DNA from: Actinomycetes bacterium
GTDB lineage: Bacteria > Actinomycetota > Acidimicrobiia > Acidimicrobiales > Ilumatobacteraceae
NCBI GenBank assembly: GCA_025359865.1
Contig: JANYDH010000003.1
Coordinates: 1-64,000 of the forward strand
DNA length: 64,000 nt
Direction of reading: 5' to 3'
Of the stretch, positions 1 through 64,000 are shown piece after piece. Position numbers and translations under genes: made by a program. Every line of letters starts with the position of its first letter. The stretch's first letter is position 1. The notes beneath the pieces were generated by a model. The model was not told where the DNA came from, ran no database searches, and saw nothing but the letters and a program-made list of their open reading frames with translations.

Positions 1-301
1 GCCATGCGGCGTATGCGCCGCGGTGCTCTGTCTCGCTCGAGAACGCGTCCTCCTCGCCGAGCCAGCTCGATGGAATCTGCTGGACCACGCGCTCGATCAC
101 ATCGGCGGTGAGGATCGCGCCGATGTTGCTGGAGCCTGGTAAGTCGACGCGACCTTGCCTCGGATGAGGGTCGTGTCGAGTTGTTGTTGCTGGCGCCTGG
201 TAAGTCGACGCGACCTTGGCCGCGGACTTGGACTTGGTCTTGGCGTGGAGGCGGCGGACCGGTGCTCTGGCCGGAGGTCGGGCGGCTGGCCGAGAGATCA
301 T
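1..301 (-). CDS. Partial open frame leaving the left edge, possibly a gene remnant
   Basis: Read on the minus strand from an ATG at 301, a frame of 100 codons stays open to the left edge. The first half is Arg/Lys/Pro/Ala-rich and includes both copies of a 34-bp direct repeat read in different frames, which suggests it is not original coding sequence. The last 40 codons (about 126 to 1) look protein-like, with segments such as AILTADVIERVVQQIPSSWL and a terminal RGAYAAW. This resembles the C-terminus of HipA-like kinase-domain proteins, but the match is from memory and weak. It may be a truncated gene whose 5' part was replaced by repeats, or the start of a gene divergent from the aldehyde dehydrogenase. 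Confidence 0.3.
   Translation of the reverse strand, partial: MISRPAARPPARAPVRRLHAKTKSKSAAKVASTYQAPATTTRHDPHPRQGRVDLPGSSNIGAILTADVIERVVQQIPSSWLGEEDAFSSETEHRGAYAAW
124..218. repeat. 34-bp direct repeat, two copies 61 bp apart
   Basis: Positions 124-157 and 185-218 are identical except for one base and share GGTAAGTCGACGCGACC. The same core in reverse orientation occurs in the repeat array at 51.1-51.5 kb, where a GTCGACTTACATGTCGCCAG-like stretch is its reverse complement with small changes. The two sites therefore look like members of one dispersed repeat family. Confidence 0.75.
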
Positions 302-327
302 GTACCGGATTCGGGTTGAATGGCGAG

Positions 328-1773
328 ATGAGCTTCACCGTTACTCCGCTCGCTGACGTTGCCGACGTGGTCGCCGCCGCCCGCCGCGCTTTCGATTCTG
401 GCGTTACCAAACCCGCCACGTGGAGGGTCTCCACCCTGAAACGCCTGCGAAAGCTGGTCAAACAGCATGAGGATGCGCTGCTGCAGGCCCTCGCGAGCGA
501 CTTCGGTAAACCGCGGTTCGAGGCGTGGGTGACCGAGATTGGATTCGTGCTCGCCGACATCGACCATACGCTCGCTCACCTCGCCAACTGGATGGCACCG
601 GAGAAGGTGGCTACGCCGGTTGCGTTCAAGCCCGGCACATCCACGGTGATCCATGAACCGGTCGGAGTCGTGGCCGTCATCGCACCGTGGAACTATCCGG
701 TCCAACTGCTGCTCCTGCCGATGATCGCGGCAATCGCTGCCGGCAACGCGGTGGTCGGCAAGCCGAGTGAATTGGCACCGGCTGCGTCCGATGCGCTCGC
801 TGCGTTGGTTGCCGACCTTGGCGATCCAGCGGTGTCATTGGTGCTCGGAGGTGTGGCCGAGACGACCGAACTGCTGGCTCAGCGGTTCGATCACATTCTC
901 TACACCGGCAATGGACGTGTGGCCCGCATCGTCATGCGTGCCGCGGCCGAGAACCTGACCCCGGTCACCTTGGAACTGGGCGGCAAGAGCCCGGCCATCG
1001 TGAGCCGCAACGCCAACATCGATGTTGCTGCCCGCCGCATCGCCTGGGGCAAGTTCGTCAACGCTGGCCAGACCTGCATTGCGCCCGACTACGTGTTGGT
1101 GGAACGTCAGGTGCACGACCAGTTCGTCACCGCGCTCGGCAAGCAGATCACTGCGTTCTACGGTACCGATCCTTCCGCGAGCCCCGACCTCACTCGCATC
1201 GTCAACGATCCGCACTTCCACCGGCTCGAGAAACTGCTCCACAGCGGCACCATCGCCGTTGGCGGGGAGTCCAACGCCGACACGCGCTACATCGCACCCA
1301 CGGTACTCACCGGTATTACTCGTGACGACGCAGTGATGGGCGAGGAGATCTTCGGCCCGATCCTGCCGGTCCTCGCTGTCGATTCACTCGAAGAAGCGGT
1401 GCGGTTCGTCAATGCCGATGACAAGCCGTTGGCGTTGTACAGCTTCAGCGAGAGTGACGACGACAACGAGATGGTGTTGTCAGGTGCCACCAGCGGAGGT
1501 GCCTGTGTGAACGGCACGCTGCTTCACATCAGCAATCCGAACCTGCCCTTTGGTGGCGTCGGCGAGAGCGGCATGGGCGCGTACCACGGCCAGTTCGGAT
1601 TCGAGACGTTCAGTCACCGCCGAGGCGTGCACGTGCGTAGCACCAAGATCGACCCCGCGATGATGTATCCGCCCTACACGAAGCGCAAGGAGACCTTGGT
1701 CCGCAAGGCGATGACCCTGCCTGATCCGCGCGACGTGTGGACGAAACTGCGCGGCAAACTCCGCCGCGACTGA
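328..1773 (+). CDS. Aldehyde dehydrogenase, ALDH3-like
   Basis: NAD(P)-dependent oxidation of an aldehyde to a carboxylic acid; the substrate cannot be told from sequence. The 481-residue protein has the Rossmann-fold entry APWNYPVQL, the general-base Glu near residue 216 in TLELGGKSP, the catalytic Cys near residue 250 in NAGQTCIAPDYV, and the class-3 C-terminal motif PFGGVGESGMGAYHGQFGF. Length and the end pattern fit the ALDH3 (fatty/aromatic aldehyde) group. The frame is open upstream to 181, but that extension is Trp/Arg/Gly-rich and runs through the 34-bp repeat, so the ATG at 328 is chosen. No clear ribosome binding site precedes it. It stands alone, with a secreted-protein gene about 100 bp downstream. 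Confidence 0.9.
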   Translation: MSFTVTPLADVADVVAAARRAFDSGVTKPATWRVSTLKRLRKLVKQHEDALLQALASDFGKPRFEAWVTEIGFVLADIDHTLAHLANWMAPEKVATPVAFKPGTSTVIHEPVGVVAVIAPWNYPVQLLLLPMIAAIAAGNAVVGKPSELAPAASDALAALVADLGDPAVSLVLGGVAETTELLAQRFDHILYTGNGRVARIVMRAAAENLTPVTLELGGKSPAIVSRNANIDVAARRIAWGKFVNAGQTCIAPDYVLVERQVHDQFVTALGKQITAFYGTDPSASPDLTRIVNDPHFHRLEKLLHSGTIAVGGESNADTRYIAPTVLTGITRDDAVMGEEIFGPILPVLAVDSLEEAVRFVNADDKPLALYSFSESDDDNEMVLSGATSGGACVNGTLLHISNPNLPFGGVGESGMGAYHGQFGFETFSHRRGVHVRSTKIDPAMMYPPYTKRKETLVRKAMTLPDPRDVWTKLRGKLRRD

Positions 1774-1875
1774 TCACACAACCCTCACATCGCCAGAAGA
1801 ACTGGCTCACATTCATGTCGCATCGTGTGACCCAACGACGCAGCACCCGCTGCGCACAACACACGGAGCAACGAC

Positions 1876-2352
1876 ATGAACAGCATCACCAAGAAGGTAC
1901 TTACCGCCGCCGCAGTGACCATCGCTGCCGTCGGTTTCGCAGCACCGGCGTTCGCAGCTACCTCTGCAGGAAGCGAGAGCGGCGCGGGCACCGGCACGCT
2001 GACAGCAGCCGGTAGCGGCGCTGCAGTGATCGCCGGCGATGTCGATTCGATGGTCGTCTCCGGCATGGGGACGCTCGTCGTCATCGATCATGGGGGTGAC
2101 GCGGTCGTCCACGTGGCCGGCCACGGAGCGAAACGCACCGTCGGCAACGTCACGACCTACAGCGGGTACAACGGTCGGGCCACGATCACCGGGAGCGACG
2201 TCACGGTGAAGTTGGCCGGTGTGGACGTACACCTGCTCGTGAGTGGCGAGGGCAGTTTCACCTTGCGCGGTCATGGTGCATATGACACTCAGCCCGGTGT
2301 TGCCGGCGGTGAGGGCATCTGGACCAACCCCGGCGCAACTGGTTCTCTCTGA
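1876..2352 (+). CDS. Small secreted protein of unknown function
   Basis: A 158-residue protein with a clear Sec signal peptide: Lys at residues 6-7, a hydrophobic core at about 8-22 and an AFA-A cleavage site near residue 28. The mature part is rich in Gly, Ala, Val, Thr and Ser and alternates polar and hydrophobic residues, as expected for a beta-rich extracellular protein. It has no cysteine and no recognised catalytic motif. A GGAG seven bases before the ATG supports the start. It is monocistronic: its 5' neighbour is the aldehyde dehydrogenase and its 3' neighbour, engB, converges on it. No family assigned. Confidence 0.75.
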   Translation: MNSITKKVLTAAAVTIAAVGFAAPAFAATSAGSESGAGTGTLTAAGSGAAVIAGDVDSMVVSGMGTLVVIDHGGDAVVHVAGHGAKRTVGNVTTYSGYNGRATITGSDVTVKLAGVDVHLLVSGEGSFTLRGHGAYDTQPGVAGGEGIWTNPGATGSL

Positions 2353-2400
2353 GGTCGGCGGCATCGACCCGCAACACTTCGTCCGACTCGTCAAGATCTC

Positions 2401-2439
2401 GGCCGTCCAGCCCGTCGCGCCCGCCCGGACTGGACGGCC
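2401..2439. terminator. Hairpin between convergent genes
   Basis: GGCCGTCCAG (2401-2410) and CTGGACGGCC (2430-2439) form a 10-bp perfect stem with a 19-base loop. It lies between the secreted-protein gene and engB, which converge. No T-tract follows on either side, so termination is inferred from position only. Confidence 0.4.
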
Positions 2440-2504
2440 GTGAGGCGCGTTCGTGTGTGATCGAGAGGGTCAGCGGGTCGGGCGAAACAGCGGCAGGCAG
2501 AGAG

Positions 2505-3092
2505 TCAGACCTTGAGCAGGTCGAGCAGGTGGCCGCGCAGTCGGTCGATACCGGTGCCCTTCGACGCACTGGCCCAGAACACATCGCGCTCTTCCAACAT
2601 GCACGCCCGAGCCACCTGTTGCTGGCGACCGGCCAGTTTCGACGGACGAACCTTGTCGGCCTTGGTGGCCACGATGAGGTACGGGATCTCGTTTTCCTGG
2701 ACCCAGTTCAGCATTTGCAGATCGAGCTTGGTGGGACCGATCTCACCGTCGACAAGCAAGAGCAAGACGACGAGAGCTTCGCGGCCGAGCAGATAGCTCT
2801 CGATCATCGGGCCCCATTTCGCCTTCTCGCGAGTGGGGACGGCAGCGAAGCCGTATCCCGGCAGGTCGACGACGGTGGCGCCGTTCGGGAGGGTGAACAG
2901 GTTGATCAGTTGTGTGCGGCCCGGCGTTTTCGACACCCGGGCAAGTTGCTTGCGGTTGGCGACAGCGTTGATGAGCGACGATTTGCCGACGTTCGATCGA
3001 CCGACGAACGCCACCTCGACCGGGGAGTCGGGCAGGTCGCTCAACCGGGTGCCCGACATCACGAAGGTCAGTTGCAGCGGCGGAACGGACAT
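2505..3092 (-). CDS. engB: Ribosome biogenesis GTPase EngB (YsxC/YihA)
   Basis: GTP-binding protein needed for late assembly of the large ribosomal subunit in the families studied. All G motifs are visible in the 195 residues: G1 GRSNVGKS at 31-38, the G2 Thr in PGRTQ near 60, G3 DLPG at 76-79 followed by the EngB-typical YGFA, G4 TKAD at 143-146, and G5 SASKG near the C-terminus. Length matches the family. It is transcribed alone, convergent with the secreted-protein gene and in the same direction as the EAL-HDOD gene upstream, from which it is separated by 84 bp. Confidence 0.95.
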   Translation of the reverse strand: MSVPPLQLTFVMSGTRLSDLPDSPVEVAFVGRSNVGKSSLINAVANRKQLARVSKTPGRTQLINLFTLPNGATVVDLPGYGFAAVPTREKAKWGPMIESYLLGREALVVLLLLVDGEIGPTKLDLQMLNWVQENEIPYLIVATKADKVRPSKLAGRQQQVARACMLEERDVFWASASKGTGIDRLRGHLLDLLKV

Positions 3093-3176
3093 GGTCCACA
3101 GGCTACGAGCACAGCGCCGATCGCCCTCGACACGGTCGGCCGGAGTGTCAGCTGAAGTCTGCCAGTAGGGGGAGTG

Positions 3177-4406
3177 TCAGGCACCGGTGATCTGTTGGAG
3201 GAACTCGCTGGCCCACATTGCCGAATCGCCGAAGGCCAGCCGGAACTCCTCCAACTGGCCTGGACACAGGCGCTCAAGGGTGTCGAGGTCGCCGTCTTCG
3301 TACGCACGGATCGCCGTGAGCACCTCACCAAGTGGTCCCGCTCCGTCGCGCAGCGCTCCCTCGACGGATGCCGACAGCGGTAGGTCGTCGAGTAACTCCT
3401 CCATCGTTGCGTGGAACAACGCGTCGATCACCGAGAGCAGTCCGACGGTAAACGCGCTACCGCCCAGATCGGGTGGGCGGATGAGTAAGCGGGCCATCCG
3501 GGCGCGCGTGACGGCGAGTAACACGAGTTCCTCGCTCGTGCTCGAGTTCGCGGCGAGCGTGAGCAGCGTGGCCAACTGACGAACCTTGTCGATCCCGAGT
3601 AAGACGATGCCGTGGTGGACTGATTCGACGCGCGACCTGAGCCCGCTGAGACCCGAGTTGACCAACGTCAACAGCCGATACGCGAGTGTCGGGTCGGCAT
3701 TGATCAATTCTTCCAATCGAGCAAGTTTGATGTTGGGACGCTGCACCTCGACGAGCAATGCCACAGCGGCGGCAGAATTGACCGGCCGGGACCTTCGCTG
3801 TAACACTTCTGGCCGGGCGAAGAAGTAGCCCTGAAACAAATCGAAGCCCAGCGACAGGCAGTTCCGGAACTGTTGATGATCTTCGACCTTCTCCGCGAGC
3901 AGCTTCGCTTTCGGAGCACGGGCGCGCAGATCGTTGACCAGTTGGCGGAGCTTGTCGATGGGCACCTCGGGTAGATCGACCTTCACGACGATGATTCGCT
4001 GCAGCACCGCCGGCGGGGGAAGTTGCTCGACGGTGCAGACATCGTCCAACGCGAACCGGTAGCCCGCCCGGTGAGCTGCGAGCACTGCGGCGACCATGGC
4101 GTCGTCGTAGGTCACATCCTCCAGTAGTTCGAGTACCACCTTCGACGAGGGCAGCACGTCATGAATGCCCGAGTGCAACAACTCGGCACCCACGTTGATG
4201 AACACTCGGCGGCCGTTGGCCACGTGATCGATTCCCCACTCCAGCACGGCGCGTTCGATGACGGTGCGGGAAGCGTCGGTGGGATTGCTGAAGAACGCCT
4301 CGTTGCGCTGCGACTCGCTGCGATACAGCAACTCGTAACCGAATGTGTGGCTACGGCGATCCAGGATCGGCTGTCGACCGAGGTACACGCGGTGCTGCGC
4401 TGGCAC
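3177..4406 (-). CDS. EAL-HDOD (YuxH-type) signalling protein
   Basis: Two-domain protein of about 409 residues. The N-terminal EAL-like domain starts at VYLGRQPILDR and contains GYELLYR in place of the strict EAL signature, LDDVCTVEQ and LLAEKVE; the C-terminal half is a HDOD domain (VNSAAAVALLVEVQRP onward, with LLGIDKVRQLATLLTL). Proteins of this layout are regulatory and often bind rather than hydrolyse cyclic-di-GMP; activity here is unproven. The open frame extends 88 codons further upstream, but that part is Gly-rich and lies on the repeat-bearing 3' end of the neighbouring membrane-protein gene. GTG codons at 4463, 4439 and 4406 are all possible; the last sits just before the conserved domain and has a distant GGAG. 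Confidence 0.8.
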   Translation of the reverse strand: MPAQHRVYLGRQPILDRRSHTFGYELLYRSESQRNEAFFSNPTDASRTVIERAVLEWGIDHVANGRRVFINVGAELLHSGIHDVLPSSKVVLELLEDVTYDDAMVAAVLAAHRAGYRFALDDVCTVEQLPPPAVLQRIIVVKVDLPEVPIDKLRQLVNDLRARAPKAKLLAEKVEDHQQFRNCLSLGFDLFQGYFFARPEVLQRRSRPVNSAAAVALLVEVQRPNIKLARLEELINADPTLAYRLLTLVNSGLSGLRSRVESVHHGIVLLGIDKVRQLATLLTLAANSSTSEELVLLAVTRARMARLLIRPPDLGGSAFTVGLLSVIDALFHATMEELLDDLPLSASVEGALRDGAGPLGEVLTAIRAYEDGDLDTLERLCPGQLEEFRLAFGDSAMWASEFLQQITGA

Positions 4407-4519
4407 GTCGCATGTGAGATCTCCGCCGAGCCTGGCCACGGTGCTGACAGTGCAGAGGGACACCCCTAAGCGCACTGATGCATCTGCACTAATCCGCCGT
4501 GAGTAGTTCAAAGCGCAAG

Positions 4520-6700
4520 TCAGAGCAGGCGGGTGCAGCTGAGCGCCGGCGGGGTTGGCGCCGATTCGATCACCCAGCCGTGTTGTACCACCGAAACCAC
4601 CGCCGAAACCACCGCCGGAACCACCACCGGAACCACCACCGGAACCACTACGACTGGAAACGTTGCCCAATCGGCGTCACGTTGCGACATGGCCACCTCG
4701 AACCACAGCCGCCCGTTCACCTCGACGGCGTACACGCCCTTTTCGGTGAGTGCCCGGACGTTGACGCTGACAGGGTCATCCGCCGGTGCGGTCAGAGCCT
4801 CGGTATATGCAACTCCGTCCGGGTCGCGTCGCCCGAGGCTGTATCGCCGACCACCGAGGGGTTGCAGGAACAATGTGCTGTCGGTCATCCCCGTGAACGT
4901 CGCAAGTGGAATCTCGGGCATTGCTTGCCGGAGGAAAGGTTGCGGATCGACGAGGTCGAGCGTGAGTGCGACCTCACGAATCTCGACCGGCACCCAGGGG
5001 TTCAACGGTTCTCCGGTGCCAACGAAGAGCGCCGCGCAGTCGCCCACGATTTGCAGGCGGTCGGCGGGACCGGTTGGCGGAAGACTGTCGGACTGGCGGA
5101 CGTATGCATCGAGTGGATTACCGGCGAAGTTGCTGATCTTGTCCTGCAGCACCACGTAGTTGCGCAGCATCGAGCCCGGGTTGGCGATGTAGGTCTGCTG
5201 AATCGCGAACGCCGAGTTGGCTGCCAACCCGTACGCGAGGCCGGCGGCCAGCAGCGCGATGTACGTGCCTCGGCTGCGCTTGCTCGAGCCGGCAAACCGC
5301 GAGGTTGCGACCGTCACGCCGACTGCTGCCGCAACGATGAGGAACGGCATGAACTCGGACGTGTAGCGATAGGCGATGTAGCCGTAGAACATGATGCCGC
5401 CGGTGATGGCGACAGCACCGATGAGCGGGATACGCAACAGACGCAGTGCAGCCGAGGCTCCCCGGCGGAACGTTGCGACCGTTCCCGCGATCGCCAACCC
5501 GACCAGTAGGGGCGCGGAGGCGGTGATACTGCTCGTGCGGTACGTCTGGTCGAGGAAGCCGCCGCCGTAGCTCCGGGCCACGTTGGCTGGCAGCGTGATG
5601 AACGGGAATGTGCTGACGAACCGCACACCGTTTGGGCGTAGATAGTTGATGCTCGTACTCCAGAACAGGTTCGGTGACACCAGATCGCCACCGTTGGCGG
5701 CCATCGCGGCCCGCCGATGCGGGTTGACCTTGGTCCATTCCTGGTCTTGCAGGGGGAACATGAACGGATGGCGAAACTTCGCCCAGTTGATCGCGATGCC
5801 GATCGCTAGCGGGACAGCTCCTGCGATTCCGAGTCGCCACGCCCACTGCCTGTGGTTGCGCCGCTGCTTTGAAACCAGGAACCAGACTGCTGTGCCGAGC
5901 AACGTAAGTGCACAGGCCCACCCGCTCGTGGTGCGGCACAAGATGGCGCCGAGTGTGAAACCTCCAGTCGCCGCGATTCTCCGGCCCGACGGCTGTTCCA
6001 ACACCCCGATCAGCGAGTGGAACGCGCCGAGCGCCAGCGCGATTGCCCAGGCGTATACCTCGTGGTATACCCATGGGAGCGCTCCGAGGAACAAAATCAC
6101 CGACCCGCACAGCACTGAAGCCTGCACCAGCGCAGCCGCAACGAGTTCGGTTCGAGAGAGCGGGGCGCTGCCGCGGATGATCACACGGACCCGCCACAGC
6201 AGCATGCCCAACACCACAGCGGTGACGATCCATGCGAGCAGCATCGAGATGGCGGTGAACTTGTTGTCGAATCGGTTCGTGAACAGGAACACGGGAATCC
6301 GCAACAGCGCAGGCCCAGGCGGGAAGTACGTGAATTCGCGGCCATGGATGATGAACCCCTCGATGGAGAGCGACCTGAGCGGTACGTCGAGGTGACCATG
6401 CATGAGCGCGCGGGCTTGTAGATCGAAGAAGTTCGAAAAGGCGCCGCTGGTCAGCGCCTTGCGAAGCGGGCGAAGTTCGAAGTTCCACAAGATGCCGAGG
6501 TAGGGCACCAGTGAGCACAGCGTGACGATGCTGATGCCCCGTGTGAATCGCCGGCGTGAGTCGGTCGAATCGTCGTGATCGGCACGACGGTCCGCCATCG
6601 CGCCGCTGTCGGTGTGCGTGTCGGTGGGCGCGTCGTTCTCGGGAAAAGGGTCAGCCGCGATGGTCTCTGACGGCGACTCGACGCCGATCGTTTCGATCAT
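4520..6700 (-). CDS. Polytopic membrane protein, GT-C glycosyltransferase-like, with C-terminal GDC module
   Basis: A 726-residue protein with a charged cytoplasmic N-terminus (about 1-50), then 10 or more hydrophobic segments up to about residue 515 and an extracytoplasmic C-terminal domain. The early loop with GREFTYFPPGPALLRIPV resembles the first lumenal loop of GT-C glycosyltransferases or mannosyltransferase-like proteins, so transfer of a sugar from a lipid carrier is likely but inferred. The C-terminal domain opens with LQIVGDCAALFVGTGEPLNP, a module that recurs three times in the divergent acyltransferase at 9154. The last 40 residues are a Val/Pro repeat coded by tandem 12-bp units. 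It is the last gene of a three-gene operon, starting three bases after the GT2-methyltransferase stop. Confidence 0.75.
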   Translation of the reverse strand: MIETIGVESPSETIAADPFPENDAPTDTHTDSGAMADRRADHDDSTDSRRRFTRGISIVTLCSLVPYLGILWNFELRPLRKALTSGAFSNFFDLQARALMHGHLDVPLRSLSIEGFIIHGREFTYFPPGPALLRIPVFLFTNRFDNKFTAISMLLAWIVTAVVLGMLLWRVRVIIRGSAPLSRTELVAAALVQASVLCGSVILFLGALPWVYHEVYAWAIALALGAFHSLIGVLEQPSGRRIAATGGFTLGAILCRTTSGWACALTLLGTAVWFLVSKQRRNHRQWAWRLGIAGAVPLAIGIAINWAKFRHPFMFPLQDQEWTKVNPHRRAAMAANGGDLVSPNLFWSTSINYLRPNGVRFVSTFPFITLPANVARSYGGGFLDQTYRTSSITASAPLLVGLAIAGTVATFRRGASAALRLLRIPLIGAVAITGGIMFYGYIAYRYTSEFMPFLIVAAAVGVTVATSRFAGSSKRSRGTYIALLAAGLAYGLAANSAFAIQQTYIANPGSMLRNYVVLQDKISNFAGNPLDAYVRQSDSLPPTGPADRLQIVGDCAALFVGTGEPLNPWVPVEIREVALTLDLVDPQPFLRQAMPEIPLATFTGMTDSTLFLQPLGGRRYSLGRRDPDGVAYTEALTAPADDPVSVNVRALTEKGVYAVEVNGRLWFEVAMSQRDADWATFPVVVVPVVVPVVVPAVVSAVVSVVQHGWVIESAPTPPALSCTRLL
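4587..4649. repeat. 12-bp tandem repeat at the 3' end of the membrane-protein gene
   Basis: About five degenerate units of ACCACCACCGGA lie inside the 3' end of the membrane-protein gene and code for its VVVP-type tail. On the other strand they read as Gly/Ser and falsely extend the EAL-HDOD frame. Confidence 0.8.
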
Positions 6701-6703
6701 GGC

Positions 6704-8137
6704 TCAGTCCTGGACCAACTCGTACACGAACTGCAGACCGAACAGTGTCGGCCACAATCGTACGCCGAGCCGATCGAGCGCGGCTAGCGGGCGGATGAGT
6801 TGCTCGAGCTGTGCTCCGCCCCAGTCCATGTGGCGCACGGGCAATCCGGCGACCGACCGACGACGAACCTGCCAGCCTTGGGTTGCTGCCAGACGCTCGA
6901 AACTGCGCCGGGTGAAGAACCTGACGTTGTGGTGGTCGAGGATGCCACGCCGGTCGTACCCGAACAGACCGAGCGCCGTGCGCAGCCGCGGATACCAATG
7001 GGAGAAGTTGGGAACACCGACGAGGCAGGAGCCGCCAGGCGTCAGTACTCGCCTGACTTCCTGGAACAGTGCTGCGGGGTCGCGGAGCCTGGTGATGGCA
7101 TCGGCGACGATGACGATGTCGAAACCGTCACCCACCTCTGCCGGAACGCCGCTGTCCCCCGATGCCTCGACGAACTCGTGCAGCCGTTGACCGACCTTGT
7201 CGTGCTTGACGTTGTCGATGCCGATCACGTAGCAACCCATGTTGCGGAGCAAGCCGCCGAATTGGCCGTCGCCACACCCGACGAGCAGCACTCGGCTGGC
7301 GGAGTGTGACTGCATCCACTGATGCAAGGTGCCGTACAGCGAGTCGGGCGACACGCGGACGTACGACTCGAGATGGATCTCCGCCGGCTCGCTGTTGCCG
7401 AAGCCCAACTTGCGAAGGCGGTAGCGCGTGACATCGCGGACGACGTCGAATGCGTACTTCATCCCATTGACATGGCAGATCTCGTCGCCGTAGTACGTGG
7501 GGATCGGCACTTCGCAGATCGTCTTGCCGGCTTCGTGGAGTTGCAGGATGATCTCGGTGTCGAAGTCGAACACGTCGGAGTTGTGCTCGAACGCGATGTC
7601 GCGCAGTGCATCGACTCGGTACGCGCGGTATCCGCTATGCCACTCGGTGAGGTGCATCCCCGCAAGTAGGTTCTCGTAGCGGCTGAGGATCTTGTTACCG
7701 ACGTACTTGTACGGCGGCATGCCGCCCTGGAGTGCAGCGCCGCGGTTCATCATCCGCGAGCCGAACACGGCGTCGCACGCGCCGCTCTCCAACGGGGCAA
7801 CGAGTGACTCGATCACCTCCGGTGCGTACTGCCCATCGCCATGCAGCAACACGACAATGTCGAGCTCATGCTCGATCGCCCAGCGGTAGCCCCATTTCTG
7901 GTTGCCGCCGTAGCCAAGGTTCTCCGCGTGACGTACCACGGTGAGCGGCAGGTCGGATGCGGTCTCGTACTCCAGCCCGATGCGGTAGGTGTCGTCCTGG
8001 CTTGCGTCGTCGCAGATCAACACGTGGTCGACCCGGCTTCGAAACGATTCAGGCAGGCGGTCGAGTACCCAAGTGAGCGTGGACTCGGCATTGTAGGCAA
8101 CAACCAGTACGCCGATCCGCGCCCTCGTCGCCCTCAT
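6704..8137 (-). CDS. GT2 glycosyltransferase fused to a SAM-dependent methyltransferase
   Basis: A 477-residue fusion. Residues 8-235 are a family-2 glycosyltransferase of the polyprenyl-phosphate (DPM1/DPG synthase) type: VVAYNAEST, ICDDASQDDT with Asp43/44 for the nucleotide, LLHGDGQYAPE with the metal-binding acidic pair, and the acceptor-side EWHSGYRAYR. Residues from about 280 form a class I methyltransferase with the SAM loop LLVGCGDGQFG and the IVIVADAITRL strand. The likely job is to charge a lipid carrier with a sugar or transfer one to a surface glycan, with methylation by the C-terminal half. The start overlaps the stop of the 2OG oxygenase by four bases (ATGA), so translation is probably coupled. 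Confidence 0.88.
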   Translation of the reverse strand: MRATRARIGVLVVAYNAESTLTWVLDRLPESFRSRVDHVLICDDASQDDTYRIGLEYETASDLPLTVVRHAENLGYGGNQKWGYRWAIEHELDIVVLLHGDGQYAPEVIESLVAPLESGACDAVFGSRMMNRGAALQGGMPPYKYVGNKILSRYENLLAGMHLTEWHSGYRAYRVDALRDIAFEHNSDVFDFDTEIILQLHEAGKTICEVPIPTYYGDEICHVNGMKYAFDVVRDVTRYRLRKLGFGNSEPAEIHLESYVRVSPDSLYGTLHQWMQSHSASRVLLVGCGDGQFGGLLRNMGCYVIGIDNVKHDKVGQRLHEFVEASGDSGVPAEVGDGFDIVIVADAITRLRDPAALFQEVRRVLTPGGSCLVGVPNFSHWYPRLRTALGLFGYDRRGILDHHNVRFFTRRSFERLAATQGWQVRRRSVAGLPVRHMDWGGAQLEQLIRPLAALDRLGVRLWPTLFGLQFVYELVQD

Positions 8138-8973
8138 CGCCGCCGCCGAAGGCGCTGGACGCGTTGTAGCACGCGACTCGCGAAATCATCGGACAGTCCG
8201 AGTCGGCGCTTGGCGACGTCGTAGCCGTGGAGCGCCTGCTTGTCGGCGTAGATGAGCGCCTTGCGCCAACCGTCTTGTGGACGCGCCCGGTAGTTGGTGG
8301 ATCTGACCACGGTGTGGTCACCCTCGGTGAAGTAATACAGAGCCAACGACTTGCGCGAAACCCCCTGCGGAGTGTTGAGCGGTGTGGGGTGACCGTGGAA
8401 CGCGTCGCCGGTGGTGGTGAACATCACGACGCGATTGGCGATCGGGGCCACACGCTCGACGCAGTGGGTCATGTCTTGTGTCCAGAGTTCCAGGTCGCCG
8501 CCATATTCCGCACGCCAGTCATCGTTGAGGTACAGCAACAGGTTGACGCGGCGCTGCCAGTTGCGGTGCACGTGGTGCGCCGTGAAGTCGGCGTGGATGT
8601 TGAGGAATCCGCCGTGGATGGACCGGTGCAGGCCGCCACCGTCGAGCGATGGGTCGGCGAGGAGCCCTTCGATACCCGTGAGTTGTTCGACGAACGCAAT
8701 GAACTCGGGGCTCATGAAATACTGAGCGATCTGCTGCAGGGCAGGGCCCCACGAGTCGATGTTGGGATTGGCGTACTTGCGCTCATTGATGTGGAGGTAG
8801 TTCGTCCACTGTGCACTGTCGAGATCGGGGAACTCGGCGATGGCCTGTGCCAGGACCGATTGACCTAGGACATCGTCCAAGACGATGTGCGGGAACGGTT
8901 CGGCGGCGCGGTATTGATCGCGTAGCGCGGTGGCATCGCCCAATGCGCGACACACGTTGCTCACGTCACTCAC
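8134..8973 (-). CDS. 2-oxoglutarate/Fe(II)-dependent oxygenase
   Basis: Prolyl-4-hydroxylase-like dioxygenase of 279 residues. The iron facial triad is seen as His127 and Asp129 in NIHADF and a distal His near 193 in DAFHGHP; Arg207 in VSRKSLALYYF is placed to bind 2-oxoglutarate. The sequence resembles oxygenases that sit in surface-polysaccharide loci. The GTG start at 8973 is preceded by GGGGGA at good spacing. It is the first gene of the operon running through the GT2-methyltransferase and GT-C-like genes, so its substrate may be a nucleotide sugar, glycan or glycoprotein; that is inference. Confidence 0.85.
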   Translation of the reverse strand: MSDVSNVCRALGDATALRDQYRAAEPFPHIVLDDVLGQSVLAQAIAEFPDLDSAQWTNYLHINERKYANPNIDSWGPALQQIAQYFMSPEFIAFVEQLTGIEGLLADPSLDGGGLHRSIHGGFLNIHADFTAHHVHRNWQRRVNLLLYLNDDWRAEYGGDLELWTQDMTHCVERVAPIANRVVMFTTTGDAFHGHPTPLNTPQGVSRKSLALYYFTEGDHTVVRSTNYRARPQDGWRKALIYADKQALHGYDVAKRRLGLSDDFASRVLQRVQRLRRRR

Positions 8974-9153
8974 GTTGTCCCCCGCATGATTCCCCTAGAC
9001 GTGTCTGGTGCCAGCGTTCTGGCGACCTGAAAACTACAACATGATACGAGCAACCACGAAGACAAGGTGCTCATGGGGTAGGCGCATCCGGTAGCGGTGA
9101 GGACGGGGCGCTAACGTGCGAGTCTCCTCGGATACAAGCAAGGGCACTCGTAG

Positions 9154-12100
9154 ATGGTCATCGCAGATCCTCGCTGCACATACCGATGGGGTCACCGCAA
9201 CAGGACCAGTGGCGTTTCCGAACCGGAGTACGTGGATCCGCCGGTGGTGCGTGTCCCCGCACTCGACGGACTGCGCGGCATTGCTGTGCTGCTGGTTGTC
9301 GGTCTGCATACTGCAGGTCTTCGTCCGAGCGGCATCTTTTGGTTCTTCCATTCCGGCGGCCCGTTCAACGGCGGGTTCCTCGGTGTCGACATCTTTTTCG
9401 TGCTCAGCGGGTTCTTGATCACTGACCTGTTACTGCGTGAACAACGAAGGCACGGCCGGATCTCGCTTCCCCGGTTCTGGCGCGCCCGAGCCTTCCGGTT
9501 GTTGCCGGCGCTCGCCGTTGCACTCACTGCGTTGATGGTCTGGTCGGCCGTCTCGGGATATCCGAGTGGCGGCTCGCCGGAGCTGGTGGCCAGAAACGTT
9601 GTGGCCGCGTCGACGTTCACGTTGAACTGGCTGCCGACGTTCGACATCGACGGTGCGATCTCTGAGATTGGACACCTGTGGTCGTTGGCGGTGGAGGAGC
9701 AGTTCTACATCTTCTGGCCACTGGTCGTCGCGACGCTTCTCAGCATTCGGCGGAGCCGACGGTGGGTGACGATCGGTCTGGTCGGGGCGACCATTGCCGT
9801 GACGGTGTGGCGGTCGGTGGTGTACGACCGCCACGGGTGGCTCAACGCGTACATTCGTACCGACACCCGAATTGACGGTCTCGTGATCGGGGCGCTCCTG
9901 GCATGGCTCACCGCTCGTGGTTGGCGGTTGGGCCGCCGTGCAGCGACCATCGCCGGGCGCGTCGGCGTGGTCGGGCTGATTGCCGCCGGCGCGTTCTTCC
10001 TTCGCGCAAACCTGCACTTGCTGTATCGAGGCGGGTTCACGCTCGTGGCGATATCAACCGGTGCGGTGGTAGTTGCGATCATGCATGGCCCCTGGGCCGA
10101 AGCGCGGGTGCTCTCGTTCGCGCCGCTGCGCGCAGTTGGTCGCGTCTCATATGGTCTGTACATCTGGCATTACCCGATCTTCTATGCGGTCGAACGCACG
10201 GGTCAGAACTGGCCCGGGTGGCTTCGCGTCGTGGTCGGTTTCGGTATCACGGCGGCAGTGGTCACGGCGTCGTGGAACTTCATCGAACGTCCGGCCCAGG
10301 CGCTGCGCCGGCGGATCGACCGGGCCCATGCGGCGGCGTCCGTTCATGCCTCCCGCCCCCGTTTGAGGATTGTTGCGCCGATCGGCGTGGTGTGCGGGGC
10401 GGTTCTGCTCGGAGTGGGGGTGGCCCGCGGCCGACTGCGTCCTTCGGTCGGGCGCGGGGAGATGTTGCCTGACTTGTTCTCGTTGCGGACCATGGCGTTC
10501 TTCCAGTTTGAGGCGACCCCGCCGCGGGGTCAGCTTCTCGCCGACGCGTTCTCGGTGGGCGGCGCGGGCGCGTATGACATGTCGAGGGTGCTCCCTGCAG
10601 TGGTTCGAATCCCGGTGCTTGCGCTTTCGCCGCATCTTCATCCCGGGTTCATCGCGGTCTCGGTGATCCTCGCATGGGTGCTGATAGTGGCCTCAGCGGC
10701 AGGTATCGCTGTCCGGGTGGTGCAGCGCGCTACGGCGACGGGTCGTCGCGCGTGGTCGGTGTCCTTGGCTAGTGGCGTTGTCGGTCTCGTCGGCCTTGTC
10801 GCTGGATTCGTTTGCACGAGGGGTTTGTCTGCTCAATCCACTGAGTGGAAGACGTGGGCTGTCGCAGCATCGTTGCTCTGGGTCTACGCAACCCTGGGCA
10901 TCGTGTCCGATCGGCGGGTCGGGCGCCTCGTGGTCTTCGTCGTTGCGACGGCGGCGCTCGCGGCCAGCGCCGGACCGTTTGCATGGGTTGCGGTCGGTGG
11001 TTGCGTCGTGGTCGGCGGCGTGCTGTCCATTCGTCGCTTGTCTTGGGCGGTGCTGGTCGTTCCGATCGCGGCCGTGGTCCCGGCGCTGTTGCTCGTCGTC
11101 GCCGACGGCTCCTCTGGCGTGGCTTCGCCCGGGTTGGTGCAACTCGGCTGGCAGATGCCTGCAACCAGTACAGCTGATGATCTGTTCGTATCGGGCGATT
11201 GTGAAGGTTTCAGCGCTGGTACCGGCGCGACGACGCCATGGAGCTCGGCGAGCACCCCGGAGTTTGTCCTCAAGGTCACGTTCTGGAAGCCGCCGAAGCG
11301 GGCCGGGCGGGTCACCCTGGTTTCGATTCCCAGCACACCACCAGCCACCGTGGTGATGGAAAGTGACGATCACAAGCGGGTCCGCTACGTCTTCGAACAC
11401 GCGGGCACGCAGAGCAGCACCGGCTGGCTCGTCATGCCTCCGATCGACATCCAGTCGATCGTGGCCGCCGTGGACCCGGACCGTGAGACGCTCGTCGTGC
11501 GGGCCAACGGCTACGAGCTTGGCAGGGTGCCGGTGTTCGATCCGGTCACGGGAGCGACGGTCGTCCCGGCTGTGGTCCTCGAGGACGCGAGGCAGATCAC
11601 AGGCGCAAAGATCACACTCGACAAGAAACCCATCCAGTTCCCCGAGTTGTGCCGCGCGGCGCGCGACCATGCCCTCAGCACAGCACGGCCAGTGGCAGTG
11701 CTGCCCTCGCATTCTCAACCGGGTGACCTTCTGATCGTTGGCGACTGCACAGGCATGTACGCCGGAACGGGTCTGTCCGTTCGGCCGTGGGCGCCGGTGG
11801 AAGCAAAGCCGACGGCGGTGCGGGTGTCGTTCCCTGACGGCAAGCCAGCGAAAGGAACGTGGCCGGTCGCTACGGATCGACAGGGCACTGACACCGGTCT
11901 GAGGCTCGAATCAGACGGAACGGGCCGGGTGCGGTACCGGGTCGGAGCCCCGTTCGTCGACACCGTTGGACCGTGGTTGGCGGTCGATAGCTCGAGTGTG
12001 CATGACGTGCGGATCGACTTCAGCGGGCCCGCTGACGCGTACGACTTCTCGATAGATGGGTCGTTGCTCGGAAGTGTCCCGGCGTCGACCGAGGATCCCG

Positions 12101-12858
12101 GCGACGCCGCTCGACGAGTCGAGTTGACGTTCGCCGTGGCCGCATCACCGAGTGATGAGGCAGGCAACCCTGCGACTTCGTCGGTGTCATCGTCTGGGTC
12201 ATCGTCTGGGTCATCGTCCGGGTCGACGGCCCCAGACTTCGAGTCGCAGGACGTCTTTTCTCCGCCGCTGTGCGCGGTTGCTCAAGCGCAGTGGCAAGGC
12301 GTCGTGCAGCACGTCAATGACCTGGCGACGGCCACGCCCAGCGCCGGTGCACTTGCCGTGGTTGGCGATTGTCGTGGATTGTACTCGGCCACGGGTGAGC
12401 CGACCGACCCGTGGGCGCCGCTCGACGTACCGGCATTCCAGGTCGATGTGCGGTATCCCACCGCCGCGTCCGGGGTGTCTGAGCAAGAGATCGTGCGGAT
12501 CGCGGCTGACCCGCTGATGCGCGTCATCGTCGAAACCGATGGTGCCGGGCGACGTCGGTACCGAGCTGCTGTGCCGTTCCTCAGCGCAGATGGCCCGTGG
12601 GAGCGGGTCAAGGCGGATACGGTCGATGAGCTCAATATCGAACTGGCCTCCGATGGACAGAACTACGTGATCCGGTTGAACGCCACGACGATCGGCCAGT
12701 TGCCCGCACTGCAACAGGACCCCGATGGCAGTACTCGTAGATTTACCCCGAGTCTCGCCGGCCGGGGCCCAGATGCCGAACAGGTGAAGGCGGTCGTCCG
12801 GCCGCCGGACAGCCTGGCGCTGTGCAGTCGGCTTGTCGCACAATCCACCGATGGCTGA
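9154..12858 (+). CDS. Membrane acyltransferase (OafA-like) with GT-C-like segment and three GDC modules
   Basis: A 1234-residue protein. Residues about 30-400 are an acyltransferase-3 domain with the opening LDGLRGIAVLLVV, an early His, DIFFVLSGFLI and about 10 membrane helices; such enzymes O-acylate surface sugars. Residues about 430-660 form a second membrane block whose VVRIPVLALSPHLHPGFIAVS aligns with LLRIPVFLFTNRFDNKFTAIS of the divergent GT-C-like protein. Three extracytoplasmic modules follow, opening with FVSGDCEGF (near 685), LIVGDCTGMYAGTG (near 863) and AVVGDCRGLYSATG (near 1071). A Ser/Gly linker coded by 12-bp repeats separates modules two and three. Start is the first ATG; a GTG near 9244 is also possible. 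It is the only plus-strand gene of the locus and diverges from the three-gene operon. Confidence 0.85.
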   Translation: MVIADPRCTYRWGHRNRTSGVSEPEYVDPPVVRVPALDGLRGIAVLLVVGLHTAGLRPSGIFWFFHSGGPFNGGFLGVDIFFVLSGFLITDLLLREQRRHGRISLPRFWRARAFRLLPALAVALTALMVWSAVSGYPSGGSPELVARNVVAASTFTLNWLPTFDIDGAISEIGHLWSLAVEEQFYIFWPLVVATLLSIRRSRRWVTIGLVGATIAVTVWRSVVYDRHGWLNAYIRTDTRIDGLVIGALLAWLTARGWRLGRRAATIAGRVGVVGLIAAGAFFLRANLHLLYRGGFTLVAISTGAVVVAIMHGPWAEARVLSFAPLRAVGRVSYGLYIWHYPIFYAVERTGQNWPGWLRVVVGFGITAAVVTASWNFIERPAQALRRRIDRAHAAASVHASRPRLRIVAPIGVVCGAVLLGVGVARGRLRPSVGRGEMLPDLFSLRTMAFFQFEATPPRGQLLADAFSVGGAGAYDMSRVLPAVVRIPVLALSPHLHPGFIAVSVILAWVLIVASAAGIAVRVVQRATATGRRAWSVSLASGVVGLVGLVAGFVCTRGLSAQSTEWKTWAVAASLLWVYATLGIVSDRRVGRLVVFVVATAALAASAGPFAWVAVGGCVVVGGVLSIRRLSWAVLVVPIAAVVPALLLVVADGSSGVASPGLVQLGWQMPATSTADDLFVSGDCEGFSAGTGATTPWSSASTPEFVLKVTFWKPPKRAGRVTLVSIPSTPPATVVMESDDHKRVRYVFEHAGTQSSTGWLVMPPIDIQSIVAAVDPDRETLVVRANGYELGRVPVFDPVTGATVVPAVVLEDARQITGAKITLDKKPIQFPELCRAARDHALSTARPVAVLPSHSQPGDLLIVGDCTGMYAGTGLSVRPWAPVEAKPTAVRVSFPDGKPAKGTWPVATDRQGTDTGLRLESDGTGRVRYRVGAPFVDTVGPWLAVDSSSVHDVRIDFSGPADAYDFSIDGSLLGSVPASTEDPGDAARRVELTFAVAASPSDEAGNPATSSVSSSGSSSGSSSGSTAPDFESQDVFSPPLCAVAQAQWQGVVQHVNDLATATPSAGALAVVGDCRGLYSATGEPTDPWAPLDVPAFQVDVRYPTAASGVSEQEIVRIAADPLMRVIVETDGAGRRRYRAAVPFLSADGPWERVKADTVDELNIELASDGQNYVIRLNATTIGQLPALQQDPDGSTRRFTPSLAGRGPDAEQVKAVVRPPDSLALCSRLVAQSTDG
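12187..12222. repeat. 12-bp tandem repeat, three units
   Basis: TCATCGTCTGGG occurs three times (the last with one change) and codes for the SSSGSSSGSSSG linker between GDC modules of the acyltransferase. Confidence 0.9.
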
Positions 12859-12878
12859 CCCGGGTCCGCTCTTGCGGG

Positions 12879-12929
12879 CCGACCTTTGGCGTTGCGTTGT
12901 TGTCAATGACAGCGCAGCGCCAAAAGTCG
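12879..12929. repeat. Palindromic dispersed repeat, copy 1
   Basis: Arms CGACCTTTGGCG and CGCCAAAAGTCG enclose a centre containing TTGTTGTCAATGACAGC, itself a TGTCA-A-TGACA palindrome. One arm base differs from a perfect match. It lies 20 bp after the acyltransferase stop and may act as a terminator, but related copies at 37.1, 37.8 and 50.9 kb show it is a repeat family. Confidence 0.85.
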
Positions 12930-12942
12930 TCTCCCGGTAGGC

Positions 12943-12986
12943 GAAAACGGCGGCAGGCCAGGACCCGGCGATGGGTTCTGGCCTGC
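12943..12986 (-). terminator. Intrinsic terminator of the tRNA operon
   Basis: On the minus strand GCAGGCCAGAACCC pairs with GGGTCCTGGCCTGC (14 bp with one G-U) around a six-base loop, followed by CGCCGTTTTCG. It sits 12 bp after the CCA end of tRNA-Phe, the last gene of the cluster. Confidence 0.75.
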
Positions 12987-12998
12987 TGGTGTTGCGGC

Positions 12999-13074
12999 TG
13001 GTGGTCGAGCGGGGCGTCGATCCCCGGACCCCACGCTTTTCAGGCGTGTGCTCTGCCGACTGAGCTACTCGACC
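12999..13074 (-). tRNA. tRNA-Phe (GAA)
   Basis: Acceptor stem GGTCGAG/CTCGACC, anticodon loop CTGAAAA with anticodon GAA, and an encoded CCA (12999-13001). The T-loop reads ATCGACG, so position 54 is A rather than the near-universal T. Third gene of a Glu-Asp-Phe cluster. Confidence 0.95.
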
Positions 13075-13114
13075 GTGACGGTGCCGAACCCGTTTGGACG
13101 GGGACGGCACCGAA

Positions 13115-13144
13115 ACTTCTTTACTTCTTTACTTCTTTACTTCT
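13115..13144. repeat. 8-bp tandem repeat between tRNA genes
   Basis: ACTTCTTT is repeated nearly four times between tRNA-Asp and tRNA-Phe. The same spacer also holds a hairpin built on CGGTGCCG/CGGCACCG (about 13079-13112). Confidence 0.85.
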
Positions 13145-13165
13145 GCACGAGCACCTTGCTCGTAG

Positions 13166-13238
13166 CGGTCCCGACGGGGTTCGAACCCGCGACCTCCGGC
13201 TTGACAGGCCGGCGTGAACTCCACTTCACCACGGGACC
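13166..13238 (-). tRNA. tRNA-Asp (GTC)
   Basis: Acceptor stem GGTCCCG/CGGGACC with discriminator G, anticodon loop CTGTCAA with anticodon GTC, and a standard T-loop TTCGAAC. CCA is not encoded. Middle gene of the cluster. Confidence 0.96.
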
Positions 13239-13251
13239 ATGGTGTACTGCG

Positions 13252-13324
13252 CACCCCCAACGGGATTCGAACCCGTGCCGCCACCTTGAAAGGGTGGTGT
13301 CCTAGGCCACTAGACGATGGGGGC
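13252..13324 (-). tRNA. tRNA-Glu (TTC)
   Basis: Acceptor stem GCCCCCA/TGGGGGT with a G-T first pair, anticodon loop CTTTCAA with anticodon TTC, T-loop TTCGAAT. CCA is not encoded. First gene of the cluster in the direction of transcription. Confidence 0.96.
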
Positions 13325-13407
13325 TAAGGGTTATCTCCGGTTGAGAGCGTGCAAACACTAACACCGAACGGGCGAATTACCACCGCGAATTCGCTGACCA
13401 GTATGAG

Positions 13408-13890
13408 ATGAGGGCTGTGCGAGGTTGGATGACGTTCCCCGGTACGGTGCGGTTCGTGCGCCTCGATGTGGAACCCAGTCTGAACCCAGCGGACTACGCG
13501 TTCACCCACCGGATTCGGGTGCGTTTTGCGGAAACCGATGCGATGGGCATCGTCCATCACAGTCGCTACCTGCTGTATCTCGAAGAGGCTCGCGTCGCCT
13601 ACCTCCGCCACCTTGGCCGCCCGTACACCGAGATGCGTGCGGAAGGCATCGACCATGCAGTGCTCGAATGCGCCCTGCAGTACCGCAAACCGTTGGCCTT
13701 TGACGATGAGATCGATGTACATCTGGTGCTCGCCAAGACCACCCGGGCGACCTTCCAGATCGCCTACCTCATCACCGCCCGTGGCCAGCCGCGGGCGACC
13801 GCTGTCACGGTTCATGGGTGCGTCAATGGTCAGGGCCGCCCGGTACGGATGCCAGTTTGGCTACAGCAACTCTCCCGCGATGTCGGATAG
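13408..13890 (+). CDS. Acyl-CoA thioesterase, 4HBT/YbgC type
   Basis: Hot-dog fold thioesterase that hydrolyses acyl-CoA (or acyl-ACP) thioesters. The active-site helix is clear: RFAETDAMGIVHHSRYLLYL, with the conserved Asp of the 4HBT family, followed by LEEARVAYLR. The 160 residues include a 25-35 residue N-terminal extension; ATG codons at 13408 and 13429 and nearby GTGs are all possible starts. Nine bases separate its stop from the copper-protein lipoprotein gene, so the two are probably co-transcribed, although no functional link is obvious. Confidence 0.85.
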   Translation: MRAVRGWMTFPGTVRFVRLDVEPSLNPADYAFTHRIRVRFAETDAMGIVHHSRYLLYLEEARVAYLRHLGRPYTEMRAEGIDHAVLECALQYRKPLAFDDEIDVHLVLAKTTRATFQIAYLITARGQPRATAVTVHGCVNGQGRPVRMPVWLQQLSRDVG

Positions 13891-13899
13891 GTTCGGCTG

Positions 13900-15573
13900 A
13901 TGGGCTGGCACCGCAAAGGAATCCCGTTCGCGTTGATGATCGTCATCGGAGCGGTCGTGGCAGCGTGCGCTGATGGCAACTCGACGGCCCAGACCGCAGC
14001 GCCGGCGGGCACAATGGCCGCAGCGGCGATGACCACCACCCTCGGCTCGCCAGAGCCGACCGCGCCAGAGCCGACCGCGCCAGAACCGACCGCGCCAGAA
14101 CCGCCCGCGACCGAACCGCCATCCACCGCCATCACGGCGTCCACGCCGCCCCTCATCGACGATCCGGTGCGCCCAGGTGCCAAGCGACTTCATTTCAAGG
14201 TCGGTCCGCTCGACGTGCGACCCGGACAGAACAACATCACGCTCGCTCCCGGCAAGCTGCCCCAGCCCACCGAGGATGGTTGGATCGTACGGATCGCGCC
14301 CAACCTGGAGTACGAAGACGGCACGATCCCGGGCGTCGACGTGATCCATCTGCACCACGGCGTGTGGCTGAACGTCGGTGCCAAGGATGCCACGCGGCCA
14401 AGCCTGCCCGAGCGGTTCTTTGCCTCCGGCGAGGAAAAGACCACGACGATCCTGCCGGTTGGGTACGGCTACAAGTACCGGGCTACCGACGGGTGGGTGC
14501 TGAATTACATGCTCCACAATCTGTGGCCCGATCCGGCCAAGGTGTGGATCACCTACGACATCGACTTCATCCCGGCAACCGCTCCCGAGGCGAAAGACAT
14601 CGTTGCCGCCCGTCCGATCTGGATGGATGTACAAAACGGCAGCCTATATCCCGTGTTCGACGTGCTGAAGGGGTCGGGAGTGGATGGCCGCTACACGTAC
14701 CCGACCGATGCGGTCGACCCGTACGGCACCGACAAGTCGAAGAAGAACGAATGGGTCGTCGACCATGATGGTGTGCTGCTATCGACTGCTGGCCACCTGC
14801 ACCCCGGTGGTCTGCAGACCGACCTCTGGAATACGCGTGGCAGCCAATCGGCCAAGGTGTTCACCTCCGTGGCGAACTACTACGAACCCGCGGGCGCGGT
14901 GTCATGGGACGTCTCAATGGGCGCAACGCCTCCCGAATGGCGGGTGCAATTGAAAAAGGGGGACGTGTTGTCCACTACCGCCACCTACGACTCGGCTCGT
15001 GCCTCGTGGTACGAGTCGATGGGCATCATGGTCGTCTGGATGGCCAAGACAGTGGCCCCCACCGAGCCACCTGCGCCAGACCCGTTCACCACCGATGTCA
15101 ACCTGCCCGGCTTGCTCACACACGGGCACCTGGCCGAAAATGACCAGCACGGCGGGGCTCCCGATCCGACCTACTTTGATGCAACGGCGTTGCCGTCCAC
15201 CGATGCGAAACCGGTCATCCAGATCGGCGACTTTCTCTACGGCCAAGGCGACATGCTCCTCGGTGACCCGATCCCCACCGTGCAGGCCGGTGGGGTGATC
15301 ACGTTCGACAACATCGATGCTCCGTTGGAAAATGGCATCTGGCATACCATCACTGCATGCAAGGCACCGTGCAATCAGTCGACCGGGATCGCCTATCCGC
15401 TCGCTGATGGTGACGTGACGTTCGATTCGGGCGAACTAGGCAATGCGGGTCCTCCCACGTCGGGGCTGACCACGTGGAGCACGCCGGCCGATCTTGCGCC
15501 TGGTACCTACACGTATTTCTGCCGGATCCACCCGTTCATGCGTGGCGCGTTCCGGGTGACTCCGGGCACATGA
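13900..15573 (+). CDS. Lipoprotein with copper-monooxygenase-like domain and C-terminal cupredoxin
   Basis: A 557-residue lipoprotein: hydrophobic signal, lipobox VVAAC near residue 23, then a Pro/Glu/Thr linker (residues 50-80) coded by tandem 15-bp units. The central part has His-rich motifs HLHHGVWLN and AGHLHPGGL with a late Met-rich WYESMGIMVVWM. The two His sites and Met resemble the PHM/dopamine-monooxygenase copper fold, but this is inference. The C-terminal 110 residues are a cupredoxin: WHTITAC, then YTYFCRIHPFM, giving the His-Cys-His-Met set of a type 1 copper site. It is probably anchored outside the membrane. The upstream thioesterase ends nine bases before the start. Substrate or redox partner unknown; the nirK-like gene 2.3 kb away also encodes a cupredoxin. 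Confidence 0.7.
   Translation: MGWHRKGIPFALMIVIGAVVAACADGNSTAQTAAPAGTMAAAAMTTTLGSPEPTAPEPTAPEPTAPEPPATEPPSTAITASTPPLIDDPVRPGAKRLHFKVGPLDVRPGQNNITLAPGKLPQPTEDGWIVRIAPNLEYEDGTIPGVDVIHLHHGVWLNVGAKDATRPSLPERFFASGEEKTTTILPVGYGYKYRATDGWVLNYMLHNLWPDPAKVWITYDIDFIPATAPEAKDIVAARPIWMDVQNGSLYPVFDVLKGSGVDGRYTYPTDAVDPYGTDKSKKNEWVVDHDGVLLSTAGHLHPGGLQTDLWNTRGSQSAKVFTSVANYYEPAGAVSWDVSMGATPPEWRVQLKKGDVLSTTATYDSARASWYESMGIMVVWMAKTVAPTEPPAPDPFTTDVNLPGLLTHGHLAENDQHGGAPDPTYFDATALPSTDAKPVIQIGDFLYGQGDMLLGDPIPTVQAGGVITFDNIDAPLENGIWHTITACKAPCNQSTGIAYPLADGDVTFDSGELGNAGPPTSGLTTWSTPADLAPGTYTYFCRIHPFMRGAFRVTPGT
14050..14109. repeat. 15-bp tandem repeat, four units
   Basis: CCAGAGCCGACCGCG and three variants code for the PEPTA repeats that link the lipid anchor to the folded part of the lipoprotein. 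Confidence 0.9.
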
Positions 15574-15690
15574 CATCGCCCGGTGGTTGCGCTGCACACC
15601 ACGAGCGCGATGGGTGAGGATCTGGTTACAACTCGCCAACGGACGGTGACTCCGCGGTCCGCGCTCCCGATACGTGGTTAGGGTTGCCGC

Positions 15691-16341
15691 ATGCGTCTCG
15701 GCAGAGCGGCATTGGCTGCTTCGACCGGGTACCTGATCGGCACGTTCCCCACGGCTGATCTCGTGGCCCGGCGTGTGTCTGGTGGTCGGGTCGATCTACG
15801 GACCGCGGGCAGCGGCAACCCCGGCGGAGCGAATGCCGCGAAGGTGCTCGGCAAGTCGGCCGGCTACACCATCATGGGTGTCGACATCGCGAAGGGTGCC
15901 GCCGCTTGCGTGGTGGGCGGCATGGTTGCCGGGCCGATCGGAACCCACATCGCCGGTAGCGCATCGGTCGTCGGCCATTGCCTGCCCGTATGGAACGGGT
16001 TCCGTGGAGGAAAGGGAGTGGCTGCGAGTATCGGCCAATGCCTGGCGACGTTTCCCGCGTACTTTCCCGCTGACGTCGTTGTTGCAGCGGTCGCCATGAC
16101 TCTACCCCGGTGGAAACAGCGCGTCTTCGCCTCGACCGTTGCCTCGAGCGTGTGCTGGGTGCTTGGCGCCGTCGTGTGGTGGCGTCGGCAGCTCCCGAAC
16201 CTGTGGGGCCCGCGCCCGAGTGCCGCGCTACCCATCGCTGCGGCTGCCAGCAGTGCCATGATCGTGTACAAGTTCGTCACGGCAAAGCCCCCATTCGCAG
16301 GATCGACACCGACGACCGCTGATGCTGGGCTAGCAGCATGA
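15691..16341 (+). CDS. plsY: Glycerol-3-phosphate acyltransferase PlsY-like
   Basis: Membrane enzyme that transfers an acyl group from acyl-phosphate to glycerol 3-phosphate, the first step of phospholipid synthesis. The 216 residues carry the PlsY motifs GSGNPGGANAAKVLG and GHCLPVWNGFRGGKGVA, and several hydrophobic helices; an N-terminal YLIGTFPTAD matches the family. The C-terminal half is somewhat more divergent than in typical PlsY. The stop overlaps the start of the degV gene by four bases (ATGA), so the two are co-translated; DegV/FakB proteins carry fatty acids for the acyl-phosphate route that feeds PlsY, which supports the assignment. Confidence 0.85.
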   Translation: MRLGRAALAASTGYLIGTFPTADLVARRVSGGRVDLRTAGSGNPGGANAAKVLGKSAGYTIMGVDIAKGAAACVVGGMVAGPIGTHIAGSASVVGHCLPVWNGFRGGKGVAASIGQCLATFPAYFPADVVVAAVAMTLPRWKQRVFASTVASSVCWVLGAVVWWRRQLPNLWGPRPSAALPIAAAASSAMIVYKFVTAKPPFAGSTPTTADAGLAA

Positions 16342-17168
16342 AGATCGGCCTGTGCACTGACTCCAATGCGCAGCTCCCACCCGAACTGATCGAGCGGTAC
16401 GGCGTTGCCGTGGTGCCGCTGACCGTCACGGTGGATGGTTGCGACTACCTCGAAGGTGTCGATCTGAGCGCCGACGACTTCTACGACCGGTTTCTGGACG
16501 GTGGAAGCCCTGCCGTGGCCACCAGCCAGCCGAGCCCCGGACAGTTCGCTCTGGCGTATGACGAACTCGTCGAACAGGGCTGTACCCAGATTCTGAGCAT
16601 CCACATCGCGTCGTCGATGTCGGGCACGCTCAACGCGGCGCGGCTTGCGGCGCGCAGCGTTCCGGTACCGGTCCAACTGATCGACACCGGCACGGCCAGC
16701 TTCGGCGTCGGATGCTGCGTGTGGGCGGCCGCCGAAGCGATTCGTTGCAGTGCAACCTTCGACCAGGCCGCCGAGGTGGCCGAGCACCTTGCTCCTCGGA
16801 TCGGCAATCTGTTCATCGTCGGAGCCCTCGATCTGGTGCACGCCGGCGGAAGAGCAGCGGGTCCGCTCCATGGTGACGGCATCCCGATTCTGACGTTGAT
16901 CGATAGCCAAGTACAGGTGGTCGAACGGGTGGACACCAGCGCCCGTGCCGTCGTCGCGATGGCGAGTCGGGCGATTGCCTGGGGTGGACCGCTACGCGTC
17001 GCCATCGGCGTTGCCGACCGCGCCGCCGAGCCACTGTCTGAAGCGTTGGTTGCGGCTGTCAGCGAAGCCACGAACGTCGTTGAAGTGATTCGTTATCGCG
17101 TCGGTCCGTCGGTCGGCGTGCACACCGGCCCAGGCACTGTCGGGTGCTTCATGTTTCCGGTGGAGTAA
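16338..17168 (+). CDS. DegV family fatty-acid-binding protein
   Basis: 276-residue DegV/FakB-type protein. In studied members it binds a fatty acid and presents it to a kinase that makes acyl-phosphate. Visible family features are the N-terminal IGLCTDSNAQLP, the TSQPSPGQF loop whose Ser/Thr bind the carboxylate, and IASSMSGTLNAARLAA. The ATG overlaps the plsY stop. No fatty acid kinase gene (fakA/DAK2) is seen in this window. The 3' end overlaps the convergent regulator gene by 20 bases. Confidence 0.88.
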   Translation: MKIGLCTDSNAQLPPELIERYGVAVVPLTVTVDGCDYLEGVDLSADDFYDRFLDGGSPAVATSQPSPGQFALAYDELVEQGCTQILSIHIASSMSGTLNAARLAARSVPVPVQLIDTGTASFGVGCCVWAAAEAIRCSATFDQAAEVAEHLAPRIGNLFIVGALDLVHAGGRAAGPLHGDGIPILTLIDSQVQVVERVDTSARAVVAMASRAIAWGGPLRVAIGVADRAAEPLSEALVAAVSEATNVVEVIRYRVGPSVGVHTGPGTVGCFMFPVE

Positions 17169-17850
17169 CGCTCACAGCGCCATGATTGATGGTGACCTCG
17201 GTACGACGCACCGAGAGTCGGCATTCGCCGGCATGCGGGGACTGCACACTGAGGTGGTCCACCATGAGTCCACCCACGGCAGTTGCGAGTCCTTCGGCCA
17301 GGCCGAGGTGCAACTCGCAGATGGTGAACGGATCGAGCTCGGCGAGTTCGGCGAACGGACACGTGGTGAGCACGATGTCGGTGGTGCCGTCGGAGTGTTT
17401 GCTGACCCGAGGATCGAACCCCATCCGGCGTGTCTCGTCGACGAGTGCGGTGACCGGGTCATCGTTACCCGGGTCGGAGCGCATCCCGATCGCGTGGCCG
17501 GTCTCGCGGGCCGAGCGACCCGTTCTCACGGCCTCGGCGAGCATCTTGGCCAGTCCGAGGTAGCGCGCCGTCCTGTCGTTCGTGGCGTTCGTGGCGTTCG
17601 TGGCGTTCGTGGTGTACGCCAACTTGGGCCTTCCCCGGCCACTGGGTGGCAGGACCTGTTCGCTGACCAGTCCGGCGAGGCGCAGCTTGGCGAGATGTTG
17701 GCGTACCGCCGTGTGATGCAGGCCCGTCGTGCCGGCCAATGCAGCGACCGTGACCGGTGCGGTGGCGTCGCCGATGTAGCGATGGATGGCGCGTCGGCTC
17801 GGTGACGCCAAGGCCTGAGCGCGAAGGAGTGCACCGTCATCATCGGTCAT
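17149..17850 (-). CDS. Winged-helix regulator with C-terminal Cys cluster (SufR-like)
   Basis: A 233-residue DNA-binding protein. Residues about 10-75 form an ArsR/MarR-like winged helix (TVAALAGTTGLHHTAVRQHL is the recognition region). The C-terminal domain carries Cys in TTCPFAEL, ICELHLG and GECRLSV with a nearby His, the arrangement of SufR-like Fe-S sensing regulators. A NAT repeat coded by 9-bp units links the two. It lies 44 bp after the cupredoxin-NirK gene in the same direction, so a role in sensing nitric oxide, iron or oxidative stress for that gene is reasonable but inferred. A 12-bp perfect palindrome spans the start codon. Confidence 0.75.
   Translation of the reverse strand: MTDDDGALLRAQALASPSRRAIHRYIGDATAPVTVAALAGTTGLHHTAVRQHLAKLRLAGLVSEQVLPPSGRGRPKLAYTTNATNATNATNDRTARYLGLAKMLAEAVRTGRSARETGHAIGMRSDPGNDDPVTALVDETRRMGFDPRVSKHSDGTTDIVLTTCPFAELAELDPFTICELHLGLAEGLATAVGGLMVDHLSVQSPHAGECRLSVRRTEVTINHGAVSVTPPET
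17578..17613. repeat. 9-bp tandem repeat, four units
   Basis: GTTCGTGGC and variants, read on the minus strand, encode the NATNATNATN linker of the regulator. A nine-base period allows copy-number change without frameshift. Confidence 0.9.
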
Positions 17851-17860
17851 GACGGTGCAC
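17829..17860. promoter_or_regulatory. 12-bp perfect palindrome over the regulator start
   Basis: GTGCACCGTCAT (17829-17840) and ATGACGGTGCAC (17849-17860) form a perfect inverted repeat with an eight-base spacer, and the start ATG (17850-17848) lies within it. It could be an operator for autoregulation or an mRNA hairpin that hides the start codon. Confidence 0.5.
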
Positions 17861-17894
17861 TCTCACACGTGCCTCGAGTCGAGTCGCAATCAGC

Positions 17895-19292
17895 TCAGTG
17901 TCCGCCGAGGGCGCTGGTGTCGACATCGCCGACAGCGAAGAACCCGAGGGCACCCTTGCCGACGTTCGAGAACTTGTGAGTGACGAATGGGTACAGCCCA
18001 TCCTCGGCAAAACTGAACTCTACGAATCCACCCTGGGCCGGCTGCAGGTCGAGCACCTGCGATCCGCCATGGGTTTCGTCGGGCTGCAATTGGTAGGCCC
18101 CTTCTTTGAACACGGTGTCGAAGATGGTCCCGACGATGTGGAATGCCGAGTTCTCGTTGGGACCGTCGTCGACCACCCACATCCGGTACTGCTTGTCGGC
18201 TTCTACATGAAGCGGAGAATGCTTGTACTGGTTGTGGTACCCGTTGAACACCACAGCGTCCCACTTGTTGTCGACCATCTTGGTGAGGTCTCCGGGTTGG
18301 CCGAGCGGGCCGAAGTACAGTTCGCTTTGGATCATCACGAACTCCTTGTCGACCTTGGCTAGGTTCGGCGGATCGATGATGATCGCGCCGTACATCCCGT
18401 TGCCGATGTGATGCAGCGCCGGTGCCGTGCCACAGTGGTACATGAATGCTCCGGCGTAATCGGCAGTGAACTTGTAGACCAGAGACTCGCCGGGCTGGAT
18501 GGTGCGCATCTCATCGCTCCAGGCCACTTTGCTGGCATGAAAGTCGATCGAATGGCCGAGCGTGCCCTTGTTGGTCAGGGTGATCTGGAACGTGTCGCCG
18601 ATCTTGCCATGCAACGTTGGCCCTGGTACCTGATCGTTGAAGGTCCACATCATCTGGGTAACCCCTGGTGCCACTTCGATCAGCTTCTCGGTCGCATCGA
18701 ACGAGATGTCGTGCACGGTGCCCGACTCCTTCGGCGGCAGCACTGGGTCGCGTGGCTTCCAATCGGCGGCCGGAACAGCCGCAGGGTCAAGCGTGGCATT
18801 CGCGGTTGCCGGATCGCCAGAACCGCTGGTCGTGCTCCCGGTCGTTGCGCCATCGTCGCCACCCGCGGTGGCACCGCCAGTGACGTTGATCCTCATCACC
18901 ATCCCGGCCTGCTTGTGTCCGGGAACGGTGCACCACGCCTCGGTCGATGCCTGAAACGGCCCGATCGTGATCGTTTCGTCGGTTCCCGGCGCCAGCGACT
19001 GGGTTCCGCTCGTCCCCTCGACTTTCAGGTCATGAGCCATCGCCCCGGCGTTGCGGACGTGGAGTTGGACGGTCGCGCCTGACGCCACGTCGATGCTCGA
19101 TGGCGTGATGTACAGATCGGCCAACTGCACCTCGATCACCGTGGTGGGCGATGCATCGACGGCGCTTGAATGGCGACCGAATGCGCCCACCACCCCGATG
19201 ACCGCCACGATCAGGGCCATCACCCCGATCACGAATGTGGCGAACCACCAGCCGCTTTGGGGGGCGGCCGACGGTGTGTCTGATGCCTCCAT
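17895..19292 (-). CDS. nirK: Copper nitrite reductase-like protein with N-terminal cupredoxin and membrane anchor
   Basis: A 465-residue membrane-anchored protein. Residues 15-37 are a membrane segment; residues about 50-140 are an extra cupredoxin (AHDLKVEG and AWCTVPGHKQAGM give His, Cys, His, Met). After a Gly/Ser/Thr linker comes a two-domain NirK: GHSIDFHASK holds the catalytic Asp and a type 2 copper His; MYHCGTAPALHHIGNGMYG holds a further His, the type 1 Cys, His and Met; SAFHIVGTIFD holds the second-domain His. All copper ligands and both catalytic residues appear present. It should reduce nitrite to nitric oxide outside the membrane; a non-denitrifying multicopper oxidase role is the alternative. 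AGGAGG six bases before the ATG fixes the start. Confidence 0.85.
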   Translation of the reverse strand: MEASDTPSAAPQSGWWFATFVIGVMALIVAVIGVVGAFGRHSSAVDASPTTVIEVQLADLYITPSSIDVASGATVQLHVRNAGAMAHDLKVEGTSGTQSLAPGTDETITIGPFQASTEAWCTVPGHKQAGMVMRINVTGGATAGGDDGATTGSTTSGSGDPATANATLDPAAVPAADWKPRDPVLPPKESGTVHDISFDATEKLIEVAPGVTQMMWTFNDQVPGPTLHGKIGDTFQITLTNKGTLGHSIDFHASKVAWSDEMRTIQPGESLVYKFTADYAGAFMYHCGTAPALHHIGNGMYGAIIIDPPNLAKVDKEFVMIQSELYFGPLGQPGDLTKMVDNKWDAVVFNGYHNQYKHSPLHVEADKQYRMWVVDDGPNENSAFHIVGTIFDTVFKEGAYQLQPDETHGGSQVLDLQPAQGGFVEFSFAEDGLYPFVTHKFSNVGKGALGFFAVGDVDTSALGGH

Positions 19293-19437
19293 GAGATCCT
19301 CCTCGATTATCTAGCGTTGATACTCGAAGTATTCCGACAGGGTGCGATCACCAACAGAGCCGAACGTCCCGATCGTCTCCAGCAGACCTCAGCCGCATGC
19401 TTTGTGAGCTTGGGTGCAGGCTGGGCTGCGGGAGCCT

Positions 19438-19932
19438 TCAGCTGTTGTCGCCGGTGAGCGCCCTGACCGTCCACTCGAGCAACCAGCTGAGAAAGCCGTA
19501 CAGGTGATAGTCCGATGCCCGCGGATCGTCGTCGGCGATGTCGTCGATGTCGAGTTCCTCGCTGACATCGAGCACGGTGCCGAGCACCAGGCGGATGCCG
19601 TTGATTGCCTGGGTCATTGCCAGTAGCTGACCCTCTTGTAGCGGCGGTTTGGCGTTCAGTGCCAGCAGCACGATCTCGATGCCGGCCAGCCGTGAAGCGA
19701 CCAGGTCGACGCGCATGAGCCGCTGATACTCCGCATCGAACTCCGCATACTGCGGTTGGTCGTAGGCGGCAGGAAAGATACGAGTGAGCGCCGGATGGTC
19801 ATTCGGCCCGACGAGCAGATCGCGCAACTGGGCCAGCAGATTTCGGAGGAGGTCTCGTTCTTCGTCGGCGAGGTTGATGCGGTAGCCGTTACGGATGCGC
19901 TCGACGGGAGGCTTGGTGTTCCACAGCGCCAT
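19438..19932 (-). CDS. DUF2017 family protein
   Basis: 164-residue soluble, mostly helical protein, typical of the actinobacterial DUF2017 family found directly after clpS. The conserved pattern NLLAQLRDLL, then RLMRVDLVASRLAGIEIV and the Trp-containing C-terminus LSWLLEWTVRAL is visible. Function is unknown; the tight pairing with clpS (the stop of clpS and this ATG share bases) suggests a role in adaptor-mediated proteolysis. The frame continues upstream through clpS in another register, so the ATG at the clpS junction is taken as the start. Confidence 0.85.
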   Translation of the reverse strand: MALWNTKPPVERIRNGYRINLADEERDLLRNLLAQLRDLLVGPNDHPALTRIFPAAYDQPQYAEFDAEYQRLMRVDLVASRLAGIEIVLLALNAKPPLQEGQLLAMTQAINGIRLVLGTVLDVSEELDIDDIADDDPRASDYHLYGFLSWLLEWTVRALTGDNS

Positions 19933-20228
19933 CAGTCGTCCTGCTGCATGGTGGCCCACAGACCGTGCTCGTGCAGCCTGAACACGTCGAGTTCGGCTTT
20001 CTCGCGATTGCCTGTACTGACTGCGGCCCGACCCTTGTGGTGAACGTCGAGCATCAATTCGGTCGCCTTCTCGAGCGAGTAGCCGAACAGCTTCTGCAAC
20101 ACGAACGTGACATAGCTCATCAGGTTGATCGGGTCGTTCCAGACGATGACCACCCAAGGGTGGGCCGGGTCGATCGCCTCGTCGAAGCGAGGCTCGTCGA
20201 GTTCGACAGGCGACGACGCAGGAGGCAT
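19932..20228 (-). CDS. clpS: ATP-dependent Clp protease adaptor ClpS
   Basis: 98-residue adaptor that brings N-end-rule substrates to ClpA/ClpC-ClpP. Core motifs are seen: [15 protein letters not shown], the substrate-pocket helix [11 protein letters not shown] and [11 protein letters not shown]. The ATG at 20228 gives the usual length; the open frame continues upstream but lacks ClpS similarity and runs into the divergent cyoE promoter. DUF2017 follows with overlapping stop and start. Confidence 0.93.
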
Positions 20229-20312
20229 CTCACCAGTTTGCCGTTCCACACGGGGTTCCACATCGTCAGCGGCCAGGTGGCCTTGGCCACCGTGGAGACA
20301 TACGATGGAGGC

Positions 20313-21260
20313 ATGGCCGTCGGCGCTCGTCCTCTCGTCCCCTCGCGGCTCGCTCCGGGGGGTGTTGCCCACGCCTCGCGTAGCGTGCCTACCACCCGAG
20401 TGGCAGGGTTCATCGCCCTCACCAAGCCGCGGATCATTGAGCTACTCCTCATCACCACCATCCCCACGATGGTGCTGGCCGAGCTGGGCTGGCCCGCAAC
20501 CAGCCTGGTGCTCGTCACGCTGCTGGGCGGCACGCTCGCTGCCGGTGGGGCCAATGCCATCAACATGGTGATCGATCGAGACATCGACGCGCTCATGGCC
20601 CGCACCCAGGGACGACCGCTCGTGACGGGACTGATCAAGCCGCGCGAGGCGCTCGTGTTTGCGCTGACGCTCGAGGCAGTTGCCTTTGCGGTCCTGTGGG
20701 CCGGCGCCAACCTGTTGTCGGCCGTTTTGGCGCTCAGCGCCACGCTGTTCTACGTCTTCGTCTACACACTGTGGTTGAAGCGAACGAGCACCCAGAACAT
20801 CGTCATCGGCGGTGCGGCGGGCGCGGTCCCGGTGCTTGTCGGCTGGTCGGCCGTCAGCGGTGATGTGAGTTGGTCGGCGGGACTTTTGTTCGTGGTCATC
20901 TTCTTGTGGACGCCGCCACACTTCTGGGCGCTTGCCATCCGTCACGCCGACGAGTACCGGGCGGCGGGCGTGCCGATGATGCCATCGGTCGTCACCATCG
21001 ATGTGGCGGTTCGCAAGATGATCGCCTACACCGTTGCCTTAGTGGCCGCAACGTTGGCCATGATCCCGGTTGCCCACATGGGAATCACGTATGGCGTGTC
21101 GGCGGTCGTGCTCGGAGGGCTCTTCTTGTGGGGCACGATCGACCTGGCCAAACACCCCACCCCACAGCGTTCGATGCGCGTGTTCGGGTACAGCATCAGC
21201 TACATCACGCTGCTGTTCGGCGCACTCACGGTCGACGTGTTCATCCGTCACGGTTTCTGA
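20313..21260 (+). CDS. cyoE: Protohaem IX farnesyltransferase (haem O synthase)
   Basis: Membrane prenyltransferase that turns haem B into haem O, the precursor for haem A of cytochrome c oxidase. About 315 residues with the UbiA-family Asp motif [27 protein letters not shown] at the first helix, and [18 protein letters not shown] in the second Asp-rich loop. Nine or so membrane helices are visible. The ATG at 20313 follows GGAGG very closely; the frame is open further upstream but overlaps the divergent clpS promoter. Its position ahead of the oxidase genes matches its role. Confidence 0.93.
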
Positions 21261-21398
21261 CCGCGCCAAGAATTCCGTCGGCTGATGCACTTGATTTCCT
21301 CGCGCGTGGCGCCCTGTGGGTAATCTCGGACCGTTCCTCCGGCACACATTGATCGGGTCCGCCGTCGCGCGGCCTGAGACGAATCGAGTTCGTTGCAC

Positions 21399-23084
21399 AT
21401 GACCACCATTGATCCCCAGGTTGCCGCTGCCGTCGGCACCGCCTCGGCGGCGGGCGAACGCGCCCACGAACGGGCGGGCACCGTTGCGTCGACGCTGGCC
21501 GACTGGCTCACGTCGACGGATCACAAGAAGATCGGCCGACTCTTCGTCGGCACCGCGCTGGTGTTCGGGGTTGCGGTCACCGCCATTGCCGGTCTGCTTG
21601 GCATCGAGCGCATCGATGCCACCGGCAACATCGTCACCACCGATTCGATCCCTCAGTTGTTTTCGTTGTACCGCCTGGTGCTCACCTTTGGTGTGGTCGC
21701 TCCGATCCTGCTCGGCCTCGCCGTGGCAATCGTGCCGCTGCAGTTGGGCGCACGTGCGCTTGCATTCCCCCGCCTAGCCGCGGCCGGGTTCTTCACCTGG
21801 CTCATCGGCACCGGCCTCGTCATCGGCTCCATTGCTGCCAACGGGGGCCCTGGTGGCGGTAGCGCCAAGATGGTCGACCTGTTCTTGGCAGCGCACGTGC
21901 TCGTGGTCGTCGGCCTCGTCGCTGCGGCAACGTCGGTGGCTACGTCGGTGCTCACGACCCGCGCACCCGGCATGAACATGCGTCGGGTACCGCTGTTTGC
22001 CTGGTCGGCCCTCGTCGGGGCCCTCGGGCTGATCCTGATGCTGCCCGTGCTTGCCGGGGCACTCGTGCTGTTGTACCTCGACCACCGTGGAGCACGTACC
22101 ACCTTCGGCGGTAACAACGGAGTCACCACGTGGATCCGGTTCGCCGTCACCCAACCCCAGACATTCGTGTACGTGGTGCCTGCCTTCGGACTCATGATCG
22201 AGGTCATCGCCACAGCGACGCGCTCGCGGCTGAAGTTGCGTGGCGTGGCCCTCATCGGTCTCGGCCTCGTTGGCATTAGTGCATTGGCCGGCGTCTCGCA
22301 GGTGAGCGCTCCGCTGCGGGCCGATTTCCGTCATCTGAACGCCACGCAACTGTTCAACGACCTAGTGCCCTACGCCTTGTTTAACCTGTTGCCGGTTCTG
22401 GGCGCGGTGTTGGTGTTCGCTGTCGGACTGCTGGCGCTTGGTAGCAATCGCCCCAAGATCGGTGCCCCGTTGTTGTTCGGCTTCTTTGGCGGCGGACTGA
22501 TCTTGGTCGGCATGGTGGCCAACGCCGTGTACATGGTCGGAGATGCACAGTTGGCAGGCACCGTGTTCGAGGAGGGTGCCTGGATCGCTGTGTGCTACGG
22601 CGGTGTGCTGGCTGGCCTCGGAGGCGTCTTGTACTGGAGCCCGAAGCTGTGGGGAAGCCGCGCCGGCGACATGCGTTCCATCCCACTGGCACTACTCGGA
22701 GCACTCGGTACTCTGCTTGCCTCGGTGCCGTACTTCGTCGCCGGCTTCGCCAAGCAACCTGACGGCTCGACGATTTTCGACTATTCGGGTCCGCAGAACC
22801 TCTGGAACGGCCTGGCCACTGCTGGTCACGCCCTGATGGTGGTCACGCTCGTCGGGTTCATCGGCATGGCGATCGCCTCATTTACCGGCGACCAGACCAA
22901 GGCCGCTGGCTTCGATCCGCGCGATGGTCACACCCTCGAGTGGGCCGCTGCTTCGCCCGCTCCGGCAGACAACTTCGCCGACATCCACACCGTTGCATCG
23001 GCCGAGCCGATGTTCGATATCCATGCCGATTCGCAGCACAGTTCGGCCCCTGAGCACGCAGCCACCTCCGGAGGAGCCGCCTGA
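21399..23084 (+). CDS. Cytochrome oxidase subunit I paralogue without haem or copper ligands
   Basis: 561-residue polytopic protein that aligns along most of its length with the CtaD encoded at 26112: shared TDHKK(I/L)G, VPLQ(L/I)GAR--AFPR, (T/M)RAPGM and VVPAFG/VLPSFG. Every residue that binds a cofactor is replaced. The helix 2 haem His is Tyr91 (LYRLVL), the CuB His of GHPEVY is Gln252 with the cross-linked Tyr now Phe256 (TQPQTF), the HH pair of helix 7 is lost, and HFHY of helix 10 is replaced by a GAWIAV-type stretch. It can hardly be an oxidase. It starts with an ATG in TTGCACATG and is followed by two genes with coupled or close starts. It may be a structural partner, assembly factor or channel. 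Confidence 0.85.
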   Translation: MTTIDPQVAAAVGTASAAGERAHERAGTVASTLADWLTSTDHKKIGRLFVGTALVFGVAVTAIAGLLGIERIDATGNIVTTDSIPQLFSLYRLVLTFGVVAPILLGLAVAIVPLQLGARALAFPRLAAAGFFTWLIGTGLVIGSIAANGGPGGGSAKMVDLFLAAHVLVVVGLVAAATSVATSVLTTRAPGMNMRRVPLFAWSALVGALGLILMLPVLAGALVLLYLDHRGARTTFGGNNGVTTWIRFAVTQPQTFVYVVPAFGLMIEVIATATRSRLKLRGVALIGLGLVGISALAGVSQVSAPLRADFRHLNATQLFNDLVPYALFNLLPVLGAVLVFAVGLLALGSNRPKIGAPLLFGFFGGGLILVGMVANAVYMVGDAQLAGTVFEEGAWIAVCYGGVLAGLGGVLYWSPKLWGSRAGDMRSIPLALLGALGTLLASVPYFVAGFAKQPDGSTIFDYSGPQNLWNGLATAGHALMVVTLVGFIGMAIASFTGDQTKAAGFDPRDGHTLEWAAASPAPADNFADIHTVASAEPMFDIHADSQHSSAPEHAATSGGAA

Positions 23085-23665
23085 TGTACGCCCTGCCCCC
23101 CGCTCCGGCACCGGCGCCACGCCGTCAACTGTTCGTTGGCACTGCGCTTGCATGCGCGGCCGGCGCCACGATGTACGGCGGCATGCTGGCGCTGTACATG
23201 CGGTTCCGCCAGTCGGTGCTGGCCGCCCCGAACAGCGTGTGGAAACCGAAAGACGTCAAGGTGCCCGAGGTAGCGACCAACATCATGCTGTTGGCGTTCA
23301 TCGGCATCTTCGTCTTCGTGCAGTGGGCTGTCTACGCCGCCCGCCGCGACCACAAGGCGTACACGGTGCTGGCTCTCAGCCTGACCGCACTGCTCGGACT
23401 GGCGGTCATCAACGCTCAGGCCTTCGTGTACCACCAGATGAAGCTCGGTTTGAAGACCGGAACGTACGAGATGTTCTTCTACGGTCTCACGGGCACGTTC
23501 CTCGCCCTCATGATCATCGGGATCGCGTTCAGCATCGTTACAGCGTTCCGTTTCCTCGGCGGTCGTACCGGCGAACGCGAGATCGTCTCAGCCCATGCCA
23601 TCTACTGGTACTTCCTCGGTGCGATCTACTTCGCACTGTGGTTCGTCGTCTACGTCACGAAGTGA
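23084..23665 (+). CDS. Cytochrome oxidase subunit III-like paralogue
   Basis: 193-residue protein with five hydrophobic helices that follows the layout of CtaE (28123) but lacks its conserved polar residues. GSECLLFGGL is replaced by LACAAGATMYGGML, GQVYEF by AQAFVYHQMK, FHGVHV by GTFLALM, and WHFVDIIW by WYFLGAIYF. The ATG overlaps the stop of the subunit I paralogue (TGATG) and GGAGGA precedes it, so translation is coupled. The natural reading is that it pairs with the ligand-less subunit I in a membrane complex. Assignment to the subunit III family is by eye and less certain than for its neighbour. Confidence 0.65.
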   Translation: MYALPPAPAPAPRRQLFVGTALACAAGATMYGGMLALYMRFRQSVLAAPNSVWKPKDVKVPEVATNIMLLAFIGIFVFVQWAVYAARRDHKAYTVLALSLTALLGLAVINAQAFVYHQMKLGLKTGTYEMFFYGLTGTFLALMIIGIAFSIVTAFRFLGGRTGEREIVSAHAIYWYFLGAIYFALWFVVYVTK

Positions 23666-23680
23666 GCAGGTAACACAGGC

Positions 23681-24835
23681 ATGTTCACCACTGGTTCCAA
23701 ACTTTTCCTCGGCGCCACATCGCTGGCCGTCGCCGCGCTTGTCGTGATGGGTGTCACCAATGCCGGCGACATCGGTTGGACAGCCACCGTCGGCTTGATC
23801 GGCGCTGTGGTCGCGCTGGCGTTCCTCACCGGCATCAACTTCTTCGTCCGTGACGGCAACGTGTCGTCGGCCGACCCTGCAAACGTCTTCGACGCCGCAG
23901 CGGCACAACGTCCCCCCGGTCGCAGCATCTGGCCCCTGATCGGCGCTGTCGGCCTCGGACTCATTGTCGTCGGTGCGATCAGTACTCCGGTCGTGTTCAA
24001 AGCCGGTGTGGTCGTGATTCTTGCGGTGATGCTCGAATGGCTGGTGCACGCGTGGAGTGAAGGGGCATCGTCCGACGCCGCCTACAACCAGAGTGTCCGC
24101 CAGCGGTTGATGCATCCACTCGAGTTTCCGGTGCTTGCTGCCGTCGGCCTCACCGTCATGATCTATTCGTTCTCACGGATCATGCTCTTCGTCTCGAAGG
24201 CCGGTAGCCCGGTCGTGTTCGGGGTACTTGCCGCCGTCATCTTGCTCGGCGGCGTCCTCTACGCCTACTCGCCGGGGGTGAAGAAGAGCATCGCCGCCGG
24301 CGTGTGCGTCATCGCCGGGCTCGGCCTTGTCAGCACCGGAGCAGTGATGGCCATCGATGGTCAGCGCGCCACCGAACCACACGAGATCATCGCCAACGAC
24401 TCATCGATCTGCACCAGCAATGAGCCGACCGAAGCCGATGCGCGAGCGTCGCAGGAACTCGCTGCCAAGAGCAACTCCGCAGCCATCATTACGCTCCACG
24501 GCGGCAAGTTGTCTGCACACCAAATAGCAGTTCCCGGCGAATTGAGCACGATTACGCTGCCGCGCAGTGGAGTCTCCAACATCGTATTCGTCAATGACGA
24601 CAGCGCCAAGGTGCGCCTCACCGCACATATGGGTACGTTCGACACCGCAACGATCGTGAACGGTAAGCCGACCACCGCAACCAGCATCACCTGCACGACG
24701 CTGGTGCGCCAGGGCGGTCGGCAGTTACTCACACTCATCTACCCGAAGTCATCGCGTGCCCTCAAGTCAGGCGATGCGTACACCCTGGCGGTGCCCGGTG
24801 TCGAATCGTCGGTCATCACTGTCGTGGTGCCATGA
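23681..24835 (+). CDS. Membrane protein with subunit IV-like hairpin and extracytoplasmic beta domain
   Basis: 384-residue protein with about eight hydrophobic segments up to residue 230, then a 150-residue C-terminal domain predicted to lie outside. The segment SIWPLIGAVGLGLIVVG resembles the helix after SYWPIVLALALPIMG near the end of CtaD and the actinobacterial oxidase subunit IV family. The C-terminal domain is Thr/Val/Ser-rich with two Cys (ICTSN and ITCTTL) and looks beta-rich, perhaps a cupredoxin-like fold without a visible copper set. It lies 15 bp after the subunit III paralogue and three bases before ctaC, so all three paralogues share one transcript with the true oxidase. Confidence 0.55.
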   Translation: MFTTGSKLFLGATSLAVAALVVMGVTNAGDIGWTATVGLIGAVVALAFLTGINFFVRDGNVSSADPANVFDAAAAQRPPGRSIWPLIGAVGLGLIVVGAISTPVVFKAGVVVILAVMLEWLVHAWSEGASSDAAYNQSVRQRLMHPLEFPVLAAVGLTVMIYSFSRIMLFVSKAGSPVVFGVLAAVILLGGVLYAYSPGVKKSIAAGVCVIAGLGLVSTGAVMAIDGQRATEPHEIIANDSSICTSNEPTEADARASQELAAKSNSAAIITLHGGKLSAHQIAVPGELSTITLPRSGVSNIVFVNDDSAKVRLTAHMGTFDTATIVNGKPTTATSITCTTLVRQGGRQLLTLIYPKSSRALKSGDAYTLAVPGVESSVITVVVP

Positions 24836-24838
24836 GTC

Positions 24839-26095
24839 ATGAAGCGGAGCAAATCCAACGTGCCTAGCCTGCAACTCGTGCAACATTCTCCTCGTCATCG
24901 GGGTTGGCTGTTCGGGGCCGTCGGCCTCGCAGCGGCAGCTCTTTCGGGATGTGCCAAGAACGCACCCCAGGACACGTTCGATCCGGCCGGATCGAACGCC
25001 CAAAAGATTCAAGACCTGCAAGTTCCTGTGTTCGTCATCGCCGGGGTCATCGGGGTCATCGTGCTGGCCGCAATCGGTTTTGTCGTCATCCGCTACCGTG
25101 ACCGTGGCCAAGAGATGCCCGAGCAGTCACACGGCAAGCCCTCGCTAGAAATCGCGCTCACCATCTTGCCGGCCCTCATTCTGGCAGGCGTGGGCACCTT
25201 CACCGTCAAGACCATCTTTGAACTGGCCAAGACCGACGACACGCAGTGCATCATCAACGTCACCGGTCAACAGTGGTGGTGGGAGTACGACTACCCGGCC
25301 CAGGACGGCTGTGGTGGTATCAAGGCGCCGATCGTGACGAGCGGTCAACTCGTGATTCCGACCGGTCAAAACGTGCTGTTGCGAATCACCAGTCGCGATG
25401 TCATCCACTCGTATTGGATTCCACGCCTCAACGGAAAGCGTGATGCGGTGCCTGGTCGTGTGCAGACGCTGCGACTCGAAGCCGACCAGCCCGGTATTTA
25501 CGCCGGACAGTGCACGGAGTTCTGTGGGTTGAGTCACGCGAACATGAAGATGGAGGCGGTCGCGTTGTATGCGTCCGACTTCGAAACGTGGAAGGCCAAC
25601 CAGCTCGAGGGCTACACCGCGCCGGTCGATGGCTCCGCGGCGAAGCAGGGCGAGGCGGTGTTCACGGCGAACTGCTCGTACTGCCACCAGGTCAACGATC
25701 TCACCACGACCAACGCTGCGGGCGAGAAGGTGCCGGTGCTCGCCAATCCCGATCAGTACATCGTGTCGGGTGCCGCTCCAAACTTGTCCAACTTGATGAC
25801 GCGCAACACCTTTGCCGGCGCAACGTGGGATCTGCTTACCCCGGCATGTCGCGACAAGGTGTGGAAGGCGGTACCCGAAGCGTTCGGCGCGCTGTATCTC
25901 CAAGGCGTGACCCCGGAGTGCCTGAACCAGGTCGACCTACGCGAATGGTTGCGCAACGCCCCGGCCAAGAAGCCGATGTATTCCAGTGATGCCCAGAAAG
26001 CAAACAGCGGAGGCAAGGTGCGCGGTATGCCCAACCTTGGTCTGAAAGAAGACCAGATCGACCTCATCATTGCGTACCTACTCGAGCGGAACTAA
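24839..26095 (+). CDS. ctaC: Cytochrome c oxidase subunit II fused to cytochrome c
   Basis: 418-residue lipoprotein-like subunit II: signal with LSGC lipobox near residue 38, two membrane helices (about 65-85 and 105-130), and a CuA domain with VIHSYWIP, GQCTEFCGLSHANM supplying His, two Cys, Glu carbonyl, His and Met. After about residue 265 comes a class I cytochrome c domain with CSYCH and a distal Met in VRGMPNLG; the domain carries an unusually long insert of about 80 residues between these. The fused cytochrome accepts electrons from the bc1 complex and passes them to CuA. The start is seven bases after the stop of the preceding paralogue gene. Confidence 0.93.
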   Translation: MKRSKSNVPSLQLVQHSPRHRGWLFGAVGLAAAALSGCAKNAPQDTFDPAGSNAQKIQDLQVPVFVIAGVIGVIVLAAIGFVVIRYRDRGQEMPEQSHGKPSLEIALTILPALILAGVGTFTVKTIFELAKTDDTQCIINVTGQQWWWEYDYPAQDGCGGIKAPIVTSGQLVIPTGQNVLLRITSRDVIHSYWIPRLNGKRDAVPGRVQTLRLEADQPGIYAGQCTEFCGLSHANMKMEAVALYASDFETWKANQLEGYTAPVDGSAAKQGEAVFTANCSYCHQVNDLTTTNAAGEKVPVLANPDQYIVSGAAPNLSNLMTRNTFAGATWDLLTPACRDKVWKAVPEAFGALYLQGVTPECLNQVDLREWLRNAPAKKPMYSSDAQKANSGGKVRGMPNLGLKEDQIDLIIAYLLERN

Positions 26096-26111
26096 CGGAG
26101 AGAACGAAAAG

Positions 26112-28130
26112 ATGACCATCATCGAACGTCCTTCGCTCACCCCTGTAGTCGCCGGTTCCGGTGTATCTGTAGGCGTGAAGCCATCCCAGGCCTACGGCTC
26201 ACTTCGTCGCCCTGTCAGCTCCACCGGCTGGCGATCATGGGTGTTCACGGTCGACCACAAGAAGCTCGGCATCATGTACGGCGCCGTAGCGATGTTCTTC
26301 TTCCTTGTCGGCGGAGTCGAGGCGCTACTCATCCGTGCGCAACTCGCCGGGCCCAATGGCACGGTGCTGAGCGCCGGGCTGTACAACGAGATGTTCACGA
26401 TGCATGCCACCACGATGGTGTTCTTGTTCGTCATGCCGATGGCAGCCGGATTCGCGAACTACCTCGTGCCGTTACAGATCGGCGCCCGCGACGTGGCGTT
26501 CCCGCGGATGAACGCGTTCGGGTTCTGGTGCTTCCTGTTCGGCGGGATCTTCCTCAATACGTCATGGGTGCTCGGTGGCGCCGCCGACGGCGGGTGGTTC
26601 ATGTACCAGCCCAATGCGAACGCGTTGTTCTCGCCCAGCCATGGCATCGACTTCTGGGGTCTCGGACTACAGATCACCGGCATTGCGTCACTCACGGGTG
26701 CACTCAATCTGATTGTCACCATCCTCAACATGCGTGCACCCGGCATGAAGCTGATGAAGATGCCGATCTTCACGTGGATGATCCTGGTGGTCCAGTTCCT
26801 CCTCGTGTTCGCTATTCCGGTCATCACCGTCGCGTTGTTCCTGCTCATGTTCCAGCGTGCGTTCGGTGCCACATTCTTCGATGTCGGTGCCGGCGCCGAC
26901 CCATTGCTCTGGCAGCATCTGTTCTGGATCTTCGGTCACCCTGAGGTGTACATCCTCGTCTTGCCCAGCTTCGGGATCGTCAGCGAAGTACTTCCGGTGT
27001 TCAGTCGAAAACCGCTGTTCGGCTACCGATTTGTGGTGTTCTCCGGTGCGGCGATCGGCTTCACGGGTTGGGGTGTCTGGGCCCACCACATGTTCGCGAG
27101 CGGTCTCGGTCCGGTCAGCGTTGCCGTGTTTTCGATGTCGACCATGCTGATCGCGATCCCAACCGGCGTCAAGATCGTCAACTGGACGCTTACCTTGTGG
27201 GGCGGCAAGCTGTGGTTCACCACGGCGATGATGTTTGCGATCGGCCTCATCGTCGAGTTCACCATCGGCGGCCTCTCGGGGGTCACCCATGCGGTCGCCC
27301 CAAGCGACACGCAGCAGACAGACACGTATTACATCGTCGCCCACTTCCACTACGTCATCTTCGGTGGAGCGGTTCTTGGGATTTTTTCCGGGTTCTACTA
27401 CTGGTGGCCGAAGATCTTCGGTAAGCGGCTGAGCGAAAAGATCGGCAAGTGGAACTTCTGGGTGACGATCATCGGGATGAACCTCACGTTCGGGCCGATG
27501 CACATCATCGGACTCCAGGGACAGCCTCGTCGAATGATGAACTGGACAGAAGCCCGCGCCGGTGAGGGCTTCTTCAACCTCGGCTTCTGGAACCGAGTTT
27601 CGTCAAGCGGTGCATTCATCCTGGCCTGCGGTGTGGGTCTGTTCCTGATCAACGTGATCGTCACCACACGAAAGGCCGAGAAGGCGCCGCTCGACCCGTG
27701 GGATGCACGCAGTCTCGAATGGATGACGTCGAGCCCGCCGAAAGAACACAACTTCGATTCCATCCCGGTGGTTCATTCTCTCGACGAGTTCTTCCATCGC
27801 AAGTACGAGGAGAATCATGAGACCGGCGAGCTCACCAAGGTCGCCACGGCCGAGGAAGTGCTAGCCGACCTCGAAGCTCACGCCGACGCGCATATCCACA
27901 TGCCGTCGCCGTCGTATTGGCCGATCGTGTTGGCGCTCGCATTACCGATCATGGGCTACGGCATCATCTTCAGTCGGATCCTGATCGTGGTCGGCGGATT
28001 GCTCGTCCTACTGTCAATGTTCGCCTGGACCCTCGAGCCTTCGGTGGCCGACGATACCGATTACGATCCGCCGGGCGACCCACGAGCCGACGACGGTGGC
28101 CCTACGAAGGAGCTCGCTACCCATGTCTGA
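26112..28130 (+). CDS. ctaD: Cytochrome c oxidase subunit I
   Basis: 672-residue catalytic subunit of an aa3-type oxidase. All ligands are present: haem a His in TMHATTMVF, CuB His and the cross-linked Tyr in GHPEVYIL, the CuB pair in WAHHMF, and the two haem His in AHFHYVIFGG. K-channel and D-channel regions look normal. After residue about 560 there is a C-terminal extension with two further helices (YWPIVLALALPIMGYG), seen in many actinobacterial and chloroflexal forms. The ATG at 26112 is preceded by GGAGAGAAC. It overlaps ctaE by eight bases. Confidence 0.96.
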   Translation: MTIIERPSLTPVVAGSGVSVGVKPSQAYGSLRRPVSSTGWRSWVFTVDHKKLGIMYGAVAMFFFLVGGVEALLIRAQLAGPNGTVLSAGLYNEMFTMHATTMVFLFVMPMAAGFANYLVPLQIGARDVAFPRMNAFGFWCFLFGGIFLNTSWVLGGAADGGWFMYQPNANALFSPSHGIDFWGLGLQITGIASLTGALNLIVTILNMRAPGMKLMKMPIFTWMILVVQFLLVFAIPVITVALFLLMFQRAFGATFFDVGAGADPLLWQHLFWIFGHPEVYILVLPSFGIVSEVLPVFSRKPLFGYRFVVFSGAAIGFTGWGVWAHHMFASGLGPVSVAVFSMSTMLIAIPTGVKIVNWTLTLWGGKLWFTTAMMFAIGLIVEFTIGGLSGVTHAVAPSDTQQTDTYYIVAHFHYVIFGGAVLGIFSGFYYWWPKIFGKRLSEKIGKWNFWVTIIGMNLTFGPMHIIGLQGQPRRMMNWTEARAGEGFFNLGFWNRVSSSGAFILACGVGLFLINVIVTTRKAEKAPLDPWDARSLEWMTSSPPKEHNFDSIPVVHSLDEFFHRKYEENHETGELTKVATAEEVLADLEAHADAHIHMPSPSYWPIVLALALPIMGYGIIFSRILIVVGGLLVLLSMFAWTLEPSVADDTDYDPPGDPRADDGGPTKELATHV

Positions 28131-28785
28131 TCTTGCTCTGCAACCCACGCAAGCCAGCGAGGACGTCCACGCTGCGGGCCATGATGATCACGGCAGTCAC
28201 GATGACCACGGTCTCGTCCACGCCACATCGACCGGGCTGAGTAACAACAAATTGGGGATGTGGCTGTTCTTGGGCAGCGAGTGTTTGCTCTTCGGCGGCC
28301 TCATCTCCACGTACATGTTGTACCGCGGCCGTCACTCTGCGAATCTCGGCCCTGACCAGATCTACGACATCCCATTCACCTCGGTCAGCAGCTTCGTGTT
28401 GCTGATGAGCTCGCTGACGATGGTGCTCGCTGTCACGTCGGCGCAACGCCGCGATGAACGCCGAATGAACCTGTGGCTCACTATCACCGCACTGCTCGGT
28501 GCCACGTTTGTCGGAGGTCAGGTATACGAGTTCACCTCGTTTTACCACGAGGGCCTTGGGTTCACGACAAGCTTGTTCGGGTCGAGCTTCTACACACTTA
28601 CTGGATTCCACGGTGTGCACGTCACCGTCGGCATCATCATGTTGATGGCGCTCGTCGGGATCAACAAGCGCGGCCGCATCCCCGGTGACCGGGCCGAAGT
28701 CGTCGAGCTGGTGGGGCTGTACTGGCACTTCGTCGACATCATCTGGATCCTCATCTTCACCCTCGTTTACCTGATCCCATCATGA
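28123..28785 (+). CDS. ctaE: Cytochrome c oxidase subunit III
   Basis: 220-residue membrane subunit with a His/Asp-rich N-terminal tail (residues 16-32), then five helices with conserved FLGSECLLFGGL, VGGQVYEF, GFHGVHVTVG and YWHFVDIIWI. These polar residues, lost in the paralogue at 23084, mark it as the functional subunit. The ATG at 28123 lies inside the end of ctaD and has AAGGAG upstream. It overlaps ctaF by four bases. The His-rich tail may buffer copper or zinc; that is a guess. Confidence 0.95.
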   Translation: MSDLALQPTQASEDVHAAGHDDHGSHDDHGLVHATSTGLSNNKLGMWLFLGSECLLFGGLISTYMLYRGRHSANLGPDQIYDIPFTSVSSFVLLMSSLTMVLAVTSAQRRDERRMNLWLTITALLGATFVGGQVYEFTSFYHEGLGFTTSLFGSSFYTLTGFHGVHVTVGIIMLMALVGINKRGRIPGDRAEVVELVGLYWHFVDIIWILIFTLVYLIPS

Positions 28786-29120
28786 GCGCGACCACCGAGC
28801 ATCTCGAACGCGCTGGCCACGATTCGGACGGCCACGACTACGTCGAACATCATCCCGACAGCTTCTATGTCAAGATCGCATTGGCGCTTGCGCTGCTCAC
28901 GGGGCTCGAAGTCACGCTCACCTACGTCGATATCGGTGCGTTGTTCTTGCCGCTCCTGCTCACCTTGATGGTGATCAAGTTCTTCATGGTCGTGTTGTTC
29001 TTCATGCACTTGAAGTTCGACAGCAAGTGGTTCAGTTTCTTGTTCTACACGGGACTCGGGCTTGCGGTGGGGGTTTACCTTGCCTTTCTCGCCACGTTCC
29101 GATTCTTCATGTCGAGTTAG
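28782..29120 (+). CDS. ctaF: Cytochrome c oxidase subunit IV
   Basis: 112-residue small subunit with three helices and the family pattern VIKFFMVVLFFMHLKFDSKW. The N-terminal 28 residues are His/Asp-rich, like those of CtaE. The start overlaps the ctaE stop (ATGA). It stabilises the oxidase complex in related bacteria. Confidence 0.9.
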   Translation: MSATTEHLERAGHDSDGHDYVEHHPDSFYVKIALALALLTGLEVTLTYVDIGALFLPLLLTLMVIKFFMVVLFFMHLKFDSKWFSFLFYTGLGLAVGVYLAFLATFRFFMSS

Positions 29121-29134
29121 GTTTGGAGCGGCCC

Positions 29135-30088
29135 ATGTTTGCCCAATTTGCCACTATCGGCGTTGCGGATCCGTGGAAGTTCCAGCCGCACCCCGAGGTC
29201 TGGGCGCTAGTCGTGTTCCTCATCGGCGCCTACATTTACATGATTCGGGTGATCGGGCCTCGCGCAGTGCCCGTCGGGCAGTTAGCCGTCTCACATCGAC
29301 AGGTGGCGGCGTTCGTCGGAGCGATCGCCCTACTGTGGTTCGGGGCCGACTGGCCGGTGCACGATATTGGCGAGAACTACCTCTACTCGGTGCACATGTT
29401 TCAGCACATGATCTTCAGCTACTTCGTTCCGCCGCTGGCGTTGATGGCTACTCCTGAGTGGATGTGGAGGGCGCTTGTCGGCACTGGCCGGTTCTACCGA
29501 GTGACGTCAAAGTTGGCGAAGCCCATCGTTGCCGGTGTCATCTTCAACGTCGTGGTGATGGTTACCCACGTGCCGGGAGTTGTCAATGCCGCTACAACCA
29601 ACGGACCGCTGCACTACACGCTGCACCTGTTGGTGATGCTCACCGCAATGCTGATGTGGGTACCGGTGGTCGGACCGTTCAAGGAATGGCAGATCGGTGC
29701 CGGGGCAAAGTCGATCTACTTGTTCTTGATGAGTGTGGTTCCAACGGTGCCGGCAGCGTGGCTCACGTTTGCCGAGGGAACCGTGTATTCCCACTATCGC
29801 CAGCCCGTGCGGGTATGGGGGCTCACTGTCACCAACGACCAGCAATTGGCTGGCGCGATCATGAAGATCTTCGGCGGTTTGTACCTCTGGAGCATCGTCA
29901 TCTTCTTGTTCTTCAAACGGTTCGGTCACGGTGATGAGATGGAGAACTCGTACATGCACCCTGACCGCGTTGATACGTTGGCAGCGTTGGAAGATGCTCA
30001 AGAGACGCTGACCTACGAGCAGGTAGCCGAGGCGTTCGAGCGCAGCGCGCCGGCGTTAGTCGAATCGAAACAGGCGCCGAGCGAGTAG
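29135..30088 (+). CDS. ctaG: Cytochrome c oxidase assembly protein, CtaG (caa3) family
   Basis: 317-residue membrane protein with about seven helices. Family features are the His-rich MFQHMIFSYFVPPLAL, VTHVPGVVNAA and LHLLVMLTAMLMWVPVVGP, and the SHYRQPVRVWGLT-NDQQLAG region. It is needed for oxidase assembly in Gram-positive bacteria, probably through copper insertion. GGAG six bases before the ATG at 29135 fixes the start. It closes the oxidase operon; its last 33 bases overlap the convergent ABC permease gene. Confidence 0.92.
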   Translation: MFAQFATIGVADPWKFQPHPEVWALVVFLIGAYIYMIRVIGPRAVPVGQLAVSHRQVAAFVGAIALLWFGADWPVHDIGENYLYSVHMFQHMIFSYFVPPLALMATPEWMWRALVGTGRFYRVTSKLAKPIVAGVIFNVVVMVTHVPGVVNAATTNGPLHYTLHLLVMLTAMLMWVPVVGPFKEWQIGAGAKSIYLFLMSVVPTVPAAWLTFAEGTVYSHYRQPVRVWGLTVTNDQQLAGAIMKIFGGLYLWSIVIFLFFKRFGHGDEMENSYMHPDRVDTLAALEDAQETLTYEQVAEAFERSAPALVESKQAPSE

Positions 30089-30781
30089 CGGTGTCGCGAC
30101 CGCCCACACCGCCAACACGATCCAACTCTGTCCGGGCCGATCGCCGAGCCCGCTGAGCGTGTCACGCAATACGTCGGCCAACGCTCCCGATGGCAACATC
30201 CGAGCAGCAATACGGAGCGCGGACGGAAGCTTGGCGAACGGGATCACCATCCCGCCGAGTAGCAACAATACGAGGAAGAGACCGTTCTGCACAGCGAGGT
30301 TGATCTCGCCGCGGAGCCGCCCGGCAAGCGAGAGCCCGATTCCGGCGAACGCCATGGTGCCCAACACCACGCCTGCGATGCCGAGGAGCCAGTTCGGCGA
30401 GTCGGGACGCCACCCGAGCGCGTAGGCGACCGGCACGAGCACGGCAAACTGCACCAGTTCGACCACCACCACACCGACGATCTTGGCTACCACCAACCGT
30501 GTCTGGCCGAGCGGTGTTGCACCAAGCCGCTTCAAGACGTGATACATCCGCTCGAACCCGGTCCCGATACCCAAGCTGACCATGGCCGTACTCATCACCG
30601 CCAGCGCTAGCACCCCGGGCGCCAGAAAATCGACGGGGTGGTCGGTGCCGGTGGGAAGCACATCGACCAGGCTGAAGAACACGAGAAGCAACACGGGAAT
30701 GCCGAGCGTGAGCAACAGTTGCTCGCTGTTACGACTGACCAGGCGCACTTCCGTGCGGATCTGGGTCGTGAGCCGGCTCAT
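30056..30781 (-). CDS. ABC-2 type transporter permease
   Basis: 241-residue permease with six hydrophobic helices; FERMYHVLKRLGATPLGQTRL is the amphipathic coupling segment typical of daunorubicin/DrrB-like ABC-2 permeases. The frame extends 34 codons upstream over the ATPase gene, but the ATG at 30781 overlaps the ATPase stop by four bases and is clearly the start. The cargo is unknown; placing next to the oxidase genes hints at a respiratory link but could be chance. Confidence 0.87.
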   Translation of the reverse strand: MSRLTTQIRTEVRLVSRNSEQLLLTLGIPVLLLVFFSLVDVLPTGTDHPVDFLAPGVLALAVMSTAMVSLGIGTGFERMYHVLKRLGATPLGQTRLVVAKIVGVVVVELVQFAVLVPVAYALGWRPDSPNWLLGIAGVVLGTMAFAGIGLSLAGRLRGEINLAVQNGLFLVLLLLGGMVIPFAKLPSALRIAARMLPSGALADVLRDTLSGLGDRPGQSWIVLAVWAVATPLLARRLFRFD

Positions 30782-31698
30782 CGTTCGGCTTCCGAGCCGC
30801 TGGTGAGCCGCCGAAACACGTCTTCGAGCCGTTGAGCCCCGGCGCGCACATCGAGTAGCGGATGTCCCTGGTCGGCGAGCCACCCGGCGAGCTGTGCCAT
30901 CAGCTTCGGGTGTGGGGGAGCGTCAACCACGTAGACATCGGCGCCGACCCTGCTGACGACGATGCCGATCGAGGCCGCCATGGCGAGGAGATCGATGTCG
31001 GGAGCACTCCGGAAGCGGATCTCGTCATAGCCGCTGCGTAGCTCGGAAAGCGTGCCGTTGGCGATCACCTGGCCGGCATCAAAAATGACCACTCGGTCGG
31101 CCACGCGTTCGGCCTCGTCGAGTTCATGGGTGGCCAACACCACAGCGCATCCCTGATCAGCGAGATCGCGGACGATGGTGCGGATGGTGTCGCGGCCGTG
31201 AACGTCGACGCCAGACGTCGGTTCGTCGAGGAACGCAACGTCGGGACGCGCCGCCAACACAAGCGCGAGCGACAGCCGTTGCTTTTCGCCGCCGCTCAGC
31301 CTGCGCCAGGTGGACGAGGCACGCTCGCCGAGGCCGACGAGCTCGACCAGCTTGTGCGGGTTGACACCGCGGTCGTACAGCTCGCAGTAGTGCCGCACCG
31401 TCTCGGCCACCCGTGCACTCGGATAGACACCGCCGTCTTGCAACATCACACCCATTCGCTCGCTGAGCCGGCGTTGCTGCAAGGCGGGGTCGAGGCCCAG
31501 CACACTCACCGATCCGGCTGAGGCGTGGCGGAAGCCCTCGCATACCTCGATCGTGGATGTCTTGCCGGCGCCGTTGGGGCCGAGCACGGCCGTCACCTCG
31601 CCGGCGTTGGCAGTGAACGACACACCGTCAACGGCTGTGATGTTGCCGTATCGCACGACCAGCGAGTCGACCACCACTGTCGCCTCGGTCGCGCCCAT
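30778..31698 (-). CDS. ABC transporter ATP-binding protein, DrrA-like
   Basis: 306-residue ATPase with Walker A GPNGAGKTST, Q-loop MLQDGGVYPS, signature LSGGEKQRLSLAL, Walker B VAFLDEPTSG and the switch His in LATHELDEAERVADR. The C-terminal 80 residues match the extension of drug/lipid exporter ATPases. It is translationally coupled to the permease gene after it and diverges from serS with 55 bp between starts. Confidence 0.93.
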   Translation of the reverse strand: MGATEATVVVDSLVVRYGNITAVDGVSFTANAGEVTAVLGPNGAGKTSTIEVCEGFRHASAGSVSVLGLDPALQQRRLSERMGVMLQDGGVYPSARVAETVRHYCELYDRGVNPHKLVELVGLGERASSTWRRLSGGEKQRLSLALVLAARPDVAFLDEPTSGVDVHGRDTIRTIVRDLADQGCAVVLATHELDEAERVADRVVIFDAGQVIANGTLSELRSGYDEIRFRSAPDIDLLAMAASIGIVVSRVGADVYVVDAPPHPKLMAQLAGWLADQGHPLLDVRAGAQRLEDVFRRLTSGSEAER

Positions 31699-31753
31699 AT
31701 CACCCGACCTTATCGACCGGTCTCGGCAACCCCTCCAGCGCTACCCTGGAGAC

Positions 31754-33046
31754 GTGATCGACATCCGCCTGCTCCGCAACGAGCCCGCTACCGTTCGTGC
31801 TGCGTTGGCCCGTCGCGGCAATCCAGAACTGCTTGTCCAGGCCGATGCGGTGTTGGATCTCGATGCGCATTCGCGTGACATCGTCGCGCATCGCGATTCC
31901 CTGCGTGCCGAGGTCAATGAAGTTTCGAAACAGGTCGGCGCGCTACTTAAAGCCGGCGACGTCGAAGCGGCAGAGAAATTGCAGGACATCAGTCGGTCGC
32001 TCGGTGACGATCAGCGACGCCTGGCGGCCGAGTACGACGAGTTGCAGGCGTCGATTCGTGACCTGCTGCTGAGACTTCCCAACCTGCCGCACCCCGACGC
32101 CCCTGATGGTGCGGGCGAAGCCGACAATCCGGTCGTCAAGGGACCGGTCAACATGCCGGCTGAGTTCGGAACCCACCAACGGGTGCCCCACTGGGAGTCG
32201 GCAACTGCGCTCGGTATTCTCGACAACGAGCGTGCCACCAAGATCAGCGGTGCGATGTTCACCATGCAACGCGGGCTCGGCGCGATGCTGTCGCGGGCCC
32301 TGTGCCAGTACGCGCTCGATCAGATGGCCGACGCGTTCGAAGAGATCCGTCCGCCGTCTCTCGTGACGACGGCAACGCTCACCGCCACTGGCCAATTGCC
32401 CAAGTTCGCCGACGATGCGTATTCGATCGAGCGCGACGACCTGTGGTGCATCCCCACAGCAGAGGTGCCGCTCACGTCGATCTACGCAGGTGAGGTGCTC
32501 GACGAGGTGCAGCTGCCAATCCGGATGACGGCGTATTCGCCGTGCTACCGCCGCGAGGCAGGTTCGGCCGGCCGTGATACTCGTGGCATGCTCCGTGCCC
32601 ACGAGTTCGACAAGGTCGAAATCTTGGCGGTGGCATCACCCGAGCAGGGTCCGGCATTGTTGAACGAGTTCGTCGGCCGGGCCGAGGCGCTCATCGCCGG
32701 ACTCGAACTGCCGTACCGGATCATCGAGATCTGCACCGGCGACATGGGCCAGAGTCATCACCGCAGCTTCGACATCGAGGTGTACGCGCCTGGTTGCGAT
32801 AGCTGGCTCGAGGTCAGCTCGGTGAGCTGGTTCAGTGACTATCAGGCTCGCCGTGCCGACATTCGGTACCGGGTGGCCGGCGAGAAGGGCACTCGTATCG
32901 CGAATACCCTCAACGGCTCGGCGCTGGCCGTGCCGCGGGTTTGGGCCGCCATCATCGAGAACCACCGTCAACCCGATGGCAGCATCGCCATTCCAGCAGT
33001 ACTGCGCCCCTACCTGCGCGGCACCGTGTCGATACCCTCGCGTTGA
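31754..33046 (+). CDS. serS: Seryl-tRNA synthetase
   Basis: 430-residue class II synthetase that charges tRNA-Ser. The N-terminal coiled-coil arm (residues about 25-105) precedes the catalytic core with motif 2 (YRREAGSAGRDTRGMLRAHE), the Ser-binding TAEVPL and motif 3 (LNGSALAVPRVWAAIIEN). The frame is open further upstream over the divergent ABC gene; the GTG at 31754, with GGAG just before it, gives the standard VIDIRLLRNEP N-terminus. The stop lies in the first unit of a 15-bp tandem repeat. Confidence 0.95.
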   Translation: MIDIRLLRNEPATVRAALARRGNPELLVQADAVLDLDAHSRDIVAHRDSLRAEVNEVSKQVGALLKAGDVEAAEKLQDISRSLGDDQRRLAAEYDELQASIRDLLLRLPNLPHPDAPDGAGEADNPVVKGPVNMPAEFGTHQRVPHWESATALGILDNERATKISGAMFTMQRGLGAMLSRALCQYALDQMADAFEEIRPPSLVTTATLTATGQLPKFADDAYSIERDDLWCIPTAEVPLTSIYAGEVLDEVQLPIRMTAYSPCYRREAGSAGRDTRGMLRAHEFDKVEILAVASPEQGPALLNEFVGRAEALIAGLELPYRIIEICTGDMGQSHHRSFDIEVYAPGCDSWLEVSSVSWFSDYQARRADIRYRVAGEKGTRIANTLNGSALAVPRVWAAIIENHRQPDGSIAIPAVLRPYLRGTVSIPSR

Positions 33047-33085
33047 CGAACACAGCGTTGACGAACACAGCGTTGACCAGCACAG
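33041..33085. repeat. 15-bp tandem repeat, three units
   Basis: CGTTGACGAACACAG occurs twice and once with two changes. The serS stop codon is in the first unit, and pdxH starts 20 bp after the last. Confidence 0.9.
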
Positions 33086-33104
33086 TGATGAAGGGATGGG
33101 CCAC

Positions 33105-33746
33105 ATGAGCGATCTGGCCTCACATCGGACCGAGTATGAAACTGCCGGGCTCGACGTCGGCGATCTCGACCCAGAACCGATCACACAATGGCATCTGTGG
33201 TTTGCCCAGGCAGTCGATGCCGGCTGCGTCGAGCCAAATGCCTTTGTGCTCGGCACGGTCGATGCTGATGGTTCCCCTCAGTCACGGTATCTGCTCGCCC
33301 GTGGAGCGGATCCGCGTGGATTTTCGTTCTTCACCAACTACGAATCGGCAAAGAGCATCGAGATGACCGCCCGTCCAGCGGCGAGCCTGCTGTTCAGTTG
33401 GCTCCAGTTGCACCGCCAGGTGCGTATCGTCGGCGGCGTCGAGCGGGTGCCCGAGTCCGAGAGCGACGAGTATTTCGCGAGCAGACCGCGAATGTCGCAG
33501 ATTGGTGCCTGGGCGTCGCCGCAGTCCACGGTGTTGAACAGCCGGCACGAGCTCGACCGCCGGGTCGCCGAGGCAGTTGCCAGGTTCGAAGGCGATGGTC
33601 TGGTGCCGCGTCCTGCGCACTGGGGAGGGTGGCTACTCAAGCCCACAGTGGTCGAGTTCTGGCAGGGCAGGCCGAGCCGTCTGCACGATCGTCTGCGTTA
33701 CCGGCTGGTCGGCGGTCAGTGGCTGATCGAGCGCCTAGCCCCTTGA
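33105..33746 (+). CDS. pdxH: Pyridoxamine 5'-phosphate oxidase
   Basis: FMN enzyme that makes pyridoxal 5'-phosphate. The 213 residues show SQSRYLLARG-type FMN binding (here QSRYLLARGADPRGFSFFTN), YESAKSIEM, the LFSWLQLHRQVRIVG strand, SRPRMSQIGAWASPQS and the C-terminal RLRYRLVGGQWLIERLAP. The ATG at 33105 has AAGGG at nine bases; an ATG at 33096 is also possible. The product is the cofactor of the PLP decarboxylase encoded 9 kb away, but no operon links them. Confidence 0.95.
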   Translation: MSDLASHRTEYETAGLDVGDLDPEPITQWHLWFAQAVDAGCVEPNAFVLGTVDADGSPQSRYLLARGADPRGFSFFTNYESAKSIEMTARPAASLLFSWLQLHRQVRIVGGVERVPESESDEYFASRPRMSQIGAWASPQSTVLNSRHELDRRVAEAVARFEGDGLVPRPAHWGGWLLKPTVVEFWQGRPSRLHDRLRYRLVGGQWLIERLAP

Positions 33747-33747
33747 A

Positions 33748-33788
33748 TCAGCCGTCGTACCTCTCAGCCGTCGTACCTCTCAGCCGTC
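33748..33788. repeat. 16-bp tandem repeat, two and a half units
   Basis: TCAGCCGTCGTACCTC is repeated directly after the pdxH stop and runs into the 3' end of the convergent hydrolase gene, whose stop lies at the start of the second unit. Confidence 0.9.
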
Positions 33789-34399
33789 TTGCCGCTGCCG
33801 TCCCAGGTTTCGACGGCATGAACGAGACCCTGCACGAGTGACTCTGTGTGTGGTGCGAGCCCCGGCCCCTCCCAATCCCAGAACAGTGGCGTGGTGCCGC
33901 GCACCCGCGGCGGTAGTTCGATCTGGACGCCCTGGTTGCGTGGCAGATTGACAGGATTGAGGTCGTGCAAACCGCGTAACTCGCTGGGGATCCGGTCGAG
34001 GTCGGTGGCTACCTCGTATGCCGGTAGCCGAGGGCGCAGCGAACGCCCGATGTGCTCGGCGAGGTCGCGATTCTGTCCGCCGACCAGCAGGGTGGTGAAG
34101 TAGCCGCGCCGCCCGAACCCGTGGATGGTAATCACGATGTCGACGTGGTCGAGGAACGTGGCGAGCGTGGCCGAGGCATCGGGTGAGACTTTGGTGGAGG
34201 GGATGTGCCACTCGAGCCCCTGTGGCTGGTGCACGCCGTAGTAGCTCGAACCGCTGCGATCAGCCGCCGCGCCCGCGATCACGTCGGTCATCTCTTCCAA
34301 CGATCCGCCGTGGTAGGCCATGAACCCGAAGCGGCTGCGCAACTCGCACACTTCATCCACGCCAGGGGTAGCGAGCAGTTCCTCGAAGGCACTGCTCAC
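33764..34399 (-). CDS. Poly-gamma-glutamate hydrolase-like protein
   Basis: 211-residue protein matching the poly-gamma-glutamate hydrolase (PghP-like) family: MAYHGGSLEEMTD with a metal-type His and Glu, VDIVITIHGFGRRG, LVGGQNRDLAEHI, RGLHDLNPVNL and VQIELPPRVRG. These enzymes, first known from phages of Bacillus, are Zn peptidases of the carboxypeptidase fold. No signal peptide is seen, so the role may be intracellular or in turnover of a gamma-glutamyl compound. The GTG start at 34399 lies in a 14-bp repeat. It is the third gene of a run tlpA-ccdA-hydrolase, 24 bp after ccdA. Confidence 0.8.
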   Translation of the reverse strand: MSSAFEELLATPGVDEVCELRSRFGFMAYHGGSLEEMTDVIAGAAADRSGSSYYGVHQPQGLEWHIPSTKVSPDASATLATFLDHVDIVITIHGFGRRGYFTTLLVGGQNRDLAEHIGRSLRPRLPAYEVATDLDRIPSELRGLHDLNPVNLPRNQGVQIELPPRVRGTTPLFWDWEGPGLAPHTESLVQGLVHAVETWDGSGKTAERYDG

Positions 34400-34426
34400 T
34401 TGGGCCAGCTCACTTGGGCCAGCTCA
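34395..34426. repeat. 14-bp tandem repeat
   Basis: CTCACTTGGGCCAG occurs twice plus a partial unit and joins the ccdA stop to the start codon of the hydrolase gene. It may come from a duplication that pushed the two genes apart. Confidence 0.85.
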
Positions 34427-35263
34427 TTCGGTGCTGGTCCGGTGCGCTCGCCGGCTGAGGTTTGCGTACGCCACCGCAGTGCCGACAACGATCACGAGCG
34501 CGAGCGTGACGACACGCCAGTTCTCGTTGAGGAAGTTTTGTGCCTGAGTCTGGACCCGCTGCACCGCGTCGGTGATGGGGTCGCCTTCTTCGTTGATGTC
34601 GACTCGCCAGAAGTACCACAGCAGGTAGGCGCCGGAGAGCAGCACGAACGCTCCGGCCACCATCTCGACGTACTGCATCCCGTGGCGGAGCACCTTCAAC
34701 AGCCCGACGTTGGCCAGCGCAAGCGCAACGGTGAGCGCACTGACCAGCATGGCCATGCCCAGCCCGTAGAACACGACGTTGGTGACACCAGCCGCGTAGC
34801 CGGCCCGGCGGACGGTGCCGAACAAGGTGGTCATGAACAACCCGATGGTGCAGCCGATCGAGGCAACGGCGTAGGCGATGCCGTAGACGAACATCGACTT
34901 CACCGTGCGGTCACGGCCGCCGGCATCGATCTTCGGAGTGGAGACCGGTAAGCGGTATCCGAACAGCATCGCAATGCCGAGCACGATCAGCACGACACCG
35001 ATCCCGGCCGTCGCGTACTTGGCGTTCTCGGCGATCCACCCGGTGAAGAATCGGGTGACGGTTCCGACGACGAAGAACACCGTCAGGAATCCGGCTGACA
35101 CAGCAGCGCTGACCAGCAGCGCGCGACCGATGGGTGCTCGTTGCGCGCCGGCGTCGCTGTTGGAAAGACCGAGGAAATACAGCAGGTAGGTGGGTAGGAG
35201 CACAAATCCACACGGGTTGACCGCCGCGACCATGCCGGTGATGAAACTCAGCGACAGGTTCAT
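34424..35263 (-). CDS. ccdA: Cytochrome c biogenesis membrane protein CcdA
   Basis: 279-residue membrane thiol transporter. It passes reducing equivalents from cytoplasmic thioredoxin to extracytoplasmic thiol proteins. The redox Cys pair is visible: AAVNPCGFVLLPTYLLYFLG in helix 1 and VASIGCTIGLFM in helix 4. Six helices plus an extra C-terminal helix are present. The ATG overlaps the tlpA stop by four bases, so CcdA and TlpA are made together, a standard pair for cytochrome c and CuA-site maturation. Confidence 0.92.
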   Translation of the reverse strand: MNLSLSFITGMVAAVNPCGFVLLPTYLLYFLGLSNSDAGAQRAPIGRALLVSAAVSAGFLTVFFVVGTVTRFFTGWIAENAKYATAGIGVVLIVLGIAMLFGYRLPVSTPKIDAGGRDRTVKSMFVYGIAYAVASIGCTIGLFMTTLFGTVRRAGYAAGVTNVVFYGLGMAMLVSALTVALALANVGLLKVLRHGMQYVEMVAGAFVLLSGAYLLWYFWRVDINEEGDPITDAVQRVQTQAQNFLNENWRVVTLALVIVVGTAVAYANLSRRAHRTSTE

Positions 35264-35829
35264 GCCAGCAACTCGGTCGCGTACGCGCGCAGTGTTGCCT
35301 CGTCGAGTTCGCCAGTTTGGCGGACGATGGTGCCGTCAGCGGCGATGAAGAGTGTGACCGGGAACGCCACGATGCCGAGGGTCGCCACAAACGCTCCGTC
35401 GGGATCGCGAAGCAGTTCGTAGTTCACCCCGCGGTCATGTGCGAACGAGGCGTTGGTCTCGGGCGTATCGAGTGGGTTGACGCCGACGAACCGGATGCTG
35501 CCGCCAAGGTCGGCATGCACCTTCGCGAATGCGGGAAGCTCCCGCTTGCACGGGCCACACGTCGAGAACCAGACGTTGATGATCAGCGGACGGCCGATGA
35601 GGTCTTGGGTGGATACGGCGTTGCCGTCGTTGTCCTGCACGGTGATGGCCGCCATGGCGCGACCCTTGACCGTGGCGTTGGTTCCAATGGTGGGTTCTTG
35701 GACACCGCCTGGTTGACCGAACTGAGTGACTTCGGCTGCATCGCTTCGGCTGAGTGCATAGCCACCGGCGATGCTGACCACGACCGCGATGCCGATCGAC
35801 ACAGCAACCAATCGACGGTTCACGGCCAC
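35260..35829 (-). CDS. Membrane-anchored thioredoxin-like protein (TlpA/ResA type)
   Basis: About 189 residues: N-terminal membrane anchor (about 6-26), then a thioredoxin fold with the active site WFSTCGPCKRELP and the cis-Pro loop VAFPVTLFI. It should reduce extracytoplasmic disulfides or hold copper-site thiols, with electrons from CcdA. The open frame extends upstream through a hexamer repeat (Pro-Glu repeats) that belongs to the whiB7 downstream region; GTG codons at 35829 and 35823 fit the anchor best. Confidence 0.88.
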   Translation of the reverse strand: MAVNRRLVAVSIGIAVVVSIAGGYALSRSDAAEVTQFGQPGGVQEPTIGTNATVKGRAMAAITVQDNDGNAVSTQDLIGRPLIINVWFSTCGPCKRELPAFAKVHADLGGSIRFVGVNPLDTPETNASFAHDRGVNYELLRDPDGAFVATLGIVAFPVTLFIAADGTIVRQTGELDEATLRAYATELLA

Positions 35830-35904
35830 GTCGCCCAGGCTACGGCCCTGCCGCCTTGTGTCACCACCGTGGCAATGGTGGCACAAGGCGGGAGGTGGAA
35901 TCCG

Positions 35905-35952
35905 TTCAGGTTCAGGTTCAGGTTCAGGTTCAGGTTCAGGTTCAGGTTCAGG
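35905..35952. repeat. Hexanucleotide repeat (TTCAGG)8
   Basis: Eight perfect copies of TTCAGG. The whiB7 stop codon lies in the last copy (35948-35950), so the array forms the start of the whiB7 3' untranslated region and the upstream region of the thioredoxin-like gene. Copy-number change would not alter either protein. Confidence 0.97.
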
Positions 35953-36349
35953 CGACGAGGTGTGCCGGAATCCGGACCTCGTCGACGACCAGGAGTGGAC
36001 GGGGGTGTTTCGGGGGACGGCCTCGCGGTCGCTTATCGACCACGATGCGGCCGGTGTCGAGGAGTTCCCCACCCCACACACCCCACGGCTCAGCGCGTTC
36101 GAGTGCCTCGCTCAGGCAGGATTCGGTGAGCTTGCACTTCGAGCAGATCGCCTTGGCGCGAGCGATGTCGATCACGTCATCGGAGAAGAACAGCGGGGTG
36201 AGCGTGCCATGGCCATCGGCGCAGCGCGCCTGGGGAGCGCGGACGGCGACCATGGTGAATGTGTCGAGATCGCCGGTCTCATCGAAGTTATCGAATCCAT
36301 CGAAGTCGATGAACTCGGTGAGCGGGCGGTCGTGGAGCAACGTATGCAT
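35948..36349 (-). CDS. whiB7: WhiB7-type transcriptional regulator
   Basis: 133-residue Fe-S regulator. The WhiB domain has four Cys (QARCADG, ICSKC, ESC), then AEPWGVWGGELLD and a C-terminal AT-hook KRPRGRPPK. The combination of RAEPWGVWGGE, DKRPRGRP and the hook is the mark of WhiB7, which works with the primary sigma factor to switch on intrinsic antibiotic resistance genes in other Actinobacteria. The frame continues upstream through a His-rich repeat, but the ATG at 36349 has AAGGAAA at eight bases and gives a normal domain start. An extra acidic stretch of 35 residues precedes the first Cys. Its long leader holds a small ORF and an intrinsic terminator. Confidence 0.92.
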   Translation of the reverse strand: MHTLLHDRPLTEFIDFDGFDNFDETGDLDTFTMVAVRAPQARCADGHGTLTPLFFSDDVIDIARAKAICSKCKLTESCLSEALERAEPWGVWGGELLDTGRIVVDKRPRGRPPKHPRPLLVVDEVRIPAHLVA

Positions 36350-36363
36350 GAGTTGGTTTCCTT

Positions 36364-36437
36364 GGTGATGGTGATGGTGGCGGTGATGGTGATGGTGGCG
36401 GTGGTGGTGGTGGTGGTGGTGCTGGTGCTGGTGGTGG
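36364..36437. repeat. GGT/GAT trinucleotide repeat in the whiB7 leader
   Basis: On the minus strand the tract reads as CAC/CAT repeats between the terminator hairpin and the whiB7 ribosome binding site. It can be read as poly-His in frame with whiB7 but more likely is untranslated: an A- and C-rich, poorly structured spacer. Confidence 0.9.
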
Positions 36438-36477
36438 AAAACGAAAGAAGCCGTCGGGATCTTGCGATCCCGACGGC
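36438..36477 (-). terminator. Intrinsic terminator (attenuator candidate) in the whiB7 leader
   Basis: On the minus strand a 12-bp perfect stem, GCCGTCGGGATC with GATCCCGACGGC, closes a GCAA tetraloop (36450-36477) and is followed by TTCTTTCGTTTT. It lies 29 bases after the stop of the small upstream ORF and 89 bases before the whiB7 start. The end of the small ORF contains CCGACG, which can pair with CGTCGG of the stem's first arm and so could form an antiterminator. Confidence 0.85.
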
Positions 36478-36506
36478 CTCGGAGCGGTTCCTGCGACGAA
36501 CGTGTG

Positions 36507-36704
36507 TTACGTCGGCTGGACTCCGAGGTGTCGGGTGGTGCGCTTGGCAGTGATACCCATGGCAAACTCGAGCGAACTCATTGCCGTTGCGATGGCTGCC
36601 GTTGCGATGGACAGATTCCACTGGTAGCCACGATCGAGCCCGGAACACGGGCGCGCGACAGCGGCGACCAAGGCCTGCTGTTGTACGAGCGACGTGTTCT
36701 TCAT
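36507..36704 (-). CDS. Small upstream ORF in the whiB7 leader
   Basis: 65-codon frame from ATG at 36704 to TAA at 36507. AGAAAG lies about eight bases before the ATG. The product, starting MKNTSLVQQQALVAAVAR, matches no family. In mycobacteria and Streptomyces, whiB7 is controlled by translation of an unconserved leader ORF followed by a terminator; the same order is seen here. It may be a regulatory frame rather than a functional protein. Confidence 0.5.
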   Translation of the reverse strand: MKNTSLVQQQALVAAVARPCSGLDRGYQWNLSIATAAIATAMSSLEFAMGITAKRTTRHLGVQPT

Positions 36705-36788
36705 CGGTGCAGCTTTCTGGTGGAATGCCGGAACTGGGTCCGGCAGTGCGGTTGGCGTCGCGCCACCGAGATGGCACGACAGACTGCA

Positions 36789-36828
36789 AGCGAACCACGT
36801 TCGACGAGCTACGTCAACCGATTAAATC
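36789..36828 (-). promoter_or_regulatory. Candidate whiB7 promoter
   Basis: On the minus strand the AT-rich GATTTAAT abuts CGG and the -35-like TTGACG (36817-36812); a poor -10-like TTCGCT follows at 17 bases. WhiB7-activated promoters are known to carry an AT-rich stretch just upstream of the -35 for the AT-hook, so autoactivation is plausible. The -10 is weak. Confidence 0.35.
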
Positions 36829-37072
36829 ACTTTACCCAAATCATGCTGTCGCACAGTGAAGCCGGGTGTGCGGGCGGGGTGTGCTGGCATCCCGACCTGA
36901 CTTCACTGGTCTGAGTGGTGTGTCGTCGCGATCAGTGATTCGAACTCGCCACGGCGGACACCCGGTCCCCAGCCGACTGCCCCTCAGCCGCGCGTCACAC
37001 CACCTCAGCCCGCCGACGATCACAACGCGGCATCGTGAGCGAACACATCCGGTGCTCCAACTCAGCCCGAGG
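36829..37072. other. Intergenic stretch, nothing assigned
   Basis: Between the whiB7 promoter region and the palindromic repeat copy 2. Short open frames exist on both strands but none has a ribosome binding site or protein-like composition. Confidence 0.6.
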
Positions 37073-37127
37073 GCTGAGCTTTGGCGTTGGGTTGTTGTCA
37101 ATGACAGCCCAACGCCAAAGGTTGGGC
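37073..37127. repeat. Palindromic dispersed repeat, copy 2
   Basis: Perfect 13-bp arms CTTTGGCGTTGGG (37079-37091) and CCCAACGCCAAAG (37108-37120) around TTGTTGTCAATGACAG. The centre holds TGTCA-A-TGACA. It lies about 150 bp after the stop of the Lys-rich protein gene, in the same orientation as copy 1. Confidence 0.95.
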
Positions 37128-37210
37128 GGTTTCGCCTCACAGAATCAGGCCGCTAACACGCATCACCAACCGGCATTTTTGCCACAGCCTACAAAACGAC
37201 TGGGTTGCCC

Positions 37211-37261
37211 AAAACGACGAACGAGCCAGCCGATGCAGTGACCTGCATCGGCTGGCTCGTT
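37211..37261 (-). terminator. Strong intrinsic terminator
   Basis: A 19-bp perfect stem (37220-37238 with 37243-37261) and a four-base loop, ten bases after the stop of the Lys-rich protein gene, followed on the minus strand by CGTCGTTTTGG. An unusually long perfect hairpin, fitting a highly expressed gene. Confidence 0.93.
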
Positions 37262-37270
37262 CAAGCGGGA

Positions 37271-37669
37271 TTACTTGGCGGTGACGCTCACGGTGCGCTT
37301 GACCGCCGGCTTTGCGGTCTTGACCGCTGGCTTTGCGGTCTTGGCGGCCGGCTTGGCGGCAGACGTGTGGACGGTTTCGCCGAGAAACACGCGCTTGACG
37401 AACACGCGGTTGGCGGATTGCACCTTGCTCGCACGATGGAAGAACTCGGCGTTGACGGTCTCGAGCTTCGGAACCCGATCGGCGAACCGGTCGGAGACAT
37501 CGGGGAGGCGCTTGATGGCGTCGGCGATGATCTTCTCGGCTGCATCGAGCGCCTTGGTCTGGAAGGCGTCGGCCCGGTCGAACAGTTCCTTCGCATCAAG
37601 CGAGGGCATCGTCGGGAGATTTGGCATCGTGGGGAGGCTCGGCATGGTTGGCATGGTCAGGGTACGCAT
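37271..37669 (-). CDS. Small phasin-like protein with Lys/Ala/Pro tail
   Basis: 132 residues in three parts. The N-terminus repeats Met-Pro-Thr/Ser (TMPTMPSLPTMPNLPTMPS), a helical middle of about 75 residues (LFDRADAFQTKALDAAEKII) resembles the amphipathic helices of phasins or apolipoprotein-like proteins, and the C-terminus is a basic AAKPAVK repeat of the histone H1 type. It could coat a storage granule, bind DNA, or link the two. AAAGGA eight bases before the ATG at 37669 fixes the start. It is a single gene with a strong terminator, flanked by oppositely oriented copies of the palindromic repeat. Confidence 0.75.
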   Translation of the reverse strand: MRTLTMPTMPSLPTMPNLPTMPSLDAKELFDRADAFQTKALDAAEKIIADAIKRLPDVSDRFADRVPKLETVNAEFFHRASKVQSANRVFVKRVFLGETVHTSAAKPAAKTAKPAVKTAKPAVKRTVSVTAK

Positions 37670-37830
37670 GGCCAGTCCTTTCGGTCGGGAGCACCTGTTG
37701 TGCTCTGCGGTCATGATAGCCACGAGTGCTAACTATTGCAAGCAGTTCGCCATAAATAGTGAGCACACCACGTGTGTCATTCGCCACTCCGACTGCGCCC
37801 GTCTGCCCGTCCCCCATCCCGTCCGAAAGG

Positions 37831-37882
37831 GCGACCTTTGGCGTTGCGCTGTCATTGACAGCAACCCGACGCCAAAGGTCGG
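37831..37882. repeat. Palindromic dispersed repeat, copy 3 (inverted orientation)
   Basis: Perfect 13-bp arms CGACCTTTGGCGT (37832-37844) and ACGCCAAAGGTCG (37869-37881). The asymmetric centre reads GCTGTCATTGACAGCAACCC, the reverse complement of the centres in copies 1 and 2. It lies in the upstream region of the Lys-rich protein gene, close to the orn 3' end. Confidence 0.95.
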
Positions 37883-37903
37883 CTGGCACGAGGTGCTCGG
37901 ACG

Positions 37904-38491
37904 TCAGTCGGTGGTGGGTTCGGTGGTGGGTTCGGTGGTTGGGAGGTTGACCATGTCTGCCGCCATGAAGATTCGTTCGCGGTAGAACTGCAACTCGGCC
38001 ACACTCTCGCGAATGTCGTCGAGCGCGCGGTGGGTACCGGCCTTGTACGGACGGCGGTTGTTCAGTGCCGGATACCAGCGGCGGACCAGTTCCTTGACGC
38101 TGCTCACGTCGATGCTGCGGTAATGCAACCAGTTCTCGATCTCGGGCAGGTGTTGGTCGAGAAACCGTCGATCGGTGCCGATCGAATTGCCGCACAGCGG
38201 CACCTTGCGCGCCTCTGGCACGTACTGCTTGATGAACGCCAGTGTCGCGCTCCCGGCTTCGGCCAGCGTGACGGTGGATGCCCGAATCGACGGCAGCAGG
38301 CCGCTCTTGGTGTGCATCTCGAACACGATCGGCTCCATCACCGCGAGCGCCTCGTCGGGTTGGTAGACGACCAGGTCGGGCCCTTCAGCAACGATGTTCA
38401 AGTCGTCGTCGGTGATGAGCGTTGCGATCTCGACGATCACGTTCTTCGCTGGGTCGAGCCCAGTCATTTCCAGATCCATCCAAACAAGCAC
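37904..38491 (-). CDS. orn: Oligoribonuclease
   Basis: 3'-5' exoribonuclease that degrades di- to pentanucleotides, including pGpG from cyclic-di-GMP turnover. The DEDDh residues are visible: VWMDLEMTGLD, NSIGTDRRFLDQHL and GTHRALDDIRES. The GTG at 38491 gives the normal short N-terminus; the frame is open much further but overlaps the divergent Nudix gene. The last 15 residues are a TTEP repeat coded by 12-bp units. The starts of orn and the Nudix gene are 39 bp apart, so both may have leaderless or very short leaders. Confidence 0.94.
   Translation of the reverse strand: MLVWMDLEMTGLDPAKNVIVEIATLITDDDLNIVAEGPDLVVYQPDEALAVMEPIVFEMHTKSGLLPSIRASTVTLAEAGSATLAFIKQYVPEARKVPLCGNSIGTDRRFLDQHLPEIENWLHYRSIDVSSVKELVRRWYPALNNRRPYKAGTHRALDDIRESVAELQFYRERIFMAADMVNLPTTEPTTEPTTD
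37909..37944. repeat. 12-bp tandem repeat, three units
   Basis: CGGTGGTGGGTT and variants at the 3' end of orn encode its TTEPTTEPTT tail, a C-terminal addition beyond the usual end of the enzyme. Confidence 0.85.
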
Positions 38492-38530
38492 GCTGCGAAC
38501 ACTACGGCACCGGGGCGGTACGGTCGGGAT

Positions 38531-39310
38531 GTGTCCGCCACGAAACCCGAAAGATCGTTCGACCCGACCACGGTGCCAGTCAGTCCCGCCGCAACGGTGA
38601 TGCTGATTCGCGACATCGTCGGCGATGCCAGCACAGGCACAACGCCAGGCATTGAGGTGTTCATGCTTCGGCGCACACTTGCCGCAGTGTTCGGCAGTGG
38701 GATGTACGTCTTTCCCGGTGGGCGGGTCGAGGCGGGCGATGGCGACGATGCCGACCGCTCGCACCGACTGGCCGCAGTACGTGAATGCTTCGAAGAGGCG
38801 GGCGTTCTGCTGGCCCGCACATCGAGCGGAGTCCACGTCAGCGACGGGCACCCCGCTTTGGCGGCCCGCCACGGTGTCCACGACGGATCGGTCGACCTCG
38901 TCAGCCTGTGCGCCGAACATGCACTCGTACTGGCATTCGACGAACTGGTGTGGGTCAGCCACTGGATCACCCCCATCGGCGAAGCGCGGCGGTTCGATAC
39001 CCGCTTCTACCTCGCCCCCGCGCCGCGCGAGCAGACCTCGCAACACGACGACAACGAGACCATTGCCAGCCTGTGGGCTCGTCCCGGCGACGCCCTTGCC
39101 CGACAAGCAGCTGGCGAACTCACGATGATGCCGCCGACGATCAAGAACCTGCAGTTCCTCACCGAGTTTGCCGACACCGAGGCCGCGATGGCTGTAGCAC
39201 ACGCTCTGCCGCCGCCGCAGCGGATCCTGCCGAAATTGCGGATGAGTGAGGCCGGAAAGCTGCTCGGCGTGTCGCTGCCAGGAGAATCCGGTTACGAAGC
39301 GTTGGCCTGA
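38531..39310 (+). CDS. Nudix hydrolase
   Basis: 259-residue hydrolase. The Nudix box is recognisable as GGRVEAGDGDDADRSHRLAA followed by VRECFEEAGVLLA, with a few extra residues between the first Gly/Glu and the REx2EE part. N-terminal PAATVMLIRD and EVFMLRRTLAAVFGSGMYVF are the strands before it. The long C-terminal half and the insert fit the NUDT19-like/CoA diphosphatase-type group; the substrate is uncertain. The GTG at 38531 is the start nearest the domain. The last 19 bases overlap the convergent mrp gene. Confidence 0.85.
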   Translation: MSATKPERSFDPTTVPVSPAATVMLIRDIVGDASTGTTPGIEVFMLRRTLAAVFGSGMYVFPGGRVEAGDGDDADRSHRLAAVRECFEEAGVLLARTSSGVHVSDGHPALAARHGVHDGSVDLVSLCAEHALVLAFDELVWVSHWITPIGEARRFDTRFYLAPAPREQTSQHDDNETIASLWARPGDALARQAAGELTMMPPTIKNLQFLTEFADTEAAMAVAHALPPPQRILPKLRMSEAGKLLGVSLPGESGYEALA

Positions 39311-40488
39311 TGCGCGTCGAGGGCGGCGTTCACCAACGTGAGCATCCGCGCTGAACAACCGGCCATGTTGGTCGGCGGCGCAATGTCGTCGATGATCCGT
39401 TTGGCGATGGCGCGGAACTCGTCGGCGGCAGGCCCCACCCCGTCGAGTGAGATGGGGACACCCGCATCACCACCGGCTGCAACGGCAGGCTCGAGCGGAA
39501 CCCGTCCGATGAGCGGTACGCCGATCTCGTCGGCCAGCGCCTGTCCACCGCCTTCGCCGAACAAGGCATAGGACTGTCCGTGATCGCAGGTGAACGAGGT
39601 CATGTTCTCGATGACGCCGCTGACCCGAAGGAAGCTGCGCCGTGCCATGTCGGCCGCACGAGCGGCCACCTTCTGTGCAGCGAGCGCGGGTGTTGTCACC
39701 ACGATCATGTCGGTCCGGGGAAGCATGCGGGCCAAGCCCATCTGCACGTCGCCGGTGCCGGGCGGCATGTCGATGAAGAGGTAGTCGAGTTCGCCCCAGC
39801 GCACGTCGCGTAAGAACTGTTCGACCGCCTTGGTGAGCATCAGACCACGCCACATGAGTGCGGTGTCTTCGCCGACCAAAAAGCCGGTACTGACCACCTT
39901 GAGCGAGCCGCGGCCAATGGTGCGCACATTGGGGATGATCTTCGGTTTGTCGCTGCCTTCGACGTGTTCGGCCTCGAGTCGGTCGTCGATACCGAGCAGC
40001 CGGGGCACGGAGAATCCCCAGATGTCGGCGTCGAGCACGCCGACGATGAAACCTTGTGCAGCCACGGCCGCCGCCAGGTTGACCGTGACCGAACTCTTGC
40101 CCACGCCGCCTTTGCCACTGGCAATGGCAAGGATGCGGCACGAGACCGGCACTTCGGTATCGGGCGCCTGCTGGCGCGCGTTCCAGCGAGCCTTGGTCAT
40201 CACCTGGGTCCGTTCGTCGCTGGTCATCTCTCCCCAGTCGATCGAAACCGACCTAACCCCAGGGTGTAGCGCCACCCGCGTTTCGACGTCTTTCTTGATC
40301 TGCGCCCGCAGCGGACAGCCGCCGATGGTGAGCTTGACCCCGACGGTCACCTTGCCGTCATCTTCGATCGTGACGGATGGGACCATGCCGAGGGTGACGA
40401 TGTCGGCCCCGAGTTCAGGATCGATCACCGAACGGAGCAATGCCAAGACATCGGACTCGGAGGGAGGATGAACACGCGACGAATCCAC
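39292..40488 (-). CDS. mrp: Mrp/ApbC family iron-sulfur carrier ATPase
   Basis: 398-residue protein with an N-terminal MIP18/DUF59 domain (residues about 10-90: VIDPELGADIVTLGMV, GGCPL) and a ParA-like P-loop ATPase with SGKGGVGKSS, DADIWGFSVPRLLG and DMPPGTGDV. It carries Fe-S clusters in studied bacteria and archaea. The usual CxxC after GVIENM is reduced to one Cys (SFTCDHGQS), common in actinobacterial forms, so cluster binding may differ. A GTG start is used. It diverges from erpA with 75 bp between starts; both act in Fe-S assembly. Confidence 0.93.
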   Translation of the reverse strand: MDSSRVHPPSESDVLALLRSVIDPELGADIVTLGMVPSVTIEDDGKVTVGVKLTIGGCPLRAQIKKDVETRVALHPGVRSVSIDWGEMTSDERTQVMTKARWNARQQAPDTEVPVSCRILAIASGKGGVGKSSVTVNLAAAVAAQGFIVGVLDADIWGFSVPRLLGIDDRLEAEHVEGSDKPKIIPNVRTIGRGSLKVVSTGFLVGEDTALMWRGLMLTKAVEQFLRDVRWGELDYLFIDMPPGTGDVQMGLARMLPRTDMIVVTTPALAAQKVAARAADMARRSFLRVSGVIENMTSFTCDHGQSYALFGEGGGQALADEIGVPLIGRVPLEPAVAAGGDAGVPISLDGVGPAADEFRAIAKRIIDDIAPPTNMAGCSARMLTLVNAALDAHQANAS

Positions 40489-40563
40489 GGAATGATTCTA
40501 CGAGTGAATCGCGTTACACTCCGTGTCTCGTACCAGAGCAGACTCACCCCAGGAGGACGCATC

Positions 40564-40896
40564 GTGATCACCCTCACCGAAACCGCAGCGGTCAAGGTCA
40601 AAGAATTGCTCGAAGCCGAAGGTGCCACCGATCTGGCCCTGCGGGTCGCAGTCCGCCCCGGCGGGTGTAGCGGGTTCTCGTATGAGATGTTCTTCGACGG
40701 CGACTTTGCCGCAGACGACGAGAAGGCGATGTTCGGCACGGTCGGTGCCGAGGTGCAGGTCGTGGTCGACCCGCAGTCGGTGCAACTGCTCGAAGGAGCG
40801 ACCCTCGACTACAAAGATGGTCTCAATCAAGCTGGCTTTTCGATTATCAACCCGAATGCCACACGCACCTGTGGGTGCGGCAGCAGCTTCAGCTGA
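40564..40896 (+). CDS. erpA: A-type iron-sulfur cluster carrier (ErpA/IscA)
   Basis: 110-residue A-type carrier with the three conserved Cys: GGCSGFSYEM and TCGCGSSF. It hands Fe-S clusters to apo-proteins. The open frame extends upstream, but AGGAGG seven bases before the GTG at 40564 and the standard ITLTETAAVKVKELL N-terminus settle the start. The last eight bases overlap the convergent lipoprotein gene. Confidence 0.94.
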   Translation: MITLTETAAVKVKELLEAEGATDLALRVAVRPGGCSGFSYEMFFDGDFAADDEKAMFGTVGAEVQVVVDPQSVQLLEGATLDYKDGLNQAGFSIINPNATRTCGCGSSFS

Positions 40897-41785
40897 CCGG
40901 CCCGAGCGCCTTCGCGAGCACCTGGTCGAGTTCGGCCGCGTCCCAGATCACATCGATCCGGTCGACGATGCGCCCCGACTTGTCGGTCAGGAAGATCACG
41001 GGTTCGTAATCGAGTTTCAATGCTTCGACTGCAGGAGCAGTTGACGTCGCGGTGTTGTCGGTATAGACCTCGGCATGCACGAACACGGCACGACCGGGGT
41101 ATCCAGCCGAGGCCCGTACCAAGAACTCGAGGCCGGGGCCGCAGGTGCCGGTCTGGCAGTGGGCTGGCGTACCGACCATGTACACCACCGGGAGGCCTGA
41201 GCGCAGCGCGTCGGTGAGGGTGGTTTCGTGGAACGGGCACGGTGGGACGCGCGTGCACACCGGATCTACCCCACGCGGACTGGCAGTGGTGGGGGTGTCG
41301 AACGGGGCAAGCTTGGAGCCGACCGTTGGGATGGCGACATCTGCCGGGTCGAACAACTGGAACGCCGACGGGCCATCGATGGCACCGTCAACTTCAAAGC
41401 TGTACAGGCCAGCGTTGGGCAATTGCACGTTGATCGCCCAGTATGGGATCGTCATATCGGTGCCGTGAATCGGCGCCGTGAATGCCATCACCCGCTTGCC
41501 GCCGGCGTCGAGCACATGTCCGGTGATGGTGTCGGGGCCACGCTGGAACAGCGTCTGGTCGCGTGCTGCGAGTGATACCGGAAGGCGGACCGAACCGGGA
41601 GTGAGTGAGGTGTTGGTGAATCGTCGGGCGATGACGAATCCGTCTGTGGCGTTGGCGATGGGCAATCCGGCCGTCGAAACGCTGGACGAGGAACTGGACG
41701 AGGAACTGGACGAGGAGCTGGAGCTGCACGATGCCAGCAATGCGGCGGAACCCATCGCGAGAAACGACCGTCGATCGACACGCAT
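40889..41785 (-). CDS. Tat-type lipoprotein with poly-Ser spacer and thioredoxin-like domain
   Basis: 298 residues. The N-terminus has a twin-Arg signal (DRRSFLAMG) and lipobox LLASC, followed by about 15 consecutive Ser coded by 12-bp repeats. The C-terminal half has VVYMVGTPAHCQTGTCGPGL, a Cys-x5-Cys pair at the place of a thioredoxin active site, then AVFVHAEVYTDN and EPVIFLTDKSGRIVDRID, typical thioredoxin strands. The central 130 residues look beta-rich. It is probably anchored to the outer face of the membrane, with a redox or copper-handling role inferred. Start is the ATG before the twin-Arg. Convergent with erpA. Confidence 0.8.
   Translation of the reverse strand: MRVDRRSFLAMGSAALLASCSSSSSSSSSSSSSSSVSTAGLPIANATDGFVIARRFTNTSLTPGSVRLPVSLAARDQTLFQRGPDTITGHVLDAGGKRVMAFTAPIHGTDMTIPYWAINVQLPNAGLYSFEVDGAIDGPSAFQLFDPADVAIPTVGSKLAPFDTPTTASPRGVDPVCTRVPPCPFHETTLTDALRSGLPVVYMVGTPAHCQTGTCGPGLEFLVRASAGYPGRAVFVHAEVYTDNTATSTAPAVEALKLDYEPVIFLTDKSGRIVDRIDVIWDAAELDQVLAKALGPVS
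41682..41723. repeat. 12-bp tandem repeat coding for poly-Ser
   Basis: CTGGACGAGGAA units, read on the minus strand, encode the Ser run after the lipobox Cys. Mixed TCG, TCC and AGT codons show it is a duplicated block, not single-codon slippage. Confidence 0.9.
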
Positions 41786-41827
41786 TACCCGCAGGCTATC
41801 GCAGCTGTCGGCGGCCGATGCCCTACG

Positions 41828-42199
41828 ATGATCATCATGAGTAAACCAGTCGGTCCCTATACACCTGTCGTCCGTGCCGGCGACTGGATCATCGTCAGCG
41901 GTCAACTCGGCATTGCAGATGGTGCCATCGTCGCCGGAGGTGTTGCCGCCCAGACCGCGCAATCAGTCGACAACCTCAAAGCGCAGCTGGCCAGTGTCGG
42001 CGCCACCATCGCCGACGTGGTCAAGACGCTCTGCTTTCTCACCGACATGGACACCTTCGCCACGTTCAACGAGGCGTACGTGGCGGGCTTCGGCGACTCG
42101 CGGCCGGCACGCAGCACCATCGGTGTCGCGGCGTTGCCCCTCGGCGGAGCTGTGGAGATCGAAGCGTGGGCATACCAGCCGGTCGACGGAATGCGGTAG
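41828..42199 (+). CDS. ridA: RidA family reactive intermediate deaminase
   Basis: 123-residue RidA/YjgF protein that hydrolyses reactive enamines and imines made by PLP enzymes. The core GPYTPVVRAGDWIIVSGQLG, the active-site Arg in RPARSTIGVAALPLGG and VEIEAWA are all present. ATG codons at 41828 and 41837 are both possible. It precedes a small membrane peptide and a PLP decarboxylase in the same direction, which fits clearing of imine side products. Confidence 0.93.
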   Translation: MIIMSKPVGPYTPVVRAGDWIIVSGQLGIADGAIVAGGVAAQTAQSVDNLKAQLASVGATIADVVKTLCFLTDMDTFATFNEAYVAGFGDSRPARSTIGVAALPLGGAVEIEAWAYQPVDGMR

Positions 42200-42208
42200 G
42201 ATCGCCCC

Positions 42209-42364
42209 GTGCCTGGTGCTATCGCCATCATCATCGCCCTGTTGATCTTTCCGGTCATCGCATGCATGGGCTGCGCTGCTATCGCAGCCGTCCTCGGAAT
42301 TGCCCTGAACCACGACGCGCAAGTGCGCCACGAGGGCAGCGAACTGCTCGATGTCAACGTCTGA
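42209..42364 (+). CDS. 51-residue membrane peptide
   Basis: A short frame from GTG at 42209 to TGA at 42364, nine bases after ridA. The peptide has a hydrophobic core of about 30 residues (IAIIIALLIFPVIACMGC and on through AAIAAVLGIAL) with two Cys, then a charged tail NHDAQVRHEGSELLDVNV. It is compact, in phase with the operon, and ends 26 bases before the decarboxylase ATG. No family is recognised. Confidence 0.55.
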   Translation: MPGAIAIIIALLIFPVIACMGCAAIAAVLGIALNHDAQVRHEGSELLDVNV

Positions 42365-42390
42365 GCAATCTGTACCCGAACCCTGACGAC

Positions 42391-43758
42391 ATGCACGTTC
42401 ACGACGAGACCACCGCGAGGTTGGCCGAAGCCATCCTTGCGTATTCGGTACAGCGGATGCAGATGGATCCACCTCCGCTCGACCACGGGTCGACCGCCCG
42501 GGAGTTGGCCGATCGAGCCGGACCGACCATCACCGCCACCGGAATCGGTGGGCTCGAGGCATTGCGGGTGTTTGCTGAGGTACTCGGCCCGGCATGCATC
42601 AGCGTCGATCATCCTCGGTTCTTGAGCTTCGTCCCCGCTGCACCTACCGAGGCGTCGATCCTGTTCGATCTCGTTGTCGGTGCCTCGAGCATCTTTGCCG
42701 GCTCGTGGCTCGAAGGGTCGGGAGCGGTGTATGCAGAGAACGAGGCGCTGCGCTACGTCGCCGACCTTGCCGGGTTCCCGGCGGCGGCTGGCGGGGTGTT
42801 CGTCAGCGGCGGAACCGCCGGCAACCTCAGCGCCCTCATCGCCGCGCGGTGGAGGTGGCGGCAGCGCGCAGGCGGCCGTCATGACCGCACTCGTGGTCTG
42901 ATCATCACCTCGAGCGGAACCCATTCCAGTGTTGCATCTGCCAGCCGTGCGATGGACGCCGACGTGCTCGTCGTTCCCGCCGACGAACAGGGTCGGCTGC
43001 ACACTGAAGCCCTCGATGCTGCCATCGCCGGGATGAGCGCTCCCGATCTCGAGCGCGTCTTCGCGATCGTGGCCACATGCGGCACCACGAATGCCGGGGT
43101 GATCGATCACCTTGACGGTGTGGCCGACGCAGCCGAGCGACTCCGCATCTGGATGCACGTCGACGGTGCATACGGAGGCGCTGGTTTGGCGGCCCCCAGC
43201 GTGCGACCGCTGTATATCGGAATCGAGCGCGCCGACAGCTTCATCGTCGACCCGCACAAATGGCTGTTTGCACCCTTCGACTGTTGCGCGCTCATCTACC
43301 GCGACCCCGAGATCGGCCGTTTGGCCCACACCCAGCACGCCGAGTATCTCGACGTACTTCACGGCAGTGGGGATGAGTGGAATCCGAGTGACTTCGCTCA
43401 CCACCTGTCGCGGCGAGCGCGCGGGCTGCCGTTCTGGTTCAGCCTCGCCACGTACGGAACAGAGCAGTACACCGAGGCCGTCGAAACCACGTTGCAGGTC
43501 GCTCATGCCGGTGCCGAGCTCGTCGACGCCGCTGCCCACCTCGAGTTGATCATGAGGCCTGAGTTGAGCGTGGTGATGTTCCGCCGAACCGGGTGGAGCC
43601 CCGCTCAGTACCAGGACTGGAGTGACCGGCTGCTGTTGTCGGGCGCGGCGTTCGTCACGCCGTCTGCGTGGAACGGCGAGACCATCCTGCGGATCTGCGT
43701 GGTCAACCCGCGCACCACGGTGGGCGATATCGCAATGATCATCGAGTCGCTGGCCTGA
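42391..43758 (+). CDS. PLP-dependent decarboxylase, group II (aromatic amino acid/glutamate type)
   Basis: 455-residue type I-fold PLP enzyme. The cofactor Lys is in IVDPHKWLFAPFDCC; VSGGTAGNLSALIAAR binds the phosphate and HVDGAYGGAG carries the Asp that contacts the pyridine nitrogen. The order and spacing match L-amino acid (Dopa/Trp/Tyr/2,4-diaminobutyrate) decarboxylases; the true substrate is not clear. The ATG at 42391 is preceded by LYPNPDD-type codons in frame, seen at the start of homologues, so translation might begin a little earlier at a non-ATG codon. The amidohydrolase gene follows after three bases. Confidence 0.87.
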   Translation: MHVHDETTARLAEAILAYSVQRMQMDPPPLDHGSTARELADRAGPTITATGIGGLEALRVFAEVLGPACISVDHPRFLSFVPAAPTEASILFDLVVGASSIFAGSWLEGSGAVYAENEALRYVADLAGFPAAAGGVFVSGGTAGNLSALIAARWRWRQRAGGRHDRTRGLIITSSGTHSSVASASRAMDADVLVVPADEQGRLHTEALDAAIAGMSAPDLERVFAIVATCGTTNAGVIDHLDGVADAAERLRIWMHVDGAYGGAGLAAPSVRPLYIGIERADSFIVDPHKWLFAPFDCCALIYRDPEIGRLAHTQHAEYLDVLHGSGDEWNPSDFAHHLSRRARGLPFWFSLATYGTEQYTEAVETTLQVAHAGAELVDAAAHLELIMRPELSVVMFRRTGWSPAQYQDWSDRLLLSGAAFVTPSAWNGETILRICVVNPRTTVGDIAMIIESLA

Positions 43759-43761
43759 TTT

Positions 43762-45123
43762 GTGGCTGATCTACTGATTCGTCATGCACGCTTGGTTGCC
43801 ACTGTCGATCCCGTCCGGCGCGAATTGGCCGGCGGATGGGTCAGCATCACGGCTGGATTGATTGAAGCGGTCGGCTCGTCGAGCGACCCTGAGCCGTTGG
43901 CCACTTCGGTCATCGACGCAGCAGACTGCCTGGTCACCCCCGGGCTGATCAACACCCACCATCACATCTTCCAGAACCTCACCCGGGCCTACCCTCCGAT
44001 GACCGACAAGCCGCTGTTCGGTTGGCTGCAATCGCTCTATCCGCTGTGGAGGGCGATCGACGAAGCAGCGGTATACGCATCGGCCTTCGTCGGTCTTGCT
44101 GAACTGGCGCTCAGCGGATGCACCACCTCCAGCGATCATCTCTATCTGCATCCCCGGGGGGGCGGTGATCTGCTCAGCGCCGAGATCGCTGCCGCACAGG
44201 CGCTGGGTGTGCGGTTCCACCCGACACGCGGTTCGATGTCGCTGAGCGTGAAAGACGGCGGCCTGCCGCCCGACGATGTGGTGCAAGACGACGACGAGAT
44301 CCTCGCGGCGAGCGAGGAAGCGGTGCATCGCCATCACGACCGATCACACGGTGCCATGGTTCGCATCGCGTTGGCGCCATGTAGTCCGTTCAGCGTCACC
44401 GAGGACTTGATGGTGAGATCGGCCGAACTCGCCGAACGTCTCGATGTTCGCCTCCACACCCATTTCGCGGAGAATGCCGAGGACGACGAGTTCTCGCTGG
44501 CCACGTTCGGATGCCGGCCGATGGAGTACTTGGAACGCACCGGGTGGTGTACCGACCGTGCATGGGTGGCGCACTGTGTGATGCCCAACGCCGATGAGAT
44601 CGGCCGTCTTGGCGCGGCGGGCATCGGTGTAGCGCATTGTCCAAGCAGCAACATGATCCTCTCGTCGGGCATCTCGCCGATCATCGCGATGCGAGCGGCT
44701 GGAGTCAAGATCGGACTCGGCGTCGATGGATCATCATCAGCCGACAGCGCCTCGCTGTGGCTCGAAGCCCGCCAAGCCATGCTGCTGGCCAAGCTGCGCG
44801 ATGGAGCGCACCAGGGCACGGCCCGGATGGCGCTCGAGTGTGCCACCATCGGCGGTGCCGGCTGTCTGGGTCGCGAGGGCGAACTCGGGGTGCTCGCTCC
44901 CGGCGCGGTGGGGGATGTGGCAGTGTGGAAGCTCACCGGGCCCGTGTTCGCCGGTGCCCTGGCTGACCCGGTCGAGGCGTGGCTGCGATGCGGGCCGACG
45001 AGTGCCTGGTACACCGTGGTGAACGGCAAGGTCGTCGTCGAGCAGGGCCGCCTCGTGCACCCCGAACTCGAGTCGGTGTTGCGCGACCATTCGCGTGAGG
45101 CGGCGCGGATCCAACGGCTGTAG
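43762..45123 (+). CDS. 8-oxoguanine deaminase-like amidohydrolase
   Basis: 453-residue metal-dependent deaminase of the amidohydrolase superfamily (TrzN/SsnA/guanine deaminase group). Metal site residues are in VTPGLINTHHHIFQNLTRA, RLHTHFAEN, VAHCVMP and LGVDGSSSAD. The segment RGSMSLSVKDGGLPPDDVV is characteristic of bacterial 8-oxoguanine/isocytosine deaminases. The GTG start lies three bases after the decarboxylase stop, so the genes are co-transcribed. Purine salvage beside an amino acid decarboxylase is unusual; a different aromatic amine substrate is possible. Confidence 0.85.
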   Translation: MADLLIRHARLVATVDPVRRELAGGWVSITAGLIEAVGSSSDPEPLATSVIDAADCLVTPGLINTHHHIFQNLTRAYPPMTDKPLFGWLQSLYPLWRAIDEAAVYASAFVGLAELALSGCTTSSDHLYLHPRGGGDLLSAEIAAAQALGVRFHPTRGSMSLSVKDGGLPPDDVVQDDDEILAASEEAVHRHHDRSHGAMVRIALAPCSPFSVTEDLMVRSAELAERLDVRLHTHFAENAEDDEFSLATFGCRPMEYLERTGWCTDRAWVAHCVMPNADEIGRLGAAGIGVAHCPSSNMILSSGISPIIAMRAAGVKIGLGVDGSSSADSASLWLEARQAMLLAKLRDGAHQGTARMALECATIGGAGCLGREGELGVLAPGAVGDVAVWKLTGPVFAGALADPVEAWLRCGPTSAWYTVVNGKVVVEQGRLVHPELESVLRDHSREAARIQRL

Positions 45124-45188
45124 CCGGTCTGTGACAGCTGACCGGTGACGCCGCCACGCCAGCTCGGTCGACCACACTGGGAGGTGCC

Positions 45189-46046
45189 ATGACCGCTCCT
45201 GTTCCACAACCGCGCTACTACGACACCGGTACGTCGCGCCGATCGTTCCTACTAGGCGCGGGTGCGGCGCTGCTGGTCGGTGGAGCGACCGCTGGGTTGG
45301 CGCTTGGTACCGACGTGTTCGACGGTGTGCTCAACGACGTGTTCGGCGGAAACGATGGCAGCGGCGCGAAGAACTCGGGCGACGGCTCATCGGTAGAACC
45401 CGACTCGGGCGGTGGCGGTGGCGGCAACGGCGTCGTCGAAGGCGCCGACAAGACGCCAGGCGCCAACACCGGTGGCAACGGTTCGTCTGGCGCGCGGCCC
45501 ACCTCGATGGCGATGGTCGGCGACTCGATCACCGCCAGGTCAAAGAACGCGCTGGTCTTCACGCTGACGGCGATGGGGTTCGACGGCATCACGATCAACG
45601 GACTCACCAGCAGACGGATCGAGATCGGCGACGGGTCGGCTGCCCCGCTCTCGGGAATCAAATCGATGTATCAGATGCTCGCGTTCGGGGTGAAGCCCGA
45701 GGTCTGGGTGATTGCGCTCGGCACCAACGATGTCGGCCAATACAGCGGTGCCGAGGACTACACCCGGCTGATCGATGCGATGGCATCGATGCTGCCGGTT
45801 GAGATGCCGTTGGTGTGGGTGGATGTGTACCGCCCCGAGTATCTCGACGCCTCACGGTTGTTCAATCAGTTGCTCGGTGAGTACATGGACAAACGCGGCA
45901 ACGCCGTAGTAGCACACTGGTACGACCTTGCCGCGGCACCCGACCAGAACATCTTGCAACACGATCACATCCACCCGAACGATCGTGGCACCGCGGTGTT
46001 TGCCTCGCTGGTCAACGACGCAATCGCAACCTTCACCACCCCGTGA
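45189..46046 (+). CDS. Secreted SGNH-hydrolase-like protein
   Basis: 285 residues with a twin-Arg type signal (TSRRSFLLGAGAALLVGG), a Gly/Ser/Asp-rich linker (about 48-98), and an SGNH/GDSL fold: block I MVGDSIT, block III IALGTND, and block V DHIHPND with the catalytic Asp and His. Such enzymes act as esterases or O-acyltransferase partners on surface sugars. GGGAGG before the ATG supports the start. It stands between the deaminase and the convergent glnR. A link to the acyltransferase at 9154, which lacks an SGNH domain, is speculative. Confidence 0.87.
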   Translation: MTAPVPQPRYYDTGTSRRSFLLGAGAALLVGGATAGLALGTDVFDGVLNDVFGGNDGSGAKNSGDGSSVEPDSGGGGGGNGVVEGADKTPGANTGGNGSSGARPTSMAMVGDSITARSKNALVFTLTAMGFDGITINGLTSRRIEIGDGSAAPLSGIKSMYQMLAFGVKPEVWVIALGTNDVGQYSGAEDYTRLIDAMASMLPVEMPLVWVDVYRPEYLDASRLFNQLLGEYMDKRGNAVVAHWYDLAAAPDQNILQHDHIHPNDRGTAVFASLVNDAIATFTTP

Positions 46047-46065
46047 TCGGCCGATTTCGGATCCG

Positions 46066-46746
46066 CTACGTGCCCCAGCGGGACTGACCGAAGCGGTAAC
46101 CGACCGAGCGGACAGTCTGGATGAGGTTGGCCTGTTCCTCGCCGAGCTTGGCCCGTAGCCGGCGGATGTGCACGTCGACCGTGCGGGCACCGCCGTAGTA
46201 CTCGTAGCCCCACACCCGCGACAGCAGGATCTCACGGGTGAACACCTTGCCCGGGTTCTGCGCCAGGAACTTCAACAACTCGTACTCCATGTACGTCAGG
46301 TCGAGCGGTCGGCCCTCGATCGACGCCTGATAGGTCTCCAGGTTGAGCGCGAGGCCGCTGTATTCGACCAGTTCGGGGCGGACACCGCCTCCACCACGCC
46401 AGAACAGGTGCTTCAACCGTGCCTCGACCTCGACCGGGTGGAACGGGGTCAGACAGAAGTCGTCGAACAGATCGTTGCGGAGTTCGAGATCTGCCAATTG
46501 GGAACCGCTGACGAGCACGAGGAGCGGCGTTACCGGGGTATCGCGCTTACGAAGCGACCGGCACAACGCCCACGCGCCCTCCGGGTCTTGGTCGCACGAC
46601 ACCACGGCACCGCCCCAGCCGGCAGCAGGCTCGTTGGCCGCGGCGGCCTCGGTGGAACCGACGGCCTTCCACCGGAATCCCCCCAGGTCGAGCGTGCGCG
46701 CCAGATCAGGTGGAGGCGGGTCCGGGAAGACAGCGGCTAGTTCCAT
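46066..46746 (-). CDS. glnR: GlnR-like OmpR-family response regulator
   Basis: 226 residues. The C-terminal winged helix is OmpR-type (LDLTYMEYELLKFLAQNPGK, GGARTVDVHIRRLRAKLG, TVRSVGYRFG) and very close to actinobacterial GlnR. The receiver is degenerate in the same manner (VVSCDQDPEGAWALCRSLRK; DDFCLTPFHPVEVEARL), so phosphorylation is doubtful. GlnR is the main nitrogen regulator of Actinobacteria. The gene begins five bases after the glnA2 stop, with glnII upstream of both, which fits nitrogen control. No cognate kinase gene lies nearby. Confidence 0.82.
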   Translation of the reverse strand: MELAAVFPDPPPPDLARTLDLGGFRWKAVGSTEAAAANEPAAGWGGAVVSCDQDPEGAWALCRSLRKRDTPVTPLLVLVSGSQLADLELRNDLFDDFCLTPFHPVEVEARLKHLFWRGGGGVRPELVEYSGLALNLETYQASIEGRPLDLTYMEYELLKFLAQNPGKVFTREILLSRVWGYEYYGGARTVDVHIRRLRAKLGEEQANLIQTVRSVGYRFGQSRWGT

Positions 46747-46751
46747 TGCGA

Positions 46752-48095
46752 CTAGAGCGCTCTCAGGTAGCGGTCGATCTCATACGCACTCACGTGGGTC
46801 TTGTAGCCGCGCCATTCATTGCGTTTGTTGCGCAGGAACCACTCGAAGATGTGTTCGCCGAGTGCCTCGCGGACCAATTCGGATCGTTCCATCACCTTCA
46901 ACGAATCACTCAGTGATTGCGGAAGCTGGCCGATGCCGAGTGCACCGAGCTGGGCATCGGTCAACTCGAATAGGTTCGACTCGGCCTCTGGCTCGAGCAC
47001 GTAGCCTTCGGCGATCCCCTTCATCCCGGCTGCAAGGAGTACGGCGAACGCCAGGTACGGATTGCATGCCGGATCGGGCGAGCGGTATTCGATCCGCGTC
47101 GCGCTCGGGTTGCCCCGTTTCGGGATGGGTACACGGATCAGCCCGCTGCGGTTGTTGCGCGCCCAACTGATGTGCACGGGTGCCTCGAAACCGGGCACCA
47201 ACCGCTTGTAGCTGTTGATCGTCTGGTTGGTGATTGCGGTGATCTCGGCGGCGTGGCGCAACAACCCTGCCATGAAGCTCTTCGCAACCGGCGACAGGTT
47301 GTGTGGATCGTCGGCGTCGTAAAATGCGTTCTCGTCGCCACGGAACAGCGACATGTGTACGTGCATGCCGCTGCCCTGCACACCCTCGAGCGGCTTGGGC
47401 ATGAACGTGGCATGCACGCCGTTGGCCGCTGCTACCTCTTTGACGACCAGGCGAAACGTCATGATGTTGTCGGCCATGGTGAGCGCGTTGTCATGCCGAA
47501 GGTCGATCTCGTGCTGGCTCGGCGCATCCTCGTGGAAGCTGTACTCCACCGGGATGCTCATCGTCTCGAGCGTGCGAATCGTCTGCTTGCGGAGTGATCC
47601 GGCCACGTCGGTCGTGGTGAGGTCGAAGAATCCGGCTTCATCCAAGGGAACCGGGGTGGTGCCCCGCTCGGGAGGCGCGAAGTAGAAGAACTCGATGTCG
47701 GGTGCCACGTAGAACGTGAACCCGGCTTCGTGGGCGGCCTGCAACTGGCGGCGCAGCACCTGGCGTGGGTCACCCTGGAACGGGGTGCCGTCGAGCCCGT
47801 GAATATCGCAGAACACGCGTGCTTCCGGAGACTTCGGATCACCCCAGGGCAACACCTCGAACGTGTTCGGATCGGGGATCGCCAACACATCGCTTTCTTG
47901 CACCCGACTGAACCCGTCGATCGAGGAACCGTCGAAGGTCATGCCGTCTTCAAGTGCGTTTTCGAGTTCAGCAGGGCTGATCGCGAAGCTTTTCAGTGTG
48001 CCGAGCACGTCGGTGAACCACAGCCGAATCAGCCGGACGCAGCGTTCTTCAACGGTGCGCAGTACGTAGTCACGTTGCGAATCGAGCACCGTCAT
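46752..48095 (-). CDS. glnA2: Glutamine synthetase type I, GlnA2-like
   Basis: 447 residues that make glutamine from glutamate, ammonia and ATP, or act on related gamma-glutamyl acceptors. The sequence follows mycobacterial GlnA2 closely: RLWFTDVLGTLKSFAI, MTFDGSSIDGF, PDIEFFYF, SGMHVHMSLF and NPYLAFAVLLAAG. The adenylylation loop of GlnA1 is not evident. The frame extends upstream; the ATG at 48095 and the GTG two codons later are both good starts (GGAG sits eight bases before the GTG). It is the middle gene of glnII-glnA2-glnR on the minus strand. Confidence 0.93.
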   Translation of the reverse strand: MTVLDSQRDYVLRTVEERCVRLIRLWFTDVLGTLKSFAISPAELENALEDGMTFDGSSIDGFSRVQESDVLAIPDPNTFEVLPWGDPKSPEARVFCDIHGLDGTPFQGDPRQVLRRQLQAAHEAGFTFYVAPDIEFFYFAPPERGTTPVPLDEAGFFDLTTTDVAGSLRKQTIRTLETMSIPVEYSFHEDAPSQHEIDLRHDNALTMADNIMTFRLVVKEVAAANGVHATFMPKPLEGVQGSGMHVHMSLFRGDENAFYDADDPHNLSPVAKSFMAGLLRHAAEITAITNQTINSYKRLVPGFEAPVHISWARNNRSGLIRVPIPKRGNPSATRIEYRSPDPACNPYLAFAVLLAAGMKGIAEGYVLEPEAESNLFELTDAQLGALGIGQLPQSLSDSLKVMERSELVREALGEHIFEWFLRNKRNEWRGYKTHVSAYEIDRYLRAL

Positions 48096-48205
48096 GACTC
48101 CAGTCTTGCTCGTGGGAATGGGGTGGAGTACACCAGAGTTGAGGCCGGAGGTGGCTGGCCCCAACTCGGGTGCTACTCGCGAGTGCCGCTTGCGGCGCTA
48201 CTCGT

Positions 48206-49207
48206 TCAGCCGCAAACGCTCTCGAGGAGCAGGCGCGTGACCGTGTACGGGTCTGCGTTCGCATTCGGGCGACGATCCTCCGCGTAGCCCTGGCCGGTAC
48301 GACCGACCTGCCACGGGATGCGGATGCTGGCACCACGGTTGCTGATGCCGTAGCTGAACTTGTTGTACGGGGCGGTCTCGTGGGCGCCGGTGAGGCGGCT
48401 TTCGATGTCGTGGCCGTACCCCTTGATGTGTGCGTCGATGCGCTTACCGATTGCTTTGCAGGCTGCCTCGATCGCCTTCATGTCGGTGTCTTCGCGCATC
48501 GCCTTCGTGGAGAAGTTGGTGTGCATTCCGGCGCCGTTCCAGTCACCTTTTTGCGGCTTCGCATCGAAGCTGATGACCACGTCGTAGTCCTCGGCGATGC
48601 GGTGCAACAGCCAACGGGCGACATGCAGGTGGTCGCTGACTGCGAGCGCCTCGGCCGCGCCAACTTGAAACTCCCACTGTCCTGGCATCACTTCGGCGTT
48701 GGTGCCTTCGATCATCAGGTCGGCATCGAGGCACGCCTGGGTGTGTTCTTCGATGATGTCGCGCCCGACAACGCGGCCTGCGCCGACGCCGCAGTAGTAC
48801 GGACCCTGGGGGGCGGGGAACCCGTTCGCCGGGAAGCCGAGCGGGCTGCCGTCGAGCTTGAGCATCGTGTACTCCTGCTCGATACCGAAGATCATCTCGT
48901 GCTTGGCGTATTTCTTGGCCACCTTTTCGAGTGTCGAGCGGGTGTTGGTCGGGTGTGGCTTGTCGTCCTTGGCCAGGTGAACATCACACATCACGAGTAC
49001 GTTGTCTCCACCGCGCAGCGGGTCCGGGCACACGAACACCGGCTTCAACTCACAGTCGCTGCTCTCGCCGGTGGCCTGGTTGGTGGAGGACCCATCGAAG
49101 CCCCAGATGGGCAGTGGCTTGCCAGTGGCGACGATCTTCGTCTTCGACCGCAGCAGCGGAGTCGGCGTGGTGCCATCGATCCAGATGTATTCAGCTTGGT
49201 ATGACAC
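48206..49207 (-). CDS. glnII: Glutamine synthetase type II
   Basis: 333-residue eukaryotic-type glutamine synthetase. The family motifs are WGFDGSSTNQATGESSD, FGIEQEYTML, GPYYCGVG, EVMPGQWEFQVG and NGAGMHTNFSTKAMRE. It is used in nitrogen shortage in Streptomyces and Frankia. The GTG at 49207 has AAGGAAA six bases upstream. It diverges from the TetR gene with 132 bp between starts, which contains a candidate GlnR site. Confidence 0.95.
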   Translation of the reverse strand: MSYQAEYIWIDGTTPTPLLRSKTKIVATGKPLPIWGFDGSSTNQATGESSDCELKPVFVCPDPLRGGDNVLVMCDVHLAKDDKPHPTNTRSTLEKVAKKYAKHEMIFGIEQEYTMLKLDGSPLGFPANGFPAPQGPYYCGVGAGRVVGRDIIEEHTQACLDADLMIEGTNAEVMPGQWEFQVGAAEALAVSDHLHVARWLLHRIAEDYDVVISFDAKPQKGDWNGAGMHTNFSTKAMREDTDMKAIEAACKAIGKRIDAHIKGYGHDIESRLTGAHETAPYNKFSYGISNRGASIRIPWQVGRTGQGYAEDRRPNANADPYTVTRLLLESVCG

Positions 49208-49299
49208 GTCGTTTCCTTGGTGGTACTCGGGGCCGCGAAGGCCTGGTGGAGGGAGCTGCTGCACTGTGACAGCGAGCTATTACTCCATCGTTGCCCCAA

Positions 49300-49318
49300 T
49301 GTGAACGCTGTGTGAAAC
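49300..49318. promoter_or_regulatory. Candidate GlnR/OmpR-type direct repeat
   Basis: TGTGAA occurs at 49300-49305 and 49311-49316, 11 bp apart, in TGTGAACGCTGTGTGAAAC. An 11-bp direct repeat with GAAC/GAAAC ends is the form used by OmpR-family GlnR (GAAAC-type half-sites with a six-base gap). It lies between the glnII and TetR genes, about 95 bp upstream of glnII. Confidence 0.35.
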
Positions 49319-49339
49319 TGAGGTCAGTACAGTCGTGCC

Positions 49340-50047
49340 GTGACTGGACAACGGGCCCGCGTTCGCGCCCAACTGACCGGCGAGATCAAACAGCTTGCCC
49401 GCACGCAGCTCGCCGAAGTCGGCGCGCCGAACCTGTCGTTGCGGGCGATCGCCCGCGATCTTGGCATGGCGAGTTCGGCGATCTATCGGTACTTCGCCAG
49501 CCGCGACGAGCTCCTCACTGCGTTGATCATCGACGCGTACGAGGCGATCGGGGCGGAAGCGGAACGTGCCGATCGCGAACTGGGCCCCGCCGAAGCGGCA
49601 CTTCGCTGGTCGACAGCGTGCTGGGCGGCATACCGGTGGTCGTTGGCCAACCCGGCCGAGTTCGCACTCATCTTCGGCACGCCGGTACCTGGTTATATGG
49701 CGCCGCCCGACACGATCGGGCCGGCATCACAGTTCACGGTGGTGCTCCTGTCGATCGTCGAGCAGGTGCAGGCGACAACGTGGAACTCGCAGGCCACCTC
49801 ACCATCAGGCCAGCTGCCACTGTCCGACGTGGTACGTGCCGATCTTGTCGCGCTCACGGATCGAGTCGGCACCACTGTTCAACCGGAACTGATGATGATC
49901 GGCCTGCATTTGTGGGTCAGCCTAATCGGCACGATCAGCTTCATTCTCTTCGGCCACTTCAACAACGTGATCGAGGATCAGGAGGCGTTCTTCGAGACCA
50001 CAGTCCGACTGCTCGGCGCCGAAATGTTCGGCCAAGCGCAGTGTTAG
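49340..50047 (+). CDS. TetR family transcriptional regulator
   Basis: 235 residues with an N-terminal TetR helix-turn-helix (LSLRAIARDLGMASSAIYRYFASRDELLTAL) and a ligand domain with the WHG-type signature (RWSTACWAAYRWSLANPAEFALIFG), found in many actinobacterial repressors. GTG start. It diverges from glnII; its target may be itself or the shared region. The last four bases overlap the convergent HTH-protein gene. Confidence 0.9.
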   Translation: MTGQRARVRAQLTGEIKQLARTQLAEVGAPNLSLRAIARDLGMASSAIYRYFASRDELLTALIIDAYEAIGAEAERADRELGPAEAALRWSTACWAAYRWSLANPAEFALIFGTPVPGYMAPPDTIGPASQFTVVLLSIVEQVQATTWNSQATSPSGQLPLSDVVRADLVALTDRVGTTVQPELMMIGLHLWVSLIGTISFILFGHFNNVIEDQEAFFETTVRLLGAEMFGQAQC

Positions 50048-50766
50048 CGGCTACCGGCGGGTGGCTGGTTCCAGTCAGCCAGCACGGTGACGCTTGCTCC
50101 CGCTGGGTCGCGTTCGGCGATGATGACGTGGTGGCGAGACGGGTGATTGCGGGATGGGTCTTTGCGCGTGCCGGGTTGTAACACGGTGACCGTGCTCGGT
50201 GCCCGTTTCGGCGTGGTAGAAACCGAGATGACCGAGGCTCCGGCGATGAACATCGTCGCCATCGCGCGACGTTCGCGCTCGTTGGCACCCATCAACGTGG
50301 CGAGTGCGGTGACAACATAGCTACCTGGCTGATCGAGGTGATCGCTGAGTACTTCGACGTCCTCGCGTCGCAACTCGATGACCGTGCGATCCAACTGGTC
50401 GCGCACGGTGCGGACCATCTGCAGGTACGCGACGAGCATCGACTGATCATCGTCGGGATCGAACGCAACTTCTACCCCGTTTGCCGCAATGGTGCCGAGG
50501 GGTGACACCTGCAGCGACACGCGTGGAGGGAGCAACTCATCGAACGTGGCGCCGTACAACGTGGTGATCGCATCGACCGAGTCGTCGTCGAGTGGCCAGG
50601 TGCCGGACTCGATCGACTGCAGGTCCTCGACACTGAAACGTCCGTCGCTGTGCCGGCTGAGCCGCCACAGGTACTGTTTGTTGCGCACTCGGTGGCCGCA
50701 CAACAACGAGGCGAAGCGTCTGGCAAACATCGCGCTGGTGATGTCGATGTGGTCGTATCCGCCCAT
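50044..50766 (-). CDS. XRE-like helix-turn-helix protein of unknown role
   Basis: 240 residues. Residues about 12-80 look like an XRE-type helix-turn-helix (FARRFASLLCGHRVRNKQYL, FSVEDLQSIESGTWPLDDDS, ITTLYGATFDELLPPRV). The middle is acidic and helical, with FDPDDDQSMLVAYLQMVRTV, and the C-terminal 60 residues are polar and low in structure. GAGG lies close to the ATG. No family beyond the HTH is recognised. The upstream region holds the repeat array at 50.9-51.5 kb. Confidence 0.65.
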   Translation of the reverse strand: MGGYDHIDITSAMFARRFASLLCGHRVRNKQYLWRLSRHSDGRFSVEDLQSIESGTWPLDDDSVDAITTLYGATFDELLPPRVSLQVSPLGTIAANGVEVAFDPDDDQSMLVAYLQMVRTVRDQLDRTVIELRREDVEVLSDHLDQPGSYVVTALATLMGANERERRAMATMFIAGASVISVSTTPKRAPSTVTVLQPGTRKDPSRNHPSRHHVIIAERDPAGASVTVLADWNQPPAGSR

Positions 50767-50903
50767 TTCCTCGCCCTCCTCGCCCGCTCGGCCCTGTAGC
50801 GCAGTCTGCTATCGGCAACCCTAAGTGAGAACTTGAGACATTCCGGAACATTTCTTCGAAACTGTTTCTGCGTCCCTACCGGGGGACCGCCGCTGTCTTC
50901 AAG

Positions 50904-50950
50904 GCTGACCTTTGGCGGTGGGTTGTTGTCAACAGGTTGTCGCAAAATGC
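50904..50950. repeat. Palindromic dispersed repeat, copy 4 (decayed)
   Basis: The left arm and centre, ACCTTTGGCGGTGGGTTGTT then GTCAACA, match copies 1 and 2, but the right arm is lost and replaced by GGTTGTCGCAAAATGC. Confidence 0.7.
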
Positions 50951-51420
50951 GGGTGGGGTTGGCGGTACCCGGTCCCGGTCCCGGTCCCGGTCCCGATCCC
51001 GACCCCGGCCCCGGCCCCGGCGGTGCGCTCGCGTCGCGGCGTGAACGTTCGTCGAGTGGCAGGCGCGTGTGGTGGACCCCTGCATCAGTGACCACGACGG
51101 CTGTGCGGGCAGGATCGCGTCGACTTACATGTCGCCAGCCCCGATAACTCGACGCGACTTGGCACCGCAACAACGGGTAGGCCCGGCGGGTGGGGTTGGC
51201 GGCACCCGATCCCGATCCCGGTCCCGACCCCGACCCCGACCCCGGCCCCGACCCCGGCCGTGCGCTCGCGTCGCGGTGTGAACGCTCGTTGCATGACAGT
51301 CGCGTGTGGTGGAAGTCTGCATCAGTGACCACGACGGCTGTGTGGGCAGGATCGCGTCGAGTTTCATATCGCCAGCGCCGATAACTCGACGCGACTCCTC
51401 CCGGAGAGGCGCAACGGGGA
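50949..51420. repeat. Diverged tandem duplication, period about 237 bp
   Basis: Units 50949-51185 and 51186-51420 share GCGGGTGGGGTTGGCGG, a tract of GGTCCC/GACCCC hexamers, GCGCTCGCGTCGCGG, GCATCAGTGACCACGACGGC and an end element with the GTCGCGTCGA-type palindrome. The units differ at many scattered bases. Confidence 0.9.
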
Positions 51421-51492
51421 GGATCGCGTCGAGTTTCATATCGCCAGCGCCGATAGCTCGACGCGACTCCTCCCGGAAAGGCGCAACGGGGA
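51349..51492. repeat. 72-bp tandem repeat with internal hairpin
   Basis: Units at 51349-51420 and 51421-51492 differ at two positions. Each begins GGATCGCGTCGAGTTTCATA. In the first, TCGCGTCGAGTT (51352-51363) and AACTCGACGCGA (51383-51394) form a 12-bp perfect stem, and the loop holds TATCG/CGATA. A related unit lies at 51112-51178, and half-elements lie at 124 and 185. Confidence 0.95.
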
Positions 51493-51557
51493 GGTCCCGG
51501 CGCTGGCTGGTACGGTCTGACCTTGATCGAGACACAACAGCAGAGAACGAGAGCCCG

Positions 51558-53957
51558 ATGAACCGTCGCCCCACTGCCGTAGCGGTCATGGCCGGAATGC
51601 TTGGGTCGATCCTCGCACTCGCTCCACTGAGTCCACTTCCGTCGCAGCGTGTCGAGGCCGCAGTGCCGACGGGATTCACCCAGACCAACGTTGCTTCCGC
51701 TGTCGAACCCACCGGGATCGAAGCCCTGCCCGACGGGCGAATCGTCGTGCTGCAGCAAGGTGGCCAGGTGCGACTGCTGGTCAATGGGGTTCTCCTTCCG
51801 GCCGTGGCGCTCGATCTGGCGGTCTGCAGCGGAAGCGAACAGGGGCTGCTCGGCTTTGTCAGCGACCCGCAGTTCGCCGTCAATCATCTCGTCTACCTGT
51901 ACTACACCGACCCCAAAGCCAGCGCGCCTGGTGGTTGCGTCAACCGGGTCAGCCGGTTCTCGATGGTCGCCAATGTGATTGATCCGGCGAGCGAAGTGGT
52001 GCTGATCGACGGCATCTCGTCGGCCAGCGGTAATCACAACGGTGGCGACCTTGCATTCGGTGCGGACGGGTTCCTGTATGTGTCGGTCGGTGATGCAGGA
52101 GGCGACCCTCGCGGCGATTCCGGGTCATCGGGCAACAACAACGCGGCACAAGACCTGAGCTTGTTGAACGGCAAGATCCTGCGCGTCAACCCCGCCACGG
52201 GTGAGGCCGCGCCTGGCAACCCGCTGATCGGAGGGGGCGGTGTGGCATGCCGAACCCGGGGTAACACGTCGTCCACGCCGACGACCGCTTGCGCCGAACT
52301 CTACGCGTGGGGTCTGCGCAACCCGTGGCGGATCGCTTTCGACCCGAATCCTGGTCCTCAACGATTCTTCATCAACGATGTCGGCCAGGGCACCCGGGAA
52401 GAAGTCGACCTCGGCGCGATGGGGGCGAACTACGGCTGGAACATCAGCGAAGGGCAATGCCTCCAGGGCCAAAATCCGCCGTGCTCTGGCCCGGCCGCCG
52501 GATTGACCGACCCGATCACCGACTACCCGCATACGGGCTCACGGAGCTTCATCACGGGTGGGGCCTTCGTGCCCAATGGCGTCTGGCCGGCAGCGTTCGA
52601 TGGCGGCTACCTGTTCGCCGATGGTGGCAGCGGTGAGATCTGGCTACGCAAGGCCGATGGCAGCGTCGACTACGCCAGTCCGTTCGCTACGGGGGCGCAG
52701 GGGCTTGCCGACATGGTGTTCGTGCCGGAGGGCGGTGGCTTGTCGCTGTACTACACGATCGCGAGATCCACGTCGAACTCGGTCCGCAAGATCAGCTTTG
52801 CCTCGGCCCCCGCAGCGCCGTCCGGACCTCTGGCATTCGTCGCAGCACCGCCGGGCACCCGTTTGCTCGACACCCGCCTACCGGCAGCGGGCGGCGCGCC
52901 GATTCCTGCGGGCACCAACCGGCTCGTGCCCACCGGATTCGACGGCGCGGTCACCCGGGCGGTGCTCGTCAGCATCGCCGACGTGCTGCCTGTGGCCGAC
53001 GGTTTCATTACGGCGTGGGCAGGTCCTTCGCCGCGACCGACCACCGCCAATGTCAACGCCCGGGCAGGCGAGACCGTGTCCAACATGGCGATCGTGCCGG
53101 TCGATGCCACCGGCGGGTTCACGTTGTTTTCGTTCTCGACCGCGCACGTGGTGGTCGATCTGCTCGGCCGGTTTGATTCGGTGCCCGGCGCGGTGTCAGC
53201 CGGAAGGTTTCAGGCGGTCAGCCCATCGCGACTCGCCGATACCCGCACTGCCGCAACAGCAGCCAACGTGTACACCCGAGTCGCTGGTTCTCCGTATCCG
53301 CGGGTCAACGTACCCATTGCCGGCCGCGGCGGGCTGCCCGCCAGCGGCATTGCCTCGGTGGTGTTGGTGGTCACCGCACTCGCCGGTGACATCTCGACCG
53401 GCGGGTTCCTCACCGCCACGGCTGGCGGCGCGGCCTGGCCAGGCACAGCCAACGTCACCACCAATGGCGCTGACGACGTACGGCCCAACACGGTCGTGGT
53501 GTCGCTCGGCCGGGATGGAAGCATCGATCTGCACCTGTTCGCCGTCCACGATGTCGTGGTGGACGTAGCGGGATGGTTCACCGACTCGTCGGCGCCGCCT
53601 GCTACCGCAGGACGGTTCATCTCGCTTCCGCCGACCCGTGAGGTCGATACCCGCATCGGCCAAGGATTCGCCAGGCTCTCCGCGTTCGGCACACGGGTAC
53701 TCGATCCACTGTCGGTGCCACCCACCGCAGCAGCACTTGCGCACAACATCGCGATCGTCGACAATTCCGCACCGGGCTTCATCACCCCGTACCCGGGTGG
53801 TCCGTTGCCGCTCGTGGCCGCCGGAAACGTCACGGCACCCGGCCAGGTGCGATCGATCCTCACGTTCACACAGCTGAGCCCGACAGCGACGATGTCGTAC
53901 TACAGCTTCATGGACACCGACCTGGTCGTAGACGTCACCGGCTACTTCGAGGGCTGA
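51558..53957 (+). CDS. Secreted sorbosone/glucose dehydrogenase-like protein with three surface modules
   Basis: 799 residues. A signal peptide (hydrophobic core about 8-24, cleavage near VEAA) leads to a six-bladed beta-propeller of the PQQ-type glucose/sorbosone dehydrogenase family: PTGIEALPDGRIVVLQQGG, HNGGDLAFGADGFLYVSVGD, WGLRNPWRIAFDP and YGWNISEG. From about residue 430 there are three modules of about 120 residues, each starting with LLDTR, LADTR or EVDTR and ending VVVDLLGRF, VVVDVAGWF or VVDVTGYF; such modules decorate many actinobacterial exoproteins. It oxidises sugars or binds them at the cell surface; the cofactor is not proven. ATG at 51558 is chosen because the frame upstream reads through the repeat array. 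Confidence 0.87.
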   Translation: MNRRPTAVAVMAGMLGSILALAPLSPLPSQRVEAAVPTGFTQTNVASAVEPTGIEALPDGRIVVLQQGGQVRLLVNGVLLPAVALDLAVCSGSEQGLLGFVSDPQFAVNHLVYLYYTDPKASAPGGCVNRVSRFSMVANVIDPASEVVLIDGISSASGNHNGGDLAFGADGFLYVSVGDAGGDPRGDSGSSGNNNAAQDLSLLNGKILRVNPATGEAAPGNPLIGGGGVACRTRGNTSSTPTTACAELYAWGLRNPWRIAFDPNPGPQRFFINDVGQGTREEVDLGAMGANYGWNISEGQCLQGQNPPCSGPAAGLTDPITDYPHTGSRSFITGGAFVPNGVWPAAFDGGYLFADGGSGEIWLRKADGSVDYASPFATGAQGLADMVFVPEGGGLSLYYTIARSTSNSVRKISFASAPAAPSGPLAFVAAPPGTRLLDTRLPAAGGAPIPAGTNRLVPTGFDGAVTRAVLVSIADVLPVADGFITAWAGPSPRPTTANVNARAGETVSNMAIVPVDATGGFTLFSFSTAHVVVDLLGRFDSVPGAVSAGRFQAVSPSRLADTRTAATAANVYTRVAGSPYPRVNVPIAGRGGLPASGIASVVLVVTALAGDISTGGFLTATAGGAAWPGTANVTTNGADDVRPNTVVVSLGRDGSIDLHLFAVHDVVVDVAGWFTDSSAPPATAGRFISLPPTREVDTRIGQGFARLSAFGTRVLDPLSVPPTAAALAHNIAIVDNSAPGFITPYPGGPLPLVAAGNVTAPGQVRSILTFTQLSPTATMSYYSFMDTDLVVDVTGYFEG

Positions 53958-53995
53958 CCATCGATGCTCTCCGACGGACTGGGTAGTCTCCACGT

Positions 53996-55744
53996 GTGAC
54001 ACGGTTGCGGATCGCGCTCGCTCAGATCAATCCCAAGGTCGGTGACATCGACGGCAACCTTGCCAAGATCGCCGAGTTCTACGACCAGGCAGAGGCGGCA
54101 GGTTGCGACATCGTTGCCTTCCCCGAGCTGGCTATCACCGGATACCCGCCGGAGGATCTGGTGCTCAAGCCGGGCTTCGTAGCCGACAACCGTTCGGCAC
54201 TGGCCACGCTTGCCGCCAGAACACGGCGCTGTGTTGCGGTGGTCGGCTTCGTCGACGCCGACCGTGACATCTACAACGCTGCTGCGGTCTGTGCCGGCGG
54301 AACGGTCGTCGGCACGTATCGCAAGCGGCTCCTGCCGAACTATGCGGTGTTCGACGAGGCCCGCTACTTCACCCCTGGCGACCTCACCTCGGGCGACCTC
54401 ACCCATGGACAGGACAGCGACCCGTACGAGCTGTACCTCATTGGCGGTGTCAAGGTCGGGATCAGCATCTGTGAGGACGTCTGGAGCCCGACTGGCCCAT
54501 TGGCCCAACAGGCCGCGGGGGGCGCCGAGCTGAACATCAATATCAACGGTTCCCCCTATCATGTCGGCAAGATCGCAGACCGTGAACGAATGCTCGCCAC
54601 CCGGGCCGCCGATGCCAGCTGTGCGCTGGTGTACGTCAATCAGGTGTGTGGTCAGGACGAGCTGGTCTTCGATGGCGGCTCGCTCGTGTTCGACGCGGAT
54701 GGTGGCCTGGTGGCCCGCGGGGCACAGTTCGTCGAGGAGTTGTTGATCACCGATATCGAGATCGAGCCGGTCTATCGCAAGCGACTGCTCGACCCGCGCG
54801 GGCGCGTCACCGTCGACCAATGGCCGATCGTCGTGGTGGGTGAACACCCGGTTGTCCACCATGTTCGGCTGCCGCCGCGGATCGTAGAACCACTTGCGGC
54901 CGATGCTGAGCTGTACTCGGCGCTGGTGCTGGGTACACGCGACTACGTCGTGAAGAACGGCTTTACCGACGTGGTCATCGGGTTGTCCGGTGGCATCGAC
55001 TCCACGCTCGTGGCTTGTGTCGCCGTCGACGCACTCGGTGCCGGTCACGTTCATGGGGTCAGCATGCCCAGCCGATACAGCAGTGATCACTCCAAGTCCG
55101 ATGCTGCGGACCTCGCTGAGCAGCTCGGTATCGGCTTGCGCACCATTGCCATCGAGCCTGTATTCGCTGCGTACCTCGACATCACCGCTGCGTCGTTCGC
55201 TGACCGCCCCGCCGACCTCACCGAAGAGAACCTGCAGAGTCGCATCCGCGGCACCACGCTGATGGCGTTGTCGAACAAGTTTGGGTGGATGGTGCTCACA
55301 ACCGGCAACAAGAGCGAGATGGCAGTCGGGTACTTCACCATCTACGGCGATTCGGTCGGCGGGTACGGCGTGATCAAGGATGTACTGAAGACCCGCGTGT
55401 ACGACCTGTGCCGCTACGTCAACGAACGTGCCGGTCGGACGCTCATCAACGAGAGTGTCATCACCAAGCCACCGTCGGCCGAACTGCGCCCCGATCAGCG
55501 TGACGACGACAGCTTGCCGCCCTATGACGAACTCGATCCGATCCTGAGTTGGTACGTCGAGCGCGACCGCACCGCCGCCGAGATCATCGAGATGGGGTAT
55601 CCCGAAGCGCTGGTCCGCCGGATTGCGCGTCTCGTCGACCTTAACGAGTACAAGCGGCGTCAGTGTCCGCCAGGGGTGAAGGTCAGCGCCAAGGCGTTCG
55701 GTAAAGACCGACGACTCCCGATCACCAACGGCTACCGCGGCTGA
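53996..55744 (+). CDS. nadE: Glutamine-dependent NAD+ synthetase
   Basis: 582 residues. The N-terminal nitrilase-like glutaminase has the Glu in FPELAITGYPPEDL, the Lys in YRKRLLPNY and the Cys in VGISICEDVW. The C-terminal synthetase has the ATP pyrophosphatase loop GLSGGIDSTLVACV and NKSEMAVGYFTIYGD. It amidates nicotinic acid adenine dinucleotide with glutamine nitrogen. GTG start 38 bp after the upstream gene. Length fits the glutamine-dependent class. Confidence 0.95.
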   Translation: MTRLRIALAQINPKVGDIDGNLAKIAEFYDQAEAAGCDIVAFPELAITGYPPEDLVLKPGFVADNRSALATLAARTRRCVAVVGFVDADRDIYNAAAVCAGGTVVGTYRKRLLPNYAVFDEARYFTPGDLTSGDLTHGQDSDPYELYLIGGVKVGISICEDVWSPTGPLAQQAAGGAELNININGSPYHVGKIADRERMLATRAADASCALVYVNQVCGQDELVFDGGSLVFDADGGLVARGAQFVEELLITDIEIEPVYRKRLLDPRGRVTVDQWPIVVVGEHPVVHHVRLPPRIVEPLAADAELYSALVLGTRDYVVKNGFTDVVIGLSGGIDSTLVACVAVDALGAGHVHGVSMPSRYSSDHSKSDAADLAEQLGIGLRTIAIEPVFAAYLDITAASFADRPADLTEENLQSRIRGTTLMALSNKFGWMVLTTGNKSEMAVGYFTIYGDSVGGYGVIKDVLKTRVYDLCRYVNERAGRTLINESVITKPPSAELRPDQRDDDSLPPYDELDPILSWYVERDRTAAEIIEMGYPEALVRRIARLVDLNEYKRRQCPPGVKVSAKAFGKDRRLPITNGYRG

Positions 55745-55854
55745 GGCCTACGCCGCCCAAGGTTCACCGCCCAACGTTCACCGCAAGCTCACCTCGCGTT
55801 CGCGTGGCCCTGACATTGGATGGCGCATCATGATCTTCGCCGAAGGAGGCAGAC

Positions 55855-57081
55855 ATGATCGACATGACCGAAATGACCAGTGAACACCATGACTCCGATC
55901 GTCCGCTGCTGTTGGACATTCCGGATGCCGTCCCAATTTTCCCTCCGCCCCCGCAGGCGGCCGTTGCTCCTCCCCGACACGGCCGACTGCTGGGGGCGGT
56001 TGCGGCTACTGCTGTGCTGTCTTCGGCTCTAGGCGCCGGTGCGGCCATCGTGGTCACCAGACGCGACAGGGTCAACCCCGTTGCTGCGGCGTCGGTCGCA
56101 GTGTCTGCGAACCCGGCGTTGCCGTCTGATCCGTCTGTTTCCAGGTTCAACATCACCTCGATCGTTGCCCGAACAACACCGTCGGTCGTCTCGATTCATG
56201 TGAAGACCACCGGCACCGACATCTTCCAGCAGCAAGTCACTCAAGAAGGCACCGGTACGGGCTTCGTCGCCAGCGCCACCGGTCTGATCTACACCAACGC
56301 CCATGTGGTCGCTGATGCGACCGAAGTCCAGGTCACGATGGCGGATGGGAGCACTGTCACGGGCAAGGTCGTCGGCGTCGACAAGACCGACGATCTGGCG
56401 GTCGTGAAGATCGACGTGAAGGCAGGCGCACAAGAGCTCGTGCCGTTGCCGATCGGCTCATCGAAGAACATGCACGTCGGTGACCCGGTTGTCGCCGTCG
56501 GAAATGCGCTTGCGCTTCCTGGAGGCCCGACCGCCACGGCAGGCATCGTCTCGGCGCTCAACCGTTCGATTGACACCAACAACGGTGAGCACCTCGCCAG
56601 ACTCATCCAGACCGACGCTGCGATCAATCCAGGCAATTCGGGTGGTCCGTTGCTGAACTCGGCGGGTGAGGTGATCGGGATCAACACGGCTGGGGCATCC
56701 AACGCGGAAAATGTCGGGTTCGCAATCGCACTCGACACGGCCAGGCCGATCCTCGAAGAACTCGAACAGGGCAAGGCCCACGTCAAAGCGTTTCTCGGTG
56801 TGAGAACCCAGACCGTCGACGAGACCGTGGTCCAACAATTCAACCTGACGGTGAAGGCCGGCGCCTACGTGGCAGACGTGACGTCCGATACTGCGGCTGC
56901 GGCGGCCGGGATCAAGGTCGGCGATGTGATCACCAAGATCGACGACGCGCGGGTCACATCGTCGACCGAAGTGGGGACGGCGCTGTCCTTGCATCATCCC
57001 GGTGACACGGTGAAGATCGTCCTGCGCAGGGGCGACAAGGATGTGACCGTTACTGCCAAGCTCGCCTCACACAACGCGTAA
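55855..57081 (+). CDS. Membrane-anchored HtrA-like serine protease
   Basis: 408 residues: a Pro-rich cytoplasmic N-terminus, one membrane helix (about 44-66), a trypsin-like domain with His in YTNAHVVAD, Asp in DKTDDLAVVKI and Ser in NPGNSGGPLLN, and one PDZ domain from about residue 305 (VKAFLGVRTQ, AAGIKVGDVITKID). It degrades or refolds damaged extracytoplasmic proteins. GAAGGAGGCAGAC gives a strong ribosome binding site for the ATG at 55855. A 14-bp repeat lies just upstream. Its stop is seven bases from that of the convergent histidine kinase. Confidence 0.94.
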   Translation: MIDMTEMTSEHHDSDRPLLLDIPDAVPIFPPPPQAAVAPPRHGRLLGAVAATAVLSSALGAGAAIVVTRRDRVNPVAAASVAVSANPALPSDPSVSRFNITSIVARTTPSVVSIHVKTTGTDIFQQQVTQEGTGTGFVASATGLIYTNAHVVADATEVQVTMADGSTVTGKVVGVDKTDDLAVVKIDVKAGAQELVPLPIGSSKNMHVGDPVVAVGNALALPGGPTATAGIVSALNRSIDTNNGEHLARLIQTDAAINPGNSGGPLLNSAGEVIGINTAGASNAENVGFAIALDTARPILEELEQGKAHVKAFLGVRTQTVDETVVQQFNLTVKAGAYVADVTSDTAAAAAGIKVGDVITKIDDARVTSSTEVGTALSLHHPGDTVKIVLRRGDKDVTVTAKLASHNA

Positions 57082-57088
57082 CGCTCGG

Positions 57089-58294
57089 CTACAGATAACT
57101 CAGTACGAACTCGGTGTGAGCCTGGTGGGACAACTCCAGGCTGCCGCCATCGGCGCGGGCAAGCCTTCTGGCAAGGATCAGTCCACGTCCATGTGGGTCG
57201 TCCGCCGGGGCCACTTCGGCGAACAGCCGAGCCCGCTGGGTCTCGTCGAGGATGCCAACGTCTTCGACCGAGAGTCCACGTGGATGGAGCCTGACGACGA
57301 TGTCACCTGTCCCGTGCCGCAGCGCGTTATCGACCAGGATGTCGATGATTTGACCGATGAACCCAGGTGTCGCTTGTACTGTCGGATGGACACCGGTCAG
57401 CTGAAGCGCTCGGTGAGCCCGTCGACAACGCGCCCGCCAATCGTCGCAGTGGGCGGACGCGATCGCAACGATGTCGACGTCGACGCGCTGCGGTTCCGAG
57501 CCGCCTCGGGCGAGGGCCAGGAGTTCATCCAAGGCTTGGGTTTGTCGGTCGATCTGGGCCAGCGCCTGGCCGGCCGTCAACTGTACTTCTGCGTCTGGGT
57601 GTCGGGCGAGTAACTCCAACTGCAGCGACAGGCCTGCGAGCCCAGTTCGGAGCTGATGGGTAGCATCGCCGGTGAAACTGCGTTCAGCGGTCAGCATCTG
57701 ATCGAGTAGGTGAGCGCTCGTGCCGAGCGCCGCTCCAATACGGTCGATCTCTGGAATTCCTGATCGCTCCGGCAGCAGTGCGGTGAAGTCGCCGCTGCCC
57801 AATCGGTCGGCTGATTTTGCAAGTTCGACAAGGGGGCGTGTGAGCCGACGTCCAACGAGTGTGGCGAGGAGTGCGCCGAGGCCGATACTTGCCAGCGCGA
57901 ATGCACCGAGAGCGAACAGCGGGCCGCGGACCCTCCGATCGAGTGCAGCACCTGCTGCCGAGATCCGCACCTGCGTGCCGAGCGGTGCATCGGCGGTACC
58001 CGTGATCGGTGCCGGCACGGGTACCCCGTAGTGCACGACTTCGGACCCGTCCGAATCGATGATCTGCAGATAGTCGTCAGGCGATACGAACCGAGCAATT
58101 TGATCCACCGACGGCGCGGTGCCTTGAAGCAGATCGTCGGCGATCGCTGTGCTCACCGCGGAGGCTTGGCCGCTGAGCCGAACTTGCAGTTCCCGCTCGG
58201 CTGCTCGACGAAGCAGGATCGCTACAGGCGGAACCAACGCTGTCAGTACCACCATGATGACGGCCACGGTGCCTAGCACGAGACGCCGACGCAT
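57089..58294 (-). CDS. Sensor histidine kinase
   Basis: 401 residues with two membrane helices (about 8-28 and 125-150) around an extracytoplasmic sensor of about 95 residues, a HAMP linker, the H-box FTGDATHQLRTGLAGL with the phosphorylated His, and a catalytic domain with DILVDNALRHGTG and HGRGLILARRLA. The G1 box is reduced (SVEDVGILD). The ATG at 58294 lies seven bases after the response regulator stop. Likely a cell-envelope sensor; the signal is unknown. Confidence 0.9.
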   Translation of the reverse strand: MRRRLVLGTVAVIMVVLTALVPPVAILLRRAAERELQVRLSGQASAVSTAIADDLLQGTAPSVDQIARFVSPDDYLQIIDSDGSEVVHYGVPVPAPITGTADAPLGTQVRISAAGAALDRRVRGPLFALGAFALASIGLGALLATLVGRRLTRPLVELAKSADRLGSGDFTALLPERSGIPEIDRIGAALGTSAHLLDQMLTAERSFTGDATHQLRTGLAGLSLQLELLARHPDAEVQLTAGQALAQIDRQTQALDELLALARGGSEPQRVDVDIVAIASAHCDDWRARCRRAHRALQLTGVHPTVQATPGFIGQIIDILVDNALRHGTGDIVVRLHPRGLSVEDVGILDETQRARLFAEVAPADDPHGRGLILARRLARADGGSLELSHQAHTEFVLSYL

Positions 58295-58301
58295 ACGGGG
58301 G

Positions 58302-58985
58302 TCAGCTCTGCTCGAAGCGCAGCCCGACGCTGCGAATCGTGGTGATGAATCGTGGCGGGTTGGTGGTGTCGCCAAGCTTGCGGCGTAGAGCAGCAACGTG
58401 AGTGTCGAGCGTGCGGGTCGACCCCCACCAATGCTCGTCCCACACGTGCTGCATGATCTGTTCGCGTCGGAGCGTGGCACCGGCATGGGCTGTCAGATAT
58501 GCAAGAAGGTCGAACTCTTTCGGGGACAACGCAATCTCCATCCCGTCCAGCCATGCCCGCCGCGATGTCGAGTCGACACGCACACCTGCGGTGTGGTCGC
58601 CCTGGGCTTTCTGGGAGGCTTCGACGGTCGCGGCTTGACGCAAGCGTGCCCGTACTCGGGCCACGAGCTCGCCGACTCGGAAGGGCTTGGTGACGTAGTC
58701 ATCTGCACCCGCGGCGAGGCCGACAACAACGTCGACCTCCTGGTTCCTTGCGGTGAGCATCACGATCGGCAAGGTGGGTGATTGTTGACGAATGATGCGA
58801 CAGACTTCCAGGCCGTCGATGTCCGGTAGCGTCAGGTCGACAAGCACGAGGTCGGGTAGCTGCGTCTGAGTGGCGCGGATTGCATCGAGTCCGCAGCTCA
58901 CGTGCACGACCTCGAACCCTTCGTGGCGCAACAACTGGATGAGCGGTTGGCTGATCCGTTCGTCGTCCTCGACGACGAGCAGCAT
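58302..58985 (-). CDS. OmpR-family response regulator
   Basis: 227 residues. The receiver has VVEDDER, the phosphorylated Asp in LVLVDLTLPDIDG, the Thr in VMLTARN and the Lys in VTKPFRVGEL; the winged helix ends RTLDTHVAALRRKLGD and TTIRSVGLRFE. It pairs with the kinase gene that follows. The ATG at 58985 starts two bases after the MFS stop; a GTG two codons upstream is an alternative. Confidence 0.93.
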   Translation of the reverse strand: MLLVVEDDERISQPLIQLLRHEGFEVVHVSCGLDAIRATQTQLPDLVLVDLTLPDIDGLEVCRIIRQQSPTLPIVMLTARNQEVDVVVGLAAGADDYVTKPFRVGELVARVRARLRQAATVEASQKAQGDHTAGVRVDSTSRRAWLDGMEIALSPKEFDLLAYLTAHAGATLRREQIMQHVWDEHWWGSTRTLDTHVAALRRKLGDTTNPPRFITTIRSVGLRFEQS

Positions 58986-58987
58986 GG

Positions 58988-60250
58988 TCACGTGGTCAGC
59001 GTATGCGACGGGCGGGGCCAGAAGGCGGCGACAGCCACGGTGGCGGCGCTCGCACCAAGTACCATCGGCGCGGCCAGGCCGTGTGCGGTGTACAACCGTG
59101 TGGCCGAGATCGACATGACGGCGCGTCCAGCGGTGCCGGCGCCGATCATCATCCCGAGTCCACGCGCTGGTGATGCCGGGATCAATTGTGCTCCAAGCGA
59201 CAATGCGCTCACGATCGCGAATTCGAAGCCGACGATAGCGACGGCGAGCAGTGCCAGCCCCGGACCGAAATGTTCGTGCCACATCGCGAGCAGCAGCATT
59301 GAAGGAATCATCAGCATCGCGCCTGCCGCAGTGCTGCGCTCTTTGCCCCACTGATCAGTGCGCCGTGCTGCGGTGACCGACGCGACGAGTTCCACACCGC
59401 CGAGCACGAACGCGACCGCCGAGAGTTGCGCCGCTGAGAATCCGAACGTGTCCTTCAACCAACTCCCGAACGTGACGAACACGCACTGAGCGGCTGCCAT
59501 GAGCGCGAAACCGCCGAGCATCACCTTCCACAGCCGCCCGGTGATGTGGGCAGGAGCGCCGACTGACGCTGGTGTGTCGGGCGCTGGTGTGTCGGGCGCT
59601 GGTGTGACGGGCGCAGGCGGTACATGGTCGTGGCGCAACCGCATGCCGATCACGACCGACATCACGAGGACGGCCACGGCGCCTCCCGTATAGCCGTACC
59701 GCCAGGATGTGGCCGCGGTCAACAGGCCCATCAGGCTGACCCCGATCAAGAGCCCGAGCGCCCAGGAGGTCTCGGTCAGACCCACGACGCGGCCGCGCCG
59801 GTCATACGGCACATGATCGGCGATCCATGCACCGAGGCTCAGATCGAACACGACCTTGGACTGGGCCAGCAGGATGAGTGCGAGAGCAAACTGCAACCGC
59901 CCGGTCGAACCGGCTGCGACAAGTGCGCCGGCGCCGACGCCCACCAGGCCGAGCGTGGCCGACAGCCGGCGATCGACGCGATCGACGACATGACCCAGCC
60001 ATGGTGAGGACAAACCGGCGCCTTCACTGATTGCAATCGCGACGCCCAACTCGGCGAGAGAAACGTGTAGCCCTCGGGCGATGACCGCGAGAAAAGGTGG
60101 TGCGAAGCGGTAGCACGAGTTGGCGCACAACCGCCCGATGGTGATCGCCGTGATGTTCTGACGAACCTCGGCCGGGTAGGAATCGTCGAGGACGCGGCCG
60201 AGCACGACGAGCAGGGTACGCGCCACACGTCCATAACACGTCGATAACAT
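58988..60250 (-). CDS. MFS transporter
   Basis: 420-residue transporter with 12 hydrophobic helices in two halves; the central loop (about residues 220-240) is a repeated [12 protein letters not shown] stretch coded by 15-bp units. The motif-A-like segment is present in weak form ([16 protein letters not shown] and [11 protein letters not shown]). The substrate is unknown; drug or metabolite efflux is likely. It is the first gene of an operon with the two-component system, so the system may control its own transporter. Start ATG at 60250 is nine bases from the divergent lysC start; a GTG at 60226 is an alternative. Confidence 0.85.
59568..59612. repeat. 15-bp tandem repeat, three units
   Basis: GCTGGTGTGTCGGGC and variants encode the PAPDT repeats in the central loop of the MFS transporter. 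Confidence 0.9.
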
Positions 60251-60259
60251 GTCGAACCC

Positions 60260-61510
60260 GTGGCACTCATCGTCCAGAAGTACGGCGGCACTTCGGTGGC
60301 CGATCCTGACCGCATTCGCGCCGTGGCCGAGCACGTTGCCTTTACCCGGCGTCACGGCAACGACGTGGTGGTCGTTGTCAGCGCGATGGGCAAGACCACC
60401 GATGGCCTGATCAAGCTCGCCAACGATGTGAGCACCACCCAGCCCGGCCGCGAGATGGACATGCTCCTCACCACCGGTGAGCGGATCTCGATGGCGTTGG
60501 TGTCGATGGCATTGGCCGACCTCGGCGTCGAGGCGGTGAGCTTCACCGGGTCGCAGGTGGGCATCATCACCAATACGGCTCATACGAAGGCGAAGATCCT
60601 CGAAGTCAAAGGTGACCGAGTCCGTGAGGCAGTGGCCGCTGGGCGGGTCTGCGTCATTGCTGGCTTCCAGGGCGTGAGCACCGACCGCGAGATCACCACG
60701 CTCGGTCGCGGCGGGTCCGACACCACCGCTGTCGCGCTCGCTGCAGCACTCGGCGCCGATGCGTGCGAGATCTACACCGATGTCACGGGCGTGTTCTCCG
60801 CCGACCCGCGGATCGTGCCCCAGGCGCGAAAGTTGGCCCACGTCAATTTCGACGAGATGCTCGAAATGGCGGGTGCCGGCAGCAAGGTGTTGGCGCTGCG
60901 CAGCGTCGAGTTCGCCCGCAATCACCACGTCCCACTCCACGTCCGCTCCAGCTTCACCTGGGAGCCGGGCACGTGGGTCACGAGTCAGGAGCCCAACATG
61001 GAAGATCCGGTCATCTCCGGTGTCGTTACCGATGTGTCCGAGGCGAAGGTCACGGTGATCGCCGTCCCCGATCGGCCGGGCATCTCGGCCACGTTGTTCG
61101 AGCCGTTGGCCGAAGCGAACGTCAACGTCGACATGATCGTGCAAAACGTCTCGAAAGACGGCACCACCGACATCAGCTTCACCATGCCGAAGGCCGACAT
61201 GAAGGTCGCCGAACAGATCGTCGCCCGGATTGCGGCGGAGATCGGCGCGGCCGGTGTGAACCACAATGCCGACATCGCAAAGATCAGCCTGGTCGGGGTT
61301 GGGATGAAGACCAGCCCGGGCATCGCGGCCAAGATGTTCCGCGTGTTGGCCGACAACGACGTCAACATCGAGATGATCTCCACCTCGACCATCCGGATCA
61401 GTGTGGTCACTGCAGCGAGCGACCTCGAGCGGGCGGCGCGTTCGCTACATACCGCCTTCGGGCTCGACTCCGGGCAGGCTTACTCTGCGCCGCTGCCCGA
61501 GCGCAAGTAG
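60260..61510 (+). CDS. lysC: Aspartate kinase
   Basis: 416-residue aspartokinase, first step of the Lys/Thr/Met pathway. The kinase domain has [19 protein letters not shown], the phosphate-binding [19 protein letters not shown] and the Asp in [12 protein letters not shown]; two C-terminal ACT domains follow ([14 protein letters not shown] and [16 protein letters not shown]). GTG start, nine bases from the divergent MFS gene. An internal start for a beta subunit is likely. The 3' end overlaps the convergent GGDEF gene by 31 bases. Confidence 0.96.
60998..61510 (+). CDS. lysC: Internal start: aspartokinase beta subunit
   Basis: AGGAG lies six bases before an in-frame ATG at codon 247 of lysC. 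The product would be the 170-residue C-terminal regulatory part ([20 protein letters not shown]). Corynebacterial lysC makes an alpha and a beta subunit from one gene with the beta start at the same place and a closely similar start sequence, which supports use of this site. Confidence 0.6.
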
Positions 61511-64000
61511 CGCGCGTTCGACACTCGCGCGGTGCCGCGTTCGGCCCGCTTCGCGTCGTACATCGCACGGTCGGCTTCGATCAGTAGCGCCTCGGGATCC
61601 GCGTCGCTGTCGTGTTGGCAGGCAACGCCGATGCTCGCCCCCAGCGTTGTGGTGATGGATCCGATCGTCAATGGGGCGCACGCAGCGGCGATGATCCTCC
61701 TGGCGAGCGCGAGGCCACCATCGGCATCGGTCTCGGGGCAGAGCAGCACGAACTCGTCACCACCGGTTCGGGCAAGCGTGTCGGTCGGTCGGGTGAGTGC
61801 CTCGAATCGTCTCGCCATCGTCCGCAAGACGTCGTCTCCAATCGCATGACCATGGGTGTCGTTGACCTCTTTGAAACCATCGAGATCGATGTTCAACACG
61901 GTCACGTCGTTGGGTCGTTGGCGGCGGGCGACCGCGAGATCGAGGTGCCGTCGCAGCAGAGTGCGATTGCCGAGCCCGGTCAACGGGTCGTGCAGCGCCT
62001 GCCACTCCAGCTGCTGCTCGAGCTGTTTCAGTTCGGTGATGTCGTGCAGACTCATCCGGTATTCCACCGCTACGCCGGTTTCGGCGTCGTACACGACGGA
62101 CGTGGAGTTGGTCACCCAGACCTCGGTACCGTCTGCACGAAGTAGACGAAGTTGGGCGATGGCCACACCTTCCGCCAGCAGCCGTTCGAGCTGCCGTGCG
62201 CCAACGTCGAGGTCGTCACGGTGAACGTGAGAGAAGGCCTCGGTGCCGACGAGGGCCGCCGGGCTGAAACCGAGCAAACCCCGTGCTGATGGCGATGCGT
62301 AGGTGACGGTTCCGTCAACGTCGGCGACCAGCACCACATCTGCGGCGGTGTCGGAGAGCAGCCGGAACCTCGACTCGCTTGCCCGGAGCGCTTCGTCCAG
62401 TCGTGCCCGCTCGAGTGTATGCGCGATGGTCTCGGCCATGGTGCGTACGAAGGTGACCTCGTCGTCGGTCCATTCTCGTGCTGTCGTCTTCATCCCGACC
62501 CCGAGCACACCGAACACCGAACCGGCCGATGACATCGCCACGGCGATGCCGGCGCAGCGTTCGTCGACCATCACCACCGGATCTGGCCCGTGCAGACGCT
62601 CTATCCATGACTGCAACTGATGAAGCGGCACGCTCTCGTACGACTTCATCCCGAGTAGACCCACGTCGACGCTCCATCCGGCCAGGTTGGTCAACACCGC
62701 AGCCGTCTCGTCGATGCGGTCGATGTAGACGGTGTCGACACCTAGGAGTCCACCGATGCCTGCGCACACATTCGGAAGTTCGAAGAGGAACGCTTCGCTG
62801 TCCTTGTCCAGAGCGAGTTGCGCAAGATCGAACGAATAGCGCAGCAACCCCATCTTCGTTGCTGCACGGGTGTCGGCCCTGACCCGCTCGGTGACGTCGC
62901 GACACGTGAGTAGCCTGCCACCGCCGATCAGTTCGCCGGCCGGGCCGGTGGTGATCTCCCACCATCCGAAGGTTCCGTTCGCACGCACGAGACGTAGAAG
63001 CGGCGGAGGGACGACCTCGTTACGGTTGAGTGAGCGGAGCAATTGCGACGCAAGCGCAAGGTCATCGGGATGCAGAATGGCGGCCATGTGACCGCCGATC
63101 ACGTCGTCGAGGGGGAAGTGCAGTGCCCGCATCAGCGTGCGATTCGCATACGTGATGAGGCCACCGCTGTCGACCACGACGATCAGGTCGGGTGACGCAT
63201 CGAGGAGCGCGTTCAACCGACTTCGGCTGATCTGCAGCGAAGCCTCGGTTTGAAGCTGGGCCAGCAACACCGAAACCGTTGCTGCGAAGCGCTCGACGAG
63301 CCCGACTTCGTCGGCGGTCCATTGCCGCGGGGTGGTCGTCATGGCGGCACCGAGATTTCCGAGGCACTTGCCTTCCCAGACCAGGGGAACATTCAGGCCG
63401 CTGCGGTCGGTGACCCAAAAGCGGCGCCACTCGTCGGCCCACGGCTCGACGTGATCAAAAATGTCGTCGACGACGAGGGGAACCAACGTGCGGTAGCGAG
63501 CGACGAGCGCAGGTACTTCGGTGACGACGGCAGGGAACTCGATCTGATGCTGGTCACCTGAGCGTGACCAGCCTGCCACGCCGTGCACCACATCACCTTC
63601 GAAGTGCTCGGCAAAGGCCGTATCGGTGCACAGCAGCCTGCCAAGTTGCTCCAGGTGATGGTTCAGGCCATCGATGAGATCATCGGATTCGACCGTAAGC
63701 GCCCACCGTGACAACCCGACGATCAGGCCGTCGTGGAGAGCGGCTCGCTCAGCGGCGGCCGCGTTCGCACGCACAGCAGTTACATCTCGGAGCGACACCA
63801 TGTAGCCGCCGACGACTGGGTCGAACACGCCGGTGGTATCAACCACGCACCAGATCTCGCTTCCATCGGAGCGAATCACCCGGAGATCCTCTGCGAGTAG
63901 TGCCTGATCCTGCACGCTTGCGGCGAAACGGGTAGCGGCCTTGGACCGGTCACCCGGATGCACGAGTGCGAGGAAATGTCGCCCGAGCAACGACTCTACC
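61480..64000 (-). CDS. PAS/GAF diguanylate cyclase, cut at the right edge
   Basis: At least 836 residues; the frame runs to within ten bases of the window edge and starts inside a PAS fold (VHPGDRS), so the 5' end is probably beyond. Domains in order: PAS end (to about 75), GAF (about 85-255), PAS (about 265-380), GAF (about 390-540), PAS (about 550-670) and a GGDEF domain with an intact [11 protein letters not shown] and the substrate-side [10 protein letters not shown]. It should make cyclic-di-GMP in response to small ligands or redox cues. Cytoplasmic as far as seen. Convergent with lysC. Two GAF and three PAS domains suggest several inputs. Confidence 0.9.

Follow-up and report, generated by a model that had tools for sequence, protein, structure and literature searches.

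We report a three-gene module in an actinobacterial genome (family Ilumatobacteraceae, order Acidimicrobiales) that, in the explanation we favour, encodes a complete, redox-dead membrane core of an oxidase, made up of degenerate counterparts of subunits I, III and IV (I', III' and IV') with a dead cupredoxin domain and no subunit II. The module occupies positions 21399-24835 of the window, by which we mean the whole analyzed stretch of 64,000 nucleotides, and is followed by the genes of a genuine caa3-type oxidase. An earlier note on this DNA had singled out the first of the three genes as a subunit I paralogue without cofactor ligands; the present results add that both following genes are degenerate oxidase parts as well and that relatives of the module keep some of the ligands.

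The haem-copper superfamily is usually defined by its ligands, and here a whole order keeps a cofactor-free core beside the real oxidase. The order-wide conservation of this ligand-free module suggests that the oxidase fold here serves a function different from electron transfer. Together with the graded loss in living relatives (CuB in all of them, and variously the haem a3 His, type-1 copper and haem a), the cofactor-free core makes a role of the oxidase membrane core apart from electron transfer testable. Searches of the open-access literature yielded no earlier account of a module of this kind. A published classifier throws out subunit I sequences that do not have six His ligands (PMC3084760), and this rule, which screens such proteins out of the surveys applying it, may explain why the module was overlooked.

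Loss of cofactor ligands in pseudo-subunit I

The gene at 21399-23084 (+ strand; pseudo-subunit I, I') encodes 561 amino acids in an open and unbroken frame, intact as had been claimed. The protein matches the Pfam COX1 family (PF00115) over residues 44-473 with E=1e-28, and scores 159.4 bits against NCBIfam CtaD_CoxA (TIGR02891), under the equivalog cut-off of 670.75 bits. We read the ligand columns from a multiple alignment in which the neighbouring CtaD served as the map and, as a second and independent reading, from a profile-profile alignment (E=3e-80, 544 columns); the register was the same in both. In both alignments the two His ligands of haem a are replaced by Tyr91 and Ile396, the haem a3 His by Ala394, and the three CuB His by Gln252, Gln301 and Val302, which bears out the claim that all six haem and copper ligands are lost. 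The alignment also places Phe256 at the position of the cross-linked Tyr, Gln254 at that of Glu278 (Paracoccus numbering), Ala120 at that of the D-channel Asp, and Ala and Val at those of the K-channel Thr and Lys. Since neither an HH pair in the TM7 zone nor an HxH in the TM10 zone occurs in any of the 79 orthologues without the haem pair, the losses are not a product of alignment shift; this result and the profile-profile alignment rule out that the ligands have moved to shifted positions.

Like subunit I of the caa3 and aa3 oxidases (A-type, PF00115), pseudo-subunit I has the homologous COX1 fold with 12 transmembrane helices (TM) over its whole length, and it shares with them the motifs TDHKK-G, VPLQ-GAR-AFPR, RAPGM and LEW-SP-P-NF. 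Unlike them, it has none of the six His, no cross-linked Tyr, neither D nor K channel, and no subunit II of its own. We consequently treat the module, which has the oxygen-reductase fold and fails its defining features, as a variant and not a member of the oxygen reductases. The AlphaFold model (pLDDT 92, pTM 0.92) gave TM scores of 0.75-0.81 in a Foldseek comparison with solved subunits I of bo3, aa3 and caa3, so that the predicted structure retains the COX1 fold despite the loss of the cofactor sites, in agreement with the earlier expectation of a preserved fold.

Substitutions in the K channel were also seen in subunit I proteins with a full set of ligands: in two loci (L079, 7710-9611, - strand; L112, 191-2833, - strand) the Thr and Lys positions are Ser and Gln.

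The three-gene module in the caa3 operon

The gene for pseudo-subunit III (III', CtaE-like) at 23084-23665 (+) starts with an ATG that overlaps the stop codon of pseudo-subunit I (TGATG). Its product matches Pfam COX3 (4e-7) and is homologous to actinobacterial CtaE (subunit III), yet its match to NCBIfam CtaE (1e-10) is well under the cut-off. The gene at 23084, which the note had proposed for joint structure prediction, thus proves to belong to this module as a subunit III-like component.

The third gene, P5 (23681-24835, +), has no significant Pfam match and no match to a curated family. A hidden Markov model (HMM) built from its orthologues matches the small CtaF open reading frames located behind ordinary aa3 ctaD genes. 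In the P5 model seven TM helices are predicted with little confidence (mean pLDDT 68), and a beta domain is predicted better; the top structural matches of this domain in Foldseek are cupredoxins. From the HMM, the model and Foldseek, P5 comprises four CtaF/subunit IV-like TM helices, three further TM helices and a periplasmic domain of cupredoxin fold; its N-terminal half is homologous to actinobacterial CtaF (subunit IV), from which it differs by the fused 3-TM cupredoxin unit. The type-1 copper ligands (His-Cys-His-Met) are absent from the alignment of the window protein and its family. Two cysteines of the copper-free domain, Cys244 and Cys338, are invariant within the window's family and probably form a disulfide.

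The module is preceded by ctaB (20307-21260, start approximate, +), the haem O synthase of the UbiA family (Pfam UbiA, 1e-63), whose position is conserved as the upstream neighbour of the module in nearly all loci. Downstream, 3 nt past P5, starts ctaC (24839-26095, +), encoding a genuine subunit II with a CuA domain and the fused cytochrome c of the caa3 type (CoxB, above the NCBIfam cut-off). It is followed by ctaD (26112-28130, +), a genuine subunit I by Pfam and NCBIfam that keeps every ligand in the alignment and is the sole true COX1 of the genome; ctaE (28123-28785, +), a genuine subunit III (Pfam COX3, 2e-19); ctaF (28782-29120, +), the small subunit IV of caa3 (Pfam COX4_pro, 1e-9); and ctaG (29126-30088, start approximate, +), a caa3 assembly factor (Pfam Caa3_CtaG, 7e-37). 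The genes from pseudo-subunit I through ctaF overlap or are 3-16 nt apart. Inside the module no subunit II gene was found, either in the window annotation or in the compared loci. The order ctaB-I'-III'-P5-ctaC-ctaD-ctaE-ctaF-ctaG recurs in essentially all loci examined.

This arrangement bears on whether I'-III'-P5 could be a transient maturation platform, acting in the insertion of haem A or CuB into CtaD or in the joining of CtaE and CtaF and staying outside the final oxidase. Such a role would fit a module that is always directly downstream of ctaB and in one operon with ctaG, keeps its III-like and IV-like partners, and has a conserved cytoplasmic face. We consider it rather unlikely: the module has no conserved metal-binding or haem-handling motif, and the order's own ctaG sits beside it. 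The known assembly factors CtaG, CtaA and Surf1 are of unrelated fold, which also counts against this reading.

Close upstream of the oxidase operon, the window contains a gene on the opposite strand (17895-19292, -) whose product combines a cupredoxin part at its N terminus with a domain resembling copper nitrite reductase (TIGR02376, 4e-46, below the cut-off).

Distribution in the order and the phylum

A profile search detected pseudo-subunit I, at 438 bits or more, in at least 150 of the 347 genomes of the order; these genomes span about two dozen families. The earlier note had asked to look in related genomes for orthologues that share the losses and the neighbours; they occur throughout the order, and a recent or single-genome oddity is rejected. 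In 65 further, low-scoring genomes a caa3-type ctaD either adjoins the module or lies where the contig ends, and none of these genomes with only an ordinary aa3 oxidase was seen to have the module. Five apparent cases of caa3 without the module (G190, G291, G722, G668 and G655) did not hold up, as the module is present in two and the others are cut by contig ends.

The module is missing from the caa3 operons of the phylum's other classes. Near ctaG these operons have a standalone gene for a 3-TM cupredoxin that matches the second half of P5, from about residue 135, and P5 therefore looks like a fusion of CtaF and such a TM-cupredoxin. The standalone protein has the same three TM helices and a type-1 copper domain; it differs from P5 in being separate, in having intact copper ligands and in having no degenerate COX1 nearby. 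Full-length P5 was not found outside the order among 397 genomes of the phylum. In the loci L145-L164 of other classes, the standalone protein encoded downstream of ctaE or ctaG is a candidate membrane-bound electron donor to caa3.

A link to the bcc-aa3 supercomplex would call for full-length actinobacterial QcrB alongside the module, and this pairing fails in many module genomes, which have only a short b6-type cytochrome b. We also rejected the possibility that the module is a relic of an ordinary bcc-aa3 oxidase, because its clade falls outside the ordinary aa3 group in both trees and many carriers are without actinobacterial QcrB. A connection to an ACIII-oxidase supercomplex (ActC/ActF) was discarded likewise, the NrfD-like proteins being patchy among module genomes. 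The short b6-type cytochrome b was seen on contigs C60 and C37 of genome G000 and in other carriers; genomes of the order that possess aa3 alone have the full-length actinobacterial QcrB, and some genomes have both types of cytochrome b.

Evolutionary history and partly liganded relatives

The degenerate subunit I proteins form one clade with 100% SH-aLRT support, in which partly liganded lineages are basal. The best explanation is a single origin of the module, when oxidase genes were duplicated close to the root of the order; a horizontal patchwork is disfavoured by the single clade and the constant gene order.

Ligands were tallied in the 105 distinct modules with a complete P5. The CuB triad is present in none, and 100 of the 105 have no His at any CuB position. 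The haem a pair is accompanied by the a3 His and type-1 copper in nine modules and by type-1 copper in 12, and stands alone in another nine; the remaining 75, the window included, have neither haem pair nor copper. The copper domain is thus confined to 21 modules, each of which also has the haem a pair, and is missing from all 75 that lack the pair. In the basal relatives this domain resembles amicyanin and auracyanin; in many families the cupredoxin domain is deleted. The tree calls for at least about four losses of haem a. The nested pattern suggests that ligands disappeared in the order CuB, a3, type-1 copper, haem a. We do not count the co-loss of copper and haem as independent evidence, since it is nested and an independent-pairs test of the coupling was not significant, with about three and four changes on the tree.

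Representatives with haem a ligands intact and no CuB, some also with the a3 His, are encoded in loci L084 (4902-8136), L078 (11551-14927), L111 (10055-13405) and L177-L195; beside each CuB-less COX1 lies a CtaF to which a type-1 copper domain resembling amicyanin is fused. Such a pair is possibly a new redox complex, and relatives that have haem a and blue copper but lack CuB would by themselves constitute a redox complex of a new type.

Relatives with both the haem a ligands and the a3 His are potential binders of O2, NO or CO; this capacity, together with the near-perfect linkage to caa3, would fit a redox or gas sensor or another regulator of the caa3 branch. We regard this as most improbable: haem ligands are missing from the window protein and from most relatives, and the loci showed no signalling domain, either fused or adjacent.

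Selection and conservation

Pairwise dN/dS (NG86) was 0.085-0.29 for pseudo-subunit I, 0.05-0.30 for pseudo-subunit III, 0.11-0.35 for P5 and 0.04-0.14 for CtaD, the CtaD pair of the window and L003 being omitted because the L003 ctaD frame is broken. By this measure of the coding sequences the module is under purifying selection, and a pseudogene or neutral drift is rejected. Neither of the findings that the earlier note had named as fatal appeared: the His ligands do not lie in shifted positions, and the gene is not absent from relatives with dN/dS near 1. Its proposal that the gene has been kept for another role gains support from these ratios and from the order-wide orthologues with the same losses.

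The module might still be a decaying relic, important only where haem a and type-1 copper are kept. Ligand loss has been stepwise and repeated, evolution is fast, and the cupredoxin deletions point the same way. We find this highly improbable, because the ligand-free lineages show the low dN/dS given above and, in the examined loci, full-length open frames, while synteny is invariant across families and the fold is predicted with high confidence. In locus L003 (14567-16674) ctaD is split across two frames and the adjoining pseudo-subunit I is intact; the split probably stems from a misassembly, the genome being metagenome-assembled.

We expressed conservation in pseudo-subunit I as a ratio to that in CtaD from the same genomes, with topology assigned by COX1 homology. 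The best-kept regions are cytoplasmic loop 2 (0.87) and the C-terminal tail (0.84), followed by loop 4 (0.76), TM3 (0.74) and TM5 (0.71). The least-kept are TM7-TM9 and periplasmic loops 5, 7 and 9 (0.37-0.49), the site of the binuclear centre and of subunit II docking. Conserved polar residues in the membrane are few: Gln252 (73%), Gln301 (75%), Arg92 (71%), Asp/Glu268 and Asn470.

The 12-TM fold and these residues, in particular the two glutamines in the old CuB site with Arg92 and Asp/Glu268, would be compatible with the emptied haem/CuB cavity serving as a conduit for protons, cations or a solute. We judge this very unlikely: the D- and K-channel residues are gone, no continuous conserved polar path was seen, Gln252 and Gln301 are not kept in every family, and, relative to CtaD, the poorest conservation of all helices is in TM6-TM11.

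A proposed partner of the caa3 oxidase

The explanation that we favour, with middling confidence, is a partner of caa3 derived from a redox side complex. The ancestor would have been a side complex of the caa3 oxidase in which electrons passed from type-1 copper, in place of CuA, to haem a; it would not have reduced oxygen, because CuB is absent in all members. In most lineages, the window included, the cofactors would then have been lost, leaving a structural or assembly partner of caa3. It could, for example, form with CtaCDEF a hetero-assembly whose catalytically inactive half is the module itself; the real oxidase would be held or matured through the module's conserved cytoplasmic face and its TM1-TM5 portion. 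We infer a physical association with caa3 from operon linkage and co-occurrence in genome sequences, and a lasting structural role of the ligand-free module, the reading we rank first, is in our view about as likely as not.

This explanation draws on the invariant operon order, the tight gene spacing and the co-occurrence with caa3, on the purifying selection, the high-confidence predicted fold and the single clade with its partly liganded base, and on conservation that is highest in the cytoplasmic loops and tail and lowest around the binuclear centre and the subunit II docking site. Against it, other classes run caa3 without the module, which is therefore not needed for caa3 generally, pseudo-subunit I evolves roughly 1.5-4 times faster than CtaD in most pairs, and the tightly coupled losses of copper and haem are nested rather than independent. 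The earlier note had listed scaffold, assembly factor, sensor, proton or ion path, and partner of the true oxidase without choosing among them. The strict caa3 link, the lost polar paths and the lost docking face for subunit II would favour partner, scaffold or assembly and disfavour the proton or ion path. More tentatively, a cofactor-free I'-III'-IV' complex that is an obligate partner of caa3 throughout the order, and that descends, by way of intermediates that still survive, from a CuB-less complex transferring electrons from type-1 copper to haem a, in itself an enzyme type not yet described, may be a third function to which the haem-copper oxidase fold has been turned.

A parallel is offered by mitochondrial complex III, whose core proteins derive from peptidases and are dead paralogues kept in a respiratory complex. 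The likeness lies in a dead catalytic paralogue retained in or near a respiratory complex; the difference is that in the present case duplication and loss of the cofactors affected the oxidase's entire membrane core.
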